Assembly (NCBI RefSeq): GCF_002211445.1
Contig: NZ_LSTO01000001.1
Coordinates: 3,022,431-3,079,498 of the forward strand
Reading direction: 5' to 3'
DNA from: Noviherbaspirillum denitrificans
GTDB taxonomy: Bacteria > Pseudomonadota > Gammaproteobacteria > Burkholderiales > Burkholderiaceae_D
Length of the DNA stretch: 57,068 nucleotides
The notes under the pieces are model-generated. The model saw nothing but the letters and a program-made list of their open reading frames with translations, searched no databases and was not told the origin of the DNA. A program made the translations under genes and the position numbers. Of the stretch, positions 1 through 57,068 are shown piece by piece. Each line of letters starts with the position of its first letter. The stretch's first letter is position 1.

Positions 1-1678
1 TCTCCACCGTCACCGCGCGGCCGTTCACCTCCACCAGGCGACCGCGGATCATCGGATAGAGCATCGCGCGTCCCTTGCTGCTTGCGGCAATGCGCTTTTC
101 GATATCCGCCTTTTGTTCCCTCTGGATATTGATGATGAAGCGGTTCGGGGCATCGGGCGGTGTCGATTCGCGCCATGCGGTCACGAGGTCGCCGCGAATC
201 ACCGTCAGCAGCAGCAAGGCCATCAGGCCCAGCGAGAGCGACACCGCTTGCACCACCGTCGCGCCGGTGCGGCGCTGAAGGGCCGTGACCGCAAAGCGCC
301 AGCTCGGATGGTTGATCGCAGGCCGCAGGAAACGCAGCGACTTCAGGCCGAGGAAGGCAACGAGCGCGAATGCGGCAAATCCGCCGAAGAAACCGGCTGC
401 CGTCAGCAGCCCGAGCTTGGGATCGCCCGACTGCCACAGCAGCAAGCCGGTGAAGGCGGACAGTCCGAGCGCGTAGGTTGCCAGCGTCATGGGTTGCGGT
501 GCATCCTGCTCGCGCCGGATGACGCGGTTGTGTGGCACGTTGCGCAATTGCAGGATGGGCGGAATCGCGAATCCGACCAGCAGCACCAGGCCAGTCGCCA
601 CGCCTTGCACCGCGGGAATGAAACTCGCGGGCGGCAGCGTGTGCGTCACCAGTCGGGCGAGCCATTCCAGCAGCACGAAATGCGCGGCAAAGCCGACCGC
701 TGCGCCGAGCAGGCTGCCGACGAGACCGACTGCCAGGAATTCGACCAGGTACATCGCGGTAACCTGGTTCTGCGTGAGACCGAGGCAGCGCAGCATCGCG
801 CAGGCGTCTAGATGGCGCAGCATGAAGCGCCGTGCCGCCATCGCGACCGCGACAGCCGCGAGCATGGCGGACAGCAGTCCGACCAAGGACAGGAACTGTT
901 CCGCGCGATCCAGCGTCGCGCGCATTTCCGGCCGTCCGGATTCCAGCGATTCGACGCGCACGCCTTTCACGTAGTCGCTCTCGATCCGGTCCTGCACCCA
1001 GCGCCGGAATGCGGACACGCGCTCGGGATCGCCGGCGACCTGCAGCCGGTAACTGACGCGCGAGCCGAACTGGATCAGGTTGGTGGCGGCTAGGTCTTCG
1101 AGCGGCAGCATCACGCGCGGCGCGAAATTGATGAAGCCGGCGCCACGATCGGGTTCGATCGCAATCACCTTGGCGATGCGGAAAGTCTTGTCGCCAAGAC
1201 GGATCGGATCGCCCATGCCGACATCAAGCGCCTGTAACACCCCTGCATCCACCCATACGGTATCGGGCGCGGGGATGTCGCGTGTCTCTGCATCGGGCGC
1301 CTCAGGCTCGTTCGCAATGCGGAGCGCACCGCGCAGCGGGTAGCCTGGCGAGACCGCCTTCACCGAAGCAAGCTGCGAACGCGTGCCGTCCCCCTCCCCG
1401 GCCAGCGCCATGCTTGGGAAGGTCACGGTATCGGCCAGCATCAGTCCGCGTTTCTGCGCCTCCTCGCGCCAGGCGTGATGGACCGGCTGGTCGGCATTGA
1501 TGACGAGGTCGGCGCCGAGCAGGCGATGCGCGTCGCGCGTCAGTCCGGCACGCATGCGGTCGACGAAGAATCCGACCGACGACAGCGATGCCACCGCAAC
1601 GATCATCGCAACCAGCAGGAAACGAAGTTCGCCCGCACGCCAGTCGCGGCGGGTCATCCGCAATGCCTGTTTCAGCAT
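1..1678 (-). CDS. FtsX-type ABC transporter permease (partial, C-terminus off the left edge)
   Basis: About 559 N-terminal residues are present; the gene runs out of the window at base 1. The translation starts MLKQALRMTRRDWRAGELR and has one membrane helix near residues 20-40. A large extracytoplasmic MacB-type domain follows, then several helices in the second half, including the FtsX-like stretch with RRFMLRHLDACAMLRCLGLT. This resembles the YbbP branch of long permeases, which is usually encoded beside an ATPase of the LolD/YbbA type and proposed to act in envelope or lipoprotein export. The ATG overlaps the stop of the upstream DUF4126 gene in a TGATG, so translation is probably coupled. 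The partner ATPase is not visible here. The substrate is unknown. Confidence 0.85.
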   Translation of the reverse strand, partial: MLKQALRMTRRDWRAGELRFLLVAMIVAVASLSSVGFFVDRMRAGLTRDAHRLLGADLVINADQPVHHAWREEAQKRGLMLADTVTFPSMALAGEGDGTRSQLASVKAVSPGYPLRGALRIANEPEAPDAETRDIPAPDTVWVDAGVLQALDVGMGDPIRLGDKTFRIAKVIAIEPDRGAGFINFAPRVMLPLEDLAATNLIQFGSRVSYRLQVAGDPERVSAFRRWVQDRIESDYVKGVRVESLESGRPEMRATLDRAEQFLSLVGLLSAMLAAVAVAMAARRFMLRHLDACAMLRCLGLTQNQVTAMYLVEFLAVGLVGSLLGAAVGFAAHFVLLEWLARLVTHTLPPASFIPAVQGVATGLVLLVGFAIPPILQLRNVPHNRVIRREQDAPQPMTLATYALGLSAFTGLLLWQSGDPKLGLLTAAGFFGGFAAFALVAFLGLKSLRFLRPAINHPSWRFAVTALQRRTGATVVQAVSLSLGLMALLLLTVIRGDLVTAWRESTPPDAPNRFIINIQREQKADIEKRIAASSKGRAMLYPMIRGRLVEVNGRAVTVE

Positions 1679-2262
1679 CAGGTACTCAACTTTCGGAAAA
1701 TCCATCGCAGGCCGCGCCAGAGTTTCGGCATCAGCCACAGTGCGACGAGGAAAAATGCGATCAGGAAGGCAAACAGCACCAGCGGGTGGAAGAAGGCCAT
1801 CCACAGTCCGCCGAGCACGCCGACGTCTTCAGTGAAAGAAGCCGCCCAGTTGCTGAACGGCTCGGGCGAGGTATTGATCAGCGCGCGGCTGCCCGCCTTG
1901 GTCACATGGGCGCCGGCGGCAACGGTGCCGCCAAGCAGCGCGGCAATGGCGGTCCACTCCGAACCCATCTCGCCCAGCGCCGCCGCACCGAGCACGGCCC
2001 CGGCAGGCACACGGATGAAGGTCTGGACCGCATCCCAGGCGGAATCGACGCCGGGCACCTTGTCGGCAAGGAATTCGACCAGCAGCAAGGCGCCGGTGAC
2101 CGCCATGACCCAGGGCGACTGCAGCACTTCCAGCGCCGGAGGCAGGTCGATCCAGCCGGCGCGACCGAACCAGCCGGCGACAAACAGCGTCATGTACAGC
2201 CGTATGCCGCTGGCCCAGGACAGGCCGCCGGCCAGTGCGGCGGCGGAGAGAGTTTCAGCCAT
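1678..2262 (-). CDS. DUF4126 family inner-membrane protein
   Basis: A 194-residue protein with hydrophobic segments throughout, for example around residues 5-30, 48-65, 85-120 and 150-180, and the motif ASGIRLYMTLFVAGWFGR near the N-terminus. Length and sequence fit DUF4126, a family of small membrane proteins with no established function. An AGGAGG ribosome site sits 6 bases before the ATG. Its TGA overlaps the ATG of the downstream FtsX-type permease, so the two are co-translated. It follows the adenine deaminase gene by only 24 bases and may share its transcript. Confidence 0.85.
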   Translation of the reverse strand: MAETLSAAALAGGLSWASGIRLYMTLFVAGWFGRAGWIDLPPALEVLQSPWVMAVTGALLLVEFLADKVPGVDSAWDAVQTFIRVPAGAVLGAAALGEMGSEWTAIAALLGGTVAAGAHVTKAGSRALINTSPEPFSNWAASFTEDVGVLGGLWMAFFHPLVLFAFLIAFFLVALWLMPKLWRGLRWIFRKLST

Positions 2263-2286
2263 CGCCCCTCCTGAGGTCAGGATGGA

Positions 2287-3312
<1,026 letters not shown>

Positions 3313-3402
3313 TTACCGTGAAATATGTGGCGATTGTACGGTAACAAGGGCCGGGTGCGGCAAGTGCCAGCGACATCTCGCGATGCCGCCGGGACACTGG
3401 AC

Positions 3403-3795
3403 TTACATGGTCGCGCCGCGTGCCCCGTCCGCGTGCGTTTTCTCCCATGCCTGCTGGCATGGAGCACAGCGCTCGGCAGTCGGCTGCACCTTGAGGCGCT
3501 CAAAGGGAATCTCGGTTTCGCAGCTGACACAGATGCCGTACGTCCCGTTTTCCATGCGGATGCGCGCCGCCTCGATGGCCCGCAGTTCGACAACGTCACG
3601 CGTGATCGCGGCATTGCCCAGGTCGACCGACAGGTTGGCGAACGAGGAATCGCCGGGGTCCGGCGCTTCGGAAGCAACATCAGAGTAGTCATCCTGGTCG
3701 CTCACTTCGCGGTCCAGCTCCGCGCTGAGATCCTTGAAGCGCGCCGCAAGCACGTGTTTAAGGTCGGCAAGTTGCCCATTACTCAGGTTTGGCAT
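3403..3795 (-). CDS. DksA/TraR family zinc-finger protein
   Basis: A 130-residue protein with an N-terminal helical stretch and a C-terminal four-cysteine zinc finger (CVSC, then CAPC 17 residues later). Family members bind the secondary channel of RNA polymerase or act as small regulators. Acidic residues are clustered between the helices (DPGD). It is somewhat shorter than E. coli DksA (151 aa), so I call it a DksA/TraR paralogue rather than DksA itself. A GGGAG ribosome site supports the start. It is a single gene between the SDR and adenine deaminase genes on the same strand. Confidence 0.85.
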   Translation of the reverse strand: MPNLSNGQLADLKHVLAARFKDLSAELDREVSDQDDYSDVASEAPDPGDSSFANLSVDLGNAAITRDVVELRAIEAARIRMENGTYGICVSCETEIPFERLKVQPTAERCAPCQQAWEKTHADGARGATM

Positions 3796-3844
3796 GGCGT
3801 TTCTCCCAATATGACAAATTGATCAATTCCGCTGTGCATGGCAA

Positions 3845-4864
3845 TCAGCCCGGCGCCTGCTGCGGGCGGCCACGCCACCAGGCTGCAAGGACGAGGCCGA
3901 CGCCGAACATCACCGCAGTCACAATGCGCGGGTGGATGGCGGCGCTGGTGTACAGGCTCGACTCGAATATCGGGCCGGGCAGCCCCTGCCGCTCAAGCAG
4001 ATCCGGGCCTGGCTGATGCAGGCTGTTCTGGTTGCGGTCGCGCGCCGGCACGCGGGTCTTTTGCTGCCGGAAAAGGAAGCGCTTCATGTAGCTGTCCATT
4101 GTGCGCGGCACGTAATACGCGGTGGACGACGCGAGCCGCGCAGCCCCGCCGACGAAGATGTCGCGCTTGAAATTTTCCGCGGCGTACAGGATGGCATCGG
4201 CGGCGATGCCGGGCGCATAGACCGGCGGCGGCAGGCGCGGCTCGACCTCCATGTAGTTCTTCGCATGCTCGACGAACATGGTGTCCAGCGCGGCCGGCTT
4301 GATGAGCGTCACCGCAACCGGCGCCTTTTCCGCCTCCAGCTCCAGTCGCAGCGAATCCGTGAAGCCCTTCACCGCATGCTTCGAGGCGCTGTACATGCCC
4401 TGAAGCGGCAGCGCATGGTCCGACACTTCGCTGCCGATGTTGATGATCGCGCCTCCGCGCTGCTTGAGATGCCTTGCGGCCACCAGCGAGCCATGCACCA
4501 CGCCCCAGAAATTGGTCTGGAACAGGCGCCGCTGATCCTCCATGGCAATATCCTCGGTCCTGCCAAAGATCGACACACCTGCATTGTTGACCCAGGTATC
4601 GAAGCCGCCGAAGCGGTCGATCGCCGCTTGCGCCACCTTGCGCACGTCTTCCTCGATGCCGACGTCGGCGACGACATGAATGGCCTCGTTGCCCCGTTTC
4701 GCGAGTTCGAACGTCAGCTGCCTCAAGGCATCCTCGTTGCGGGCGACCAGCACGAGCTTTGCGCCGCGCTGCGCCGCCTTGCGCGCCGTCGTCAATCCGA
4801 TGCCGCTGGTGGCACCTGTAATGACGATGACCTGTTCGGGGATTTTCTTGAGCTGAAATTTCAT
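3845..4864 (-). CDS. SDR family oxidoreductase with C-terminal membrane anchor
   Basis: A 339-residue short-chain dehydrogenase/reductase. The NAD(P) site reads TGATSGIG at about residues 14-21, the NNAG motif is present (VNNAGVS), and the catalytic Tyr-Lys is in MYSASKHAV. The C-terminal 100 residues exceed the usual 250-residue SDR and end in a hydrophobic segment (TAVMFGVGLVLAAW), suggesting a membrane tether. The open frame extends 35 codons upstream, but the ATG at 4864 has an AAAGGAG site 8 bases before it and begins MKFQLKKIPEQVIVITG, the expected SDR N-terminus. The substrate is not predictable. Confidence 0.88.
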   Translation of the reverse strand: MKFQLKKIPEQVIVITGATSGIGLTTARKAAQRGAKLVLVARNEDALRQLTFELAKRGNEAIHVVADVGIEEDVRKVAQAAIDRFGGFDTWVNNAGVSIFGRTEDIAMEDQRRLFQTNFWGVVHGSLVAARHLKQRGGAIINIGSEVSDHALPLQGMYSASKHAVKGFTDSLRLELEAEKAPVAVTLIKPAALDTMFVEHAKNYMEVEPRLPPPVYAPGIAADAILYAAENFKRDIFVGGAARLASSTAYYVPRTMDSYMKRFLFRQQKTRVPARDRNQNSLHQPGPDLLERQGLPGPIFESSLYTSAAIHPRIVTAVMFGVGLVLAAWWRGRPQQAPG

Positions 4865-5093
4865 GTCGACGCTCCTTTCCGCTATCGCCGCAGCGAAAAA
4901 CATGCCTGCGTCCGGCACTGCGCAAGGGGACTTGATTGGCTCTCCGGCTGAAATTTTTACCGCGTGCATGCGCGAATTTTCATCGCCACCGCCTTGCGCG
5001 ATTCGGTCTACAATCAGTCAGTGCCAACGGCAAGCGCAATGCAAATAAGAAGCCCGTTCCGGCCTCTCGGCCGCCCAGGGCAGGAGAATCGCA

Positions 5094-5372
5094 ATGACCT
5101 TTCCGAGAAACCATTTTGGCGTACCGCAATATCCCGGCCACGATGCGCGCCGCCTTTTCGTCCTCTTGTCTGCCATAGACCTGCTGGAACGCCCCACTGT
5201 TTCAGCCATCGCCGACCTGACCGGCCATGACCGCGAGACCATCGATGCCGAGGTGCAACGATTGCGCGAGGAATTCGGCGTCGTCCTGCACAAGGTCGGC
5301 GAGATCTATCACATCGAATCCTGGGGCGAAGTGCTCAAGAAAAACGGCGTGAAACGCTACCTCAAGGCTTGA
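5094..5372 (+). CDS. Small winged-helix-like hypothetical protein
   Basis: A 92-residue protein. Residues 20-65 (LFVLLSAIDLLERPTVSAIA, then a segment ending LREEFGVVL) look like a winged helix-turn-helix, with a helix, a turn and a DNA-recognition-like helix followed by a beta-hairpin (KVGEIYHIESWG). A GGAGAATCGCA ribosome site precedes the ATG. I do not recognise a named family. A role as a small DNA-binding regulator is inference from the fold pattern only. It is followed by a weak hairpin and then the HPP gene on the same strand. Confidence 0.75.
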   Translation: MTFPRNHFGVPQYPGHDARRLFVLLSAIDLLERPTVSAIADLTGHDRETIDAEVQRLREEFGVVLHKVGEIYHIESWGEVLKKNGVKRYLKA

Positions 5373-5389
5373 TCGCAGTCATGTTACTT

Positions 5390-5406
5390 CGCACCAAAAA
5401 GGTGCG
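5390..5406 (+). terminator. Weak hairpin after the winged-helix gene
   Basis: A 6-bp stem, CGCACC paired with GGTGCG around an AAAAA loop, followed by TTTC. It is short, and the trailing T run is poor, so termination would be partial at best. Confidence 0.3.
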
Positions 5407-5469
5407 TTTCGTGTAGACTCAACTCCTTTGACCGCCTTCAAAGGCCGGTTGTTGTGTCCGGAGTTTCGA

Positions 5470-6645
5470 TTGACCAGGTTTTTCCAGTTTTTCCGCGACT
5501 GCCTCCCCCGCCCCATGGCGGTCAGCCGCACCGAGCGCCTGCGCGCCTGCTGCGGCACGCTGATCGGCATTTTCCTGACCGCGCTGGCAAGCCGCCTCGC
5601 GCTGGGCCCAGATGCCAGCCTGCCGATGCTGATCGCGCCGCTGGGCGCATCGGCCGTCCTCCTCTTCGCCCTGCCTTCCAGCCCGCTGGCCCAGCCGTGG
5701 AGCGTCCTCGGCGGCAATGTCCTGTCGGCGCTGATTGGTGTTGTCTGCTTCCGCGTTGCCGGCGACTCGGCACTGGCCGCAGCCCTCGCCGGCTCCTGTG
5801 CGATTGCCGCGATGTTCGCGCTGCGCTGCCTGCATCCGCCTGGCGGCGCCATCGCGGTAACCGCCGTCCTCGGCGGCCCGGCAATCCACGCCGCCGGATT
5901 CGGCTTCGCGCTGGCGCCGGTTGCCGTCAACTCGGTACTGATGCTTATCGTGGCGCTCGTGTTCAACAATGCGACGCGCCACCGCTATCCGCACCGGCAC
6001 CAGACAGAGGCGAGCAAGCACAACACCGGCGACGCGCCGCCCAGCAACCGCCTCGGCTTCACCCAGGGCGATCTCGATGCGGTGCTCGACAAGTACAACG
6101 AAGTGCTGGACGTGAACCGAGACGACCTCGGCACGCTGTTCATGCAGGCGGAAATGCAGGCCTACCGCCGGCGCTACGAGGAAATCACCTGTGCCGACAT
6201 CATGTCGCGCGACATCGTGACGGTCGAATTCGGCACCGAGCTGGAAGAAGCCTGGATGCTGCTGCGCAAGCACAAGGTAAAAGCGCTGCCGGTGGTGGAC
6301 CGCGCGCGGCGCGTGATCGGCATCGTCACCTTTGTCGATTTCATGAAAAACGCCAACCTCGACGTGTACGACGGCTTTGACACCAAGCTGCGCCATTTCA
6401 TCCGGCGCACGCCGGGGCTGCACGCAGAGAAGGCAGAAGTGGTCGGCCAAATCATGACGCGTCAGGTGCGCACCGTGCGCGACGACATGCATATCGTCGA
6501 ACTGGTGCCCCTACTGTCCGACATTGGTCTGCACCATGTGCCGGTCCTCGACAGCGAGCGGCGGCTGGCCGGCATGATCACGCAATCCGACCTGATCGCC
6601 GCGCTCTACCGCGGACGCCTGGTGGATACGGCAGTGGCTGCGTAG
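5470..6645 (+). CDS. HPP family membrane protein with C-terminal CBS pair
   Basis: A 391-residue protein. The first 165 residues hold four to five membrane helices with the family signature LHPPGGAIAV. The rest is cytoplasmic, with two CBS modules (ITCADIMSRDIVTV at about 240 and VGQIMTRQVRTV at about 320). HPP proteins have been linked to nitrite transport in chloroplasts; the CBS pair usually senses adenine nucleotides. I place the start at TTG 5470 because GGAG lies 7 bases upstream and the first residues (TRFFQFFRDCLP) look like a normal HPP N-terminus. The first ATG, at 5515, has no ribosome site, and a further TTG lies at 5428. Confidence 0.82.
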   Translation: MTRFFQFFRDCLPRPMAVSRTERLRACCGTLIGIFLTALASRLALGPDASLPMLIAPLGASAVLLFALPSSPLAQPWSVLGGNVLSALIGVVCFRVAGDSALAAALAGSCAIAAMFALRCLHPPGGAIAVTAVLGGPAIHAAGFGFALAPVAVNSVLMLIVALVFNNATRHRYPHRHQTEASKHNTGDAPPSNRLGFTQGDLDAVLDKYNEVLDVNRDDLGTLFMQAEMQAYRRRYEEITCADIMSRDIVTVEFGTELEEAWMLLRKHKVKALPVVDRARRVIGIVTFVDFMKNANLDVYDGFDTKLRHFIRRTPGLHAEKAEVVGQIMTRQVRTVRDDMHIVELVPLLSDIGLHHVPVLDSERRLAGMITQSDLIAALYRGRLVDTAVAA

Positions 6646-6751
6646 CGCCCTGCGCTCTCGCCAATACTGTCTATACTGGTCTTACAGCAACCTGGGGAGC
6701 GGCACTGCAGCCCCGCTTTCGGTCCCTCCCCGTACAGGCAAGGAACCAGTC

Positions 6752-6958
6752 ATGAAACACCACCTCTCCCGCAAGTCCGACGCCAGGAAGGCCGCCCGCC
6801 AGAACATCCCCGCAAGCCCGTTTGCCGGCAAGCCGATGGACGGCAGCCAGTACATCGACGTGATCGAGGAACAGGAATACGCCGACCGCCGGCCGTCCGA
6901 GGACGAAAACCGGCCGCGCTATTCGTACATGCACCAGGACAAGGACACCAAGAACTGA
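6752..6958 (+). CDS. Small charged hypothetical protein
   Basis: A 68-residue soluble, highly charged protein: a basic first 20 residues (HHLSRKSDARKAARQ) and an acidic, proline-containing second half ending in HQDKDTKN. It has no hydrophobic segment and no cysteine. AAGGAA lies 9 bases before the ATG, and codon usage matches the neighbours. I recognise no family. The low complexity suggests a disordered protein, but no function can be assigned. Confidence 0.6.
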   Translation: MKHHLSRKSDARKAARQNIPASPFAGKPMDGSQYIDVIEEQEYADRRPSEDENRPRYSYMHQDKDTKN

Positions 6959-6967
6959 GCAGGCGTA

Positions 6968-7750
6968 TCACTGAGGCCGGTGCGATGCGCCGGTCTCGCC
7001 CGCATTACGTACGCGAAACATCTCCAGCTCCGCCCCGCTCTCGGGCGGATGCGCTTCATCGTACTCGGGGCTGTGCTCCACCTGGTCCCGCGTGGCATTC
7101 ACGAGCACAGTCCGGTCTTCCCAGCTCACCCTGCTGATCTCGCGCGGCGGGATCAGCACATGCTTGCCGACCAGCCATTTGCGCGTGTCCACGACCATCA
7201 GGTGGATAGACCAGTCAACCTGGTCGAACAGGAAGTCCTCGACATGACCGATCTGCCGGTCAATGGCATGGATGTGGTAGCCGACCACTTCGTGGCAGCT
7301 GCGCAGGTGCGGATCGGCGTGCGCGCGCTCCTCGGCCATCCGCTTCCGGATCGCCAGTTCGTCGGCCGTATCGAGCGGCCTTTTCTCCACCACGCCAGGA
7401 TAAACCGCGGATCCCCGATGCGGCCCCGCCCAGTAGTAGGGATAGCCGTAATAGGTGTTAAATTCTTCTTCATGCTGACGCTCGACCGGCTTGGCGGTAT
7501 CGATGCTGGGGCTGTTCCGGATCTGCTGCATCGTGAGCCCGACGCGCAGCGCACGATGGCCCCACTCCTCCGCCAGCACCGACATCGGCGACAGCAGGAC
7601 ATCGAAGCCGTTGGGCCAGCCGCCGGTGTTCACGACGAGGTAGCGGATTGTCCATGCGGCATCGTCGAAGTACACGTCCTTGACGCTGCCCAGTTCGCCG
7701 TCGGTGGCGGCGATGGCGAATCCCCGAAGCGCATTGGCACTGTGAAGCAT
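6968..7750 (-). CDS. Protein with two PRC-barrel domains
   Basis: A 260-residue soluble protein with two PRC-barrel repeats: residues 4-65 (GFAIAATDGELGSVKDVYFD, then RYLVVNTGGW) and residues 155-215 (VVGYHIHAIDRQIGHVEDFL, then HLMVVDTRKWL). A charged, Tyr/Pro-rich linker joins them. PRC barrels occur in RimM and in photosynthetic reaction centre H subunits and mediate protein contacts; the role of free-standing bacterial copies is unclear. The open frame continues to 7813, but AGGAGGT directly precedes the ATG at 7750, which gives a clean N-terminus (MLHSANALRG). It is convergent with the small gene at 6752. Confidence 0.85.
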   Translation of the reverse strand: MLHSANALRGFAIAATDGELGSVKDVYFDDAAWTIRYLVVNTGGWPNGFDVLLSPMSVLAEEWGHRALRVGLTMQQIRNSPSIDTAKPVERQHEEEFNTYYGYPYYWAGPHRGSAVYPGVVEKRPLDTADELAIRKRMAEERAHADPHLRSCHEVVGYHIHAIDRQIGHVEDFLFDQVDWSIHLMVVDTRKWLVGKHVLIPPREISRVSWEDRTVLVNATRDQVEHSPEYDEAHPPESGAELEMFRVRNAGETGASHRPQ

Positions 7751-8007
7751 GGCGACCTCCTGCAATGTCCACAAAATTAGGTCTTGCGGAAACTGAAAGG
7801 TTCCGGCGCGCATGCCGCAAATGGAAAGGCCCTCCGCTTGGGGAGGGCCTGGAATTGGTGCCGGTACGTTTCCATACCGCCGGCTCCGGTACTTACATCT
7901 TGTTCTTCTCAGAAAAGCATGTATGCAGTGATGTTAGCGGGATGGCACTGCCGGGCTTTGAGTTTCCTCAACTCAAATGATTGGCCGGTGGAAAGAACAG
8001 AAAAACA
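7751..8007. other. Intergenic gap with two hairpins, no convincing gene
   Basis: The interval between the PRC-barrel gene and the acnB terminator holds two perfect inverted repeats. One pairs AGGCCCTCC (7827-7835) with GGAGGGCCT (7842-7850). The other pairs TTTGAGTT (7957-7964) with AACTCAAA (7970-7977). Neither is followed by a T run. Short open frames here lack ribosome sites. The region presumably contains the promoter of the PRC-barrel gene. Confidence 0.4.
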
Positions 8008-8037
8008 AAAAGGGCTTCCCCGCGAGGAAGCCCTTTT
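8008..8037 (-). terminator. Intrinsic terminator of acnB
   Basis: A 12-bp perfect stem (AAAAGGGCTTCC with GGAAGCCCTTTT, loop CCGCGA) lies 37 bases after the acnB stop. On the minus strand it is followed by TTTTGTTTTT. This is the strongest terminator in the window. Confidence 0.9.
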
Positions 8038-8073
8038 CCGCCATTGCACGGGAAGAACCGTGCGGAAAAGCGA

Positions 8074-10659
8074 TTACAGCTGGACCGTGTCCGCCACTTC
8101 GCGGAATTCCGCGATCTGGTCGAAGTTCATGTAGCGGTAGATGTCGGACGCGTTCTTGTCGATCACGCCGATATTCGCCATGTACTCTTCCTTGGTCGGG
8201 ATCTTGCCGAGCATCGCGCAGACAGCCGCGAGTTCAGCGGAGCCGAGGTAGACGCGCGTATCCAGTCCCAGACGGTTCGGGAAGTTGCGCGTCGAAGTCG
8301 ACATTGCCGTGGAACCCTTGCGGACCTGTGCCTGGTTACCCATGCACAGCGAGCAGCCCGGCATTTCCATGCGGGCGCCGGTACGGCCGAGGTTGCCGTA
8401 GTGGCCTTCGGCGGTCAGCACCTGCTGGTCCATCTTGGTCGGCGGAGCAATCCACAGGCGGACCGGAATGTCGGTCTTGCCTTCCAGCAGCTTGGACGCC
8501 GCGCGGAAGTGGCCGATGTTGGTCATGCAGGAACCAACGAACACTTCGTCGATCTTGTCGCCGGCGACTTCGGCCAGGGTCTTCACATCGTCCGGATCGT
8601 TCGGGCAGGCGACGATCGGTTCCTTGATGTCGGCCAGGTCGATGTCGATGACGGCTGCGTACTCGGCATCGGCGTCGCCCTTCAGCAGTTCCGGCTTGGC
8701 CAGCCATGCTTCCATCGCCTTGATGCGGCGCTCGAGCGTGCGCTTGTCCTGGTAACCGTTGGCGATCATCCACTTCATCAGGGTGATGTTCGAGGTCATG
8801 TACTCGGCGATCGGTTCCTTGTCGAGGTGGACCGTGCAACCTGCGGCGGAACGCTCTGCGGACGCGTCGGACAGTTCGAATGCCTGTTCAACCTTCAGCT
8901 TCGGCAGGCCTTCGATTTCGAGGATGCGGCCGGAGAAGATGTTCTTCTTGCCCTTCTTCTCGACGGTCAGCAGGCCCTGGCGGATTGCGTACAGCGGGAT
9001 CGCGTTGACGAGGTCACGCAGCGTGACGCCCGGCTGCAGCTCGCCCTTGAAGCGGACCAGTACCGATTCCGGCATGTCGAGCGGCATGACGCCGGTTGCG
9101 GCAGCGAATGCCACCAGGCCGGAACCTGCCGGGAAGGAGATACCGATCGGGAAGCGGGTGTGCGAGTCGCCGCCGGTGCCGACGGTGTCGGGCAGCAGGA
9201 GACGGTTCAGCCAGGAGTGAATCACGCCGTCGCCCGGACGCAGCGATACGCCGCCACGGGTCGAAATGAAGCTCGGCAGCGACTGGTGCATCTTGACGTC
9301 GACGATCTTCGGATAGGCAGCGGTGTGGCAGAAGGACTGCATCACCATGTCGGCGGAGAAGCCGAGGCAAGCCAGGTCCTTCAGCTCGTCACGGGTCATC
9401 GGGCCGGTGGTGTCCTGGGAGCCGACGGTGGTCATCTTCGGTTCGCAGTAGGTGCCCGGACGAACGCCCTGGCCTTCCGGCAGGCCGCATGCGCGGCCGA
9501 CCATCTTCTGTGCGAGCGAGAAGCCCTTGCCGGAATCGGCCGGGTTCTGCGGCAGGCGGAACAGCGTGGACGGTGCCAGGCCGAGTGCCTCACGTGCCTT
9601 GGCGGTCAGGCCGCGGCCGATGATCAGGGGGATACGGCCACCTGCGCGGACTTCGTCGAAGATCACGTCGGACTTGACCTTGAATTCGGCGATGACTTCA
9701 CCGTTCTTCAGGGCCTTGCCTTCGTACGGACGCAGTTCGATGACGTCGCCCATTTCCATCTTGTTGACGTCGAGTTCGATCGGCAGCGCGCCGGCATCTT
9801 CCATCGTGTTGTAGAAGATCGGAGCGATCTTGCTGCCGAGGCAGACACCGCCGAAACGCTTGTTCGGGATGAAGGGGATGTCTTCGCCGGTGAACCACAG
9901 GACCGAGTTGGTCGCGGACTTGCGGGAAGATCCGGTGCCGACCACGTCGCCGACGTAGGCGACCAGGTTGCCCTTGGCCTTCAGTGCTTCGAGTTGCTTG
10001 ATCGGGCCGACCTTGCCCGGTTCGTCCGGGTTGATGCCGGGGCGTGCATTCTTCAGCATTGCCAGCGCGTGCATCGGGATGTCGGGACGGGTCGTCGCAT
10101 CCGGAGCGGGCGACAGGTCGTCGGTATTGGTTTCGCCGGAGACCTTGAACACGGTCAGGGTCATGCTCTGCGGGACTTCCGGACGGGAGGTGAACCACTC
10201 GGCGTCGGCCCAGGACTGGATCACGGCCTTGGCGTTGGCATTGCCCTTGTCGGCCAGTTCCTTGACGTCGTGGAAGTAGTCGAACATCAGCAGCGTCTTC
10301 TTCAGGCCTTCAGCGGCCACGGTACCAACAGCGGCATCGCCCAGCAGGTCGATCAGCGGCTTGATGTTGAAACCGCCGAGCATCGTGCCCAGCAGCTTGG
10401 TGGCCAGCTCGCGCGAAACCAGGGGGCTCTTCTCGGTGCCCTTGGCAACGGCTTCCAGGAACGCGGCCTTGACCTTGGCGGCGTCATCCACGCCAGCGGG
10501 AACGCGGTTGGTCAACAGGTCGACCAGGACCTGCTCCTCACCTGCCGGCGGGTTCTTCAGGAGTTCAACCAGTTCCTTGGTCTGCGCCGCGGATAGCGGG
10601 AGCGGAGGAATGCCGAGGGCCGCCCGTTCGGCGACATGGTTACGGTACGCTGCTAGCAT
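8074..10659 (-). CDS. acnB: Aconitate hydratase B
   Basis: An 861-residue bifunctional aconitase/2-methylisocitrate dehydratase type protein, the normal AcnB length. The N-terminus ([22 protein letters not shown]) is the AcnB HEAT-like domain. It is followed by the swivel domain and then the three-domain core with the iron-sulphur ligands, including [13 protein letters not shown] near the C-terminus. It isomerises citrate and isocitrate in the TCA and glyoxylate cycles in the cytoplasm. The gene stands alone. Its promoter region carries a near-palindrome (10746-10759) shared with aceA, and a strong terminator follows the stop. Confidence 0.97.
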
Positions 10660-10745
10660 GAGTGTGCTCTTCCAGAGTTGGGGTTATAGAAAAGACAAGG
10701 AACAATCCTGACCTGCCTGTACTGGCGATATTGTACCTGAACAAG

Positions 10746-10759
10746 TCTTCTATAAGACA
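10746..10759. promoter_or_regulatory. Operator-like palindrome upstream of acnB
   Basis: GTCTTCTATAAGAC, followed by ATAAGAC. It matches 13 of 14 positions of the perfect palindrome upstream of aceA (53724-53737), and both continue with ATA. It lies 87 bases before the acnB ATG. Read on the minus strand, the palindrome abuts TTGTTC, a possible -35 element, as in aceA. The binding protein is unknown. Confidence 0.6.
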
Positions 10760-10801
10760 TAAGACCTAACAATAAAGTCGGAAATTTTTCAAAAGCACGA
10801 A

Positions 10802-10828
10802 AAAGATTGCCTCCGGCGCAATCTTTTG
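10802..10828 (-). terminator. Terminator candidate after the cheB-like gene
   Basis: A 10-bp perfect stem (AAAAGATTGC with GCAATCTTTT, loop of seven) lies about 95 bases downstream of the CheB-type gene. On the minus strand the descending arm ends in TTTTT. Confidence 0.6.
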
Positions 10829-10920
10829 GCAAGCGAAAAGACGCCTTCTGCCTTGCTCAGGCAATGCAAAACAGGAATATGCCCCCACACCGGGAAGCAT
10901 TCAGGAGAATACGCGGAACG

Positions 10921-11913
10921 TCAGGTATCCGAGCCGCGCGAAATAATGCGCCGCAGGGTTTCCGCATGGCGGGCCACATTCTCGGCCGTCGCCAGATGTT
11001 CGTCGAAGACCGCCGTCTGGTTTGCGGCTTCCGCCGAGGCGGCGAGCCGGTGCAGCAGCATCTGTTTCTCGTGCAGCGCCCTGACAGCCGCCCAGATCGC
11101 CTCCTCCACCACGGCGTCCTGTGCGGTGTTCAAGCCTTGAGCCGTGTATACATGCCCGGTGTGGCAGCGAAAATTGGGCGGATTGCTGCCCTTGATTTCC
11201 CACAGCGAGCCATGGCATTCCGGACAGGTCAGCCCGGAGGCAACGGCGATTTCGCTCAACGCATTCATCTCCGTTTTCTGCCGCAGGTCGAATCGCCCCT
11301 GGACCTCGATGGGATGCATATACGCGGCAATGGGAACCTGTTCCGAAGCCGATCCGGCCAGTTGAACGAGGCAGTCGGCGAGCTCCTCGACCGGCAGGCA
11401 GGCGTCGACCTGGACATGGTTGATCGCACTGCGCGGCATGGCTGGCTCATCCGCATCGAGCGGGTCCTGCACCAGGGCTAGCCCGCCATAGGCCTTGATG
11501 GCCTGCAGGCCGATCGTTCCATCGTCGAGAAGCCCGGTCAGAATCACGCCGATCGCATTCTCCCGGTAGTACAAGGCCGCGGAGCGAAACAGGGGATCGA
11601 TTGCCGGGCGGGAGAAATTCTCTTTCGGGCCCCGGGTCACGCGGACAATGCCGTCTTCCACCAGCAAATGCCGGTCGGGCGGCGCCATGAGGACCACGCC
11701 GGGCTTGATCGGTTCGGCGTCGACCGCATGCCGGACGGGAAGATTCGCATCCCTTTCAAGAATACGGGGCATGATGCTGTAGCGGCTGCCCACGTGCATG
11801 ACCACCAGGACAGGCGCGGGAAAATCCGCCGGCAACCGTTTGAGCAGGCGCCGAAGCGCATCCGGACCGCCGGCCGAGGTCCCGATCACGACTATTCTGG
11901 AGTTCGCAGGCAT
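10921..11913 (-). CDS. Stand-alone CheB-type methylesterase with C-terminal zinc-ribbon-like domain
   Basis: A 330-residue protein with no receiver domain. Residues 4-185 are a CheB catalytic domain: GTSAGG with the active Ser, VMHVGS with His and TGLLDDGTIG with Asp. The C-terminal half has a metal-binding pattern (CPECHGSLWEI, then FRCHTGH) and a long helix. CheB hydrolyses glutamyl methyl esters on chemoreceptors. In this class of CheB-like protein the target is often not a classical chemoreceptor, and no chemoreceptor gene is nearby. The ATG at 11913 has AGGA 8 bases upstream; an upstream extension to 11949 lacks support. It lies 80 bases after the CheB-CheR hybrid on the same strand, so the two probably work together. 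Confidence 0.85.
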   Translation of the reverse strand: MPANSRIVVIGTSAGGPDALRRLLKRLPADFPAPVLVVMHVGSRYSIMPRILERDANLPVRHAVDAEPIKPGVVLMAPPDRHLLVEDGIVRVTRGPKENFSRPAIDPLFRSAALYYRENAIGVILTGLLDDGTIGLQAIKAYGGLALVQDPLDADEPAMPRSAINHVQVDACLPVEELADCLVQLAGSASEQVPIAAYMHPIEVQGRFDLRQKTEMNALSEIAVASGLTCPECHGSLWEIKGSNPPNFRCHTGHVYTAQGLNTAQDAVVEEAIWAAVRALHEKQMLLHRLAASAEAANQTAVFDEHLATAENVARHAETLRRIISRGSDT

Positions 11914-11993
11914 CGAGTCTTTCCTATCGTTGAAAGGCGGACGCCGCAAGGCATCCGCCGAAGCAGGAAAAAATTCGACCCCGGAATCCTGGA

Positions 11994-14900
11994 TTAATTG
12001 CAGTTCTGTCTCGACTGCATCAGGTGCGCCACGGTCTCGCGCAATCGTTCGATCGTCACCGGCTTGGTCAGGTGCGCCGAAAATCCTGCACTCATCGCTC
12101 GCTCGGCGTCTTGCGGGCGCCCCAGCCCGCTGAGCGCAATCGCCGCCACCGCACTGTCCGGATGCCGCTTCTTCACTTCGGTCATGAAAGAGAATCCGTC
12201 GATATGCGGCATGGCCAGGTCAGAAATGATCAGGTCCAGCTGCTTACCGGCGAGCATCTCCAGCGCCTCCTCCGCACTGTGCGCCACGCTCACTTCCGCC
12301 CCCTCTAATTCCAGCAGGTAGCGGAAGCTTTCGACCGCAGCCGCGTTGTCGTCGACGAGCAGGAGGCGCAGGTTTTCCAGCGCTTTGCGATGGTGATCAG
12401 GCCGCACTGCGCCATCGTCCTGCGGCTGCCCGCGAAGAGGCAGGCTGACACGGAAAAGACAGCCGCGATCCGGCCCCCCGGAAGAGGCTTCAATTGTCCC
12501 GTTGTGCAATTCCACGATGTGGCGTGCCAGCGCGAGCCCGATGCCAAGCCCGCCATTGCTCCGGCTCGCACCGCCTTCGCCCTGGCGGAACATGTCGAAG
12601 ACATGCGGCAGAAAATCCGGTGAAATGCCTTTGCCGTCGTCGATGACCTCCAGCACGGCACTGCGCCCGGACTTGCCGAGCCGGATCGAAATGCGGCCGC
12701 CCGGACGGGTGAATTTGACTGCATTGTTCAACAGGTTGAGAACGACCTGGTCGAGCCGGACGCGATCCGCATGGACCAGCAACTGGGCATCAGCAATAGT
12801 GACGTCAATGTTCCGGTCGTGCGCTGCCGGATCGTCCTTGCATGCGCCACCCAAATCCTGCACCAGTGCGGAGAAATCGACCGTCGACAACGACAACGCG
12901 AGTTTGCCGGTCTGGATCCGCGACAGGTCGAGCACATCCTCGATCACTTTCGACTGGTTCGCTACCGCTGCGCGGATATTGTTGAGTGCCTTGATGCCCA
13001 TGGGCGACTGTTGCACGTCCGCCAGGCGCGCCAGGAGCTCCACGTTCATATGGATCAGGTTGAGCGGGTTGCGCAATTCATGCGACATGATGGCGAGGAA
13101 CTCGTCCTTCATCGCGCTCGCGTTTTCCGCGCTGGTGCGTCCCGAATGCTCGCTGGACAGGGCCGCCTCGCGCCGGCTTTCCATCTCGACGCGGTCGGTT
13201 TCGTCGCGCATGATCTTTGCAAACCCTTCGCGGCTGCCTTCCTTGAGCGGCACCATCACGCCACTGGCAAACAGGCGGCCGCCGTCCTTGCGTGCCACCC
13301 ATCGCTGATCCTCGACGCGGCCCTCGTCCCGTGCGCGGCGCATCTCGCTTTCGAAGATGCCGCTGGCCCGGTCTTCCGGCAGCAGCATGATGTCCCCGCG
13401 CAGGCCTGTCACTTCGCTTTCGGTATAGCCGAAGATCAGCTCGGCTCCCCTGCTCCAGCTGGTGATGTGGCCGTCCGCGTCAAGCGTGACGATGCCGTAA
13501 TCCTTCATGCTCTCGGCCACCAGGCGCATGCGCTCCTCGCCGGCGCGGAACTGCTCTTCCGCCTCGCGGCGGCTGGTGATATCGAAGAAGGTCATCACCG
13601 CGCCTTCGATATGGTCTTCCGTCGTACGGTAGGGCAGCAGGCGTGCGATGTAGTAACGTCCGTCGAGGCTGCGCACCTCGCGCTCGACCGGACGCAGGGT
13701 ATCGAAGGTATCCGACGCATCCTGCGCCAGTTCCGGATAATTCAGGCGGTGCGTGATATCCAGCAGCGAGCGGCCGATATCCGTCGGAATGATGTTGAAA
13801 ATATCGGATGCGCGCGGCGTATAACGCTTGATCCGCATCCCGCGGTCGACGAAGATCGTCGCGATGTCCGCCGAGGCGATCAGGTTGTTGAGGTCGTCGT
13901 TGACCTTGCCGGTTTCCTCGACCTTCGACTTGAGCTCGTAGTTGACGGTGCTCAGTTCCTCGTTGACCGACTGCAGCTCTTCCTTGCTGGTTTCCAGCTC
14001 CTCGGTCGCCGAACGCAATTCCTCGTTGATGGCCTGCAGTTCTTCGTTCGATGCCCGGAGTTCTTCGTTGGATACCTCGGACTGCTCGATGGTCTCCTGC
14101 AGCTGCTCCTTGGTGCGCTGCAGCTCTTCCTCGAGCTGCGTCAGCACCGCATCCTTCTTTTCCCCTTCGGACTGCGCCTCGTCGCTCATGGTCTGCTCGA
14201 CCTCGTCGAACAGCACGAGCACAAGGTCAGCCCCCGCATCGTCGTCGCGGAAAGGACGCACCGTCATGTTGACGAAGTACAGGCGGCCGTCCCGGTTCAG
14301 GCGGACTCGGCGCGCCTCGACGCTCTTGCCGCTGCGCACCGCCTGGAAGAGCGCGGTGCGCAGTTCGACCCGCAGCTCGGGATGCACCAGCGACACGAGG
14401 TTGCGCGACGGTTCGCCGCCCACATGCCGCAGGAAGCGCCCTACCCGGTCCGACATGTAGACGATATCGGACTCGTGGTTGACGATGGCGCTCGGCGGAG
14501 CGTACTGCGCCAGGACGCGCTGGTGCACCTCGGCAAAGGAGAACTGGCGCTTGGCCGGGACGGGCGACACATCGAGGTGTTGGTGCCGCGTCGTCGCATA
14601 ACCGGGCAGCGACGGCGCGAAGCGTCCGCGCGAAAGCGACTTTGCCTGGTAGATGCGGTTTTTCTTGTCGACCGGCGTGAAGATGTTCGACGTCAGGTCG
14701 GCAGACTCGGAACTGCCCAGGAAGAGATAGCCGCCCGGATTGAGCGAGAAATGGAACATCTCGAGGATGTGCGTCTGCATTTCCCGGTTCAGGTAGATGA
14801 GCAGATTGCGGCAGGAAATCAGGTCGAGCTTGGAGAAAGGCGGATCGCGCAGCACATTGTGCGGTGCGAACAGGACCAGGTCGCGGATCGACTTGCGGAT

Positions 14901-16130
14901 CCGGTAACGGTCCTCTTCCTTGGAAAAATACTGCTGCAGGCGTTCCGGCGACACATCGGCGATGATCGATCCCGGATAGAGCGCGCTGCGCGCCGTACTG
15001 ATCGCACGCTCGTCGATATCGGAAGCGAACACCTGGATTTTCGGCGGCTTGTTGACCAGCGCCGCCTGGTCGGCGAGTGCCATGGCGATGGAATACGCTT
15101 CCTCGCCGGTCGAGCAGGCCGGCACCCAGGCCCGGATCGGTTCGCCCGGATGCTTGGCGCGGACCAGCTCGCTCAGGACGGTGTTCTCGAGCGCCTCGAA
15201 GGATTCGCGGTCACGGAAGAAATTCGTGACGCCAATGAGCATGTCGCGCAGCAAGGCGCCGTGTTCGCTGGCATCGGATTCGAGGATCGAAAGATAGGCC
15301 GGCAGCGTCGACGCACCGCGCACCTGCAGCCGGCGCTCGATGCGGCGCAAGACCGTCGGGCGCTTGTAGTGGCGGAAATCGTGGCCGGTATGCAGGCGCA
15401 GGAGGCTGATGATCTTCTGCAATGATGCCTCGGCATCATCGCCGGATTCGGCCGGGTCCCCATGCAGGACGTCTTCCCTGTCCTCGATCGAAGGCAGCGC
15501 AATTGCCTGCGCATTGGCCCAGAGATCGGCCAGCTTCTGCGGCATCTCTTTCACGGGCAGGATGAAATCCACGGTGCCGGTCGTGATGGCGGCAAGCGGC
15601 ATGCTGTCGTGCGCCGCTTCGCCCGGATATTGCACGAGCGTGACGCCGCCCTGCTCCTTGATCCGTGTAATCCCGACGGCGCCGTCCGACCCGGCGCCCG
15701 ACAGCACGATGGCAAAGGCCTTGTCGCCATGGGTATCGGCCAGGGTGCGGAAGAAGATGTCGATCGCCGCACGCGCGCCCACGGGCCGGTCGAATTCCGT
15801 CAGCTTCAGGTATCCATCATTCATGGACAGCTGCCTGTTCGGCGGAATCACATAGACATGATTCATTTCGATCGGCGTGGCTTTCGTCACCATGACGACC
15901 GGCATCGACGTGGCGTGCTGGAGCAACTCGGCAGCCGAACTCCGCTGGTCTGGCGACAGGTGCAGCACGACCACGAACGCCATTCCAGGCATGGCCTGCG
16001 TTGCCTTCAGCAATCCCGTCGTCGCTTCCAGCCCGCCGGCGGAAGCGCCAATGCCGACGACAGGAAAATCCAGGGAACTGCGGACAACCGACGCGGCGTT
16101 GCCGGCGGAAGAATGCGACATCTTGCTCAT
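11994..16130 (-). CDS. CheB-CheR-PAS-histidine kinase-receiver hybrid protein
   Basis: A 1378-residue signalling protein. In order: a CheB methylesterase (residues 22-205; Ser30 in GIGASAGG, His in LHLSPD, Asp in GAGSDG); a CheR methyltransferase (about 240-490, with ACSTGEEAYSIAM for S-adenosylmethionine binding); a PAS-like segment; a long coiled coil of NEEL repeats (about 640-740); two further PAS domains; a HisKA box (MSHELRNPLNL); a HATPase domain (DDGKGIS and GLGIGLALA); and a C-terminal receiver (LLLVDDN, with Asp in LIISDLAMP). The architecture joins protein methylation with phosphorelay. The input and target are unknown. It is divergent from the GGDEF-EAL gene across an 80-base intergenic region. 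Confidence 0.92.
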   Translation of the reverse strand: MSKMSHSSAGNAASVVRSSLDFPVVGIGASAGGLEATTGLLKATQAMPGMAFVVVLHLSPDQRSSAAELLQHATSMPVVMVTKATPIEMNHVYVIPPNRQLSMNDGYLKLTEFDRPVGARAAIDIFFRTLADTHGDKAFAIVLSGAGSDGAVGITRIKEQGGVTLVQYPGEAAHDSMPLAAITTGTVDFILPVKEMPQKLADLWANAQAIALPSIEDREDVLHGDPAESGDDAEASLQKIISLLRLHTGHDFRHYKRPTVLRRIERRLQVRGASTLPAYLSILESDASEHGALLRDMLIGVTNFFRDRESFEALENTVLSELVRAKHPGEPIRAWVPACSTGEEAYSIAMALADQAALVNKPPKIQVFASDIDERAISTARSALYPGSIIADVSPERLQQYFSKEEDRYRIRKSIRDLVLFAPHNVLRDPPFSKLDLISCRNLLIYLNREMQTHILEMFHFSLNPGGYLFLGSSESADLTSNIFTPVDKKNRIYQAKSLSRGRFAPSLPGYATTRHQHLDVSPVPAKRQFSFAEVHQRVLAQYAPPSAIVNHESDIVYMSDRVGRFLRHVGGEPSRNLVSLVHPELRVELRTALFQAVRSGKSVEARRVRLNRDGRLYFVNMTVRPFRDDDAGADLVLVLFDEVEQTMSDEAQSEGEKKDAVLTQLEEELQRTKEQLQETIEQSEVSNEELRASNEELQAINEELRSATEELETSKEELQSVNEELSTVNYELKSKVEETGKVNDDLNNLIASADIATIFVDRGMRIKRYTPRASDIFNIIPTDIGRSLLDITHRLNYPELAQDASDTFDTLRPVEREVRSLDGRYYIARLLPYRTTEDHIEGAVMTFFDITSRREAEEQFRAGEERMRLVAESMKDYGIVTLDADGHITSWSRGAELIFGYTESEVTGLRGDIMLLPEDRASGIFESEMRRARDEGRVEDQRWVARKDGGRLFASGVMVPLKEGSREGFAKIMRDETDRVEMESRREAALSSEHSGRTSAENASAMKDEFLAIMSHELRNPLNLIHMNVELLARLADVQQSPMGIKALNNIRAAVANQSKVIEDVLDLSRIQTGKLALSLSTVDFSALVQDLGGACKDDPAAHDRNIDVTIADAQLLVHADRVRLDQVVLNLLNNAVKFTRPGGRISIRLGKSGRSAVLEVIDDGKGISPDFLPHVFDMFRQGEGGASRSNGGLGIGLALARHIVELHNGTIEASSGGPDRGCLFRVSLPLRGQPQDDGAVRPDHHRKALENLRLLLVDDNAAAVESFRYLLELEGAEVSVAHSAEEALEMLAGKQLDLIISDLAMPHIDGFSFMTEVKKRHPDSAVAAIALSGLGRPQDAERAMSAGFSAHLTKPVTIERLRETVAHLMQSRQNCN

Positions 16131-16209
16131 TGGCTCGGTTTCATGACGAAAAGTGCATGAAGTTTAGACCATTTCGAGTCAATTCCCCTATGAACCGCAC
16201 GGAATTGTT

Positions 16210-18414
16210 TTGCAATATGGCGATCAATTGCAGTTGAAGCGACACTACTCTTCAATTCATACGGAACAGAGACGGCAGGCCGCGGCGAGGCAAATGAAGA
16301 CGGAGCAAACATTGATCGGAAACGGATTCCGCGAGGCACAGGCCACCGGGCCGCTTGAACGCCACCCCATCGTTGAAAGCCTTCGGGACGCCGTGATGGC
16401 AATCGATACGGATGGACACATCGTGTATTGGAATGCCGGCGCATGCCGCATGTTCCTCTATGACGCATCCGAAGCAATCGGCTGTGCGTTCACGCAGCTC
16501 CTCTCGGGCGAGTTCGCGGGTCAATTCCATGCGGCGTGCAAGCATGCGTCGGATTCCGGCCACTGGGAGGGCGAGCTGGTGGGATACAGGAAGGACGGCG
16601 TTCGCATCACCATGCTGAGCCGCTGGCACACTGACCGGGACGTCGATGGAAAGGCGGCCCGCTTTGTCCTGTCGAACACGGACATCCGCCTCTGGAACCG
16701 CTTCCTGGCTGATGCCGTGCGGAACTGGCAGCACAACTTCGACGTCTTGTTCGCCCATCATCCGGATGGCGTGGCCGCGTTTGACCGGCGCGGCGTCATT
16801 GCCTCCGCAAACAGCGCGCTTGCAGAGCTCACCGGACATCGTCGCGAAGACCTGGCCGGCCTTGCATTCGACGCACTGGTCGGCGATGTCGATGCGGAAA
16901 TCGTCCTGGATGCCTTCCGCAAATCGCTGAACGGCGCACCGCAGACCTTCGAGTTTTGCTGCCGCCGCAAGGATGGCAGTACCTTGGACGCAAGCGTCGC
17001 CTTGGTTCCCAACATGCTTGCCCACCTCGTTGTCGGCGTCAACGGATTCATCAAGGACGTCAGCGAGCGAAAACGCAACGAAAGCCGCATCCTTTACCTG
17101 GCCAACCATGACGCGCTGACCGGCCTGCCCAACCGAAACCTCCTGCATGACCGCCTGCAACACGCGATCGAGCAGGCGCGCCGGCTCGGTAACGGGATGG
17201 CCGTGCTGTTCATGGACCTGAACCGCTTCAAGGTCATCAACGACAGCCTTGGTCATGACAAGGGCGACCTGCTGCTGTGCGCGGTGGCAAAACGCCTGCG
17301 GTCCGCCGTGCGGGACGTGGATACGGTCGCCAGGCTGGGAGGCGACGAGTTTGTGGTCGTGCTTGAGAACATCCAGGGCACCGCGCACGTGCAGCATGTC
17401 GCGACGGTATTGCTGGGCATCGTTTCCGAACCCCTCAACCTCGACGGGCACAATCTCAGCGTGACAACCAGCATCGGCGCGAGCCTGTACCCGGACGATG
17501 GCAGCGATCCTTTCGCCCTGCTCAAGCATGCCGACCTGGCGATGTACGCAGCCAAGGATGCCGGCCAGGGGATGTTCCGCTTCTACGAGCCCGGCATGAA
17601 TGAACACGCACTGGCGCGACTGAACCAGGAAAACAGCCTGCGCCTCGCGATCGAGCGCGATGAACTGGTATTGCATTACCAGCCCCGGCTTGACCTGTGG
17701 CGGCAGACGATCGTCGGTGTCGAAGCGCTAGTCCGCTGGGACCATCCGCACAAGGGCATGGTCTATCCCGGCAATTTCATCGAACTGGCCGAGGAGACAG
17801 GCATGATCGAGGCGCTGGGGGAATGGGTGCTCCATGCCGCATGCAAGCAGATGCAGTCCTGGCAGGAACACGGACTGGCGCCAATCAAGGTGTCCGTCAA
17901 CATTTCGCCGCTGCAGCTTCAGTCGGGCCGCATCACGCACATCGTTTCGCAGGCGCTGGAGAAAACCGGCATCGCGCCGGAATGCCTCGAACTGGAAATC
18001 ACCGAAAGCAGCCTGATGCAGAACCTGGAGGCGTCAATGCGGACGCTGATGGAATTCCAGGAAATGGGCATTTCACTTTCGATCGACGATTTCGGCACCG
18101 GCTATTCCTCGCTCAGCCAGCTCAAGCGGCTGCCGATCGACACCCTCAAGATCGATAAATCGTTTGTGCGGGACCTGACGGAGGATGCGGACGACGCGAC
18201 GATCGTCAGCGCCACCATTGCGATGGCGCACCAGTTGCACCTGCGCGTGGTGGCGGAAGGCGTCGTATCCTTCGAACAGATACGCTTCCTCCAGCGCTGC
18301 CAGTGCGACGAAATCCAGGGCTTCTTGCTTTGCCAGCCGTTGACCGCGCAGGAGGTCGAGTCCTTCCTCCGGACATCGCGGCTGCGCGGTATCGAATGCC
18401 GCTGGATGCAGTGA
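16210..18414 (+). CDS. PAS-PAS-GGDEF-EAL cyclic-di-GMP turnover protein
   Basis: Up to 734 residues. Two PAS domains (about 55-160 and 180-290) precede a diguanylate cyclase domain with an intact GGDEF motif (ARLGGDEFVVVL, about residue 378) and an EAL phosphodiesterase domain. The EAL domain has intact EALVRW, a VNISP segment, DDFGTGYSS and the later KIDKSF. Both catalytic signatures are complete, so the protein may make and break cyclic-di-GMP, with one activity probably dominant. An internal ATG at 16294 has GAGG only 3 bases upstream and is an alternative start; the ATG at 16210 has no ribosome site. No membrane segment is visible. It is divergent from the CheB-CheR hybrid and convergent, one base apart, with the LytR_C gene. 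Confidence 0.9.
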   Translation: MQYGDQLQLKRHYSSIHTEQRRQAAARQMKTEQTLIGNGFREAQATGPLERHPIVESLRDAVMAIDTDGHIVYWNAGACRMFLYDASEAIGCAFTQLLSGEFAGQFHAACKHASDSGHWEGELVGYRKDGVRITMLSRWHTDRDVDGKAARFVLSNTDIRLWNRFLADAVRNWQHNFDVLFAHHPDGVAAFDRRGVIASANSALAELTGHRREDLAGLAFDALVGDVDAEIVLDAFRKSLNGAPQTFEFCCRRKDGSTLDASVALVPNMLAHLVVGVNGFIKDVSERKRNESRILYLANHDALTGLPNRNLLHDRLQHAIEQARRLGNGMAVLFMDLNRFKVINDSLGHDKGDLLLCAVAKRLRSAVRDVDTVARLGGDEFVVVLENIQGTAHVQHVATVLLGIVSEPLNLDGHNLSVTTSIGASLYPDDGSDPFALLKHADLAMYAAKDAGQGMFRFYEPGMNEHALARLNQENSLRLAIERDELVLHYQPRLDLWRQTIVGVEALVRWDHPHKGMVYPGNFIELAEETGMIEALGEWVLHAACKQMQSWQEHGLAPIKVSVNISPLQLQSGRITHIVSQALEKTGIAPECLELEITESSLMQNLEASMRTLMEFQEMGISLSIDDFGTGYSSLSQLKRLPIDTLKIDKSFVRDLTEDADDATIVSATIAMAHQLHLRVVAEGVVSFEQIRFLQRCQCDEIQGFLLCQPLTAQEVESFLRTSRLRGIECRWMQ

Positions 18415-18415
18415 A

Positions 18416-19162
18416 TCAGCTACCCTTGCGTGCAAGCAGGCCTTTGTCGCGGGCGGCCGCGCTGCCAAGCACGAGGCGTACGTCGTAGTCGTCCGCGCTA
18501 CCGCCCGGATGCGTATTGGCGACCAGCGCGGGCGGCTGTGCGAAGACGCGGCTCAGGCGGCGCGCTTCCTCCTCGAAGCCATCACGGTAGAAGATGACGG
18601 TGCGGCGCTGCGAGCCCGCGGACAGGCTGGCCGTTTTTGCCACGGCCATGCCCGCCTGCTCCATGGCGACGGCAATATCCTTGGCGAGGCCGTCGACGCC
18701 GGTTCCGTCGGCGATCGCGATGCGCGCCGAAGAAGCGACTTGTTGTGCGGGAGCAGCAGGAACTGCGGGCGCAGGCTGCGCAACGGCTGCAACCTGCGGC
18801 ACGGCCTCTGCAACTGGGGACGTTGCTGCGACCGGCGGGGTGGCGACAGCAGGCTCGGCTGCCTGTGCGGCAGCAGGAGGTTCTACCCCTTCAATCATGA
18901 CGCGGGCGACAGGGGCAATACGTTGTTCCAGCGTCGACTGCGCCCCTACAACAAATACGGGCGCGTCCGGGTCGAGCGTGGTGGCCGGTGCTGCGGGCGC
19001 CTCGGCAACCGGAGCGGCCGTCGACGGTTCCGTGTGCAGGACGAGCGGCTGTGTGGCCACATACCAGACCAAGGCGCCGAGCGGCGCAAGCATGAGCAAT
19101 TCGAAAGGCGTCCAGCTTTGCTTGGCCGGGGTTGACGTGATGTGCGCGGTCGTCGATGTCAT
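18416..19162 (-). CDS. Membrane-anchored protein with LytR C-terminal domain
   Basis: A 248-residue protein: a membrane segment at about 20-40 (FELLMLAPLGALVWYVA), a long Pro/Ala-rich spacer (about 50-150), and a C-terminal LytR_C-type domain (RIAIADGTGVDGLAKDIAVA, then VIFYRDGFEEEARRLSRVF). The fold is known from LytR-CpsA-Psr proteins and from free-standing proteins of unknown role; the Ala/Pro linker suggests reach across the periplasm. I chose the ATG at 19162 because AGGTGG lies just upstream and it gives a simple anchor topology. The frame is also open to an ATG at 19300 with its own AGGA site, which would add 46 basic residues. The function is not known. Confidence 0.72.
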   Translation of the reverse strand: MTSTTAHITSTPAKQSWTPFELLMLAPLGALVWYVATQPLVLHTEPSTAAPVAEAPAAPATTLDPDAPVFVVGAQSTLEQRIAPVARVMIEGVEPPAAAQAAEPAVATPPVAATSPVAEAVPQVAAVAQPAPAVPAAPAQQVASSARIAIADGTGVDGLAKDIAVAMEQAGMAVAKTASLSAGSQRRTVIFYRDGFEEEARRLSRVFAQPPALVANTHPGGSADDYDVRLVLGSAAARDKGLLARKGS

Positions 19163-19703
19163 GGTTCCACCTGTGCTTGAAAGCGAAAGTACGGGCGCTT
19201 TGCCCAGCATGCCCCGGACGCGCCGCCGAAGCAGGATTCGCCCCGTCGCCGGCGTATAGCCGACGCGCTGGCGTGCCGCGGTCATTTTTGCGTAGGACAT
19301 GCTTTCCTGTCCGCCCTGACGGAAGGCGCCGGGCCGGAGTGTCAATATCGGGGGCCGAACGCCGCGGAAATGCCGACGGCGTGCGACACGGGATTCGCCT
19401 CCAGCCGCCCGTATGATTACATAACCGGGGAGCAAGGAAACGTCTTGCGACGGGGATTATGAATGTTGCACAGCAACACTGCCATAACCGTAGTCAAGGA
19501 ATTCGCGAACTGACACATGAAGCGCCGAAAACGCCTTTGCGGTCGACTTTCCCACAATTCCTGTGGTCAATTCTGTGGACAAGTTGCAGGTGAGCAACCC
19601 ATCTTATTGATTTTCAAGGAAAATTTTGCGTTGACTAAAATCAATGCAAAGCACAGCCGAAATTTTTCGTACCGCCGAAGTGACCCAATCGTTCTTATCC
19701 AAC
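19163..19703. other. Intergenic gap with DnaA-box-like cluster
   Basis: No convincing gene lies here apart from the possible N-terminal extension of the LytR_C protein up to 19300. The right half is AT-richer than its surroundings and contains three DnaA-box-like 9-mers at 19548-19582. It is bounded by the 5' end of the LytR_C gene and the 3' end of the GntR gene, so it should hold the promoter of the former. Confidence 0.4.
19548..19582. promoter_or_regulatory. Cluster of DnaA-box-like 9-mers
   Basis: Within 35 bases lie TTTCCCACA (19548), TGTGGTCAA (19562) and TGTGGACAA (19574). The last is one mismatch from the inverted consensus TTATCCACA and the others are two away. Adjacent genes give no replication context, so this may be chance or a titration-type site. 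Confidence 0.3.
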
Positions 19704-20414
19704 CTATGCGAGCAGCGCGGCGATCAGGTCTTTCCTTGCATCCTTGGCGCCGGTATCAAACTGCAACGCAGCTTCCACATGGTCGAGGTGGGAAAGCATG
19801 CAGCTGACCGCCTTGTCCACCTTCCCGGCCTTTGCCGCCGCCAGGAAGTCCGCATGCTCGTCGGATGAACAGACCGCATCGCGGTCAGACTGGTACAGCA
19901 TCGTGATCAGCGAACTGCGCCCGACCAGTTCGGCCAGGATTTCGGCCAGCACCTGGTTTCCGGCGATTTGCGCGAGCAGGACGTGGAAATCGCCAAGCAA
20001 TTGCGACCTCATCTTCGAATCCTGCACTGACAGTGCGGCGCGCTCGCTTTTCAGGTGGTTTTCCAGTGCCTTGTAATCCTTGGCCTGTGCCTTGGCGACG
20101 AATTCCTTCACCACTGCCGCTTCGATGATGCGCCGCGCGGCAAAAATCTCGCGTGCGTCCTTTTCGGTGGGCTGGCTGACGAAGGCGCCCTTGTCCGGGA
20201 CGATGTCGATCAGCTTGTCCTTCGACAGCAGCAGCAGCGCCGCCCGAATCTTGGTCCGGCTGACAGAATAGACCCGCGCCAGCGCTTCTTCGCGCAGCTT
20301 GGTCCCCGGCGGCAGCTTGCGGCCAGCGATGGCGGCGGCGATGTCGTTCGCGATCTCGTTCGCGCTTTGCGCCGCACTGTCTTTTTCTTCGTTGGCTTTT
20401 GGCATCCGGGTCAT
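19704..20414 (-). CDS. GntR family (FCD-type) transcriptional regulator
   Basis: About 236 residues. The N-terminal winged helix (residues 15-75) includes IAGRKLPPGTKLREEALARV, SRTKIRAALLLL and the wing KGAFVSQP. The C-terminal FCD all-helical ligand domain contains FHVLLAQIAGNQ and a metal-binding-type HADFLAAAKAG. Its position next to allantoinase, GlxR and allantoate amidohydrolase suggests it responds to a ureide or glyoxylate intermediate; that is inference. Starts at 20420 (TTG, with GGAAA upstream), 20414 and 20405 are all possible. Its promoter overlaps two operator-like sites (20504 and 20531), consistent with autoregulation. Confidence 0.88.
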   Translation of the reverse strand: MTRMPKANEEKDSAAQSANEIANDIAAAIAGRKLPPGTKLREEALARVYSVSRTKIRAALLLLSKDKLIDIVPDKGAFVSQPTEKDAREIFAARRIIEAAVVKEFVAKAQAKDYKALENHLKSERAALSVQDSKMRSQLLGDFHVLLAQIAGNQVLAEILAELVGRSSLITMLYQSDRDAVCSSDEHADFLAAAKAGKVDKAVSCMLSHLDHVEAALQFDTGAKDARKDLIAALLA

Positions 20415-20503
20415 CCGCAACAGTTATTTCCACACCATACCGGACGCTCGGGCGGGGACAGGCGCCCAGCCGGTATAGCTGCTATGAATTTGCAACAATA
20501 AAA

Positions 20504-20519
20504 GTATACATTTAATGCA
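20504..20519. promoter_or_regulatory. Ureide GntR operator-like site B
   Basis: GTATACATTTAATGCA, 13 of 16 positions identical to the site at 22801. It overlaps the proposed -10 of the gntR promoter. Binding by the adjacent GntR protein is inferred. Confidence 0.45.
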
Positions 20520-20538
20520 CGCTTATTCTTGTATCCAA
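20510..20538 (-). promoter_or_regulatory. Predicted gntR promoter
   Basis: On the minus strand TTGGAT (-35, 20538-20533) and TTAAAT (-10, 20515-20510) are separated by 17 bases. The -35 lies inside palindrome C and the -10 overlaps site B, the layout expected for repression by the gene's own product. Confidence 0.45.
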
Positions 20539-20549
20539 TGATTGGATAC
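20531..20549. promoter_or_regulatory. Perfect 19-bp palindrome, GntR operator-like site C
   Basis: GTATCCAATGATTGGATAC is a perfect 9-1-9 inverted repeat. Read on the minus strand, its first 16 bases match 14 of 16 positions of the site at 22801. It overlaps the -35 of the predicted gntR promoter. Confidence 0.6.
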
Positions 20550-20595
20550 GAGCTTTACCGATACGGGAAGATGCCGGTGCAAAGCGCATTGCAAT

Positions 20596-20731
20596 GACGA
20601 GCTGGGCATTGTCCATGCCGGTTGCCATTTGGATCGTGTCGAGCAGCGGACCGATCGCCGCGAGCGCCGACCGCAAGTTCATGCCCGGCAGTGCGAAGGC
20701 GACGAGCACCAGTCCGGATGTGCCTCGCCGT
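20596..20731 (-). pseudogene. Remnant of a CynX-type MFS carrier N-terminus
   Basis: Directly after the puuE stop the minus strand encodes, in one frame, LVLVAFALPGMNLR followed by SALAAIGPLLDTIQMATGM. This resembles the first membrane helix and following loop of CynX/NimT-type MFS carriers (pattern MRP..TSVGPLL...R.A.GM). The similarity stops after about 40 residues; the frame then runs into the gntR operator region and ends. No second helix or rest of the carrier is present. I read it as the scar of a deleted transporter gene that once followed puuE. Confidence is limited because only 40 residues remain. Confidence 0.5.
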
Positions 20732-21691
20732 TCATTTGCTCCCGTTCCCGGCTGCTTCCCAGGGATGGGTCTCGATCCAGTGGTTCGCGATGTCGATGCG
20801 GCGGCAGACCCAGGCATGCTCATGCGACTGCACATGATCCAGGAAGCGCTGCAGCGCGCGAAAACGCCCCGGCCTGCCGAGCAGCCGGCAATGCATGCCG
20901 ATGGACAACATCTTCGGACGGTCCTCCTGTTGCGGGTCGCCCTCGGCGTACAGCACGTCGAAACTGTCCTTCAGGTACTGGAAGAACTGTTCGCCAGTGT
21001 TGAAGCCCTGCGGTGTTGCAAAGCGCATGTCATTGGCGTCGAGCGTATAGGGAACGACAAGATGGGGCTTGCTCGTACCGTCGGAGAGTTCCACCTCCGT
21101 CCAGAAAGGCAAGTCGTCGCCGTAGTAATCAGAGTCATACGTGAATCCGCCCTGCTCCACCACCAGCCGCCGGGTCTGCGGAGAATCGCGCCCGGTGTAC
21201 CAGCCGAGCGGCGCGTGCCCGGTCAGTTGGCGCTGGATGTCGATCGCGATGCGCATGTGCTCGCGCTCGGTGGCTTCATCCATGTGCTGGTAATGAATCC
21301 AGCGCCAGCCGTGGCATGCGATTTCATGGCCGAGTTCAACGAATGCTTGCGTGAGGTCGGGATGGCGCTGCAAGGCCATGCCGACACCGAATACGGTCAA
21401 CGGCAGCTTGCGCCGCTCGAATTCGCGCAGGATGCGCCATACCCCGGCACGCGATCCATACTCGTAGATGGACTCCATCGACATATGCCGTGCCTCGTAA
21501 GCCGCGGCGCCGACGATCTCCGAGAGGAACTGCTCGGAGGCCTTGTCGCCGTGCAGCACGCAGTTCTCGCCGCCTTCCTCGTAGTTCAGCACGAACTGCA
21601 CGGCAATGCGTGCGCCGCCGGGCCAGCGCGCGTGCGGGATGTTGCGGCCGTAGCCGATGAGGTCGCGCGGGTAGGTGTTTGAATTCTGCAT
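20732..21691 (-). CDS. puuE: Allantoinase, polysaccharide-deacetylase type
   Basis: A 319-residue cofactor-type enzyme of the NodB/PuuE fold, hydrolysing allantoin to allantoate. Diagnostic stretches are YPRDLIGYGRNIPHARWPGG at the N-terminus, VQFVLNYEEGGE, the metal-site region HEIACHGWRWIHY and the GWYTGR and YDSDYYGDDLPFW segments typical of PuuE. The ATG at 21691 is one base after the glxR stop (TGACATG) with GGAAG upstream, so the two genes are translationally linked; an upstream ORF start at 21736 lies inside glxR. It acts in the cytoplasm as the ring-opening step before AllC. Confidence 0.92.
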   Translation of the reverse strand: MQNSNTYPRDLIGYGRNIPHARWPGGARIAVQFVLNYEEGGENCVLHGDKASEQFLSEIVGAAAYEARHMSMESIYEYGSRAGVWRILREFERRKLPLTVFGVGMALQRHPDLTQAFVELGHEIACHGWRWIHYQHMDEATEREHMRIAIDIQRQLTGHAPLGWYTGRDSPQTRRLVVEQGGFTYDSDYYGDDLPFWTEVELSDGTSKPHLVVPYTLDANDMRFATPQGFNTGEQFFQYLKDSFDVLYAEGDPQQEDRPKMLSIGMHCRLLGRPGRFRALQRFLDHVQSHEHAWVCRRIDIANHWIETHPWEAAGNGSK

Positions 21692-21692
21692 G

Positions 21693-22580
21693 TCAGGCTT
21701 CCGCAATCTGGTGGTTGGACAAGATCTCGATCGCACGGCACAGCGCCGAATGGTCGAGACCGCTCATGCCGTTGGCGGCGCAGGCGTTCATCAATTCCTG
21801 CGCGGTGGCGGTATTGGGCAGCGACACGCCGAGCGCCTTCGCGCCCTGCAGCGCGAGGTTCAGGTCCTTCTGGTGCAGCTCGATGCGGAAGCCCGGATTG
21901 AAGGTGCGCTTGACCATGCGCTCGCCATGCACTTCGAGGATGCGCGACGAAGCAAAGCCGCCCATCAATGCCTGCCGCACGCGTGCCGGATCGGCGCCCG
22001 CCTTCGATGCGAATAGCAGTGCTTCGGCCACTGCCTGGATGTTGAGCGCGACGATGATCTGGTTCGCGACCTTGGTCGTCTGTCCGTCGCCGTTGCCGCC
22101 GACCAGCGTGATGTTCTTGCCCATCAGCTCGAACAGCGGCTTGACCGTGTTGAAAGCACTTTCCGGTCCGCCGACCATGATGGTCAGCGATGCCGCCTTG
22201 GCGCCAACTTCACCGCCGGACACCGGCGCGTCGAGGTATTCGCAGCCGAGCGCATTGATGCGCTTGGCGAAATCCTTGGTGGCAATCGGAGAAATGGAGC
22301 TCATGTCGACCACGATCTTCCCCGCCGTCAGTCCCTCTGCCACGCCATGCTCGCCGAACAGCACCGACTCCACGTGCGGCGTGTCGGGCACCATGAGGAA
22401 AACGATATCGGCGTTCTGCGCGACTTCCGCACCTGACGCGCAGAGGGTCGCTCCGCCGTCGATCAGCGCTGCCGGCGCCTTGCTCCTTACATGCACGAAA
22501 AGCGAATGTCCGCCCTTCTGCAGATGCCCCGCCATGGGCGCCCCCATGATGCCCAATCCTATGAATCCCAGTTTTGCCAT
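21693..22580 (-). CDS. glxR: 2-hydroxy-3-oxopropionate (tartronate semialdehyde) reductase
   Basis: A 295-residue beta-hydroxyacid dehydrogenase. The N-terminal Rossmann motif GFIGLGIMGAPMA, the substrate loop DAPVSGGEVGAKAASLTIMVGG and the catalytic Lys region GQTTKVANQIIV are complete. It reduces tartronate semialdehyde, made from glyoxylate by glyoxylate carboligase, to glycerate. This is the carbon end of ureide breakdown; the carboligase itself is not in the window. The ATG at 22580 has GGAG 7 bases upstream. It is the first gene of a minus-strand pair with puuE and is divergent from allC across a shared regulatory region. Confidence 0.92.
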   Translation of the reverse strand: MAKLGFIGLGIMGAPMAGHLQKGGHSLFVHVRSKAPAALIDGGATLCASGAEVAQNADIVFLMVPDTPHVESVLFGEHGVAEGLTAGKIVVDMSSISPIATKDFAKRINALGCEYLDAPVSGGEVGAKAASLTIMVGGPESAFNTVKPLFELMGKNITLVGGNGDGQTTKVANQIIVALNIQAVAEALLFASKAGADPARVRQALMGGFASSRILEVHGERMVKRTFNPGFRIELHQKDLNLALQGAKALGVSLPNTATAQELMNACAANGMSGLDHSALCRAIEILSNHQIAEA

Positions 22581-22800
22581 TGTTTTCTCCATTCATCATT
22601 AAGAGCCTGCCGAGGAACACTGCCCTCCCCGCCATGATGATGCTATAGGCAAGCAATTTGCCTGATAAGACGAATAACCATCCGCTTATTCGATATTCCC
22701 GGTACGGAACGCGTTCATCCACCCCGCGGAAGATGTGAAATCCCTTATGCGAACTATAACAGCCACGATCGATAATATACAACATACGCACACTATTTTT

Positions 22801-22816
22801 GTATACAATCATTGCA
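22801..22816. promoter_or_regulatory. Ureide GntR operator-like site A (glxR/allC intergenic)
   Basis: GTATACAATCATTGCA, within a perfect TTGTATACAA palindrome (22799-22808). It is related to sites B and C near gntR. It overlaps TACAAT, a possible -10 for allC, and TTGTAT on the other strand, a possible -35 for glxR, so one site could control both directions. Confidence 0.5.
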
Positions 22817-22855
22817 TTCGAAAACCAGCTTCGCACAGAATACGAAGGAGACTCA

Positions 22856-24097
22856 ATGATTCAGGCGACAGACAAAGGGGCACGCATCATGCGCTGGGCC
22901 GACGAGCTCGCCCGGCATACGGAAGCGCCCGGAATGCTGACGCGCACCTACCTCACCCCGGCACATGGTGGCGCGGCAAACCAGCTCGCGCAGTGGATGC
23001 GGGAAGCCGGCATGACCGTGCGGCGCGACAATGCGGGCAATGTGATCGGCCGCTATGAAGGACAGTCGCCGGACGCGCCGTCGCTGCTCACGGGATCCCA
23101 TTTCGACACCGTCCGCGACGCGGGCAAGTACGACGGCAACCTCGGCATCATCCTGCCGATCGCCTGTATCGCGGAATGGAACCGCCAGGAACGCCGCTTC
23201 CCGTTTGCGCTCGAAGTCATCGGTTTTGCCGAAGAGGAAGGCGTCCGTTTCAAGGCCACGCTTCTGGGCAGCCGCGCCATTGCCGGCAGCTTCGACAAGA
23301 CAGTGCTCGACAAGCGCGACAATGAAGGCCGGACGATGCGCGAAGTCATGACTGCCGCCGGGCTCTCGGCAGACGCGATCGACGGCTGTGCGTTTGATCC
23401 CGCCAAGGCGCTGGCCTTCATGGAAGTGCATATCGAACAAGGACCTGTCCTGCTCGACGAAAACCTGCCCGTCGGCGTGGTGACCGCCATTTCAGGCGCC
23501 TCACGCTTCATGGTGACCGCGGTCGGCCTCGCCGGCCATGCGGGCACCGTGCCGATGACACTGCGCCGAGACGCGGCGATGACGGCGGCGGAAATCGGCC
23601 TGACCATCGAAAAGCGCTGCTCCGGCATTCCCGGCCTCGTCGGTACTGTCGGACAACTCGAAGTGCCGAACGGCGCCGCCAACGTCGTGCCGGGCAAAGC
23701 CGTGTTCACGATTGATATCCGCGCCGAAAGCGACGATGTCCGCCTTGCAGCGGTGAACGACGTCATGGCGGCGATGCGCGACATCGCCGCACGCCGCAAT
23801 GTCAGCCTCGACATTCACCAGACGCATGAAGCGAAAAGCGTCCCCTGCGCCGGCTGGCTGCAGGAACAGCTCGCCAGCGCGATTGCCGGCTTCGACCTGC
23901 CGCTGCGCCGCCTCCCTTCCGGCGCGGGGCACGACGCGATGGCGCTGGCCGGGCTGACTGATGTGGCCATGCTGTTCGTCCGCTGCGGCAATGGCGGCAT
24001 CAGCCATCACCCGGACGAAACGATGACCGCCGAAGACGCGGACATCGCCGCCAGCATCTTCATGCGATTCGTCGAACACTTCAAGGCGCAATCCTGA
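22856..24097 (+). CDS. allC: Allantoate amidohydrolase (M20 family)
   Basis: A 413-residue binuclear metallohydrolase. The metal ligands are visible in GSHFDTVRDAGKYDGNLGI, in EEEGVRF and in MEVHIEQGPVL; the dimerisation domain lies in the middle (about 200-320), and the C-terminal histidine is in GGISHHPDE. It hydrolyses allantoate to ureidoglycine or ureidoglycolate plus ammonia and CO2. The related N-carbamoyl amino acid hydrolases share the fold, so context (puuE, glxR) carries part of the call. GAAGGAG precedes the ATG at 22856; the frame is open 19 codons further but without a ribosome site. Confidence 0.9.
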   Translation: MIQATDKGARIMRWADELARHTEAPGMLTRTYLTPAHGGAANQLAQWMREAGMTVRRDNAGNVIGRYEGQSPDAPSLLTGSHFDTVRDAGKYDGNLGIILPIACIAEWNRQERRFPFALEVIGFAEEEGVRFKATLLGSRAIAGSFDKTVLDKRDNEGRTMREVMTAAGLSADAIDGCAFDPAKALAFMEVHIEQGPVLLDENLPVGVVTAISGASRFMVTAVGLAGHAGTVPMTLRRDAAMTAAEIGLTIEKRCSGIPGLVGTVGQLEVPNGAANVVPGKAVFTIDIRAESDDVRLAAVNDVMAAMRDIAARRNVSLDIHQTHEAKSVPCAGWLQEQLASAIAGFDLPLRRLPSGAGHDAMALAGLTDVAMLFVRCGNGGISHHPDETMTAEDADIAASIFMRFVEHFKAQS

Positions 24098-24148
24098 CCG
24101 CCGACAGTACGAAATATCCTTTCAACAGACACACTTAACGGAACAGAT

Positions 24149-25774
24149 ATGACCACCATCCACATCGACGGCTTCACCCTCACCGCAGAACAAGTCATCG
24201 CGATCGCCCGCGACCCGCAAGTCAAGGTCGGCCTCGCCCAATCGTCGCGCGACGCGCTCAAGCAAAGCCGCGACTACATCGAATCCACCTGGATGCACGA
24301 TGATGCGCCGATGATGTACAGCTTCAACACCGGTGTCGGCCTGTTGAAAGACACCCGCATCAAGGTTGAGCACATCGAACTGTTCCAGACCCAGATGATC
24401 CGCGCGCACGCCGCCGGCATGGGCGAGCCGTTCTCCGAAGAAGTCAGCCGCGCCACCATGCTGTTGCGCGCCAATGCCTTCGCCAGCAACTATTCCGCCC
24501 CGCGTGTCGAAGTGGTCGACCGCCTGCTGGCCTTCATCAATGCCGGTATCCATCCAGTGATGCCGCAAAAGGGATCGGTCGGCGCTTCCGGCGACCTCGC
24601 GCCGCTGTCCTACCTGGCAGCCGCCATCGCCGGTTTCAATGAAGCGGAAGTGATGTACCAGGGCAAGCGCATGAGTGCGCCGGAAGCGATCCTGAAATCC
24701 GGCGTCGGCCCGGTGCAATTCGACCTCAAGGCCAAGGACGCGTCAGCGCTGATCAACGGCTGCACCGTGTCGCTCGCGGCGGCGGTGCTGGCCGCGCACG
24801 ATGCGCGCAACCTGCTGTCCGATGCCTGCCTGTCGCTCGGCCTGACGCTGGAAGCGATGCGTGCCGAAATGGCCGGTTTCGACGAGCGTATCCACCTCGC
24901 CCGTCCGCACGCCGGCCAGGTCAAGACCGCCGCCATCATCCGCAACCTGCTCAAGGGCTCGACCCGCACCACGCACGAGGCGCGCGCCGTGCAATTCCCC
25001 GATGAACTGCGCCGCAGCGACATCCCCTACACGCCGCGCATCCAGGATGTGTATTCGCTGCGCTGTGCGCCGCAAGTGTACGGACCGGTCTTCGATGCGC
25101 TCGATTACATCGACACCATCGTCGCCAAGGAAATCAATTCCGCCACCGACAACCCGCTGATCTTTGGCAAGGATGGCGGCGGTTTCGAGATCATTTCCGG
25201 CGGCAACTTCCACGGCCAGTACCTCGCGCAGGCGATGGACTTGCTCGCGATGGCGATCACCGACCTCGGCAGCATCTGCGAACGCCGTATCGCGCGCCTG
25301 ATCGACCCCACGCTGTCGTGGGGCTTGCCGCGCAACCTGATGACCGGCATCCGCGGCGTCAATACCGGTTATCCGGTGGTGCAGTGCTCGATGAGTTCGC
25401 TGGTGATGGAAAACCGCACGCTGTGCATGCCGGGCAGCGTCGACAGCATCCCATCCAAGGGCAACAGCGAAGACCACATCTCGAATTCAACCTGGTGCGC
25501 ACGCAAGGCGGCCACGGTGGTTGCCAATACGCAGTACATCATCGGCGTGGAAATGCTGCTCGCCGCGCAGGCGCTGACGATGACCGAATCGCTGCTGCCG
25601 GGCTTCGTTCTGGGACAGGGTACGCAAGCCGCGTACGAAGAAGTGCGGCGCCAGATTCCGGCGTGCCTGGAAGGCGACCGCTGGTTCCACAACGATATCC
25701 AGGTGGCGCAATCCTTCGTGACCAGCGGATCGGTACGTGCGGCGGTGGAGAAGAAGATCGGCCGCTTCGTCTGA
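24149..25774 (+). CDS. Aromatic amino acid lyase, histidine ammonia-lyase type
   Basis: A 541-residue MIO-dependent lyase. Ala146-Ser147-Gly148 in GSVGASGDLAPLSY form the MIO cofactor, the catalytic Tyr57 lies in MYSFNTGVG, and the C-terminal SVDSIPSKGNSEDHIS segment is intact. The selectivity position in MIRAHAAG (Ala86-His87) is closer to the Ser-His of HutH than to the residues of tyrosine or phenylalanine lyases, so histidine is a reasonable guess. However, no other hut gene is present, and the gene lies 51 bases after allC. Its substrate in this context is uncertain. It is likely co-transcribed with allC. Confidence 0.85.
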   Translation: MTTIHIDGFTLTAEQVIAIARDPQVKVGLAQSSRDALKQSRDYIESTWMHDDAPMMYSFNTGVGLLKDTRIKVEHIELFQTQMIRAHAAGMGEPFSEEVSRATMLLRANAFASNYSAPRVEVVDRLLAFINAGIHPVMPQKGSVGASGDLAPLSYLAAAIAGFNEAEVMYQGKRMSAPEAILKSGVGPVQFDLKAKDASALINGCTVSLAAAVLAAHDARNLLSDACLSLGLTLEAMRAEMAGFDERIHLARPHAGQVKTAAIIRNLLKGSTRTTHEARAVQFPDELRRSDIPYTPRIQDVYSLRCAPQVYGPVFDALDYIDTIVAKEINSATDNPLIFGKDGGGFEIISGGNFHGQYLAQAMDLLAMAITDLGSICERRIARLIDPTLSWGLPRNLMTGIRGVNTGYPVVQCSMSSLVMENRTLCMPGSVDSIPSKGNSEDHISNSTWCARKAATVVANTQYIIGVEMLLAAQALTMTESLLPGFVLGQGTQAAYEEVRRQIPACLEGDRWFHNDIQVAQSFVTSGSVRAAVEKKIGRFV

Positions 25775-25889
25775 AAAATAGTTCGTCCAGAGAAAAAAGT
25801 AGGGTGCGCCCCGTGCACCGGTGCCCTTGCTACTGCAATGGTGCGCATGGCGCGCCCTGCCAAATCATCCGGACGCTCACTCAACCTCT

Positions 25890-27254
25890 ATGGGCAAGCA
25901 TGAAGTCCTGACCTGGGCCGCACTCTGGCTGGCACTGAGTGCCGCATCCACCACATGGCTGTCGCGCAGCGAACTGGACGTGCTTCAGCACCAGTTCGAA
26001 GCCGACAGCCGGATCGCGCACCGCCTGCTTACCCAGCGCGCGGTTCAGCACGACGCCATCCTCGCCACCCTGGCCGCTGGCGCCCCGGGCTGTGCGGAGT
26101 CTGTACGGCAGCACATCATGCAGACCTTCCCGCACATCACGGCCATCGAGTGCGAAAAGCAGGAACACATACGCTCGCCGGAAACATCGATCGGCCATGG
26201 ACGCTACTGGCTGACGCTGGACAACGGCGGCACTCGCTGGGCCTTGCAAGCCGATATCCAGAAAATGATCCCGCAAGGCGAATGGCCGTCGACGCCGATC
26301 CAGGCTGAACTGCACCAGGGACGCGACCGCGTGGTCCTCCAGGAAGACGCGCCGGCCGCCGGCCCCTGGACGTTCCACTTCTCCAAGCAACTCTCGTCGG
26401 ACAGCCAGCCATTCACGCTGACAACCAGCCGGCATGCGGGCTGGAGCGACTTGCCGTGGACATCGATCTCTGCCTGCGTCCTCGCCATCACGGCGGCCCT
26501 CGGCGCCGGCATCGCATGGCGGCTTCAGGCGATCGGCCGACGGCGCGCGGAACACTTGCTTCGCCTGCGCAAGGTGGAACGCCTGAACACCCTGGGCGAA
26601 CTCGCCGCCGGCATGGCCCATGAACTGAACCAGCCGCTGACGGCAATCCTGGCCAACGCCCAGGCAGCCAACCGCCTGCTCAAGACCGAACCACCCGATC
26701 TCGCGAGGACCCGCGACGCCATCGCGCACACCGTGGTTCAGTCCAAGCGCGCAGCCGAGGTCATCTCCCGCTTGCGCGGTGCCATCGGCCATACCCCTGG
26801 ACGGATCCGGCCGGTGTCGCTTAATGAAGCGGTCGCAAATGCCCTGCACCTTCTCGCACCGGAAATCCGTTCTCGCCACGTCGCGCTGACACAGGAAGCA
26901 TCAATGGCGGCCAGTGTCCATGCCGATCCGGTGGAGCTCGACCAGATCCTCCACAACCTGCTGTGGAATGCGTTGCAGGCCCTCGAACAGGTTGACGCCG
27001 ACGAACGCCGCCTGCACATCCGGATCGCATTCGATGCGCGTCATGTCACTGTGCGTATCGCCGACAGCGGCCCCGGTATTGCCCCGTCAGCATTTCCGCA
27101 ATTGTTCATCCCCTTCTTCACCACCCGCGAGAACGGACTCGGGCTCGGCCTGAGCCTGTGCGAAACGCTGGCCGGCGGCATGGGCGGCACCATCAGTGCC
27201 GCCAACCGCACGCCCCGTGGCGCCGAATTCCTCCTGTCCTTGCCCCATCCATAA
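25890..27254 (+). CDS. Sensor histidine kinase with periplasmic input domain
   Basis: A 454-residue sensor: a membrane helix at about 9-24, a periplasmic domain at about 25-190 with two cysteines (GCAES and AIECEK), a second helix at 192-211, HisKA with His244 in AAGMAHELNQPL, and a HATPase domain (LLWNALQAL, ADSGPGIA and GLGLGLSLCETL). The kinase half resembles FixL/DctB-type sensors. The ATG at 25890 gives a sensible signal-anchor; the frame is open to 25821. The response regulator gene begins 3 bases after its stop. The signal is unknown, but the position suggests it senses a compound linked to the lyase or ureide genes. Confidence 0.88.
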   Translation: MGKHEVLTWAALWLALSAASTTWLSRSELDVLQHQFEADSRIAHRLLTQRAVQHDAILATLAAGAPGCAESVRQHIMQTFPHITAIECEKQEHIRSPETSIGHGRYWLTLDNGGTRWALQADIQKMIPQGEWPSTPIQAELHQGRDRVVLQEDAPAAGPWTFHFSKQLSSDSQPFTLTTSRHAGWSDLPWTSISACVLAITAALGAGIAWRLQAIGRRRAEHLLRLRKVERLNTLGELAAGMAHELNQPLTAILANAQAANRLLKTEPPDLARTRDAIAHTVVQSKRAAEVISRLRGAIGHTPGRIRPVSLNEAVANALHLLAPEIRSRHVALTQEASMAASVHADPVELDQILHNLLWNALQALEQVDADERRLHIRIAFDARHVTVRIADSGPGIAPSAFPQLFIPFFTTRENGLGLGLSLCETLAGGMGGTISAANRTPRGAEFLLSLPHP

Positions 27255-27257
27255 GCA

Positions 27258-27887
27258 ATGAACGGACACCCACTTTCGCCCGTGATCTACCTGCTCGACG
27301 ATGATGCCGCCGTCAGGCAAAGCCTTTCGCTGCTGCTGTCGACGGTCGGCATGCAAGTCAAGGCCTACGCGGATCCCGAAACCTTCCTGCGTGAATTCAA
27401 CCCGGATTGGCCCGGCGCGATCCTGCTCGATGTGCGCATGCCCGGCATTGGTGGCATGACGGTGCTGGACCGCCTGGCGGCGATGTACGTGACGCAGCCC
27501 ATCATCATCCTCACCGGCCATGGCACGATCGACCTGTGCCGTCGCGCCTTCAAGGCGGGCGCCGCCGAATTCCTCGAAAAGCCGGTCGACGACGAACTGC
27601 TGATCGACACGCTGCAGGATTGCCTGAAAACCTACCTGCTCCACAGCGGCCGCATGCTCGCCGAACGGCAGGCGCGGGAGCGCTTTGAGCGGCTTTCCGA
27701 ACGCGAGCGCGAAGTCCTTGGCATGATCGTCGCTGGCATGACCAACCGCGAAATCGCCCGCGCGCTCGGACTATCTCCGCGAACAGTGGAATTCCATCGC
27801 GCACGGGTTGCCGAGAAGCTGGAGACCACGACGCTGGCGGAAATGATCCGCCACTACGCGCTGCTGGTCGAGACCGAACCGGTATAA
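27258..27887 (+). CDS. FixJ/LuxR-type response regulator
   Basis: A 209-residue regulator. The receiver has acidic residues in YLLDDDAAV, the phospho-acceptor Asp58 in LLDVRMPG, the Thr/Ser in ILTGHG and Lys108 in EKPVDD. The C-terminal LuxR helix-turn-helix is [20 protein letters not shown] and [15 protein letters not shown]. It is paired with the preceding sensor kinase, three bases away. It is a DNA-binding activator of unknown targets, plausibly the lyase gene or the GlcG-like gene just downstream. Confidence 0.9.
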
Positions 27888-27986
27888 ATACGAGGCCGCC
27901 CGCGTACCCGCCCGATTTGCCAGCGCGCTCGAAATGTCTATGCTTTCAATACGGCTCGCATGGGCCGCTTATCCAAGGAGAATGTC

Positions 27987-28478
27987 ATGAACACCATCGA
28001 GAAGAGCGTCGCGATTGCCGTCCTGTCCGCAGCAGCCGCCCACGCCGGCGCGCAAGTCCGTACCGAGCGCAATATCAGCCTGGAGCTGGCCAACCAGATC
28101 GCCGGCGCCGCCGTCACCGCCTGCACCGAGAAAGGCTATGCAGTGGCCGCCACTGTCGTCGACCGCGCCGGCGTCGTGAAGGCCGTGCAGCGCGCCGACA
28201 ACGCCGGCCCGCATACGCTTGCATCGAGCCAGCAGAAGGCCTACACCTCCGCGTCCGCGAAGAACTCGACCCTGGCCATGATGGAAGCGGCGCAAAAGAA
28301 CCCGGGCGCGGCCAACCTGGTCTACCTGCCGGGATTCCTGCTGCTGGGCGGCGGCCTGCCGATCAAGGCGGGGAACGATGTGATCGGCGGTATCGGCATC
28401 GGCGGCGCGCCCGCCGGAAACCTTGACGACCAGTGCGCACAGGCGGCGCTGGAGAAGATGAAGGATCAGCTGAAGTAA
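27987..28478 (+). CDS. Exported GlcG/HbpS family (DUF336) protein
   Basis: A 163-residue protein with a signal peptide (residues 1-23, ending AHAGAQ) and a GlcG/HbpS-like domain (LELANQIAGAAVTACTEKGY, VVDRAGVVKAVQRAD, LPGFLLLGGGLPI and the GGIGIGGAP signature). Family members include the haem-binding HbpS, which modulates a sensor kinase in Streptomyces, and the GlcG protein of glycolate loci. CCAAGGAG precedes the ATG at 27987. It directly follows a two-component pair whose sensor has a periplasmic domain. A sensor-accessory role is possible but only an inference. Confidence 0.82.
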   Translation: MNTIEKSVAIAVLSAAAAHAGAQVRTERNISLELANQIAGAAVTACTEKGYAVAATVVDRAGVVKAVQRADNAGPHTLASSQQKAYTSASAKNSTLAMMEAAQKNPGAANLVYLPGFLLLGGGLPIKAGNDVIGGIGIGGAPAGNLDDQCAQAALEKMKDQLK

Positions 28479-28485
28479 ACGAAAA

Positions 28486-28512
28486 CGGACGGCGCCAACC
28501 ACGAGCCGTCCG
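28486..28512 (-). terminator. Hairpin between the GlcG-like and guanine deaminase genes
   Basis: CGGACGGC pairs with GCCGTCCG around an 11-base loop. On the minus strand it is followed by TTTTCGTTT, so it most likely ends the cassette-1 transcript after the deaminase gene. On the plus strand the following sequence lacks a T run. Confidence 0.6.
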
Positions 28513-28529
28513 CACACACTGCTATTTTC

Positions 28530-29000
28530 TTACTGCGGCGTCTGGCACTTCTGCCACGCTTCATACAGGTCTTCACCCTCGGCGCGCACCGGCACGCCGG
28601 ACAGCTTCATGTCACGCTGCCCGACCGGCTTGGCGAGTTCGATGTAGCCCCGCTCCGCCGACAAGTCGTACGGCGCACCATCCTCGTTCGAGTACGCGTA
28701 ATACACCTCCTTGACGCCGGACAGGTACATTGCGGTCAGGCACATCGGGCAAGGATAGCCGCTGGCATACACCGTGGATCCGCGCAGGTCGGTATGACCC
28801 TGCACCTTGGCTGCCTCGCGCACTGCCTGCATCTCCGCGTGCGCGGTCGGGTCGCAGGTCGCATCGACCTGGTTCACCGACCTGGCGAGCACCTTGCCGT
28901 CCCGTACCAGAACGGCGCCGAAAGGCCAGGTCTTCCGTTCGCGAACGTTTTCCATCGCGAGCTGGATCGACTCGAGTAGGTATTTCTCTGTGTGTGACAT
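28530..29000 (-). CDS. guaD: Guanine deaminase-type nucleobase deaminase
   Basis: A 156-residue cytidine-deaminase-fold enzyme. The zinc site reads PTAHAEMQAV (His and catalytic Glu) and YPCPMC (two Cys), with PFGAVLVRDGK at the N-terminus. The length, the DPTAHAE motif and the downstream NEDGAPYD stretch resemble bacterial GuaD of the small type, which converts guanine to xanthine. A tRNA or cytosine deaminase role is less likely given the neighbours. The ATG at 29000 has AGGAA 7 bases upstream and lies 23 bases after uraH. It is the last gene of cassette 1, where it would feed xanthine toward urate. Confidence 0.82.
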   Translation of the reverse strand: MSHTEKYLLESIQLAMENVRERKTWPFGAVLVRDGKVLARSVNQVDATCDPTAHAEMQAVREAAKVQGHTDLRGSTVYASGYPCPMCLTAMYLSGVKEVYYAYSNEDGAPYDLSAERGYIELAKPVGQRDMKLSGVPVRAEGEDLYEAWQKCQTPQ

Positions 29001-29023
29001 TGCATTTCCTGTTGAAGTTGCGC

Positions 29024-29359
29024 TCAGCTGCCGCGGTAGGTCGAAAAACACCACGGCGAACAGAGCAAGGGGACGTGGTAGTGCTGCTTGGCGTCGAAGA
29101 CGGTGAAACGGACCGGGATCTCTTCCGAGAACACGTTCTCGTTCTTGAAATGGGCGCCGACATAAAAGCGCAGTTCAAAATCGCCGACGCGGGTCTGCTC
29201 CGGTGTCAGCATCGGACCATCGGTGCGGCCGTCCGGATTGCTGCGCACGCTCTTGAGCAGCGTCGGCGGCGTGGTTTTCAGGTCATACAAATCGATCTGC
29301 ATGCCGGCGATCGGGCGGCCGGTCGATATGTTCAATACGTGTGTCGTGATTCCTGCCAT
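29024..29359 (-). CDS. uraH: 5-hydroxyisourate hydrolase (copy 1)
   Basis: A 111-residue transthyretin-related protein of standard length. It begins MAGITTHVLN (His7), has the Arg in PDGRTDGP (about 45), the His in QHYHVPLL and the C-terminal YRGS tetrapeptide. It hydrolyses 5-hydroxyisourate, the urate oxidase product, to OHCU. There is no signal peptide, so it is cytoplasmic. GAGGAGAG precedes the ATG. It lies between the Tat-exported paralogue and the guanine deaminase gene in cassette 1. A second cytoplasmic copy is at 34995-35348. Confidence 0.93.
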   Translation of the reverse strand: MAGITTHVLNISTGRPIAGMQIDLYDLKTTPPTLLKSVRSNPDGRTDGPMLTPEQTRVGDFELRFYVGAHFKNENVFSEEIPVRFTVFDAKQHYHVPLLCSPWCFSTYRGS

Positions 29360-29390
29360 GTCATCTCTCCTCGAATGGGAACAAGTTGTC

Positions 29391-29906
29391 TCAGCTGCCG
29401 CGGTAGTAGGTGTAGTTCCACGGGCTGAACTGGATGGGCAGGTGGATGCGCTCGGCGGTATTGCGGACCTGGAAGCGGACCGGCACCTTGGACAGGAAGC
29501 CCGGCTGCGGCAGCCTGGCCTGCTTCATCGCGAAGTAGTCGTCGACATGCAGCAACACCTCGTAGTTGCCTTCACGGTAGGTATCGCCGATCAGCAGCGG
29601 CTCGTCGGAACGGCCGTTGGGATTGATCGTGACGCTGCGGATCGGCACAGGGCGGCCGTTTTCGATCGAAGAAAAATCGACGCGCAATCCGACCGCAGCC
29701 TGGCCGTGGAAGGTGTCGAGGATATGGATCGTCAGGCGCGGGCTCACCCCGTGCAGGACGATCGGGCCGGACGATTGTGCGGCGGACGGCGCCGCCGGGG
29801 TGGTCGATGCCAGCGCACTACGCGAAACCAGCGCAGCGCCTCCCAGTGCCAGGCCGGCGACGGCAAAACGCCGGCGGTCGGGGTTCTTGATGCTGTTGTC
29901 GTTCAT
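29391..29906 (-). CDS. Tat-exported 5-hydroxyisourate hydrolase-like protein
   Basis: A 171-residue protein. A twin-arginine-type signal (DRRRFAVAGLALGGAALVS) precedes a probable ALA-S cleavage site near residue 33 and a 20-residue spacer. The rest is a complete transthyretin-like domain: His61 in LTIHILDT, Arg99 in NGRSDEP, His155 in RIHLPI and the terminal YRGS. All four catalytic elements of 5-hydroxyisourate hydrolase are kept, so an active periplasmic enzyme is plausible. Its ribosome site (AAAGGAGGAG) lies in the end of the upstream MFS gene, whose stop is one base before its ATG. Confidence 0.85.
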   Translation of the reverse strand: MNDNSIKNPDRRRFAVAGLALGGAALVSRSALASTTPAAPSAAQSSGPIVLHGVSPRLTIHILDTFHGQAAVGLRVDFSSIENGRPVPIRSVTINPNGRSDEPLLIGDTYREGNYEVLLHVDDYFAMKQARLPQPGFLSKVPVRFQVRNTAERIHLPIQFSPWNYTYYRGS

Positions 29907-29907
29907 A

Positions 29908-31245
29908 TCACTCCTCCTTTTTTAATTTGCGTGCAATACAGCTCAACACGAGTATTGCCGCGATTGCTTCTACTACGGCTACAACATAGAGTCCCGGTGA
30001 AACCCTTCCGGTCGCGTTCTTGATCAGCCCCATCAGGTAGGGCGCGCCGAAGCCGGCCAGGTTGGATACGGAATTGATCAGGGCCACGCCGATGGCGGCG
30101 GCGCCGCCGGCAAGGTAACGGTTGGGCAGCTGCCAGAACACCGGGATCGCGCTCATCGTTCCCACCAGCGCCAGCCCCATCGCCAGCAGCGGCAGGAGTG
30201 CGCCCCTCCCCGGCGTGTCCAGCAGGACCGCAAGCGTGCCCATCGCGAGTGCCCCGACCAGTGCGGCACCGCTGAAATGCCACCGGACTTCGCCGTGCCT
30301 GTCCGAATGCGCGCCGTTCAGGATCATTCCCGCGGCGCCGCACAGATACACTGCGGCGGCGATCCAGCCGACCGCCATCGGCGAGGCATAGCCCGTTTCC
30401 TTGACGATGGTCGGGATCCAGAAAGTCAGTGTCGAATTGGCGCAGAGCAGGCAAAAGAAGATGGCGATCAGCAGCCACACGACGGGATTGCGGAACAGAC
30501 TGCGCCAGTCGCTGCCGCGCTCGCCCATTTCCCGGTTGTCGCGATCCAGCGCGTCCCGGATCAACCGCTTCTCGTGCTGTGCCAGCCAGCCGGCGTGCTC
30601 GGGCTTGTCGGTCATGTAGAAGTACGCGGCGACGCCGGCGAGGACGGACGGGATCCCTTCCAGGATGAACAGCCATTGCCAGCCATGCATGCCGTGGACG
30701 CTGCCCATCGATGTCATGATCCAGCCCGCGATCGGGCCGCCCAGCACGCCGGCGAGTGCCGACGCGGACATGAAGGTGCCGAATGCTTTTGCGCGCCGCT
30801 GGCTCGGATACCAGTAAGTCAGGTACAGGATCATGCCCGGGTAGAATCCCGCTTCGAACGCGCCGAGCAGGAAGCGAAGGATGTAGAACTGCATCGGCGT
30901 GGACACGAAGGCTTGCACCATGCAGATCAGCCCCCAGCCGATGGTGATGCGCATCACCGTTTTCCTGGCGCCGATCTTTTGCAGCAAGGCATTGGAAGGC
31001 ACTTCAAACAGGAAATAGCCGAGGAAGAAGATGCCCGCGCCAAGGCCGTACACCGCTTCGCTGAACTTGAGGTCGTCGAGCATCTGCAGCTTGGCGAAGC
31101 CGATATTGACGCGGTCGATCCAGGCCAGGATCCATAGCGCCCCGAGGAAGGGCAGCAAGCGCCAGGACACCTTGCGGTAGACGGCATCCTCTTCGGTCTG
31201 CTCCACGCCGGCGTAGACGGGAAGCTCCTGTTCTCTGGTCGTCAT
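29908..31245 (-). CDS. MFS transporter, anion:cation symporter family (cassette 1)
   Basis: A 445-residue carrier with 12 predicted helices. Family marks are LAWIDRVNIGFAKLQML in helix 1, YFLFEVPSNALLQKIGARK between helices 2 and 3, and GAFEAGFYPGMILYLTYWY in helix 4, as in tartrate, phthalate and other organic-anion carriers of the ACS family. The context suggests uptake of a purine or ureide such as urate or allantoin (inference). The ATG at 31245 has AAAGGAG 6 bases upstream; the 59-codon extension has no support. It is closely related to the MFS protein of cassette 2 (33594). It is the first gene of the operon and is divergent from a LysR gene. Confidence 0.9.
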   Translation of the reverse strand: MTTREQELPVYAGVEQTEEDAVYRKVSWRLLPFLGALWILAWIDRVNIGFAKLQMLDDLKFSEAVYGLGAGIFFLGYFLFEVPSNALLQKIGARKTVMRITIGWGLICMVQAFVSTPMQFYILRFLLGAFEAGFYPGMILYLTYWYPSQRRAKAFGTFMSASALAGVLGGPIAGWIMTSMGSVHGMHGWQWLFILEGIPSVLAGVAAYFYMTDKPEHAGWLAQHEKRLIRDALDRDNREMGERGSDWRSLFRNPVVWLLIAIFFCLLCANSTLTFWIPTIVKETGYASPMAVGWIAAAVYLCGAAGMILNGAHSDRHGEVRWHFSGAALVGALAMGTLAVLLDTPGRGALLPLLAMGLALVGTMSAIPVFWQLPNRYLAGGAAAIGVALINSVSNLAGFGAPYLMGLIKNATGRVSPGLYVVAVVEAIAAILVLSCIARKLKKEE

Positions 31246-31333
31246 CTTGTCTCCTTTGCATGGCTGCTTCATCCATGGCAGCCTGTATTGAAGGCAAGTA
31301 TAGGAAGCCGTACCCCGAAAGGAAACGCGAGGG

Positions 31334-31354
31334 CTGTTATAGACCGAATAGCAG
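31334..31354. promoter_or_regulatory. LysR-type operator dyad between MFS and LysR of cassette 1
   Basis: CTGTTAT-N7-ATAGCAG is an inverted repeat with a T-N11-A core. The same layout, CTGCTAT-N7-ATAACAA, is found at 36501-36521 before the paralogous LysR gene. It lies 66 bases upstream of the LysR ATG and 88 upstream of the MFS ATG. Confidence 0.55.
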
Positions 31355-31420
31355 AACCGATATTGGAAAACCTGTTGCCGGACGCGAAAATCAGCCCACC
31401 TTCCCTTGAGGCGAATTGCC

Positions 31421-32356
31421 ATGATCCGGGCCGACGACCCTTTCGATACCTATCTGCTGCGCGTCCTGTGCACCGTGATCGCCGAGCAAAGCGTGTCGCG
31501 CGCCGCCATCCGGCTGAACCAGTCGCAACCGGCCATCAGCGCCGCCCTCAAGCGCCTGCGCGCCATCTTCAACGATCCGCTGCTGACGCGGGACAGGAAC
31601 CTGATGGTGCCCACGGAACGGGCAATGCAGATCGCGGCGCAGGCGCGCACGGCCTTGAACCTGCTGGATGGCTTGCTGGTCTCGGACAGCAGCTTCGACC
31701 CGGCGTCGACGGAACAGACCTTCACCATCGCGATGCCGGACTACCTGGCGCCTGCCTTCTTTGCCCATGTCGCGCGGACCTTCCGCGTTAGTGCTCCAGG
31801 CGCCCGGCTGATTGCACAGCCGTTAGTAGCACAATACGACTACGAACAGGCGCTTGCGGACGGCACGGTCGATATCGTCATCGGCAACTGGCCGAATCCG
31901 CCGGAACACCTGCACCTGTCGGTCCTGCTTGAGGATGAGGTCGTCTGTGTGCTTGCGCAGGACAACCCCTTGAGCCAGCCCGGCAAGCTGACCGCAGAAA
32001 GCTATCTGCGTGCATCGCACATTGTCCCGGTGCCGTATTCGCGCGGACAGCGCGGCGTGGTCGAGAGCGGACTGGGCACGATGCGCGTCAGCCGCGACCG
32101 CCGTATTCAGTGCCCGTACCTGAGCGTGGCGCCCAGCCTGCTTCCCGGCACCGACCTCATCCTGACCACGGCCCGGCACTTCGCGCACTACCATGCGCAG
32201 CGGATTCCGCTGGCCGTCGTGGCGTCGCCGATTCCGTTTCCATTCATGCGTTTTTACCAGCTGTGGCATCCGGCGCGGCATCGTTCTCCGGCGCATGTGT
32301 GGCTGCGCGGCGTACTTACCGCGGCCGCGCGCGAGCTGAAGGTGCTTCTGGATTAA
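31421..32356 (+). CDS. LysR family regulator (cassette 1)
   Basis: A 311-residue regulator. The N-terminal winged helix is VIAEQSVSRAAIRLNQSQPA with LKRLRAIFNDPLL, and the C-terminal effector domain begins near residue 95 (FTIAMPDYLAPAFFAHVA). The sequence is strikingly close to the LysR at 36540 in segments such as IGNWPNPPEHLHLSVLLEDE and FMRFYQLWH. The ATG at 31421 has GAGGCG upstream, whereas the first in-frame start at 31406 is a TTG inside that ribosome site. It is divergent from the MFS-led cassette 1, which it probably controls through the dyad at 31334. Confidence 0.9.
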   Translation: MIRADDPFDTYLLRVLCTVIAEQSVSRAAIRLNQSQPAISAALKRLRAIFNDPLLTRDRNLMVPTERAMQIAAQARTALNLLDGLLVSDSSFDPASTEQTFTIAMPDYLAPAFFAHVARTFRVSAPGARLIAQPLVAQYDYEQALADGTVDIVIGNWPNPPEHLHLSVLLEDEVVCVLAQDNPLSQPGKLTAESYLRASHIVPVPYSRGQRGVVESGLGTMRVSRDRRIQCPYLSVAPSLLPGTDLILTTARHFAHYHAQRIPLAVVASPIPFPFMRFYQLWHPARHRSPAHVWLRGVLTAAARELKVLLD

Positions 32357-32360
32357 GGAA

Positions 32361-32390
32361 GCGGCCGGCGTTGGCGTAGCTGCCGGCCGC
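32361..32390. terminator. Hairpin between LysR and porin genes
   Basis: A 9-bp perfect GC-only stem, GCGGCCGGC with GCCGGCCGC and a 12-base loop, between two convergent genes. On the plus strand TAATTGCTTT follows; on the minus strand TTCCTTAATC. It can serve both transcripts, though neither T run is strong. Confidence 0.55.
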
Positions 32391-32398
32391 TAATTGCT

Positions 32399-33448
32399 TT
32401 AAAAGGTATGGCGAACGCCGATGTTGACGGACCGGTCGCCGCTTCCGGCATCAGTGGCGTTGCCGGCAGTGTAGAAGCCAGGGGCGTTGTTGGCGGCGGT
32501 GTTGTCGATGTGCGCGACCGAGGTGTACAGGTTGGTGCGCTTCGACAACGCATAGGTATAACCCAGCGCCACCTGGCTGGCATCGTTGCCGGCCGCGGTC
32601 CGGTCGGACTTGCGGATGTACGATGCGAGGAAGGTACCCGCGCCCACCGGCGCACTCAGGCCAATCATCAGGTCGCGCGTATCGGCCTGCGCCACGTTCG
32701 TATTTCCGGCGACGGCGTTCTTGTTGAGCGCATAGGCGCCGTGCACGGCAGCAATGCCGAAGTCATACTTGACGCCGAGCGTGGTCACTTTCGAACTCGA
32801 CGTTGCGCCGGCATTGTTGACGTTGTTATGCGCCAGCCGTACCGCCAGCGGCCCGGCGGTATAGCCGACCTGCCCAGCCAGGGTGCGCAGCGACGAAGTG
32901 TCTCCCGCGGTCTCGCCAAAGCCGTAGGTCATCTCGGCCATCATTCCGGACGTCAGCGGCGCCGCGTACTTGATTGCATTGTTGGTGCGCGGACCGCCGC
33001 CGGTAGCCGCGGTTCCCCCTTGCGACATAAGGTTGCCCGCATTGCCGGCGAGGCCACATGCAAACGGGTCGATCACGCCGCACAGGGACGTAAAGATTGG
33101 CGTGTATTGCCGCCCGAGCGTGACAGTCCCGAATGCGCCCTTGAGGCCGACAAACGCCTGGCGTCCGAACAGCGCCCCGCCCTGCAATGCCGCTCCGGTA
33201 TCGAGCGCAAAGCCGTTCTCCAGTGTGAACAGCGCGGACATGCCGCCGCCCAGGTCTTCCGCTCCCCTGAAACCGATGCGCGAGGCATTCTGCATGCCGC
33301 TCGTCACCTTGGTGACGGAACCGGCAGCACCTCCGCGCTGATACTCGACGCCACCGTCGATCAGGCCATATACCGTGACGTTCGATTGCGCGGCGGCCGT
33401 GGCGGACACCATACCGAGCGCGATCAGGCAGCCAGTCATTTTTCTCAT
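32399..33448 (-). CDS. Gram-negative outer-membrane porin
   Basis: A 349-residue trimeric-type general porin of the betaproteobacterial class. It has a signal peptide (MRKMTGCLIALGMVSATAAAQ), the first strand SNVTVYGLIDGGVEY, the characteristic FRGAEDLGGGMSALFTLENG segment, the loop-3 region after LGRQYTPIF, and a C-terminal strand ending in Phe (NIGVRHTF) for BamA recognition. GGGAG precedes the ATG. It is the last gene of cassette 2, 145 bases after the MFS gene, which suggests an outer-membrane entry route for the same substrate. Confidence 0.92.
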   Translation of the reverse strand: MRKMTGCLIALGMVSATAAAQSNVTVYGLIDGGVEYQRGGAAGSVTKVTSGMQNASRIGFRGAEDLGGGMSALFTLENGFALDTGAALQGGALFGRQAFVGLKGAFGTVTLGRQYTPIFTSLCGVIDPFACGLAGNAGNLMSQGGTAATGGGPRTNNAIKYAAPLTSGMMAEMTYGFGETAGDTSSLRTLAGQVGYTAGPLAVRLAHNNVNNAGATSSSKVTTLGVKYDFGIAAVHGAYALNKNAVAGNTNVAQADTRDLMIGLSAPVGAGTFLASYIRKSDRTAAGNDASQVALGYTYALSKRTNLYTSVAHIDNTAANNAPGFYTAGNATDAGSGDRSVNIGVRHTF

Positions 33449-33557
33449 TCAAGTTCTCCCTTATTGTTTATTTGAGGTTTGCTATCTGTTCCGTCAGACG
33501 AACACGGGGCTGCCTTCCTTCTTCCAGGCATGTGTATCGTCAGACGGGGAACATGGA

Positions 33558-33583
33558 ACCGGGTGGAGCGCAGTCCACCCGGT
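33558..33583 (-). terminator. Hairpin between MFS and porin genes of cassette 2
   Basis: ACCGGGTGGA pairs perfectly with TCCACCCGGT around a GCGCAG loop, 11 bases after the MFS stop. There is no real T run on the minus strand, so it may attenuate or stabilise the transcript rather than end it. Confidence 0.4.
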
Positions 33584-33593
33584 GTAGGTCTGC

Positions 33594-34934
33594 TTACTGC
33601 GCAGTCTTGAGTTGCGAGCCGAGTGGCTTTTGCGGACGGATGAGAAGCAATACCAGCAGCGCGCCGAAAGCCTCGATCATGGCCACCGCCAGCAGGCCGG
33701 ACGACAGCCCGCCGCCGGCATCCTTGAGCACACCCATCGCATACGGCGCGCCGAATCCGGCCAGGTTCGCGAACGAGTTGATCATCGCGACACCTGCCGC
33801 GGCGGCCGCACCGGACACGTACAAGTTCGGCAATTGCCAGAAGACCGGGATCGCGCTCATCGTGCCCATCACCGCAAGCGTCAGCGCAATGAATGCCAGC
33901 ACGGGCTGATGGGCCAGCATCGCAGTGGCAGCCATGGCACTCGCACCAAGCAGTGCCGCGCCGGCCACGTGCAGCGTGTTCTTGCCGGTCTTGTCCGCGA
34001 AGTAGCCGTTGCTGACCATGCCGCAAGCGCCGAAGATGTACGCCACGCCGATGAGCAGGCCGACGTGCAGCGAATCGGACACGCCCATGTCGCGGACGAT
34101 GCTCGGTGCCCAGAAGGTCAGTGTCGAGTTGGCCGCAATAATGCAGAAGAAGATCGCCACCAGCGCCCACAGCTTAGGCTTGCGCAGGCTGGCCAGGAAG
34201 CTGTGCTCGCGTGGACCGCATGCGGCGGCATCGCGCTGCAGTTCACGCTGCACGAAGGCGCGCTCGTCCTCGCTCAGCCACTTGGCCTGCGACGGCTTGT
34301 CGGTCAGGTACGCCAGGGTCACGAGTCCGGCAAGCACGGACGGGATGCCTTCGATCAGGAACAGCCATTGCCAGCCACGCATGCCGTGGAAGTCGTTCAG
34401 CGAGGTCATGATGATGCCGGCGAGCGGGCCGCCGATGATGCCTGCAATCGCCGACGCCGACATGAACAGGCCGAACGCACGCGAACGGCGCTCGCTCGGA
34501 TACCAGTAGGTCAGGTAAAGGATGATGCCGGGATAGAAACCTGCCTCGAACACGCCCAGCAGGAAGCGCAGCACATAGAACTGCGTCGGGGTGGTCGTGA
34601 ACAGCATCAGGATGCTGACGATGCCCCAGCCGATTGTGATGCGGGCGATAGTCTTGCGCGCACCGATGCGGTCCAGCAGGATGTTGCTCGGCACTTCGAA
34701 CAGGAAATAGCCGAGAAAGAAAATCCCCGCGCCGAGGCCGTATACTGCCTCGGAAAAGTGCAGGTCATTCAGCATTTGCAGCTTCGCGAAGCCGATGTTG
34801 ACCCGGTCAAGCCAGGCCAGGACCCAGAGTACGCACAGGAAAGGAATCAGGCGCCAGCTGATCTTCGAGTAAATGCGGTCGGCTTCGGTCTTGGGCGGAA
34901 CAGCCCGCGCGCCGCGTGTGTTGAGGGTGGTCAT
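33594..34934 (-). CDS. MFS transporter, anion:cation symporter family (cassette 2)
   Basis: A 446-residue 12-helix carrier, a close paralogue of the cassette 1 carrier. Long identical stretches include FSEAVYGLGAGIFFLGYFLF, LFEVPSN, GIPSVLAG and GTMSAIPVFWQLPN. Family marks are LAWLDRVNIGFAKLQML and GVFEAGFYPGIILYLTYWY. The substrate is probably an organic anion of the urate/allantoin pathway, by context only. The ATG at 34934 has AGGAG 9 bases upstream; the extension to 34967 is not supported. It follows uraH copy 2 by 60 bases and precedes the porin. Confidence 0.9.
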   Translation of the reverse strand: MTTLNTRGARAVPPKTEADRIYSKISWRLIPFLCVLWVLAWLDRVNIGFAKLQMLNDLHFSEAVYGLGAGIFFLGYFLFEVPSNILLDRIGARKTIARITIGWGIVSILMLFTTTPTQFYVLRFLLGVFEAGFYPGIILYLTYWYPSERRSRAFGLFMSASAIAGIIGGPLAGIIMTSLNDFHGMRGWQWLFLIEGIPSVLAGLVTLAYLTDKPSQAKWLSEDERAFVQRELQRDAAACGPREHSFLASLRKPKLWALVAIFFCIIAANSTLTFWAPSIVRDMGVSDSLHVGLLIGVAYIFGACGMVSNGYFADKTGKNTLHVAGAALLGASAMAATAMLAHQPVLAFIALTLAVMGTMSAIPVFWQLPNLYVSGAAAAAGVAMINSFANLAGFGAPYAMGVLKDAGGGLSSGLLAVAMIEAFGALLVLLLIRPQKPLGSQLKTAQ

Positions 34935-34994
34935 CACTAGTCTCCTAAGTGTGCAGTCATGCTGCACTATCGTCCTTGAATCGGTTGCAGTACC

Positions 34995-35348
34995 TTAGCT
35001 TCCGCGGTATGTCGTGCAGCTCCACGGCGTCGCCAGCATCGGCACGTGGTAATGCTGCTGGGTGTCGAACACCGCGAACCGGACTGGCACCGTGTCGATG
35101 AATGCCAGTTCCGGCATCGGCGTCCCAATCTTCGAAAAATACTCCCTTACGTGAAACACCAGCTCGTACTTGCCGACCTTGGTGTCTTCCGGCTTCAGGA
35201 TCATCTGGTCGGTGCGGCCGTCCTTGTTCGTGACGACCGTCTTCACCAGGCGGTAACGGTTGTCTTCCCAGACCGAAAAATCAATGCGCATGCCGGCGCC
35301 CGGCAAGCCGGTGGCGGTGTTCAGTACATGTGTGGTTATGCCAGCCAA
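34995..35348 (-). CDS. uraH: 5-hydroxyisourate hydrolase (copy 2), TTG start
   Basis: A 117-residue transthyretin-related hydrolase with MAGITTHVLN (His7), KDGRTDQM with Arg, QHYHVPML with His and the terminal YRGS, so it is catalytically complete. It has no signal peptide. The start codon is TTG with GGAG 5 bases upstream, giving the same MAGITTHVLN N-terminus as copy 1. It lies 32 bases after the exported lipoprotein paralogue. It duplicates the function of copy 1 but under the second LysR gene, so the two may respond to different signals. Confidence 0.92.
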   Translation of the reverse strand: MAGITTHVLNTATGLPGAGMRIDFSVWEDNRYRLVKTVVTNKDGRTDQMILKPEDTKVGKYELVFHVREYFSKIGTPMPELAFIDTVPVRFAVFDTQQHYHVPMLATPWSCTTYRGS

Positions 35349-35380
35349 AGCAGTCTCCGTTATATGGGGTAATCAGGCGT

Positions 35381-35857
35381 TCAACTGCCGCGGTAGTACG
35401 AATAGCTCCAGGGCGTGAGCAGGATCGCAATGTGGTAGAGCTGGCGCGGATCATCGATCGAGAAGCGGATCGGCACCTCGGTCAGGAAGGCCGGGCGCGG
35501 CATCGTGGCGCCGAGCCTTGCGTAATGTTGCTCGACGTGCAAGACCAGTTCATAGCTGCCGCGTTTGAAGTTTTCTCCCTCGAACAGCGGCTGGTCGGTC
35601 CGCCCACCCTTGTTGGTGTCGAAGCTGCGCAGCAAGCGGTACGACTGCCCGTCCAGCACGGACAGGTCGACACGCATGCCGGCCCCCGGCAGCCCGGTCC
35701 AGGTATCGATTGCATGGATGGTGAGGCGTCCGGGGCCGCTTGCGGCTGCCTGCTGAGCCGGCGCATTGCCGAGTGCGCTGCAACCAGCCAGCGCAGAGGA
35801 TCCTGCCGCCAGTCCTGCCGCAAGGAAGCGCCTGCGGGAAAGCTCGTTGCCGCTCAT
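35381..35857 (-). CDS. Tat lipoprotein, 5-hydroxyisourate hydrolase-like
   Basis: A 158-residue protein with a twin-arginine motif (SRRRFLAAG, residues 7-15) and a lipobox (SALAGC) with Cys26 as the lipidation site. A short Ala/Gln spacer leads to a transthyretin-like domain with His48 (LTIHAIDTW), Arg86 (GGRTDQP), His142 (LYHIAI) and the terminal YRGS. All hydroxyisourate hydrolase catalytic positions are kept. The mature protein would be tethered in the periplasm. Its ATG overlaps the uraD stop in ATGA, so it is translated together with OHCU decarboxylase. Confidence 0.87.
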   Translation of the reverse strand: MSGNELSRRRFLAAGLAAGSSALAGCSALGNAPAQQAAASGPGRLTIHAIDTWTGLPGAGMRVDLSVLDGQSYRLLRSFDTNKGGRTDQPLFEGENFKRGSYELVLHVEQHYARLGATMPRPAFLTEVPIRFSIDDPRQLYHIAILLTPWSYSYYRGS

Positions 35858-36390
35858 GCCGCATCCTTTTGCAGCGGCGTCGTCTCTTCCGCGAAAATTC
35901 GGTCCAGGCGCATCCGCACGATATTGAAGACCTGCGCAATGTTATTGTCGAACTCCGTCGCGGTATCGTTCTGCAGCCGACGTTCGAACTCGCTGAAGAT
36001 TTCCGCCTTGGAATAATTGCGCACCGCAATAATGAACGGGAACTGGTGCTTGGCGCGGTAAGCCGCATTCAGTTGCCGCATCTTTTGCAGTTCGCCCGAG
36101 GTCAGGGAATTCAGTCCCGCGGTCGACTGTTCGATGACCGAGTTCACGGTCATGTTGCCGTCCTGCGCCTCCTTGCCGGCCAGGTCAGGGTGCAGGCACA
36201 GTAGCGCCTCGATCTGTGTCCGCGGCGCCCGGCGTACCGCACCGAACATCGCCTGGTAAAACTCCTCGATCGTCGCAAACGGCCGATCCTGCCAGGCTTG
36301 CTCTGCTACCCAGGGCGAATACTCGAACACACCGCCGAATGCGTTGGTGAAAGAGTCGCGGCTCATTTGATTTACTGCTGTCAGGTCCAT
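35854..36390 (-). CDS. uraD: OHCU decarboxylase
   Basis: A 178-residue all-helical enzyme that decarboxylates 2-oxo-4-hydroxy-4-carboxy-5-ureidoimidazoline to S-allantoin. Visible marks are FGGVFEYSPWVAEQAW, the catalytic-His region LLCLHPDLAGK, the SAGL-like segment QSTAGLNSLT and the substrate loop YRAKHQFPFIIAVRN. AAAGGAA precedes the ATG at 36390; the upstream extension to 36411 is less likely. It is the first gene of cassette 2 and is divergent from LysR at 36540. With the uraH copies and puuE it completes the route from hydroxyisourate to allantoate. Confidence 0.93.
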   Translation of the reverse strand: MDLTAVNQMSRDSFTNAFGGVFEYSPWVAEQAWQDRPFATIEEFYQAMFGAVRRAPRTQIEALLCLHPDLAGKEAQDGNMTVNSVIEQSTAGLNSLTSGELQKMRQLNAAYRAKHQFPFIIAVRNYSKAEIFSEFERRLQNDTATEFDNNIAQVFNIVRMRLDRIFAEETTPLQKDAA

Positions 36391-36500
36391 CTGCCATTCC
36401 TTTGTTTTCATCGTTGGTGATGCGCCGCTCGCATGTAAAAAACGGCTGCGTCATGCGAATGAAATATAGAGGACGGGGCAAACCGTGCACAATCGGCAAT

Positions 36501-36521
36501 CTGCTATATTCCACATAACAA
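36501..36521. promoter_or_regulatory. LysR-type operator dyad between uraD and LysR of cassette 2
   Basis: CTGCTAT-N7-ATAACAA with a T-N11-A core, 19 bases before the LysR ATG and about 110 before uraD. It matches the cassette 1 dyad in spacing and in most half-site bases. Confidence 0.5.
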
Positions 36522-36539
36522 AAGCACTGGCCCACACCG

Positions 36540-37493
36540 ATGTCACGCGCCACCGACCCGCTGGATACCTTCCTGTTACGCGTCCTGGAAACCCTGATCG
36601 CCGAGCGCAGCGTCTCCAAGGCAGCGGCCCGGCTCAACCAGTCGCAACCCGCTATCAGCGCCGTCCTCAAGCGCCTGCGCGAGACCTTCAACGATCCCCT
36701 GCTGGTGCGAGAAAAGGGACAGATGATCCCGACAGCGCGCGCACTCGAGCTGGTGGTATCGGCGCGCGTGATCCTCGAAGAAGCGGCACGTATGATGGCG
36801 GAGCCGACCACCTACGTCGCCGCGACGTCACAGCGCGAATTCCGCGTCGGCGCGGCCGACTTTCTCACGGCAACCTTCCTTGGCGAGGTCGTGGAACTGA
36901 TGCGGCAGGACGCCCCGATGACGCGGCTGTCGGTTATTCCGCTGCGCGGCGACCTCGACTACGAAACCGCACTGGCCAACGGCGAACTCGACCTCGTGAT
37001 CGGCAACTGGCCCAACCCGCCGCCGCAACTGCACCTGTCGATCCTGCTGGAAGACGACATCGTCTGCCTGATGGGAAAACACAATCCGCTCGGCGAGGAC
37101 ATGACGCAGGCCGACTATCTCGCCGCGGCCCACATCGTGCCGCTGCCCTATTCGAACATGCACCGCGGTGTGGTGGAAACGCACCTGTCGAGTATGCGAC
37201 TCGCACGCAACGCGGTGATCAGCCTGCCCTTCTTCAGCATCGCGCCTTATCTGCTGGTGCGCTCGGACCTGGTGTTCACGACCAGCCGGCATTTTGCGAA
37301 CTACTATGCGAACTTCCTGCCGCTAAAGATCGTTACGCCGCCAATGGCGTTTCCGGAGATGCGGTTTTACCAGCTATGGCATGAGCGGACCCATCGGTCG
37401 AGCGCGCACGAGTGGCTACGGAGTGTTTTTACGAAAGCGAGCAGGAAGACGCGCGAGGCGAACAGGAAGGGACCGAGACAGTCGAAGGTTTAG
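36540..37493 (+). CDS. LysR family regulator (cassette 2)
   Basis: A 317-residue LysR regulator. The winged helix has LIAERSVSKAAARLNQSQPA and LKRLRETFNDPLLV; the effector domain starts near 95 (FRVGAADFLTATFLGEVV). It shares long stretches with the cassette 1 LysR (IGNWPNPPPQLHLSILLEDD, VPLPYSNMHRGVVE, MRFYQLWHERTHRSSAHEWL), so the two arose by duplication. It is divergent from the uraD-led cassette 2 and likely controls it. The C-terminus ends in a basic tail (RKTREANRKGPRQSKV), 19 bases before the tRNA-Ser gene on the opposite strand. Confidence 0.92.
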   Translation: MSRATDPLDTFLLRVLETLIAERSVSKAAARLNQSQPAISAVLKRLRETFNDPLLVREKGQMIPTARALELVVSARVILEEAARMMAEPTTYVAATSQREFRVGAADFLTATFLGEVVELMRQDAPMTRLSVIPLRGDLDYETALANGELDLVIGNWPNPPPQLHLSILLEDDIVCLMGKHNPLGEDMTQADYLAAAHIVPLPYSNMHRGVVETHLSSMRLARNAVISLPFFSIAPYLLVRSDLVFTTSRHFANYYANFLPLKIVTPPMAFPEMRFYQLWHERTHRSSAHEWLRSVFTKASRKTREANRKGPRQSKV

Positions 37494-37512
37494 GGGATGT
37501 GATGCAGGGACT

Positions 37513-37602
<90 letters not shown>

Positions 37603-37707
37603 GGTCATGGATTGCGTCAGTCTGTAGTGCGGCAGGCGATTCCGCCGCGACTAGCGCAGACGCGATTATACCCGACTCGTTCGCGCCTGCCCTGCCCGCC
37701 TGGAAAT

Positions 37708-38937
37708 TTAGTTGAGGAACATCTGCTGCAGGTCGTTGAGGAAGCGCTGCCCGAGTTCCGTCGGGCGGATCAGCTTGTAATCGCGGTAGAGCAGGCCTTT
37801 CGTCTCTGCTTCATTGAGCGGTTTCTCGATTGCATTGAGCGTGAGGCCGGTACGTTCCGCGAACAGGTTGGGATCGAAACCACCTGTCAGGCGCAAGGCG
37901 TTCAGCATGAATTCGAAGCCGAGGTCTCCGCGCGCGATCTCGAATTCTTCCTGGATCTGGCTGCCGAGTTTCAACTGTTCCATGTAGGTCTTCGGCTGCT
38001 TGTAACGCATCTGGCGTACAACGCGATGCGGGAAGGAAAGCTTCGAATGCGCGCCCGCACCGATGCCGATGTAGTCGCCGAATTCCCAATAGTTCAGGTT
38101 GTGCCGCGCCTGGCGGTGCGGCTTGGCATAGGCCGATACTTCGTAATGCCGGTAGCCGGCCTCTGATGTGATTTGTTGGATCAGGTCCTGCATCTCGGCG
38201 CTGGTGTCGTCGTCGGGGACGACCGGCGGGTACTTCGCGAAATAGGTGTTCGGCTCCAGCGTCAGGTGGTAGAGCGAGAGGTGCGGCGGTGCGAATCCGA
38301 TGGCGGTCGAGACATCTTCGCGTGCTTCAGCGAGCGTCTGCGACGGCAGCGCGTACATGAGGTCGAGGTTGAAATTGTCGAAGTTCGCTTGCGCGATCTC
38401 GACGGCCCGCCTCGCTTCGCGTTCATCGTGGATCCGCCCCAGCGCCTGCAGGTGATGCGCATTGAAGCTCTGTATGCCGATCGACAGCCGGTTGATGCCG
38501 CTCGCGCGGTACGATTTGAACTTCTCCGCCTCGAAGGTGCCCGGGTTCGCTTCCATCGTGATCTCGGCCGCACCGTCGAGCGGAAGCAGCGTGCGGATGT
38601 CCGACATCATGCGGTCGAGGCCCGCCGCCGACATGAGGCTGGGCGTGCCGCCGCCGATGAAGATGGTGTATACCTTGCGTCCCCAGATCAGCGGCAACGC
38701 GCTTTCGAGGTCGCTGCGCAATGCAGCGAGGTATTCCTCTTCCGGAAAGCCGTTCTTGACCTCGTGCGAGTTGAAATCGCAGTACGGGCACTTCCTCACG
38801 CACCACGGGAAGTGGACGTAGAGGGAAAGCGGCGGCAATGCGGTCAGGTGCAAGGCGCCCGGCTTGAGGAAGGCACTTGCCGCTTCCACAGGCGTTGCGG
38901 GACTCTTGCCGGATGTGACGGGCTTGATCGGAATCAT
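37708..38937 (-). CDS. hemW: Radical SAM haem chaperone HemW
   Basis: A 409-residue member of the HemN-like family. The radical SAM cysteines are in HFPWCVRKCPYCDF, followed by the glycine-rich FIGGGTPSLM and the SAM-binding region EANPGTFE; a C-terminal HemN-type domain follows. The CxxxCxxC motif lacks the extra cysteine of true coproporphyrinogen dehydrogenases, which supports HemW, a haem-trafficking protein. The start overlaps the rdgB stop in ATGA, so the two genes are coupled, an arrangement common in Proteobacteria. Confidence 0.92.
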   Translation of the reverse strand: MIPIKPVTSGKSPATPVEAASAFLKPGALHLTALPPLSLYVHFPWCVRKCPYCDFNSHEVKNGFPEEEYLAALRSDLESALPLIWGRKVYTIFIGGGTPSLMSAAGLDRMMSDIRTLLPLDGAAEITMEANPGTFEAEKFKSYRASGINRLSIGIQSFNAHHLQALGRIHDEREARRAVEIAQANFDNFNLDLMYALPSQTLAEAREDVSTAIGFAPPHLSLYHLTLEPNTYFAKYPPVVPDDDTSAEMQDLIQQITSEAGYRHYEVSAYAKPHRQARHNLNYWEFGDYIGIGAGAHSKLSFPHRVVRQMRYKQPKTYMEQLKLGSQIQEEFEIARGDLGFEFMLNALRLTGGFDPNLFAERTGLTLNAIEKPLNEAETKGLLYRDYKLIRPTELGQRFLNDLQQMFLN

Positions 38938-39518
38938 TTCAGCTTTTCAACGAGCGCGCGCAAGGCCTTGCCCCGGTGCGACAGGCCGTTCTTTTCCTCT
39001 GCGGACAGTTCCGCCACGGTCTTGCCCAGCGCGGGAATCCAGAAATACGGGTCATAGCCGAAGCCGCCCTGCCCGCGCGCCTCGGCGATGATCTCGCCAT
39101 CCCAGCGGCCTTCGGCAATCACCGGTTGCGGGTCGTCAGCGTGGCGCACGAAAACGAGCGCGCAGTAATAGTAGGCCGATTTGTCCGCGTGCGGTTCCAG
39201 GTCGGCGATGAGTTTTTCATTGTTGCGCGCGTCGGACTTCGGTTCGCCCGCATAGCGCGCCGAATAGACGCCGGGTGCGCCGCCGAGCGCCGTGGCGCAG
39301 ACGCCGGAGTCGTCGGCGAGCGCCGGCAGGCCGGTGATGCGGGAGGCATGGCGGGCCTTGGCGAGCGCATTTTCGACGAAGGTGACGTGCGGTTCTTCCG
39401 CCTCGGGCACGTTGAATTCGCCCTGGGCGTGGACGTCGAAGCCGACGGTGGCCAGCAGCTCGCGGAATTCCTTCAGCTTGCCGGCGTTGTTGGAGGCGAG
39501 TACGAGTTTGCGTGTCAT
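38934..39518 (-). CDS. rdgB: Non-canonical purine NTP pyrophosphatase (RdgB/HAM1)
   Basis: A 194-residue housecleaning enzyme that hydrolyses dITP, ITP and XTP. Marks are the N-terminal LVLASNNAGKLKEF, the acidic FVENALAKARHA, LPALADDSGVC, the GVYSARYAG loop, GFGYDPYFW and the C-terminal NGLSHRGKAL. The ATG at 39518 gives this N-terminus; the longer frame from 39536 starts at a TTG without support. It is in an operon with hemW downstream and rph upstream on the minus strand. Confidence 0.94.
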   Translation of the reverse strand: MTRKLVLASNNAGKLKEFRELLATVGFDVHAQGEFNVPEAEEPHVTFVENALAKARHASRITGLPALADDSGVCATALGGAPGVYSARYAGEPKSDARNNEKLIADLEPHADKSAYYYCALVFVRHADDPQPVIAEGRWDGEIIAEARGQGGFGYDPYFWIPALGKTVAELSAEEKNGLSHRGKALRALVEKLK

Positions 39519-39585
39519 GGGGTTCTCAAATGACAAGCGGCGCCAGCACTGCTGCTCGCGCCGCGTATGTTGCGAAAGCAGCTAC

Positions 39586-40317
39586 CTATACGATGCCGAG
39601 CTCGTCCTTCTGGAGGCGGATGAGGTCGGCGATACCCTTGTCGGCAAGGTCGAGCAGGCGGTTCATCGTTGCGCGGTCGAAGGCTTCGCCTTCCGCCGTG
39701 CCCTGCACCTCCACGAAATGGCCGGCATCGGTCATCACGACGTTCATGTCTGTGTCGCAGTCGGAGTCCTCGACGTAATCGAGGTCGAGCACCGGCATAC
39801 CCTGGAACACACCGACCGAGATCGCGGCGACGAAATGCTTGACCGGGATGGCCGGGACCACTTTCGCCTCCACGAGTTTCGAGAAGGCATCGTAGGCGGC
39901 GACCATTGCGCCGGTAATCGACGCAGTGCGCGTGCCGCCGTCGGCCTGGATGACGTCGCAGTCGAGGTGCAGCGTACGCTCGCCGAAAGCGTTGAGGTCG
40001 AACGCGGCGCGCAGCGAGCGGCCGATCAGGCGCTGGATTTCCTGCGTGCGACCGGACTGCTTGCCCTTGGCGGCTTCGCGGTCCATGCGGCTGTGCGTCG
40101 AGCGCGGCAGCATGCCGTATTCGGCGGTCATCCAGCCTTGGCCCTTGCCTTTCAGGAAGCCGGGAACTTTCTCTTCGATGCTGGCGGTGCAGATGACCTT
40201 GGTGTCGCCGAATTCGACGAGGACGGAACCCTCGGCGTGCTTGGTGTAATGACGGGTCAGTCGGACGTTGCGCAATGCGTCGGCGGCACGTCCGCTGGGG
40301 CGTTGTTGAAACTGCAT
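39586..40317 (-). CDS. rph: Ribonuclease PH
   Basis: A 243-residue phosphorolytic 3'-5' exoribonuclease that trims tRNA 3' ends. Diagnostic segments are [40 protein letters not shown], the [15 protein letters not shown] loop, [16 protein letters not shown], and [19 protein letters not shown] for phosphate binding. It has normal length with no frameshift, unlike the E. coli K-12 allele. It lies 67 bases before rdgB and 11 bases after the PP2C gene on the same strand. Confidence 0.96.
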
Positions 40318-40328
40318 GGATTGGGCTT

Positions 40329-41258
40329 TCAGTTTTTTGAGGTGACGCGGGCGGTCTTTTCGATCGCCTCGCGGATTTCTTCGATCGCTTTTTCGATATC
40401 GCTTTCATCGAACGCATCGGCCGGCTCGAGGTCGGCACGCGGCGCCTGGATGGTCGTCGTCACGCTGCCAACCGGCAAGGTGTGCGTGGTGATGGTGGAA
40501 GGCGAATCCTGCAGCACGCTGGTGCCTTCCCACATCATCGCGAGCGCGGTGACATTATCGCTCGTCTTGCCGGCGATGCCGGTGGCGGTCGCAAGCAGTT
40601 CAGGCACGGCGCGCACGACAGTGTTCATGTGCAGGCTTTGCGCGAGGACGTGGTCCGGCAGTACCGACCACAAACCGTCCGAACACAGCAGCATCACATC
40701 GCCGGGTTGGAGGCTGGCGCGACGCGAGAGTTCGACAATCGGCATGTTGGGCGCGCCGAGGCAGTTGAACAGCTTGTTGCGGTCCGGGTGTGTATCGCGC
40801 TCGGAGGGCGCGACCTTGCCCTGCGCAATCAGCGTCTCGATGCGCGAATGATCACGGGTGCGCGCCAGGATCTGGCCCTGGCGCATCCAGTACAACCGCG
40901 AATCGCCGCAGTGTGCCCAGTAGGCGCTATTGTGCTGCACGATGCAGGCGACGATGGTGGTACGCGGCGTTTCCGGCAGGTTGTTGACAGCACGGTAGCG
41001 ATGGATCTCACGGTGCGCTGCAAAGAAGCTGTCCTCGAGGAATTTCTCGGGCTTCTTGATATACGGGTTGGCATTCTGCTGGAACAGCGAGCCAATGGTC
41101 TGCAGCGCAATCGTCGCCGCCATTTCACCCTGGATATGCCCGCCCATGCCGTCGGCTAGAAGCAGGAGCAGCGCATCCCGGGTGAAGCTATAGCCCATGC
41201 GGTCCTGGTTGTTCTTGCGGCCGCCGATATGGCTTTCCTGGTAGACGGAAAATCGCAT
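40329..41258 (-). CDS. PP2C-type serine/threonine protein phosphatase
   Basis: A 309-residue metal-dependent phosphatase. The metal ligands lie in [36 protein letters not shown] and [11 protein letters not shown], and the catalytic core has [13 protein letters not shown] 50-residue C-terminal extension is acidic and probably disordered. The ATG at 41258 follows AGGCGA and begins [13 protein letters not shown], the usual N-terminus of these proteins; the extension upstream overlaps the kinase gene. It lies 10 bases after the kinase stop, making a cognate kinase-phosphatase pair. Confidence 0.92.
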
Positions 41259-41268
41259 GTGCTTTCGC

Positions 41269-42276
41269 CTAGCGCGTGTTGTTCTGGATGGTGGTATTGC
41301 CGACTTGCGAGCCCTTGCCGATGCCGCCAAAGAGGTTGCGCAGCTTCGACGTGACCTTCTCGATCAGGGCCGGTTCCTTCTGTTCGACCACCGGTTCGCG
41401 CAATGCCTTCTGCAGTGCGAACACGCTCTGCGGCCGCTCGAGCGATTCGAGGCGAAGCGACCAGCGGATGACCTGGATCAGTTCGCGCGAATACATGCTT
41501 TCCAGCTTGCGGAAATGCTCTTCCATCTTGTCGTTGGCCTTGCGCTGGTCCGCCGGCTGCGGCGGCGCACCCACCATGCAGGCGAACATCGACGCGCCGA
41601 TGCTGTAAATGTCCGTCCACGGCCCGAGGTTGCCATTCTTGACATACAGTTCGGGCGGCGCGAATCCGGGGGTGTACATCGGATACAGCTTGGGCTGGTC
41701 GGCCCGCAGCGTCTGGCGCGCGGCGCCGAAGTCTAGCAGGATCGGCGTGCCGTCCATGCGCAGGTAGATGTTGGCCGGCTTGAGGTCGAGGTGCAGCAGC
41801 TTGTTGGCGTGCACTTCGCGCAAACCGTTCATCACCTGGTTGAACATCTTGCGGATGAAGCGCTCCGACACGAGCGGCCGTTCGCCCTTGTCGCGGCGGC
41901 GGATGATGTGGTCCTGCAGCGAACGGCCGGATTCATAGGCCATCACCATGTACACCGTATCGTTGGCGCGGAAGAAATTCACGACGCTCACGACATTGGG
42001 ATGCGATATGCGGGCAAGCGCGCGGCCCTCCTCGAAGAAGCACTTGAGGCCGATGCGGAACACGGGAAGGTTTTCGGCAGAAATCGCCGGTACCAGTTCG
42101 CCGGGCTGGCGCAGCGCGAGCGAGCTGGGCAGGTACTCCTTGATGGCGACGGCGTTGCCATCTTCATCATAGGCCAGGTAGACAATACTGAACCCGCCGG
42201 ACGCAATCTTCTTTACAATGCGGTATCCGGCAATTTCCAGTCCATCCGGCAACGGAGCGTTGTTTTGCGATGCCAT
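41269..42276 (-). CDS. Serine/threonine protein kinase (Hanks type)
   Basis: A 335-residue soluble kinase. The P-loop is IASGGFSIVYLA, Lys46 lies in AIKEYLP, the catalytic loop is HLDLKPANIYL with Asp164, the magnesium DFG is at 182-184 (LLDFGAARQ) and the APE-like motif is in GFAPPELYV. His-Leu-Asp replaces the usual His-Arg-Asp, so it is a non-RD kinase. There is no PASTA or membrane segment; the C-terminus is a short helical tail. It forms an operon with the PP2C gene and is divergent from yicC. Confidence 0.92.
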   Translation of the reverse strand: MASQNNAPLPDGLEIAGYRIVKKIASGGFSIVYLAYDEDGNAVAIKEYLPSSLALRQPGELVPAISAENLPVFRIGLKCFFEEGRALARISHPNVVSVVNFFRANDTVYMVMAYESGRSLQDHIIRRRDKGERPLVSERFIRKMFNQVMNGLREVHANKLLHLDLKPANIYLRMDGTPILLDFGAARQTLRADQPKLYPMYTPGFAPPELYVKNGNLGPWTDIYSIGASMFACMVGAPPQPADQRKANDKMEEHFRKLESMYSRELIQVIRWSLRLESLERPQSVFALQKALREPVVEQKEPALIEKVTSKLRNLFGGIGKGSQVGNTTIQNNTR

Positions 42277-42355
42277 AATTTCCTTGGCAATTTCCCTCGA
42301 TAGTTGCTCGGGATTGTGTGGGATAAATCACTGATTTGTAAAGCAAGGAAACATT

Positions 42356-43261
42356 TTGACGATCTCTAGCATGACCGGCTATGCGGTCACCACCCGCGAG
42401 ACCGATGCGGGCACCCTGACCGTCGAACTGAAAAGCGTGAATTCACGCTTCCTCGACCTCCAGTTCCGTATCAACGACGAGTTCCGCAGCTTCGAGCCGG
42501 TGTTGCGCGAAGCCATCATGGCGCGCCTCAGCCGCGGCAAGGTGGAGTGCCGCCTCAGCTTCGGACGCAAGGCAGCAACAGGCGGCGTGCAGAACCTGAA
42601 CGGCGAGCTGCTCGACGCCTTGTCGAGGATGCAACAGGAAGTGCGCCAGCGCTTCCCCGACGCGCAGCTGCTCACCGTCAACGAACTGCTGCGCTGGCCC
42701 GGCGTGATCGCCGATGCCGAAGCCGGACAGGAAGCATTGCAGACTGAAGTGCAAGCGCTGATCGGCGATGCACTCAATGCATTCATCGAGACCCGTGCCC
42801 GCGAAGGCGCCGCTCTGCAGACGATGCTGCTGTCGCGCGTCGACGAGATGGAAGCCATCGTCCAGCGCATTACCCCCCTTATTCCTCAGGCTATCGCACA
42901 ATTCCAGCAGAAGGCGACCGAGCGGATGAAGGAAGCCCTCGGCGTTGCCGCGCCCAATGGCGCCACCACCGTGTCGCGCGAGGAAGCGCTGGAGCGCATC
43001 CGCCAGGAAGTCACGCTGTACGGCATCCGCATTGACGTTGCGGAAGAACTGTCCCGCCTGTCCGCCCACCTTACCGAGACCCGGCACATCCTGAAAAAGG
43101 GCGGACAAGTCGGTAAGCGCCTCGATTTCATGATGCAGGAACTGAACCGCGAGGCGAACACGGTCGGCTCCAAGGCCGCACTGAAGGAACTGTCCGACGC
43201 CTCGATGGCCATGAAACTGCTCATTGAGCAGATGCGGGAACAGGTTCAGAATCTCGAATGA
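42356..43261 (+). CDS. yicC: YicC family endoribonuclease, TTG start
   Basis: A 301-residue protein of normal YicC length. The N-terminal YicC_N domain begins [12 protein letters not shown] and contains [17 protein letters not shown]; the C-terminal DUF1732 domain ends with [14 protein letters not shown] and [11 protein letters not shown]. Family members are RNases implicated in sRNA turnover. The start is a TTG with AAGGA 7 bases upstream, giving the conserved SMTGY N-terminus; the first ATG (42371) would cut into it. It leads the plus-strand yicC-gmk-rpoZ-spoT run. Confidence 0.93.
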
Positions 43262-43301
43262 ACCCGGCATTGCCTTTTTTACATCACAACAAGCCCAGTT
43301 T

Positions 43302-43946
43302 ATGACCGAATCACTCAACCCGTCCGGCAGCCTGTTCATGGTGGTTGCCCCCTCCGGCGCCGGCAAGTCGACCCTGGTCAATGCCCTGCTGGCGCAGGAA
43401 CCGACCATCAAGCTGTCGATCTCCTACACCACCCGCCAGCCGCGGCCGGGCGAAGAGCATGGTCGCCAGTACTACTTCACAACCGTCGAGGATTTCCTCA
43501 AGCGGCGCGAAGCCGGGGAATTTTTGGAGTCAGCCGAAGTCCACGGTAATTACTATGGAACTTCGCGCCTGATTATCGAAAAGGAGATGAAAGCCGGCCG
43601 GGATGTCCTGCTCGAAATCGACTGGCAAGGCGCGCAGCAGGTCAAGAAGCAGTTTCCGTCCGCCGTCCAGGTTTTCATCCTGCCGCCATCGATCGACGCG
43701 CTGGAAGAACGGTTGAAGAAGCGCGGCCAGGACGAGGCACATGTGATTACACGCCGGCTGCTGGCCGCCGGCGGCGAAATCGCACACGCCCCGGAGTCTG
43801 AATATGTTATTATTAATCAAGAGTTTGCGACTGCTTTGTCGGAATTGACTGCAATCGTCAAAGCATCCCGTTGCCGCTTCGCGCAACAGGCCGCGCGCAA
43901 CGCTTCCCTATTTGCCCAGCTGGGCATTCACGCCAATCCGAGCTGA
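43302..43946 (+). CDS. gmk: Guanylate kinase
   Basis: A 214-residue kinase that phosphorylates GMP to GDP. It has the P-loop [17 protein letters not shown], the GMP-binding segment [20 protein letters not shown] and the [15 protein letters not shown] stretch. The ATG at 43302 gives the normal N-terminus; a frame upstream to 43224 overlaps yicC. It lies 40 bases after yicC and 23 bases before rpoZ. Confidence 0.96.
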
Positions 43947-43969
43947 CACAGATTTTTTCAGGAGCATTT

Positions 43970-44173
43970 ATGGCCCGTATTACCATCGAAGATTGCCTCA
44001 AACAGATTCCGAACCGCTTCCAGCTGACCCTGTCCGCGACCTACCGCGCCCGCCAGCTCCTGCAAGGCCATACCCCGAAAGTCGAAGCCAAGGACAAACC
44101 GACGGTTGTCGCGCTGCGCGAAATCGCTGCCGGCAAGGTCGGCATCGAAATGCTGAAAAAAGTCCCGAGCTAA
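43970..44173 (+). CDS. rpoZ: RNA polymerase omega subunit
   Basis: A 67-residue subunit with the standard betaproteobacterial sequence, [19 protein letters not shown] and an internal [11 protein letters not shown]. It helps assemble RNA polymerase and contributes to a ppGpp site. AGGAG lies 6 bases before the ATG. Its place between gmk and spoT is the conserved arrangement. Confidence 0.97.
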
Positions 44174-44210
44174 GTAGCGCCACCGGCCATGCGGCTGATA
44201 AGCTTACTGT

Positions 44211-46487
44211 ATGGACCTGACCCAACCAGATTCTGCACTATCAGTCGCCCCGAATAACCGGGCATCGTCCGATCGCCCGGCCTCCAAGAATCATCCCGAC
44301 ACTCCCCTGAAGTCCGACCACAACGCCGCCCAGACCGCGGGCGTGGCTTCCGTTACCCTGCTGATGAACAAGCTGGGCGATTACCTCACGTCTTCCGAAA
44401 TGAAGAAGGTGAAGGAGGCCTATCGCTTTTCGGATGAAATGCACCTCGGCCAGATTCGCAAATCCGGCGAGCCCTACATCTCGCATCCGATTGCCGTTGC
44501 GGAAATCTGTGCCGACTGGAAGCTCGACGCGCAAGCCATCATGGCCGCCCTGCTCCACGACGTCATGGAAGACCAGGACGTCAAGAAGGAAGAACTGATC
44601 GAGCGCTTCGGCGCTCCCGTCGCCACGCTGGTCGACGGTTTGTCCAAGCTGGACAAGATCGAATTCCAGAGCCAGATCGAAGCGCAGGCAGAAAACTTCC
44701 GCAAGATGCTGCTGGCCATGGCGCGCGACGTGCGCGTCATCCTCGTCAAGCTGGCCGACCGCCTGCACAACATGCGCACGCTGGGCTTCATGAGCCCGGA
44801 GAAGAAGCGCCGCATCGCGCGCGAGACGATGGAAGTCTATGTGCCGATCGCGCACCGCCTCGGCCTGAACAACATTTACCGCGAGCTGCAGGACCTGGCG
44901 TTCTCGCATCTCTATCCGGTGCGTTACCGCACACTGTCCAAGGCCGTGAAAGCCGCGCGCGGCAACCGGCGCGAAGTGGTCAGCAAGATCCTCGAATCGG
45001 TGAACAACACGCTGGCGGCCACCGGCATCAAGGCGCAGGTTTACGGACGCGAAAAGACGCTGTACGGCATCTACCGCAAGATGCGCAACAAGCACCTCTC
45101 CTTTTCGCAGGTGCTCGACGTCTACGGATTTCGCATCGTCGTCGACAGCTTCGCCAACTGTTATGTCGCCCTCGGCACCCTGCACGCGCTGTACAAGCCG
45201 ATGCCGGGCAAGTTCAAGGATTACATCGCCATCCCGAAGCTGAACGGCTACCAGTCGCTCCACACCACCCTGATCGGCCCTTACGGCACGCCGGTCGAGT
45301 TCCAGATCCGTACCCAGGACATGCACCACGTCGCCGAAGCCGGCGTGGCGGCGCACTGGCTGTACAAGGATTCCGACGCCAGCCTGACCGACCTGCAGCA
45401 GCGCACGCACGCCTGGCTGCAGTCGCTGCTCGACATCCAGAAGCAGACCGGCGATTCCGCTGAGTTCCTCGAACATGTCAAGGTCGACCTGTTCCCGGAT
45501 TCGGTCTATGTCTTCACGCCGAAGTCGAAGATCATCGCCCTGCCCCGCGGCGCGACAGTGCTCGATTTCGCCTACACCATCCACACTGACATCGGCGACC
45601 AGGCAATCGGCGCGCGCGTCAACCATGAGCATGCCGCGCTGCGTACCGAGCTGCGCAATGGAGACATCGTGGAAATCGTGACCGCGCCTACGTCGCGTCC
45701 GAGCCCGAACTGGCTGACCTTCGTCCGCACCGGCAAGGCGCGCTCGGCAATCCGGCATCACCTGCGCACCATCAACCTGGCGGAATCGACCGAACTGGGC
45801 AAGCGCCTGCTGGCGCAATCGCTGGTGGCGATGCACATCGATCCGCAACTGCCGGCTGAACTGGTGGAGAAACTGCTGAATGAATCCAGCGCGAAATCGC
45901 TGGACGAACTCTATGCCGACATCGGCGTGGGCAAGCGCATGGCGACCCTCGTCGCGCGCCATATCCGCACGCTGATGGAAAGCGACCCGGACAACGAGCT
46001 TCCGCCGCTCGACAACGAGAAAAAGAGCCAGAAGCTCGACCCGGTTGTCATCAACGGCAATGAAGGCGTGTCGGTGCAGCTTGCGCAATGCTGCCAGCCG
46101 ATTCCGGGAGACAGCATCACCGGTCAGCTCAAGCGTGACCAAGGCATCGTGGTACATACCACTGACTGCGATGTCGCCAAGCGCCAGCATGCAAAGGAAC
46201 CGGACCGCTGGATCGAGCTGGTATGGGATACAGAACTGACGCGTCGCTTCGACTGCCGCATCAGGGTACTCGTAGACAATGAGAAAGGCGTGCTCGCGCG
46301 CGTGGCTGCGGAGATCGGCGAGTCCGACGCCAATATCACCTATGTCGGCATGGATGATGACCGCGACCACCTAATGAAGCAGCTGCACTTCACTGTGCAG
46401 GTCGAGGACCGCATCCACCTTGCACGCCTGATCCGCAATGTGCGGAAGATTCCTGGCGTCGCACGCATACTCCGCGAGAGAGGCTGA
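44211..46487 (+). CDS. spoT: Bifunctional (p)ppGpp synthetase/hydrolase
   Basis: A 758-residue RelA/SpoT protein. The HD hydrolase domain contains SHPIAVAEICADWK, LLHDVMED and LADRLHNMRTL; the synthetase has YGREKTLYGIYRKM, DVYGFRIVVD and PKLNGYQSLHTT; TGS (VFTPKSKIIALPRGATVLDF) and C-terminal ACT domains follow. HD residues appear intact, so it can both make and degrade the alarmone, as the single Rel of many betaproteobacteria or the SpoT of those with RelA. No clear ribosome site precedes the ATG at 44211. Confidence 0.95.
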   Translation: MDLTQPDSALSVAPNNRASSDRPASKNHPDTPLKSDHNAAQTAGVASVTLLMNKLGDYLTSSEMKKVKEAYRFSDEMHLGQIRKSGEPYISHPIAVAEICADWKLDAQAIMAALLHDVMEDQDVKKEELIERFGAPVATLVDGLSKLDKIEFQSQIEAQAENFRKMLLAMARDVRVILVKLADRLHNMRTLGFMSPEKKRRIARETMEVYVPIAHRLGLNNIYRELQDLAFSHLYPVRYRTLSKAVKAARGNRREVVSKILESVNNTLAATGIKAQVYGREKTLYGIYRKMRNKHLSFSQVLDVYGFRIVVDSFANCYVALGTLHALYKPMPGKFKDYIAIPKLNGYQSLHTTLIGPYGTPVEFQIRTQDMHHVAEAGVAAHWLYKDSDASLTDLQQRTHAWLQSLLDIQKQTGDSAEFLEHVKVDLFPDSVYVFTPKSKIIALPRGATVLDFAYTIHTDIGDQAIGARVNHEHAALRTELRNGDIVEIVTAPTSRPSPNWLTFVRTGKARSAIRHHLRTINLAESTELGKRLLAQSLVAMHIDPQLPAELVEKLLNESSAKSLDELYADIGVGKRMATLVARHIRTLMESDPDNELPPLDNEKKSQKLDPVVINGNEGVSVQLAQCCQPIPGDSITGQLKRDQGIVVHTTDCDVAKRQHAKEPDRWIELVWDTELTRRFDCRIRVLVDNEKGVLARVAAEIGESDANITYVGMDDDRDHLMKQLHFTVQVEDRIHLARLIRNVRKIPGVARILRERG

Positions 46488-46500
46488 TCCATCAAGAACC

Positions 46501-46598
46501 GTAGGGTGGGTAGAGCGAAGCGAAACCCACCGTGCGCCCTAAATGCGTTTGATGGTGGGTTTCGCTGCGCTCTACCTCGGCGGCCCCACCCACCCTAC
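46501..46598. repeat. REP-like long inverted repeat
   Basis: A 98-base element. The left arm GTAGGGTGGGTAGAGC-GAAGCGAAACCCACC is mirrored by GGTGGGTTTCGCTGCGCTCTAC and then CCCACCCACCCTAC. Repeats of this GTAGGGTGGG type are common dispersed intergenic elements in many Gram-negative genomes. It sits 13 bases after spoT, between convergent genes, and could fold into a stable hairpin that protects or ends the spoT transcript. No transposase is adjacent. Confidence 0.85.
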
Positions 46599-46612
46599 AA
46601 TCCTTTACGCTT

Positions 46613-47950
46613 TCAGCTGTGGATGCTCTTGTGCATCCTGCGCAATCCCAGCCACACACCCAGCGCAACCACAGGCAGCAGCAAGCCGCTTGCAATATCC
46701 GGATTCACAGGCCAGCCGGCTGCCTTGGCGGCCTTCCCCACATAGCTGAGCAAGCCCACCGAGTAATACGAAATCGCCACCACGGACAAGCCCTCGACCG
46801 CCTGCTGCAGACGAAGCTGCTGCGCGGCCCGGGTGTTCATGGAATGCAGGATCTGCCGGTTCTGCCGTTCCTGCACGATACCAACGCGAGTCCGCAGCAG
46901 GTCGTTGGAATGGGCGATACGCTCGGCCAGTGCCTCCTGCCGACGCGCGATCGCCTGGCAGGTATTCATCGCTGGCGTCAACCGGCGGTCCATGAATTCG
47001 CCGACAGTCGGGAAACCCTCGATGCGCGTTTCGCGCAACTCTTCGATGCGCGCATGCACCAGGCTGAAGTACGCCTGTGACGCGGAGAACCGGTAGCTGT
47101 TGGCCAGTGAAAGCTTTTCGATGCGCGCCGCCAGTCCGGTGATGGTGCCGAGCAGGACCTGCTCATCGTCGGTGTCGGGCAGCTGGTTACCGTTGGAGGT
47201 GTCGGTATTCACCATCGCCGCGGTTAGTGTCACCAGCTCACCTTCGATCGCATTCAGCACGGGTGTCGCCTGCTGTGCGTGGGGCAGGCCGAGCAAGGCC
47301 ATCATCCGGTATGTTTCAATTTCGAGCACACGCTGTACCAACCGTCCAGCCTGCTGTTCATGCAGGCCGACATCGCGCACCACGAAACGGCTGAAGCCGT
47401 CGGACTGGATGAGGAAGTCCGTCCAGACCTCCCCGCCCTGCAGCACGTGACTGCCGACCAGCATGTTGCCTTCGAAGACGTCCCGCAAGCCGTCAGCAAA
47501 CTTTTCTGCGCTCGCGTTCGACTTGTCGAGGACCACGTGCGCCGCGACCATCATCTTGCCCTTGAGGCTGACCAGCCACTCCTGCGGCAGCTGGAACAAG
47601 GGAACGCGTTCAAAGGATTCCGCCACGGAGCCTGCCTCGTGCCGCCCGGCGAAGGTAAAGGTAGCAAACTCCGTGTGGCACTCCCACTTCAGGCGGAATC
47701 GGCCGAAGTCATGGAAGAAGTACTTGGCTTCCTGCAGCGGCGGCGTGACGCCGAAATGCGTGCACAGCGCGGCGAGGAAGCCGTGCTGTACGGCGGCGTT
47801 CGACGTCGTCGGATCACCCTCTTGCCGTGCGTAGACGGCAATGTGCGTCAGGCTCTCCGGCGCCTCAAGGCGGAGAAAGGGCCGCGAATGCACTTCAGCG
47901 GCAAGGGGAACGCGCAACGCATGGTTGAGGCTGGAATAGATAATCGTCAT
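46613..47950 (-). CDS. DUF3422 family membrane protein
   Basis: A 445-residue protein matching the DUF3422 pattern: an N-terminal LAAEVHSRPFLRLEAPESLTH-type stretch and FRLKWECHTEFATFTF, a helical middle region, and two C-terminal hydrophobic helices (VEGLSVVAISYYSVGLLSYV and SGLLLPVVALGVWLGL). The bulk is probably cytoplasmic and anchored at the C-terminus. The function is not established. No clear ribosome site precedes the ATG. It is convergent with spoT across the REP-like repeat. Confidence 0.87.
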   Translation of the reverse strand: MTIIYSSLNHALRVPLAAEVHSRPFLRLEAPESLTHIAVYARQEGDPTTSNAAVQHGFLAALCTHFGVTPPLQEAKYFFHDFGRFRLKWECHTEFATFTFAGRHEAGSVAESFERVPLFQLPQEWLVSLKGKMMVAAHVVLDKSNASAEKFADGLRDVFEGNMLVGSHVLQGGEVWTDFLIQSDGFSRFVVRDVGLHEQQAGRLVQRVLEIETYRMMALLGLPHAQQATPVLNAIEGELVTLTAAMVNTDTSNGNQLPDTDDEQVLLGTITGLAARIEKLSLANSYRFSASQAYFSLVHARIEELRETRIEGFPTVGEFMDRRLTPAMNTCQAIARRQEALAERIAHSNDLLRTRVGIVQERQNRQILHSMNTRAAQQLRLQQAVEGLSVVAISYYSVGLLSYVGKAAKAAGWPVNPDIASGLLLPVVALGVWLGLRRMHKSIHS

Positions 47951-48077
47951 TGGCAGGTGCTGGTTTTTTTATAGGATATTTTTCTTCTTGCAAATTTTGT
48001 ACCGGAAATGTGACGGTACTTTGACGACTTGCGACAGCACCGGCGGATAGCCAGCCCGGACGCATGCGGCGCGGGGA

Positions 48078-48632
48078 TTATTTCGCCGGGTAGCTGACTT
48101 CGAGGATGGTGAGTTCATCCAGACCCGCCGGCGTCTTGAGGACGACGGAATCGCCTTCGCGCGCCTTGGTCAGCGCGCGTGCGACAGGGGAAATCCAGCT
48201 GATCTTGCCGTTCAGGGGATCGAGTTCGTCGATGCCGACGATGGTCACGGTATGTTCCTCGCCGGCCTGGTTTTCATAGGTGACGGTTGCACCAAAAAAA
48301 ACCTGGTCGCCGCCGTGGTGCACGCTCGGGTCCACCACTTCAGCAAGGTCCAGGCGCTTGGTAAGGAAGCGGATGCGCCGGTCGATCTCGCGCAGGCGTC
48401 GCTTGCCGTAGATGTAATCGCCGTTCTCCGAGCGGTCGCCGTTGGAGGCCGCCCACGATACGATCTTGACGACTTCCGGCCGGTCGACGTCGATCAGGCG
48501 CAGCAGTTCATCCTTCATGCGCTGGTGGCCCTGCGGCGTCATGTAATTCTTCGATCCGGCCGGGATGGCGGGCAACGCACCTTCGAGGTCGTCGTCGTCA
48601 CCGTCGGATTCTTTAACAAAAGCCTTGTTCAT
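48078..48632 (-). CDS. greB: Transcription elongation factor GreB
   Basis: A 184-residue protein that rescues backtracked RNA polymerase. The N-terminal coiled coil carries the tip motif DRSENGDYIYGKRRLREIDR and the C-terminal FKBP-like domain has KISWISPVARALTKAREGD, the GreB type. An acidic N-terminal tail (ESDGDDDDLEG) precedes the domain. The start at 48632 begins MNKAFVKES; the frame to 48722 overlaps the next gene and is not supported. Confidence 0.94.
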   Translation of the reverse strand: MNKAFVKESDGDDDDLEGALPAIPAGSKNYMTPQGHQRMKDELLRLIDVDRPEVVKIVSWAASNGDRSENGDYIYGKRRLREIDRRIRFLTKRLDLAEVVDPSVHHGGDQVFFGATVTYENQAGEEHTVTIVGIDELDPLNGKISWISPVARALTKAREGDSVVLKTPAGLDELTILEVSYPAK

Positions 48633-48691
48633 GCGGCATATTGTAGCGGCCTCGCCCGCCGGGGGTATAGCGCAAAGGCGACTTCCGGTAT

Positions 48692-50032
48692 TTAGGGCGA
48701 GCTGGCGACCGCATCGCTCCATTCAAAGGCGGCAACTTGCAAGGCAGTGAGTTGCTCAACAGAAAGCCCTAGCCTGTCGAGCAAGGGTGTCAAATGCGGG
48801 CAGGAGGTATCGATATTTTCGATGCATTCGGCCAGCCACAGCATGTCGCCATAAATACCGCGCCGCTCCAGCAAGGCGTCCCGCACCTCGGTAGCAACCG
48901 CAAGATGGCGCAGGATTTCCTCCATCGGCAAGCCGAACAGCGCATCCATCAGCGAAAGGATACCGACAGTGAAGGCAATACCGGCAATCCGGCGATCCCC
49001 TGGGCGGATGGCATCGGCGATCAGTTCGAGCAACCGTCCGCGCGTGGTGGACAGCGCCAGCAGAGGCGACGCTGCGGTCTTTTCCTTTTCCGATTCGGCG
49101 TAGAGCAGGATCTGCAGCCATCTCTGGATCTGCTGCCGGCCGAGCACCTTCATGGCCTGTCCGAGGGAATGGATTTGCTCAGGTACACCGGCGCCCGGTG
49201 CATTCACCAGGCGTAGCAGGCTCATCCCCAGCGAAGCATCGTGCTTGATGCTGCTTTCGATGGCCGTGAGTTCGGCATCCGATGCGAGCTGGGTTATCAG
49301 CCGCATGATGGCGATCTGGGACGGCTTCAGTTTCCTGCCGGCCAGAATCGTGGGCCTGGCGAAGTAATAGCCCTGGAAGTAATCGAAATCCTGCTCGAGG
49401 CAATGGCGGAACTGCGCATGCGTCTCGACCTTCTCCGCCAGCAGCCGCTTGCCCGCCCGCTTGAACTTGCGCGCAAGCGAAGCGATGCGCTCCTCACCGA
49501 TCAGGCTGATGTCGACCTTGATGATGTCCGCCAGCCCCAACAGCTTGCGGACATTGGACGACTCCGCCACCACGTCGTCGAGTGCAATCGCATACCCCTC
49601 CGCTGCAAGCTCCTCGACGCGCGCGACGATGCGCCCGTCGACTTCCACCGTCTCGAGAATTTCCAGGACAACCTTGTCCCTGGGGAGGAAATAAATGAAG
49701 TCGCTCAGCAGCACGGCTGCATCGACATTGATGAATCCGAGCGAGCTGCCGATCACGTTGCCCATGCCGAGTTCGGCGGCATGGGCAATCACCGAGGCGG
49801 TAGCCGACAGGTCGTCGGTGACGTTCGCCGCGTCGGCACCTGCCTCGCGGAACAGGAGCTCGTAGGCAAACAGCTGCTGCTTCCGGTCGAGGATAGGCTG
49901 GCGTGCGAGGAAGAAGTCCCTTGCACGATGCGCGTGCACAGGATTTTCGAATATGAAATCGCGGGCAAGGTTATCCATGACGATGTACCGGTCGGCAAGC
50001 AATGTGATCGAAAACGCTGCTGCATCAACCAT
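48692..50032 (-). CDS. EAL-HDOD signalling protein (YuxH-like)
   Basis: Up to 446 residues. The N-terminal EAL-like domain (about 38-250) starts FFLARQPILDRKQQLFAYEL; the EAL signature is degenerate (ELL), so it is probably not an active phosphodiesterase. The C-terminal HDOD domain (about 255-440) includes DASLGMSLLRLVNAPG and a QRWLQILLY helix. YuxH-type proteins act as signalling or scaffold proteins. The ATG at 49978 (MDNLARDF) is an alternative start; neither has a good ribosome site. It ends 60 bases before the greB ATG on the same strand. Confidence 0.86.
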   Translation of the reverse strand: MVDAAAFSITLLADRYIVMDNLARDFIFENPVHAHRARDFFLARQPILDRKQQLFAYELLFREAGADAANVTDDLSATASVIAHAAELGMGNVIGSSLGFINVDAAVLLSDFIYFLPRDKVVLEILETVEVDGRIVARVEELAAEGYAIALDDVVAESSNVRKLLGLADIIKVDISLIGEERIASLARKFKRAGKRLLAEKVETHAQFRHCLEQDFDYFQGYYFARPTILAGRKLKPSQIAIMRLITQLASDAELTAIESSIKHDASLGMSLLRLVNAPGAGVPEQIHSLGQAMKVLGRQQIQRWLQILLYAESEKEKTAASPLLALSTTRGRLLELIADAIRPGDRRIAGIAFTVGILSLMDALFGLPMEEILRHLAVATEVRDALLERRGIYGDMLWLAECIENIDTSCPHLTPLLDRLGLSVEQLTALQVAAFEWSDAVASSP

Positions 50033-50121
50033 TGTACGGACCGCGTACCGTTACGGATTCAGCGATTTCAAACTGATACATTTAGGCAGACAGCCGACCC
50101 GCCGTGGAATTCCCGCTCGCT

Positions 50122-51036
50122 TCAAACCTTTCGTGGAGCTCGCATACCGGTCACCGGCGCGCCGCTTTCGAGGGTAAATTTCGCCTGTCCGTCGCGTCCC
50201 AGTGCGCTGACCAGGAAAGGCATCATGTCACGCAGCATGGGTTCCAGCGTCCACGGCGGATTGACGACGAACATGCCGCTGCTGTGCAGGCCGAAGCCAT
50301 CCGGCGAAGGCGCGCCGATCGACAGTGTAACGTTCAGCCAGTCCTTGCCCTGCAAACGCTTTAGCTTGTCGGGCAGCTCGCGCGATTCCATGCGCTGCAG
50401 GACTGGATACCAGACGGCATAGGTACCCGTTGGGAAACGAGTAAGCGCATCGGCCAGCGTATCCTTGACACGGCGGTAATCGTCCTTCACCTCGTAAGGC
50501 GGATCGATCAGCACCAGTCCGCGGCGCGACGGCGGCGGCAACAGCGACTTCAGGCCGACGAAGCCGTCATCCTTGGTGATCATCACGCGCTTGCCGCGTC
50601 CGCTGCGCTGCCCTTGTGCTGCAGCGTGCTCTTCCAGCTTGCGGAAATTGTCTTCAAGCAGCTTGCCATCGCTCGGATGCAGTTCAAACAGACGGATGCG
50701 ATCCTGCTCGCGCGCCACCTGGTCGGCGCAGTACGGCGAGCCGGGGTAATAGCGCATTTTGCCGGCCGGATTCATGTCCTTGATGAGCTGCATATATTCG
50801 GCCACCGGCTCCGGCAGGTCCTTGCGGTCCCAGAGTTTCGCGATACCGGTTTCATATTCGCGGCTCTTGTTGGCGAAGCCCGTATCGAGTGCATACACGC
50901 CCGCCCCCGAGTGGGTGTCGATGTACATGTACGGCGTCTCTTTCTGGCCGAGGTAACGCAGCAACTGGATGAGCACGACGTGTTTCAGAACGTCGGCGTG
51001 GTTGCCCGCGTGGAAGGCGTGGCGGTAACTCAGCAT
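50122..51036 (-). CDS. rlmJ: 23S rRNA adenine-2030 N6-methyltransferase
   Basis: A 304-residue methyltransferase. It begins MLSYRHAFHAGNHADVLKH, the RlmJ signature, with the S-adenosylmethionine region YIDTHSGAGVYAL and the catalytic DPPYE motif (VLIDPPYEVKDDYRRV). It methylates A2030 of 23S rRNA. The C-terminus is about 20 residues longer than E. coli RlmJ (280 aa). It is a single gene, divergent from no neighbour, between the EAL-HDOD and MerR genes on the same strand. Confidence 0.93.
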   Translation of the reverse strand: MLSYRHAFHAGNHADVLKHVVLIQLLRYLGQKETPYMYIDTHSGAGVYALDTGFANKSREYETGIAKLWDRKDLPEPVAEYMQLIKDMNPAGKMRYYPGSPYCADQVAREQDRIRLFELHPSDGKLLEDNFRKLEEHAAAQGQRSGRGKRVMITKDDGFVGLKSLLPPPSRRGLVLIDPPYEVKDDYRRVKDTLADALTRFPTGTYAVWYPVLQRMESRELPDKLKRLQGKDWLNVTLSIGAPSPDGFGLHSSGMFVVNPPWTLEPMLRDMMPFLVSALGRDGQAKFTLESGAPVTGMRAPRKV

Positions 51037-51085
51037 GGGGAAATCCGGTATCGAGTGGTCGAAAGGGTGCCCATTCTACCAAGCA

Positions 51086-51523
51086 TCAGTGGGGTTCATG
51101 CCCGGAATGGCAAACGCATTCGCTGCTGCTGGCGGCGCTCTGGAGGTTTTGCAGGATGCCGCAGTGCCCGGCATCGAGCTGCGTACGGCAGGTATTGCGC
51201 AAGGTCTGCAACTGGTTCTGCAGGCGCGACAACGCCGCGATCTGCTGCTCGGTCTGCGCCAAGTGCCGGTCGAGCATCGCATTGATTTCATCGCATGCGA
51301 GTTCCGGCTGGTCCTGGAAATGCTGCAGGGTGCGGATATCGTCCAGCGACATGCCGAGCGACCGACAGTGACGGATGAACATCAGGCGCTCCGCATGCTG
51401 CGCGCTGTAACTCCGGTAGTTTCCTTCCGTACGCGGCGGCACGGGAATCAGTCCTTCCCGCTCATAGTAGCGAATTGTCTCGACTTCACAACCTGACATT
51501 TTGGCAAGTTCACCAATTTTCAT
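51086..51523 (-). CDS. CadR/PbrR-type MerR family metal-responsive regulator
   Basis: A 145-residue MerR protein. The DNA-binding part is MKIGELAKMSGCEVETIRYY with the EREGLIPVPPRTEGNYRSY wing, followed by the dimerisation helix. Metal-binding cysteines fit the Cd/Pb class: Cys77 (ELACDEIN), Cys112 (RNTCRT) and Cys121 (GHCG), plus a Cys/His C-terminal tail (ECVCHSGHEPH). The ATG at 51523 follows AAAGGATGAGG. It is divergent from the CDF-type carrier, whose promoter has MerR geometry, so it is the likely activator. Confidence 0.9.
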   Translation of the reverse strand: MKIGELAKMSGCEVETIRYYEREGLIPVPPRTEGNYRSYSAQHAERLMFIRHCRSLGMSLDDIRTLQHFQDQPELACDEINAMLDRHLAQTEQQIAALSRLQNQLQTLRNTCRTQLDAGHCGILQNLQSAASSSECVCHSGHEPH

Positions 51524-51544
51524 CCTCATCCTTTCGGGCAATGC

Positions 51545-51575
51545 TTGACCCTATAGTAGGTACAGGGTCTGTAAT
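51545..51575 (+). promoter_or_regulatory. MerR-type promoter of the CDF carrier gene
   Basis: TTGACC (-35) and TGTAAT (-10) are separated by 19 bases, the overlong spacer that MerR activators correct. The spacer holds the dyad GACCCT...AGGGTC (51547-51569). It lies 28 bases upstream of the carrier ATG. Confidence 0.75.
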
Positions 51576-51602
51576 AGGCAAATATTGCTGAAGGAGAGTT
51601 CC

Positions 51603-52256
51603 ATGTCTGCCCATTGCTGCGCCCATTCCCACCCGCCGAAGGCTTCGCAGGATCCGCGCTACCGGCGCGCGCTCTGGATCGCGCTTGTTGTCAATGCTGC
51701 CATGTTCGGCATCGAACTTGCCGGCGGCGTCGAATCTTCTTCTACGTCGCTGCTGGCCGATGCAGTCGACTTCTTCGGCGACGCCGCCAACTACGGCGTG
51801 GCGCTGCTGGTACTGTCGATGGCCGCGGTTTGGCGCAGCCGCGCTGCCTTGTTCAAGGGGCTGTGCATGGGAGCGTTCGGCATCTTCGTACTGGCGAAGA
51901 CTGCCTGGAGCATCGCTTCCGGCGTCGTGCCGGAGCCAATGACGATGGGCGCGATCGGCTTGCTCGCACTATGCGCGAACCTTGGCGTCGCCGGTCTCCT
52001 GTATGCGTATCGCAGCGGCGACGCCAACATGCGTTCCGTCTGGCTGTGCACGCGTAATGACGCAATCGGGAATGTCGCGGTAATGCTGGCCGCGGCGGGC
52101 GTATTCGGCTCCGGACGCGGCTGGCCGGACTGGCTGGTTGCCGCCTTCATGGGCGTGCTTGCGCTGAAGGCGTCATTCAGCGTGGTGCGCCAGGCGCGGG
52201 AAGAATTGCACGGGCACGAAAACACCGGCATGGCGCACGGTCATACTCACCATTGA
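51603..52256 (+). CDS. CDF-type cation efflux membrane protein
   Basis: A 217-residue carrier with five to six membrane helices. Residues matching the CDF metal site are in SLLADAVDFFGDAANYG and in CTRNDAIGNVAVML. Both ends are metal-binding: MSAHCCAHSHPP and HGHENTGMAHGHTHH. It lacks the C-terminal cytoplasmic domain of full CDF proteins. GAAGGAG precedes the ATG at 51603. Cd, Pb, Zn or Co efflux across the inner membrane is inferred from the divergent CadR-like regulator. Confidence 0.87.
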   Translation: MSAHCCAHSHPPKASQDPRYRRALWIALVVNAAMFGIELAGGVESSSTSLLADAVDFFGDAANYGVALLVLSMAAVWRSRAALFKGLCMGAFGIFVLAKTAWSIASGVVPEPMTMGAIGLLALCANLGVAGLLYAYRSGDANMRSVWLCTRNDAIGNVAVMLAAAGVFGSGRGWPDWLVAAFMGVLALKASFSVVRQAREELHGHENTGMAHGHTHH

Positions 52257-52277
52257 GCCATTCCGCTGAAGGCATAA

Positions 52278-52305
52278 AAAAACCGCACCCGAAGGTGCGG
52301 TTTTT
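52278..52305. terminator. Bidirectional terminator between the CDF gene and aceA
   Basis: A 12-bp perfect stem (AAAAACCGCACC with GGTGCGGTTTTT) with a CGAA tetraloop, flanked by T runs on both strands. It lies 22 bases after the CDF stop and 27 bases after the aceA stop. Confidence 0.9.
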
Positions 52306-52331
52306 CATTTCAAGCCCGGAGATCCGGAAGA

Positions 52332-53642
52332 TCAGTGGAACTGCTCTTCTTCGGTGGAACCGGTCAGTGCCTTGACGGAGGAAGAACCGCCCTGGATCAC
52401 GGTGGTCACGTCGTCGAAGTAGCCTGCGCCGACTTCCTGCTGGTGCGACACGAAGGTGTAGCCGCGCTCGCGTGCTGCGAATTCCGGCTCCTGAACCATG
52501 TTCACATAGTGCTTCATGCCTTCGCCGCGAGCATATGCGTGCGCGAACTGGAAGGTGTTGAACCAGTTGATGTGGATACCGGCCAGGGTGATGAACTGAT
52601 ACTTGTAGCCCAGTTCGGACAGCTTTTCCTGGAATTCGGCGATGGTCTTGTCGTCGAGGTTCTTCTTCCAGTTGAACGACGGCGAGCAGTTGTAGGACAG
52701 CAGCTTGCCCGGGCATGCAGCGTGAACTGCTTGTGCGAATTCGCGTGCAAAGCCGAGGTCCGGCGTGCCGGTTTCGCACCAGACGAGGTCAGCGTACGGA
52801 GCGTAGGCGACACCGCGGCTGATTGCCTGCTCGAGGCCGTTCTTGACGCGGTAGAAGCCTTCCTGGGTACGCTCGCCGGTCAGGAACGGCTTGTCGTTGG
52901 CGTCGTGGTCGGAGGTGATCAGGTTCGCTGCTTCAGCGTCGGTACGTGCCAGGACGATGGTCGGAACGCCCATGACGTCGGCTGCGAAACGTGCGGAAAC
53001 CAGCTTCTCGATCGCTTCTTGCGTCGGAACCAGCACCTTGCCGCCCATGTGGCCGCACTTCTTCACTGCAGCCAGCTGGTCTTCGAAGTGCACGCCTGCT
53101 GCGCCGGCAGCAATCATGTTCTTCATCAGTTCGAAGGCGTTCAGCACGCCGCCGAAACCGGCTTCTGCGTCAGCAACGATCGGCAGGAAGTAGTCGATGA
53201 AACCTTCGTCGCCCGGGTTGATGCCACGCGACCACTGGATCTCGTCAGCACGCTTGAAGGTGTTGTTGATGCGGCGAACCATGGTCGGGACGGAGTCGTA
53301 GGCGTACAGCGACTGGTCGGGGTACATGGTTTCGGAGGTGTTGCCGTCGGCAGCGACTTGCCAGCCGGAGAGGTAGACGGCTTCCAGGCCAGCCTTGGCC
53401 TGCTGCATTGCCTGGCCTGCGGTGATGGCGCCGAAGGCGTTCACATAGCCCTTCTTTGCACCGCCGTTGACCTTCTTCCACAGCTTTTCCGCGCCTTCCT
53501 TGGCCAGGGTGTATTCGATCTGCTTGGAACCGCGCAGGCGAACGACGTCGGCTGCGGAGTAGTTGCGCTTGATACCCTTCCAGCGGGGATTTTCAGCCCA
53601 GTCTTTTTCCAGATCTTTGATTTGCTGTTCGCGAGTTGCCAT
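52332..53642 (-). CDS. aceA: Isocitrate lyase
   Basis: A 436-residue enzyme that splits isocitrate into glyoxylate and succinate in the glyoxylate shunt. The catalytic loop [14 protein letters not shown] is present, with [18 protein letters not shown]-type barrel residues ([19 protein letters not shown] here) and the NCSPSFNW segment. AGGAG lies 8 bases before the ATG at 53642; an ATG two codons upstream is too close to that site. The promoter carries the 14-bp palindrome shared with acnB. Malate synthase is not in the window. Confidence 0.97.
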
Positions 53643-53693
53643 GGTCATTCTCCTATGTAAAGCAATGAAGAAAAAAGAAAACTTGATGGCTGA

Positions 53694-53722
53694 ATCATAT
53701 GCTGAATTTTGCGGGGCAACAA
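53694..53722 (-). promoter_or_regulatory. Predicted aceA promoter
   Basis: On the minus strand TTGTTG (53722-53717) and TATGAT (53699-53694) are separated by 17 bases. The -10 matches 5 of 6 consensus positions. The shared palindrome lies directly upstream of the -35, a position suited to an activator or to a repressor overlapping polymerase. Confidence 0.5.
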
Positions 53723-53723
53723 G

Positions 53724-53737
53724 GTCTTATATAAGAC
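53724..53737. promoter_or_regulatory. Operator-like perfect palindrome upstream of aceA
   Basis: GTCTTATATAAGAC is a perfect 14-bp inverted repeat, followed by ATATAAG. It lies 82 bases before the aceA ATG. The near-identical acnB site lies 87 bases before that ATG, in the same orientation. Confidence 0.65.
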
Positions 53738-53782
53738 ATATAAGTAAATATTTATCCTTTATTTTCAAATACTTGACATTTT

Positions 53783-53885
53783 CATTTCGCGATACGGAAT
53801 GTTTTTTCTTAAAATGAAATAAGTTTACACCGCTCTGCACACACCGTTTTTCACATTGCGAAATAGAAATTTCGAGATGTGGAAT
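53783..53885. promoter_or_regulatory. Three copies of a 17-bp operator-like motif between aceA and the EamA gene
   Basis: The motif ATTCC-RYATC-KCGAAAT occurs inverted at 53784-53800, direct at 53848-53864 and inverted at 53869-53885, with 13-14 of 17 positions shared between compared pairs. The last two face each other across 4 bases. Half-sites ending CGAAAT recall IclR-family operators, but the regulator is unknown. The 375-base intergenic region holds no gene. Confidence 0.45.
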
Positions 53886-54018
53886 TTTGACGAAAAAGAC
53901 AAGTATCCGGACTGGGCTTTACGACCGCCTTCTCCGACAATCGTTCGCCCGAATGGCGCAAGGAACGGACAAACGGTTTCCGTGGTCTTTCCGTTAATAA
54001 TTCTCATGTCGTGAGAAG

Positions 54019-55104
54019 ATGGCAGTTCCTTCAACGAGTCAATTATTCATGCGCATCGGAATTGCACATGCGCTGCTGGCGGCAATCCTGTTCGGCGCCA
54101 GCACGCCGTTTGCCAAATTGCTCGTCGGCGACGTCGCGCCGGTCCTGCTCGCCGGCCTGCTCTATGCAGGGAGCGGGCTCGGCCTCGCAGCATGGCTTGG
54201 TGCCAGGCGGGCAATGCGCGCTGACACGGCGAATGAGGCGCCTCTTTCCGCCGCTGATGTTCCATGGCTAGCCGGCGCAGTACTGAGCGGAGGAATCATC
54301 GGACCGGTCCTGCTAATGACAGGCCTGAGCCTGACAGCGGCGTCCACGGCCTCGCTGCTGCTCAACCTGGAAGGCGTCCTGACGGCGCTGCTGGCGTGGT
54401 TCGTATTCCGCGAACAATTCGACCGGCGCATCTTTACAGGCATGCTGCTCATCATTGCAGGCGGTGTCCTGCTATCGGCCGGTACTGGCAGCGCGGCGGG
54501 CGGCGACTTCTGGGGCGCGCTCTGCATTATCGGCGCCTGCCTGAGCTGGGCCATCGACAACAACCTCACGCGCAAGGTAGCTGCCAGCGATGCCGTGCAG
54601 ATCGCGGCGATCAAGGGGCTGGTGGCGGGCATGGTCAATCTCGCGTTTGCACTGGCCTGGCTCGAACTTCCCTTGCCCGGTGCGAGCCAGGCGGCAGTTG
54701 CGGGGTTGGTCGGTTTCGCCGGCTACGGATTGAGCCTGGTCCTGTTTGTGCTGGCGCTACGCCATCTGGGAACGGCGCGTACAGGCGCGTACTTCTCGGC
54801 CGCGCCCTTCGTTGGCGCCGTCATTTCGCTCGTCCTGTTGGGCGACCAGCCGGGAGCGGCGTTCTGGATTGCAGCGGCGCTGATGGCGGCCGGCATCTGG
54901 CTGCACCTGACCGAGTCGCATGACCATGAACACACGCATGAGAAGATGATGCACGCCCATCCGCATTACCACGACGCCCATCACCAGCACACGCACGATT
55001 TCCCTTGGGACGGCAAGGAGCCGCATGTGCATCCGCACGAGCATGCAGCACTAACGCACGCGCATCCGCATTTTCCGGACATCCACCACCGTCACCGCCA
55101 TTAA
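54019..55104 (+). CDS. EamA (DMT) family transporter with histidine-rich C-terminal tail
   Basis: A 361-residue protein with ten predicted helices in two EamA repeats (AILFGASTPFAKLLVGD and LNLEGVLTALLAWFVF in the first; LSWAIDNNLTRKVAAS and YFSAAPFVGAVISLVL in the second). The last 63 residues hold 23 histidines in HxH, HPH and HEH patterns, pointing to binding of a divalent metal such as Zn, Ni or Co. The substrate is unknown. A palindrome, TTCTCATGTCGTGAGAA (54001-54017), sits immediately before the ATG and could fold over the ribosome site. A second start at 54049 is possible. Confidence 0.86.
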   Translation: MAVPSTSQLFMRIGIAHALLAAILFGASTPFAKLLVGDVAPVLLAGLLYAGSGLGLAAWLGARRAMRADTANEAPLSAADVPWLAGAVLSGGIIGPVLLMTGLSLTAASTASLLLNLEGVLTALLAWFVFREQFDRRIFTGMLLIIAGGVLLSAGTGSAAGGDFWGALCIIGACLSWAIDNNLTRKVAASDAVQIAAIKGLVAGMVNLAFALAWLELPLPGASQAAVAGLVGFAGYGLSLVLFVLALRHLGTARTGAYFSAAPFVGAVISLVLLGDQPGAAFWIAAALMAAGIWLHLTESHDHEHTHEKMMHAHPHYHDAHHQHTHDFPWDGKEPHVHPHEHAALTHAHPHFPDIHHRHRH

Positions 55105-55292
55105 CGGCTGCAGGTATTGATACCGAACAGCGTGTACAAGGGGCACCAGCTCACCAGTCCGGTAAGCAAGGGAATGAATCCCGCGAGGCCGAACCACTTC
55201 TGCTCGCCGGGCAGGATGAAATAAAGGCTGAACAAGGCCAGCGCAAGAACCAGACGGATGATCTTGTCGACGGTACCGACGTTTGCTTTCAT
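55101..55292 (-). CDS. DUF2892 (YgaP membrane domain-like) protein
   Basis: A 63-residue membrane protein with two helices (IIRLVLALALFSLYFIL and WFGLAGFIPLLTGLVSW) and a terminal CPLYTLFGINTC motif. It begins MKANVGTVDKIIR, typical of DUF2892. GGAG precedes the ATG at 55292; the ATG at 55319 has no site. Its stop codon overlaps the EamA stop by four bases in convergent orientation. Confidence 0.87.
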   Translation of the reverse strand: MKANVGTVDKIIRLVLALALFSLYFILPGEQKWFGLAGFIPLLTGLVSWCPLYTLFGINTCSR

Positions 55293-55369
55293 GACACGCT
55301 CCATGGGTTGAATGAACAAGGCCAGAATAGCGGCGCTGCTGTCCCATGTATGTAACTCCGGTTACATAA

Positions 55370-56062
55370 CTAGCGCATCTCGGCCAGTTTCCTGAGTTTG
55401 CCGGCATCGCGGATACTTATTCGTCCCCTCCCGAGTTCGACCATGCCCTGCCCTTCGAGGTCATCTAGCAAGCGGCTGACCATTTCACGCACCGTTCCCA
55501 ACTCGTCGGCCAGCTCCTGGTGAGTGACGGCAACCTGCACACGTCCGTCAACCGCAACGGGCGCCGCGTTCGCATGCGCCAGCAAGGCGGAAGCCAGTCG
55601 AACGTCCAGGCGCAACGTCGCCACTTCTTCAACCAATTCCATGGTATTCACCAGGCGATCGCCGAGTGTACGGAAAATAGCGGTGCGGAAGCGTTCGTCG
55701 GATGCAAGGCATTCGTTGAACAGCGCCGGCGGCATCACGATCACGCGGGTCGTCCCGGACGTGACACCCGTGGCGGGATACCGGCCGTCGCCCAGGAGGC
55801 ATCCCATCGACAGGATGCATGCCTCGTCGGGCGTCACACGATACAGCTCGATGCGACGCCCGTTGGCGAGATGCTTGAACACACGCACAGTGCCGGAGAG
55901 GATGATCGGGAAGCCGCTGCACCGCGCCTGTGTTTCGAACACTTGCGTACCGCCCGGCAGTTCCAGCACCGGCAGCGATGCCAGTTGCTTCGATACCGCC
56001 GCCGGCAGCGACTGCAGGATGGGCTGGGTCGCAAATGCGGGATCATTGCCCGCGGTCGTCAT
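55370..56062 (-). CDS. Crp/Fnr family transcriptional regulator
   Basis: A 230-residue regulator. The cyclic-nucleotide-type beta-barrel (about 30-140) includes LELPGGTQVFETQARCSGFP and GTVRVFKHLANGRRIELYRV; the helix-turn-helix is THQELADELGTVREMVSRLL. Its few cysteines do not form an Fnr iron-sulphur cluster motif. The frame is open far upstream, but the ATG at 56062 gives the usual N-terminus (MTTAGNDPAFATQP) and lies 13 bases after the RraA-family gene. It is divergent from no gene and 77 bases from DUF2892, which it may control. Confidence 0.88.
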   Translation of the reverse strand: MTTAGNDPAFATQPILQSLPAAVSKQLASLPVLELPGGTQVFETQARCSGFPIILSGTVRVFKHLANGRRIELYRVTPDEACILSMGCLLGDGRYPATGVTSGTTRVIVMPPALFNECLASDERFRTAIFRTLGDRLVNTMELVEEVATLRLDVRLASALLAHANAAPVAVDGRVQVAVTHQELADELGTVREMVSRLLDDLEGQGMVELGRGRISIRDAGKLRKLAEMR

Positions 56063-56075
56063 TCCTGGACCCCGC

Positions 56076-56570
56076 TCAGTCCAGCTTCTGCGCGGCGACG
56101 AGGACGCCGTCTGCGTCGGCATAGATCCAGTCGCCCGGATTGATTGCGACGCCCGCGATGGACACGCGCAGGTCCTTGTCGCCAACACCTTTGCGGATGC
56201 TGCGCTGGGGATGAGTCGCCAGCGCACGCACGCCGATGTCGCAGCCGTTGATCTCTTCCGAATCGCGGATGCAGCCGTTGACCAGGATGCCGGCCCAGCC
56301 GTTCTTTTCCGCCAGCACGCCGAGGTTGCCGCCCACCAGCGCGCAACGCAGGCTGCCACCGCCGTCGACCACCAGCACGCGGCCGTTACCCGGCGTTTCC
56401 AGTGCGGCACGGACCAGCACGTTGTCCTCGAATACCTTCAGCGTTGCCGCCTGCCCTGAAAATGCGGTGCGCTTGCCGAACTTCTGGAACACCGGCGGCA
56501 GCGCGGACAGCGTGCCGGCAGCAATCTTGTCTTCGTTCGCATCGCAAATGTCACAGGTCGCAAAAGCCAT
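56076..56570 (-). CDS. rraA: RraA family protein (RNase E inhibitor / HMG aldolase-like)
   Basis: A 164-residue protein of normal RraA length. Marks are [13 protein letters not shown] at the N-terminus, [21 protein letters not shown], and [16 protein letters not shown] with the Arg-Asp pair that binds divalent metal in the aldolase branch. Betaproteobacterial members of this group often act as 4-hydroxy-4-methyl-2-oxoglutarate/oxaloacetate aldolases rather than RNase E regulators, so the molecular role is open. GGGAGG precedes the ATG. Confidence 0.9.
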
Positions 56571-56621
56571 CGTTTCCTCCCGGATGAAAAAAGGTCAAGT
56601 TCAAGCCGGGATTGTAAGCGA

Positions 56622-57068
56622 TCAGGCGGCCTGCGCCTTGACGGCCTTCCGTGCCGTGTTCGTTCCCACACCGACGGCGGTCAGAATTGCCAGCCCTTGG
56701 AACAGGCCGATACCGATGAAGACCCAGGATGGATGTCCCGCATCCATCAGGGCGCCAAACAGCAGCGGGCCAGTGGCAAGCCCGATGTCCAGGCCCGAAT
56801 AGACCACGCCGTACACGCGCCCTGTCGCATTCTTCGGCGCCGCAGCGCGAATGAGCAGATCACGCGACGGACCAGCGACGCCGGCGCCGAATCCGATGGC
56901 GCCCATCAGGACGATGGCCAACACGGGCGGCACGACACCTGCCGCCAGGATCAGCGCGAACACGCCCGCAGCGGCAAATGCCAGTGCAATCGTCCTGTCA
57001 TGGCGGTCTGCTTTCGACGCAAGAAAACCGCCCCACACCATGCCCACCGCCGACGCCAGCATGTAGGC
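56622..57068 (-). CDS. MFS transporter (partial, N-terminus off the right edge)
   Basis: The last 148 residues of a carrier. Four to five C-terminal helices are visible (TIALAFAAAGVFALILAAGV, VLAIVLMGAIGFGAGVAGP and WVFIGIGLFQGLAILTAVGV), with the A-like loop KADRHDR before the first and the motif GPSRDLLIRAAAP between. It resembles drug-efflux-type MFS proteins. It ends 51 bases before rraA on the same strand and may be co-transcribed with it. Confidence 0.82.
   Translation of the reverse strand, partial: AYMLASAVGMVWGGFLASKADRHDRTIALAFAAAGVFALILAAGVVPPVLAIVLMGAIGFGAGVAGPSRDLLIRAAAPKNATGRVYGVVYSGLDIGLATGPLLFGALMDAGHPSWVFIGIGLFQGLAILTAVGVGTNTARKAVKAQAA

Follow-up and report, generated by a model that had tools for sequence, protein, structure and literature searches.

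The gene at 29391..29906 of the window, the whole 57,068-nucleotide stretch of Noviherbaspirillum denitrificans DNA that was analyzed, most likely encodes an exported enzyme of the 5-hydroxyisourate (HIU) hydrolase (HIUase) type that is predicted to be active. The protein carries a twin-arginine (Tat-type) leader, and its gene belongs to a recurring cassette that pairs it with a cytoplasmic HIUase and usually adds an MFS transporter, the OHCU decarboxylase UraD and a LysR-type regulator. Our best explanation, to which we give an even chance, is that this cassette is an accessory module whose Tat-exported enzyme would serve as the periplasmic half, opening HIU or a urate-derived analogue whose product would then be imported.

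Leader and domain of the focal protein

The focal gene lies on the minus strand. Its ATG start, closely preceded by AGGAGG, comes one base after the stop of the MFS gene upstream, and its 171-residue product ends in YTYYRGS. As the first-pass annotation had read from the letters, this product contains a complete transthyretin-like hydrolase domain: in a profile search, residues 58-170 aligned with positions 1-109 of the 109 in PF00576 (E 1.6e-23; 83.8 bits against a gathering score of 25.3). With TIGR02962, the hydroxyisourate hydrolase equivalog model, the score was 86.6 bits, 0.85 bit short of the cut-off of 87.45, which the other two exported copies of the genome exceed (95.8 and 94.7). The HIUase-family profile search proposed in that annotation thus agreed for PF00576 and fell short for the equivalog, and we therefore name the protein HIUase-type rather than a proven HIUase. 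By phmmer alignment, His61, Arg99, His155 and the terminal YRGS match the solved HIUases 4q14, 8uw4 and 2h0e, in keeping with the earlier claim that the catalytic residues are all kept. The first-shell residues named for kpHIUH are His7, Arg41, His92, Tyr105 and Ser108 (PMC8272043, which, like the other papers cited here by PMC number, is drawn on in excerpt). By alignment position these correspond to H61, R99, H155, Y168 and S171 of the focal protein, which are kept in 32/33, 32/33, 33/33, 33/33 and 30/33 exported rows, respectively. In an AlphaFold model, 100 residues have a pLDDT of 90 or more and the first ~50 residues about 50, the low confidence expected of a leader plus linker; the top Foldseek match of this model was 4q14 (E 1.9e-14; TM 0.94 by target length).

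The twin-arginine leader of the 171-residue product reads MNDNSIKNPDRRRFAVAGLALGGAALVSRSALA^ST, and within DRRRFAVAGLALGGAALVSRSALA^ST we recognized a twin-arginine motif, a hydrophobic stretch and an AxA cleavage site (the last placed by eye). The parts of the twin-arginine-type signal suggested at first reading are therefore present in the sequence, and they recur in relatives. Tat-like leaders in these relatives were called by a simple rule-based script, and the sequence patterns used to fetch the loci sit within the domain, outside the leader. The rule was satisfied by 63/65 exported relatives with a resolvable domain start (L061, whose domain start was not resolvable, lies outside the 65) and by 76/1156 other ORFs in those loci, taken as background; a Tat-like leader is thus present beyond chance. 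The exported relative of L077 lacks the motif, and that of L034 was scored negative because of an RRRR run, the motif being visible there all the same. TatC is encoded once in the genome (PF00902, one match). Judged from sequence, Tat export of a focal protein with an intact active site is a well-supported prediction.

Gene neighborhood in the window and the genome

Four HIUase-type genes were found in the window, arranged as two exported-plus-cytoplasmic pairs, each with an MFS transporter gene and a divergent LysR-type gene. These and the neighboring genes of later pathway steps are as follows:

20732..21691, minus strand: allantoinase PuuE, a later pathway step in a neighboring operon (TIGR03212, 532.2; cut-off 424.6)
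22856..24097, plus strand: allantoate amidohydrolase-type M20 hydrolase (NF006775, 544.6; cut-off 479; scanned from 22799)
28530..29000, minus strand: nucleoside/guanine-type deaminase, end of operon 1 (PF00383; scanned as 28530..29054)
29024..29359, minus strand: cytoplasmic HIUase, focal partner (PF00576, 1e-30; TIGR02962, 112.2; cut-off 87.45)
29391..29906, minus strand: focal Tat-signal HIUase-type hydrolase, exported copy 1 (PF00576, phmmer, model)
29908..31422 (reading frame), minus strand: MFS transporter, pair 1 (PF07690)
31421..32356, plus strand: LysR-type regulator, divergent from operon 1 (PF00126, PF03466; scanned from 31406)
32399..33448, minus strand: porin after the second MFS gene, candidate module member (PF13609)
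33594..34967, minus strand: MFS transporter, pair 2 (PF07690)
34995..35348, minus strand: second cytoplasmic HIUase, TTG start (PF00576, 6.8e-32; TIGR02962, 114.7)
35381..35857, minus strand: second exported HIUase (PF00576, 3.5e-26; TIGR02962, 95.8, above cut-off)
35854..36411, minus strand: OHCU decarboxylase UraD (PF09349; TIGR03164, 177.5; cut-off 96.25)
36540..37493, plus strand: LysR-type regulator, divergent from operon 2 (Pfam scan)

The cytoplasmic partner gene lies 31 bp downstream of the focal gene, and its product has six residues only ahead of the catalytic histidine. In operon 2 the first gene is uraD, which ends in a four-base overlap with the start of the exported HIUase gene and whose product has no visible leader (by eye). 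The exported protein of this operon has a twin-arginine leader that ends in the lipobox LAGC (by eye) and is thus likely a Tat lipoprotein. The two MFS proteins are 60% identical to each other and fall short of the cut-offs of all NCBIfam transporter models listed; for that of pair 1 the best model was TIGR00893 (334.7, cut-off 395), and its true start is probably near 31250, since its relatives are ~446 aa long. A tartronate-semialdehyde (2-hydroxy-3-oxopropionate) reductase gene adjoins, near PuuE and the allantoate amidohydrolase. Neither a monooxygenase nor a xanthine-dehydrogenase-type trimer was detected by Pfam among the 20 window genes of 20.6-41.3 kb. Foreign origin was considered from base composition, of which there was no sign, GC being even over 18-42 kb (0.59-0.64).

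Adjoining operon 1, the segment 25890..28478 encodes a histidine kinase, a response-regulator-like ORF and an HbpS-like haem-binding protein that probably has a leader. Relatives of all three lie near the pair in L083; the HbpS-like protein was set aside as a general partner, its relatives occurring in L073 and L083 only (2/67 related loci). Haem-binding genes adjoin 2/7 exported-type uraH genes examined (L109-L113, L117, L118), with annotated ones beside Sec-type uraH in L111 and L113, and none lies alongside the plasmid uraH genes of ordinary operon type in L119 and L120.

Seven HIUases are encoded in the genome: the four of the window, a third exported/cytoplasmic pair and one ordinary copy, which adjoins xanthine dehydrogenase-like ORFs (by eye). 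The third pair, at C1:3773976/3774374 (L011 9336..10219), has no UraD alongside, and no MFS or LysR gene is evident among its adjoining ORFs. About 5 kb from it lie an IS3-type transposase-like ORF and an MNT/HEPN toxin-antitoxin-like pair (by eye). A second UraD in the genome is fused to an M20 hydrolase. PuuD was the only urate oxidase found in the genome; a uricase gave no match, and nothing scored above the cut-off for HpxO (best 81 of 500 bits). Since PuuD is encoded on the same contig at a distance of 1.65 Mb, where a HAL-like lyase and a LysR-like ORF adjoin it, we discarded a urate oxidase as neighbor of the focal gene. The HAL-like aromatic amino acid lyases at window positions 24149..25774 and at L013 9378..11006 are 98% identical (528/539); one adjoins the allantoate amidohydrolase and the other PuuD, and both score slightly below the HutH cut-offs. 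A role of such a lyase in purine breakdown would be unusual.

Recurrence of the cassette and phylogeny of its hydrolases

The three exported proteins were aligned, and genomes were scanned with the alignment; this yielded 67 related loci, spread over Burkholderia, Cupriavidus, Caballeronia, Variovorax, Thauera, Noviherbaspirillum, Methylobacterium, Paracoccus, Streptomyces and some others. Locus contents were counted by BLAST with the window proteins (MFS, UraD, LysR and deaminase within 4.5 kb), and the counts take in loci cut by contig ends. The exported gene and the cytoplasmic HIUase were each found in 66/67 loci, accompanied by an MFS transporter in 63/67, UraD in 61/67, a relative of the window LysR protein in 48/67 and the deaminase in 15/67; exported and cytoplasmic HIUase, MFS, UraD and LysR occurred together in 46/67. 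When selected ORFs were clustered at 35% identity or more, no further family was present in more than 11/67 loci. The two HIUase genes are separated by 11-150 bp (65 loci measured). In the cytoplasmic partner the catalytic histidine is preceded by six or seven residues (64 cases measured), leaving no space for a leader. In Paracoccus methylarcula (L081 7051..9859), TRAP genes (DctP, DctM) stand directly upstream of the exported HIUase, in the usual place of the MFS gene; both transporter types suit organic anions.

In samples not selected for it, the pair is rare. Defined as two same-strand PF00576 matches spaced by about 400 bp, it was present in 4/200 genomes of a phylum sample (any HIUase in 57) and in 1/60 genomes of a family sample (any HIUase in 38), the genome analyzed here included in both. 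This genome has three pairs; the remaining 59 members of the family sample, two from its genus among them, yielded none.

Periplasmic detoxification alone, as proposed for the Salmonella TLP (PMC3528726), would have reactive HIU removed outside the cytoplasm, with import and UraD incidental. The adjacency of E. coli hiuH to hprSR and msrPQ speaks for such a role, as does the HbpS-like protein with its two-component system beside pair 1. However, HbpS relatives occur in only 2/67 loci, and in the majority of these loci cytoplasmic HIUase, MFS transporter and UraD accompany the exported gene, an association that fits use of the product better than detoxification. We consider this explanation improbable.

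Fifty of the 67 host genomes were checked for HIUase number and urate oxidase. Exactly three HIUases were present in 42, four in 6 and two in 2, while PuuD was found in 43/50 and uricase in 8/50 (one with both), giving a urate oxidase in 50/50. The ordinary HIUase and PuuD lay inside the same ~6 kb at 16/20 fetched ordinary loci; two more ordinary HIUases adjoin uricase by coordinates, and L089 and L106 have neither. With the ordinary HIUase mostly beside PuuD, and a urate oxidase in every host checked, the pair comes on top of an ordinary urate pathway. Urate breakdown itself in the periplasm, raised in part by the first-pass annotation, is not supported: a PuuD-like ORF was absent from all 67 related loci, PuuD of this genome is remote from the window, and its UraD is leaderless by eye.

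The exported HIUase might instead be a companion of PuuD, if PuuD released HIU periplasmically. PuuD is membrane-bound with its cytochrome c domain outward (PMC4562309), and it is encoded in 43 of the 50 host genomes. The other 7 have uricase without PuuD, however, and at 16/20 loci it is the ordinary HIUase, rather than the exported one, that PuuD adjoins; the same report argues that urate is oxidized at the cytosolic face, Urah and Urad likewise being cytosolic. Of the explanations weighed, we regard this as the least probable.

A first tree comprised 86 domains. They were drawn from 28 loci selected among the 67, from 20 ordinary loci, from the window genome and from E. coli, with one row each for L080 and L083; L028_cyt was omitted as an out-of-frame row, and with it the cytoplasmic group needed two changes. 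The exported rows formed one clade (100/99), the cytoplasmic rows of the cassette another (98/99) and the ordinary rows a third (91/84). In an extended tree, to which two Pantoea rows, a Hymenobacter row and a Sphingomonas plasmid row were added, these rows grouped apart together with E. coli HiuH (97/74), and the ordinary rows no longer formed one group. The leaders of the Pantoea, Hymenobacter, Sphingomonas plasmid and E. coli HiuH proteins all lack the twin arginine. That the exported form is simply the enterobacterial type was considered and is at most weakly disfavored: a constraint joining the Tat type to E. coli HiuH by itself was not rejected on the 86-domain tree (p-AU 0.086), and one joining it to E. 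coli and the two Pantoea rows, a grouping chosen after the first tree, was weakly rejected on the extended tree (p-AU 0.034). For UraD, the tree did not resolve a cassette clade, with 5 ordinary rows only and long branches.

The two parallel clades, together with strict gene pairing, are also what a mixed tetramer might leave, in which the partner without a signal folds together with the one bearing the Tat leader, is co-exported and acts with it in the periplasm. Tat carries folded proteins, some of its cargo moves as heterodimers with one signal (PMC10924467), and HIUase active sites lie between the two dimers of the tetramer (PMC8272043). Against this, all catalytic residues are present in both partners, so that neither needs the other, and UraD, the user of the product, has no visible leader. 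We judge co-export very unlikely.

Signature residues separate the groups further. The residue before YRGS (167) is Tyr in 33/33 exported rows versus Thr in 19/21 ordinary rows; residue 60, beside the catalytic histidine, is Met, Ile or Phe in 27/33 exported rows versus Thr in 21/21 ordinary rows; and residue 153 is Arg in 28/33 exported rows versus His in 19/21 ordinary rows. At residue 165, 29/31 cytoplasmic-partner rows have Cys or Phe, where the exported and ordinary groups have Tyr. By clade and residues, the Tat-exported HIUase-type proteins are a distinct subfamily at the sequence level. Given the TIGR02962 score below cut-off and residues 60, 153 and 167 unlike those of the ordinary type, the substrate of the focal protein may differ from HIU.

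Genome context in Methylobacterium bears on the same question. On two annotated plasmids (L114 and L115, the latter from a coffee root isolate; L116, which has no annotation, was left out), the cassette lies amid genes for an NCS1 permease, a racemase, an FAD monooxygenase, a TetR regulator and a xanthine-dehydrogenase-family trimer. The monooxygenase belongs to the PRK07236 subfamily and scores 131 bits to HpxO, for which the cut-off is 500. Plasmid spread was considered, the cassette being on these plasmids, yet among plasmid matches none reaches 80% coverage of the focal protein. At a further Methylobacterium locus (L056 4601..11369), the cassette follows genes for a PuuE-like polysaccharide-deacetylase-family protein, an NCS1-type permease and an Asp/Glu/hydantoin racemase, which links it to allantoin use.

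The same cassette could accordingly act on another substrate, a methylated or amino-substituted hydroxyisourate or similar urate analogue, in chemistry parallel to the caffeine C-8 oxidation of TmuH/TmuD in the Pseudomonas CBB1 cluster (PMC4408171). Subfamily-specific residues in both partners, the ordinary HIUase and urate oxidase also encoded in the host genomes, and the neighbors of the two plasmid cassettes, one of them in the coffee-root strain, argue for such a substrate. The 20 scanned window genes, with neither monooxygenase nor trimer, argue against it. So does the distribution of relatives of the plasmid monooxygenase (E<=1e-40): they gave 14 matches in 11 of 28 genomes searched, none of them, by position, within 100 kb of a pair. 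One is encoded in the genome of the window (G000, C1:762307, 49% identical). On this evidence we find an analogue substrate somewhat unlikely.

Candidate function and comparison with known systems

HIUases open HIU to the carboxylate OHCU. Under the reading that we prefer, an accessory module with a periplasmic half, HIU or a close urate-derived analogue would arrive from outside or leak from the cell. HIU could stem from extracellular oxidation of urate or escape from the cell's own pathway, or an analogue could take its place. The exported hydrolase would open HIU to OHCU in the periplasm, the MFS transporter would import OHCU, and the cytoplasmic twin would handle any HIU that enters unhydrolyzed. 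UraD would then decarboxylate OHCU to allantoin in the cytoplasm, which PuuE and the neighboring allantoate hydrolase would degrade. A gene set for an exported hydrolase, a transporter and a cytoplasmic decarboxylase fits a scheme in which the carboxylate is formed outside, imported and decarboxylated inside; export, activity, substrate and direction of transport are predictions in it. We know of no source of HIU outside the cytoplasm here, which counts against this reading, as do the rarity of the pair and the third pair of the genome, with no UraD beside it. The placement of urate oxidation on the cytosolic side (PMC4562309) counts against it as well, as do the sub-cut-off scores of the MFS proteins and, for HIU as substrate, the TIGR02962 score of the focal copy and the altered residues 60, 153 and 167.

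A complete trans-envelope route, with HIU or an analogue (methylated or amino) opened outside by the Tat enzyme, the carboxylate imported by a dedicated MFS or TRAP transporter and the conversion finished by cytoplasmic UraD, appears possible, if doubtful. If true, short-lived intermediates of purine oxidation, commonly regarded as purely intracellular, would have a catabolic system of their own. With a recurring operon in hand, the purpose of periplasmic HIUase, an old question, becomes accessible to plain genetics.

The focal type resembles the HIUase family (PF00576/TIGR02962; PDB 4q14, 8uw4 and 2h0e, PucM) in its fold, full-length domain, His/Arg/His set and C-terminal YRGS, and differs from it in its twin-arginine leader, its own clade and subfamily residues at 60, 119, 153, 160 and 167. 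HIUase had been described at the outset as normally cytoplasmic; this is only partly correct: a periplasmic HIUase of Salmonella has been reported with localization and activity, and enterobacteria are predicted to have the same (PMC3528726, PMC4324301). Export by itself is therefore not new. In the excerpted texts, periplasmic HIUases are treated as an enterobacterial-type group (PMC3528726, PMC4324301) whose genes lie outside purine operons, and in some bacteria a cytosolic copy coexists with a periplasmic one (PMC3528726). The enterobacterial TLP/HiuH proteins (E. coli YedX, Salmonella TLP) are likewise exported, HIUase-type and endowed with the same catalytic residues. They differ in a leader without twin arginine, a separate tree group and that reported location outside purine operons, whereas the focal gene has a second HIUase adjacent and cassette 2 includes UraD. 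The sole periplasmic TLP placed outside the common grouping in the 2012 survey was that of Ralstonia eutropha (PMC3528726). A Tat-exported pair is carried by Cupriavidus necator A5-1 (L048). Ralstonia eutropha is an older name of C. necator, and the Tat-exported family, with a strain of that species among its members, may explain the exception.

The caffeine cluster of Pseudomonas CBB1, with TmuH and TmuD of C-8 oxidation, is alike in placing HIUase-like and UraD-like enzymes in one catabolic cluster, and the Methylobacterium plasmid cassettes have neighbors similar to those of that cluster (PMC4408171). The window is unlike it in having no monooxygenase or dehydrogenase trimer in 20.6-41.3 kb, TmuH and TmuD being likened here by description. 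No description of the cassette or of a Tat-exported HIUase was found in searches of open-licence PMC papers. Relative to these known systems, what is new is the setting, a five-gene module that recurs and whose exported HIUase subfamily has a leader of another kind.
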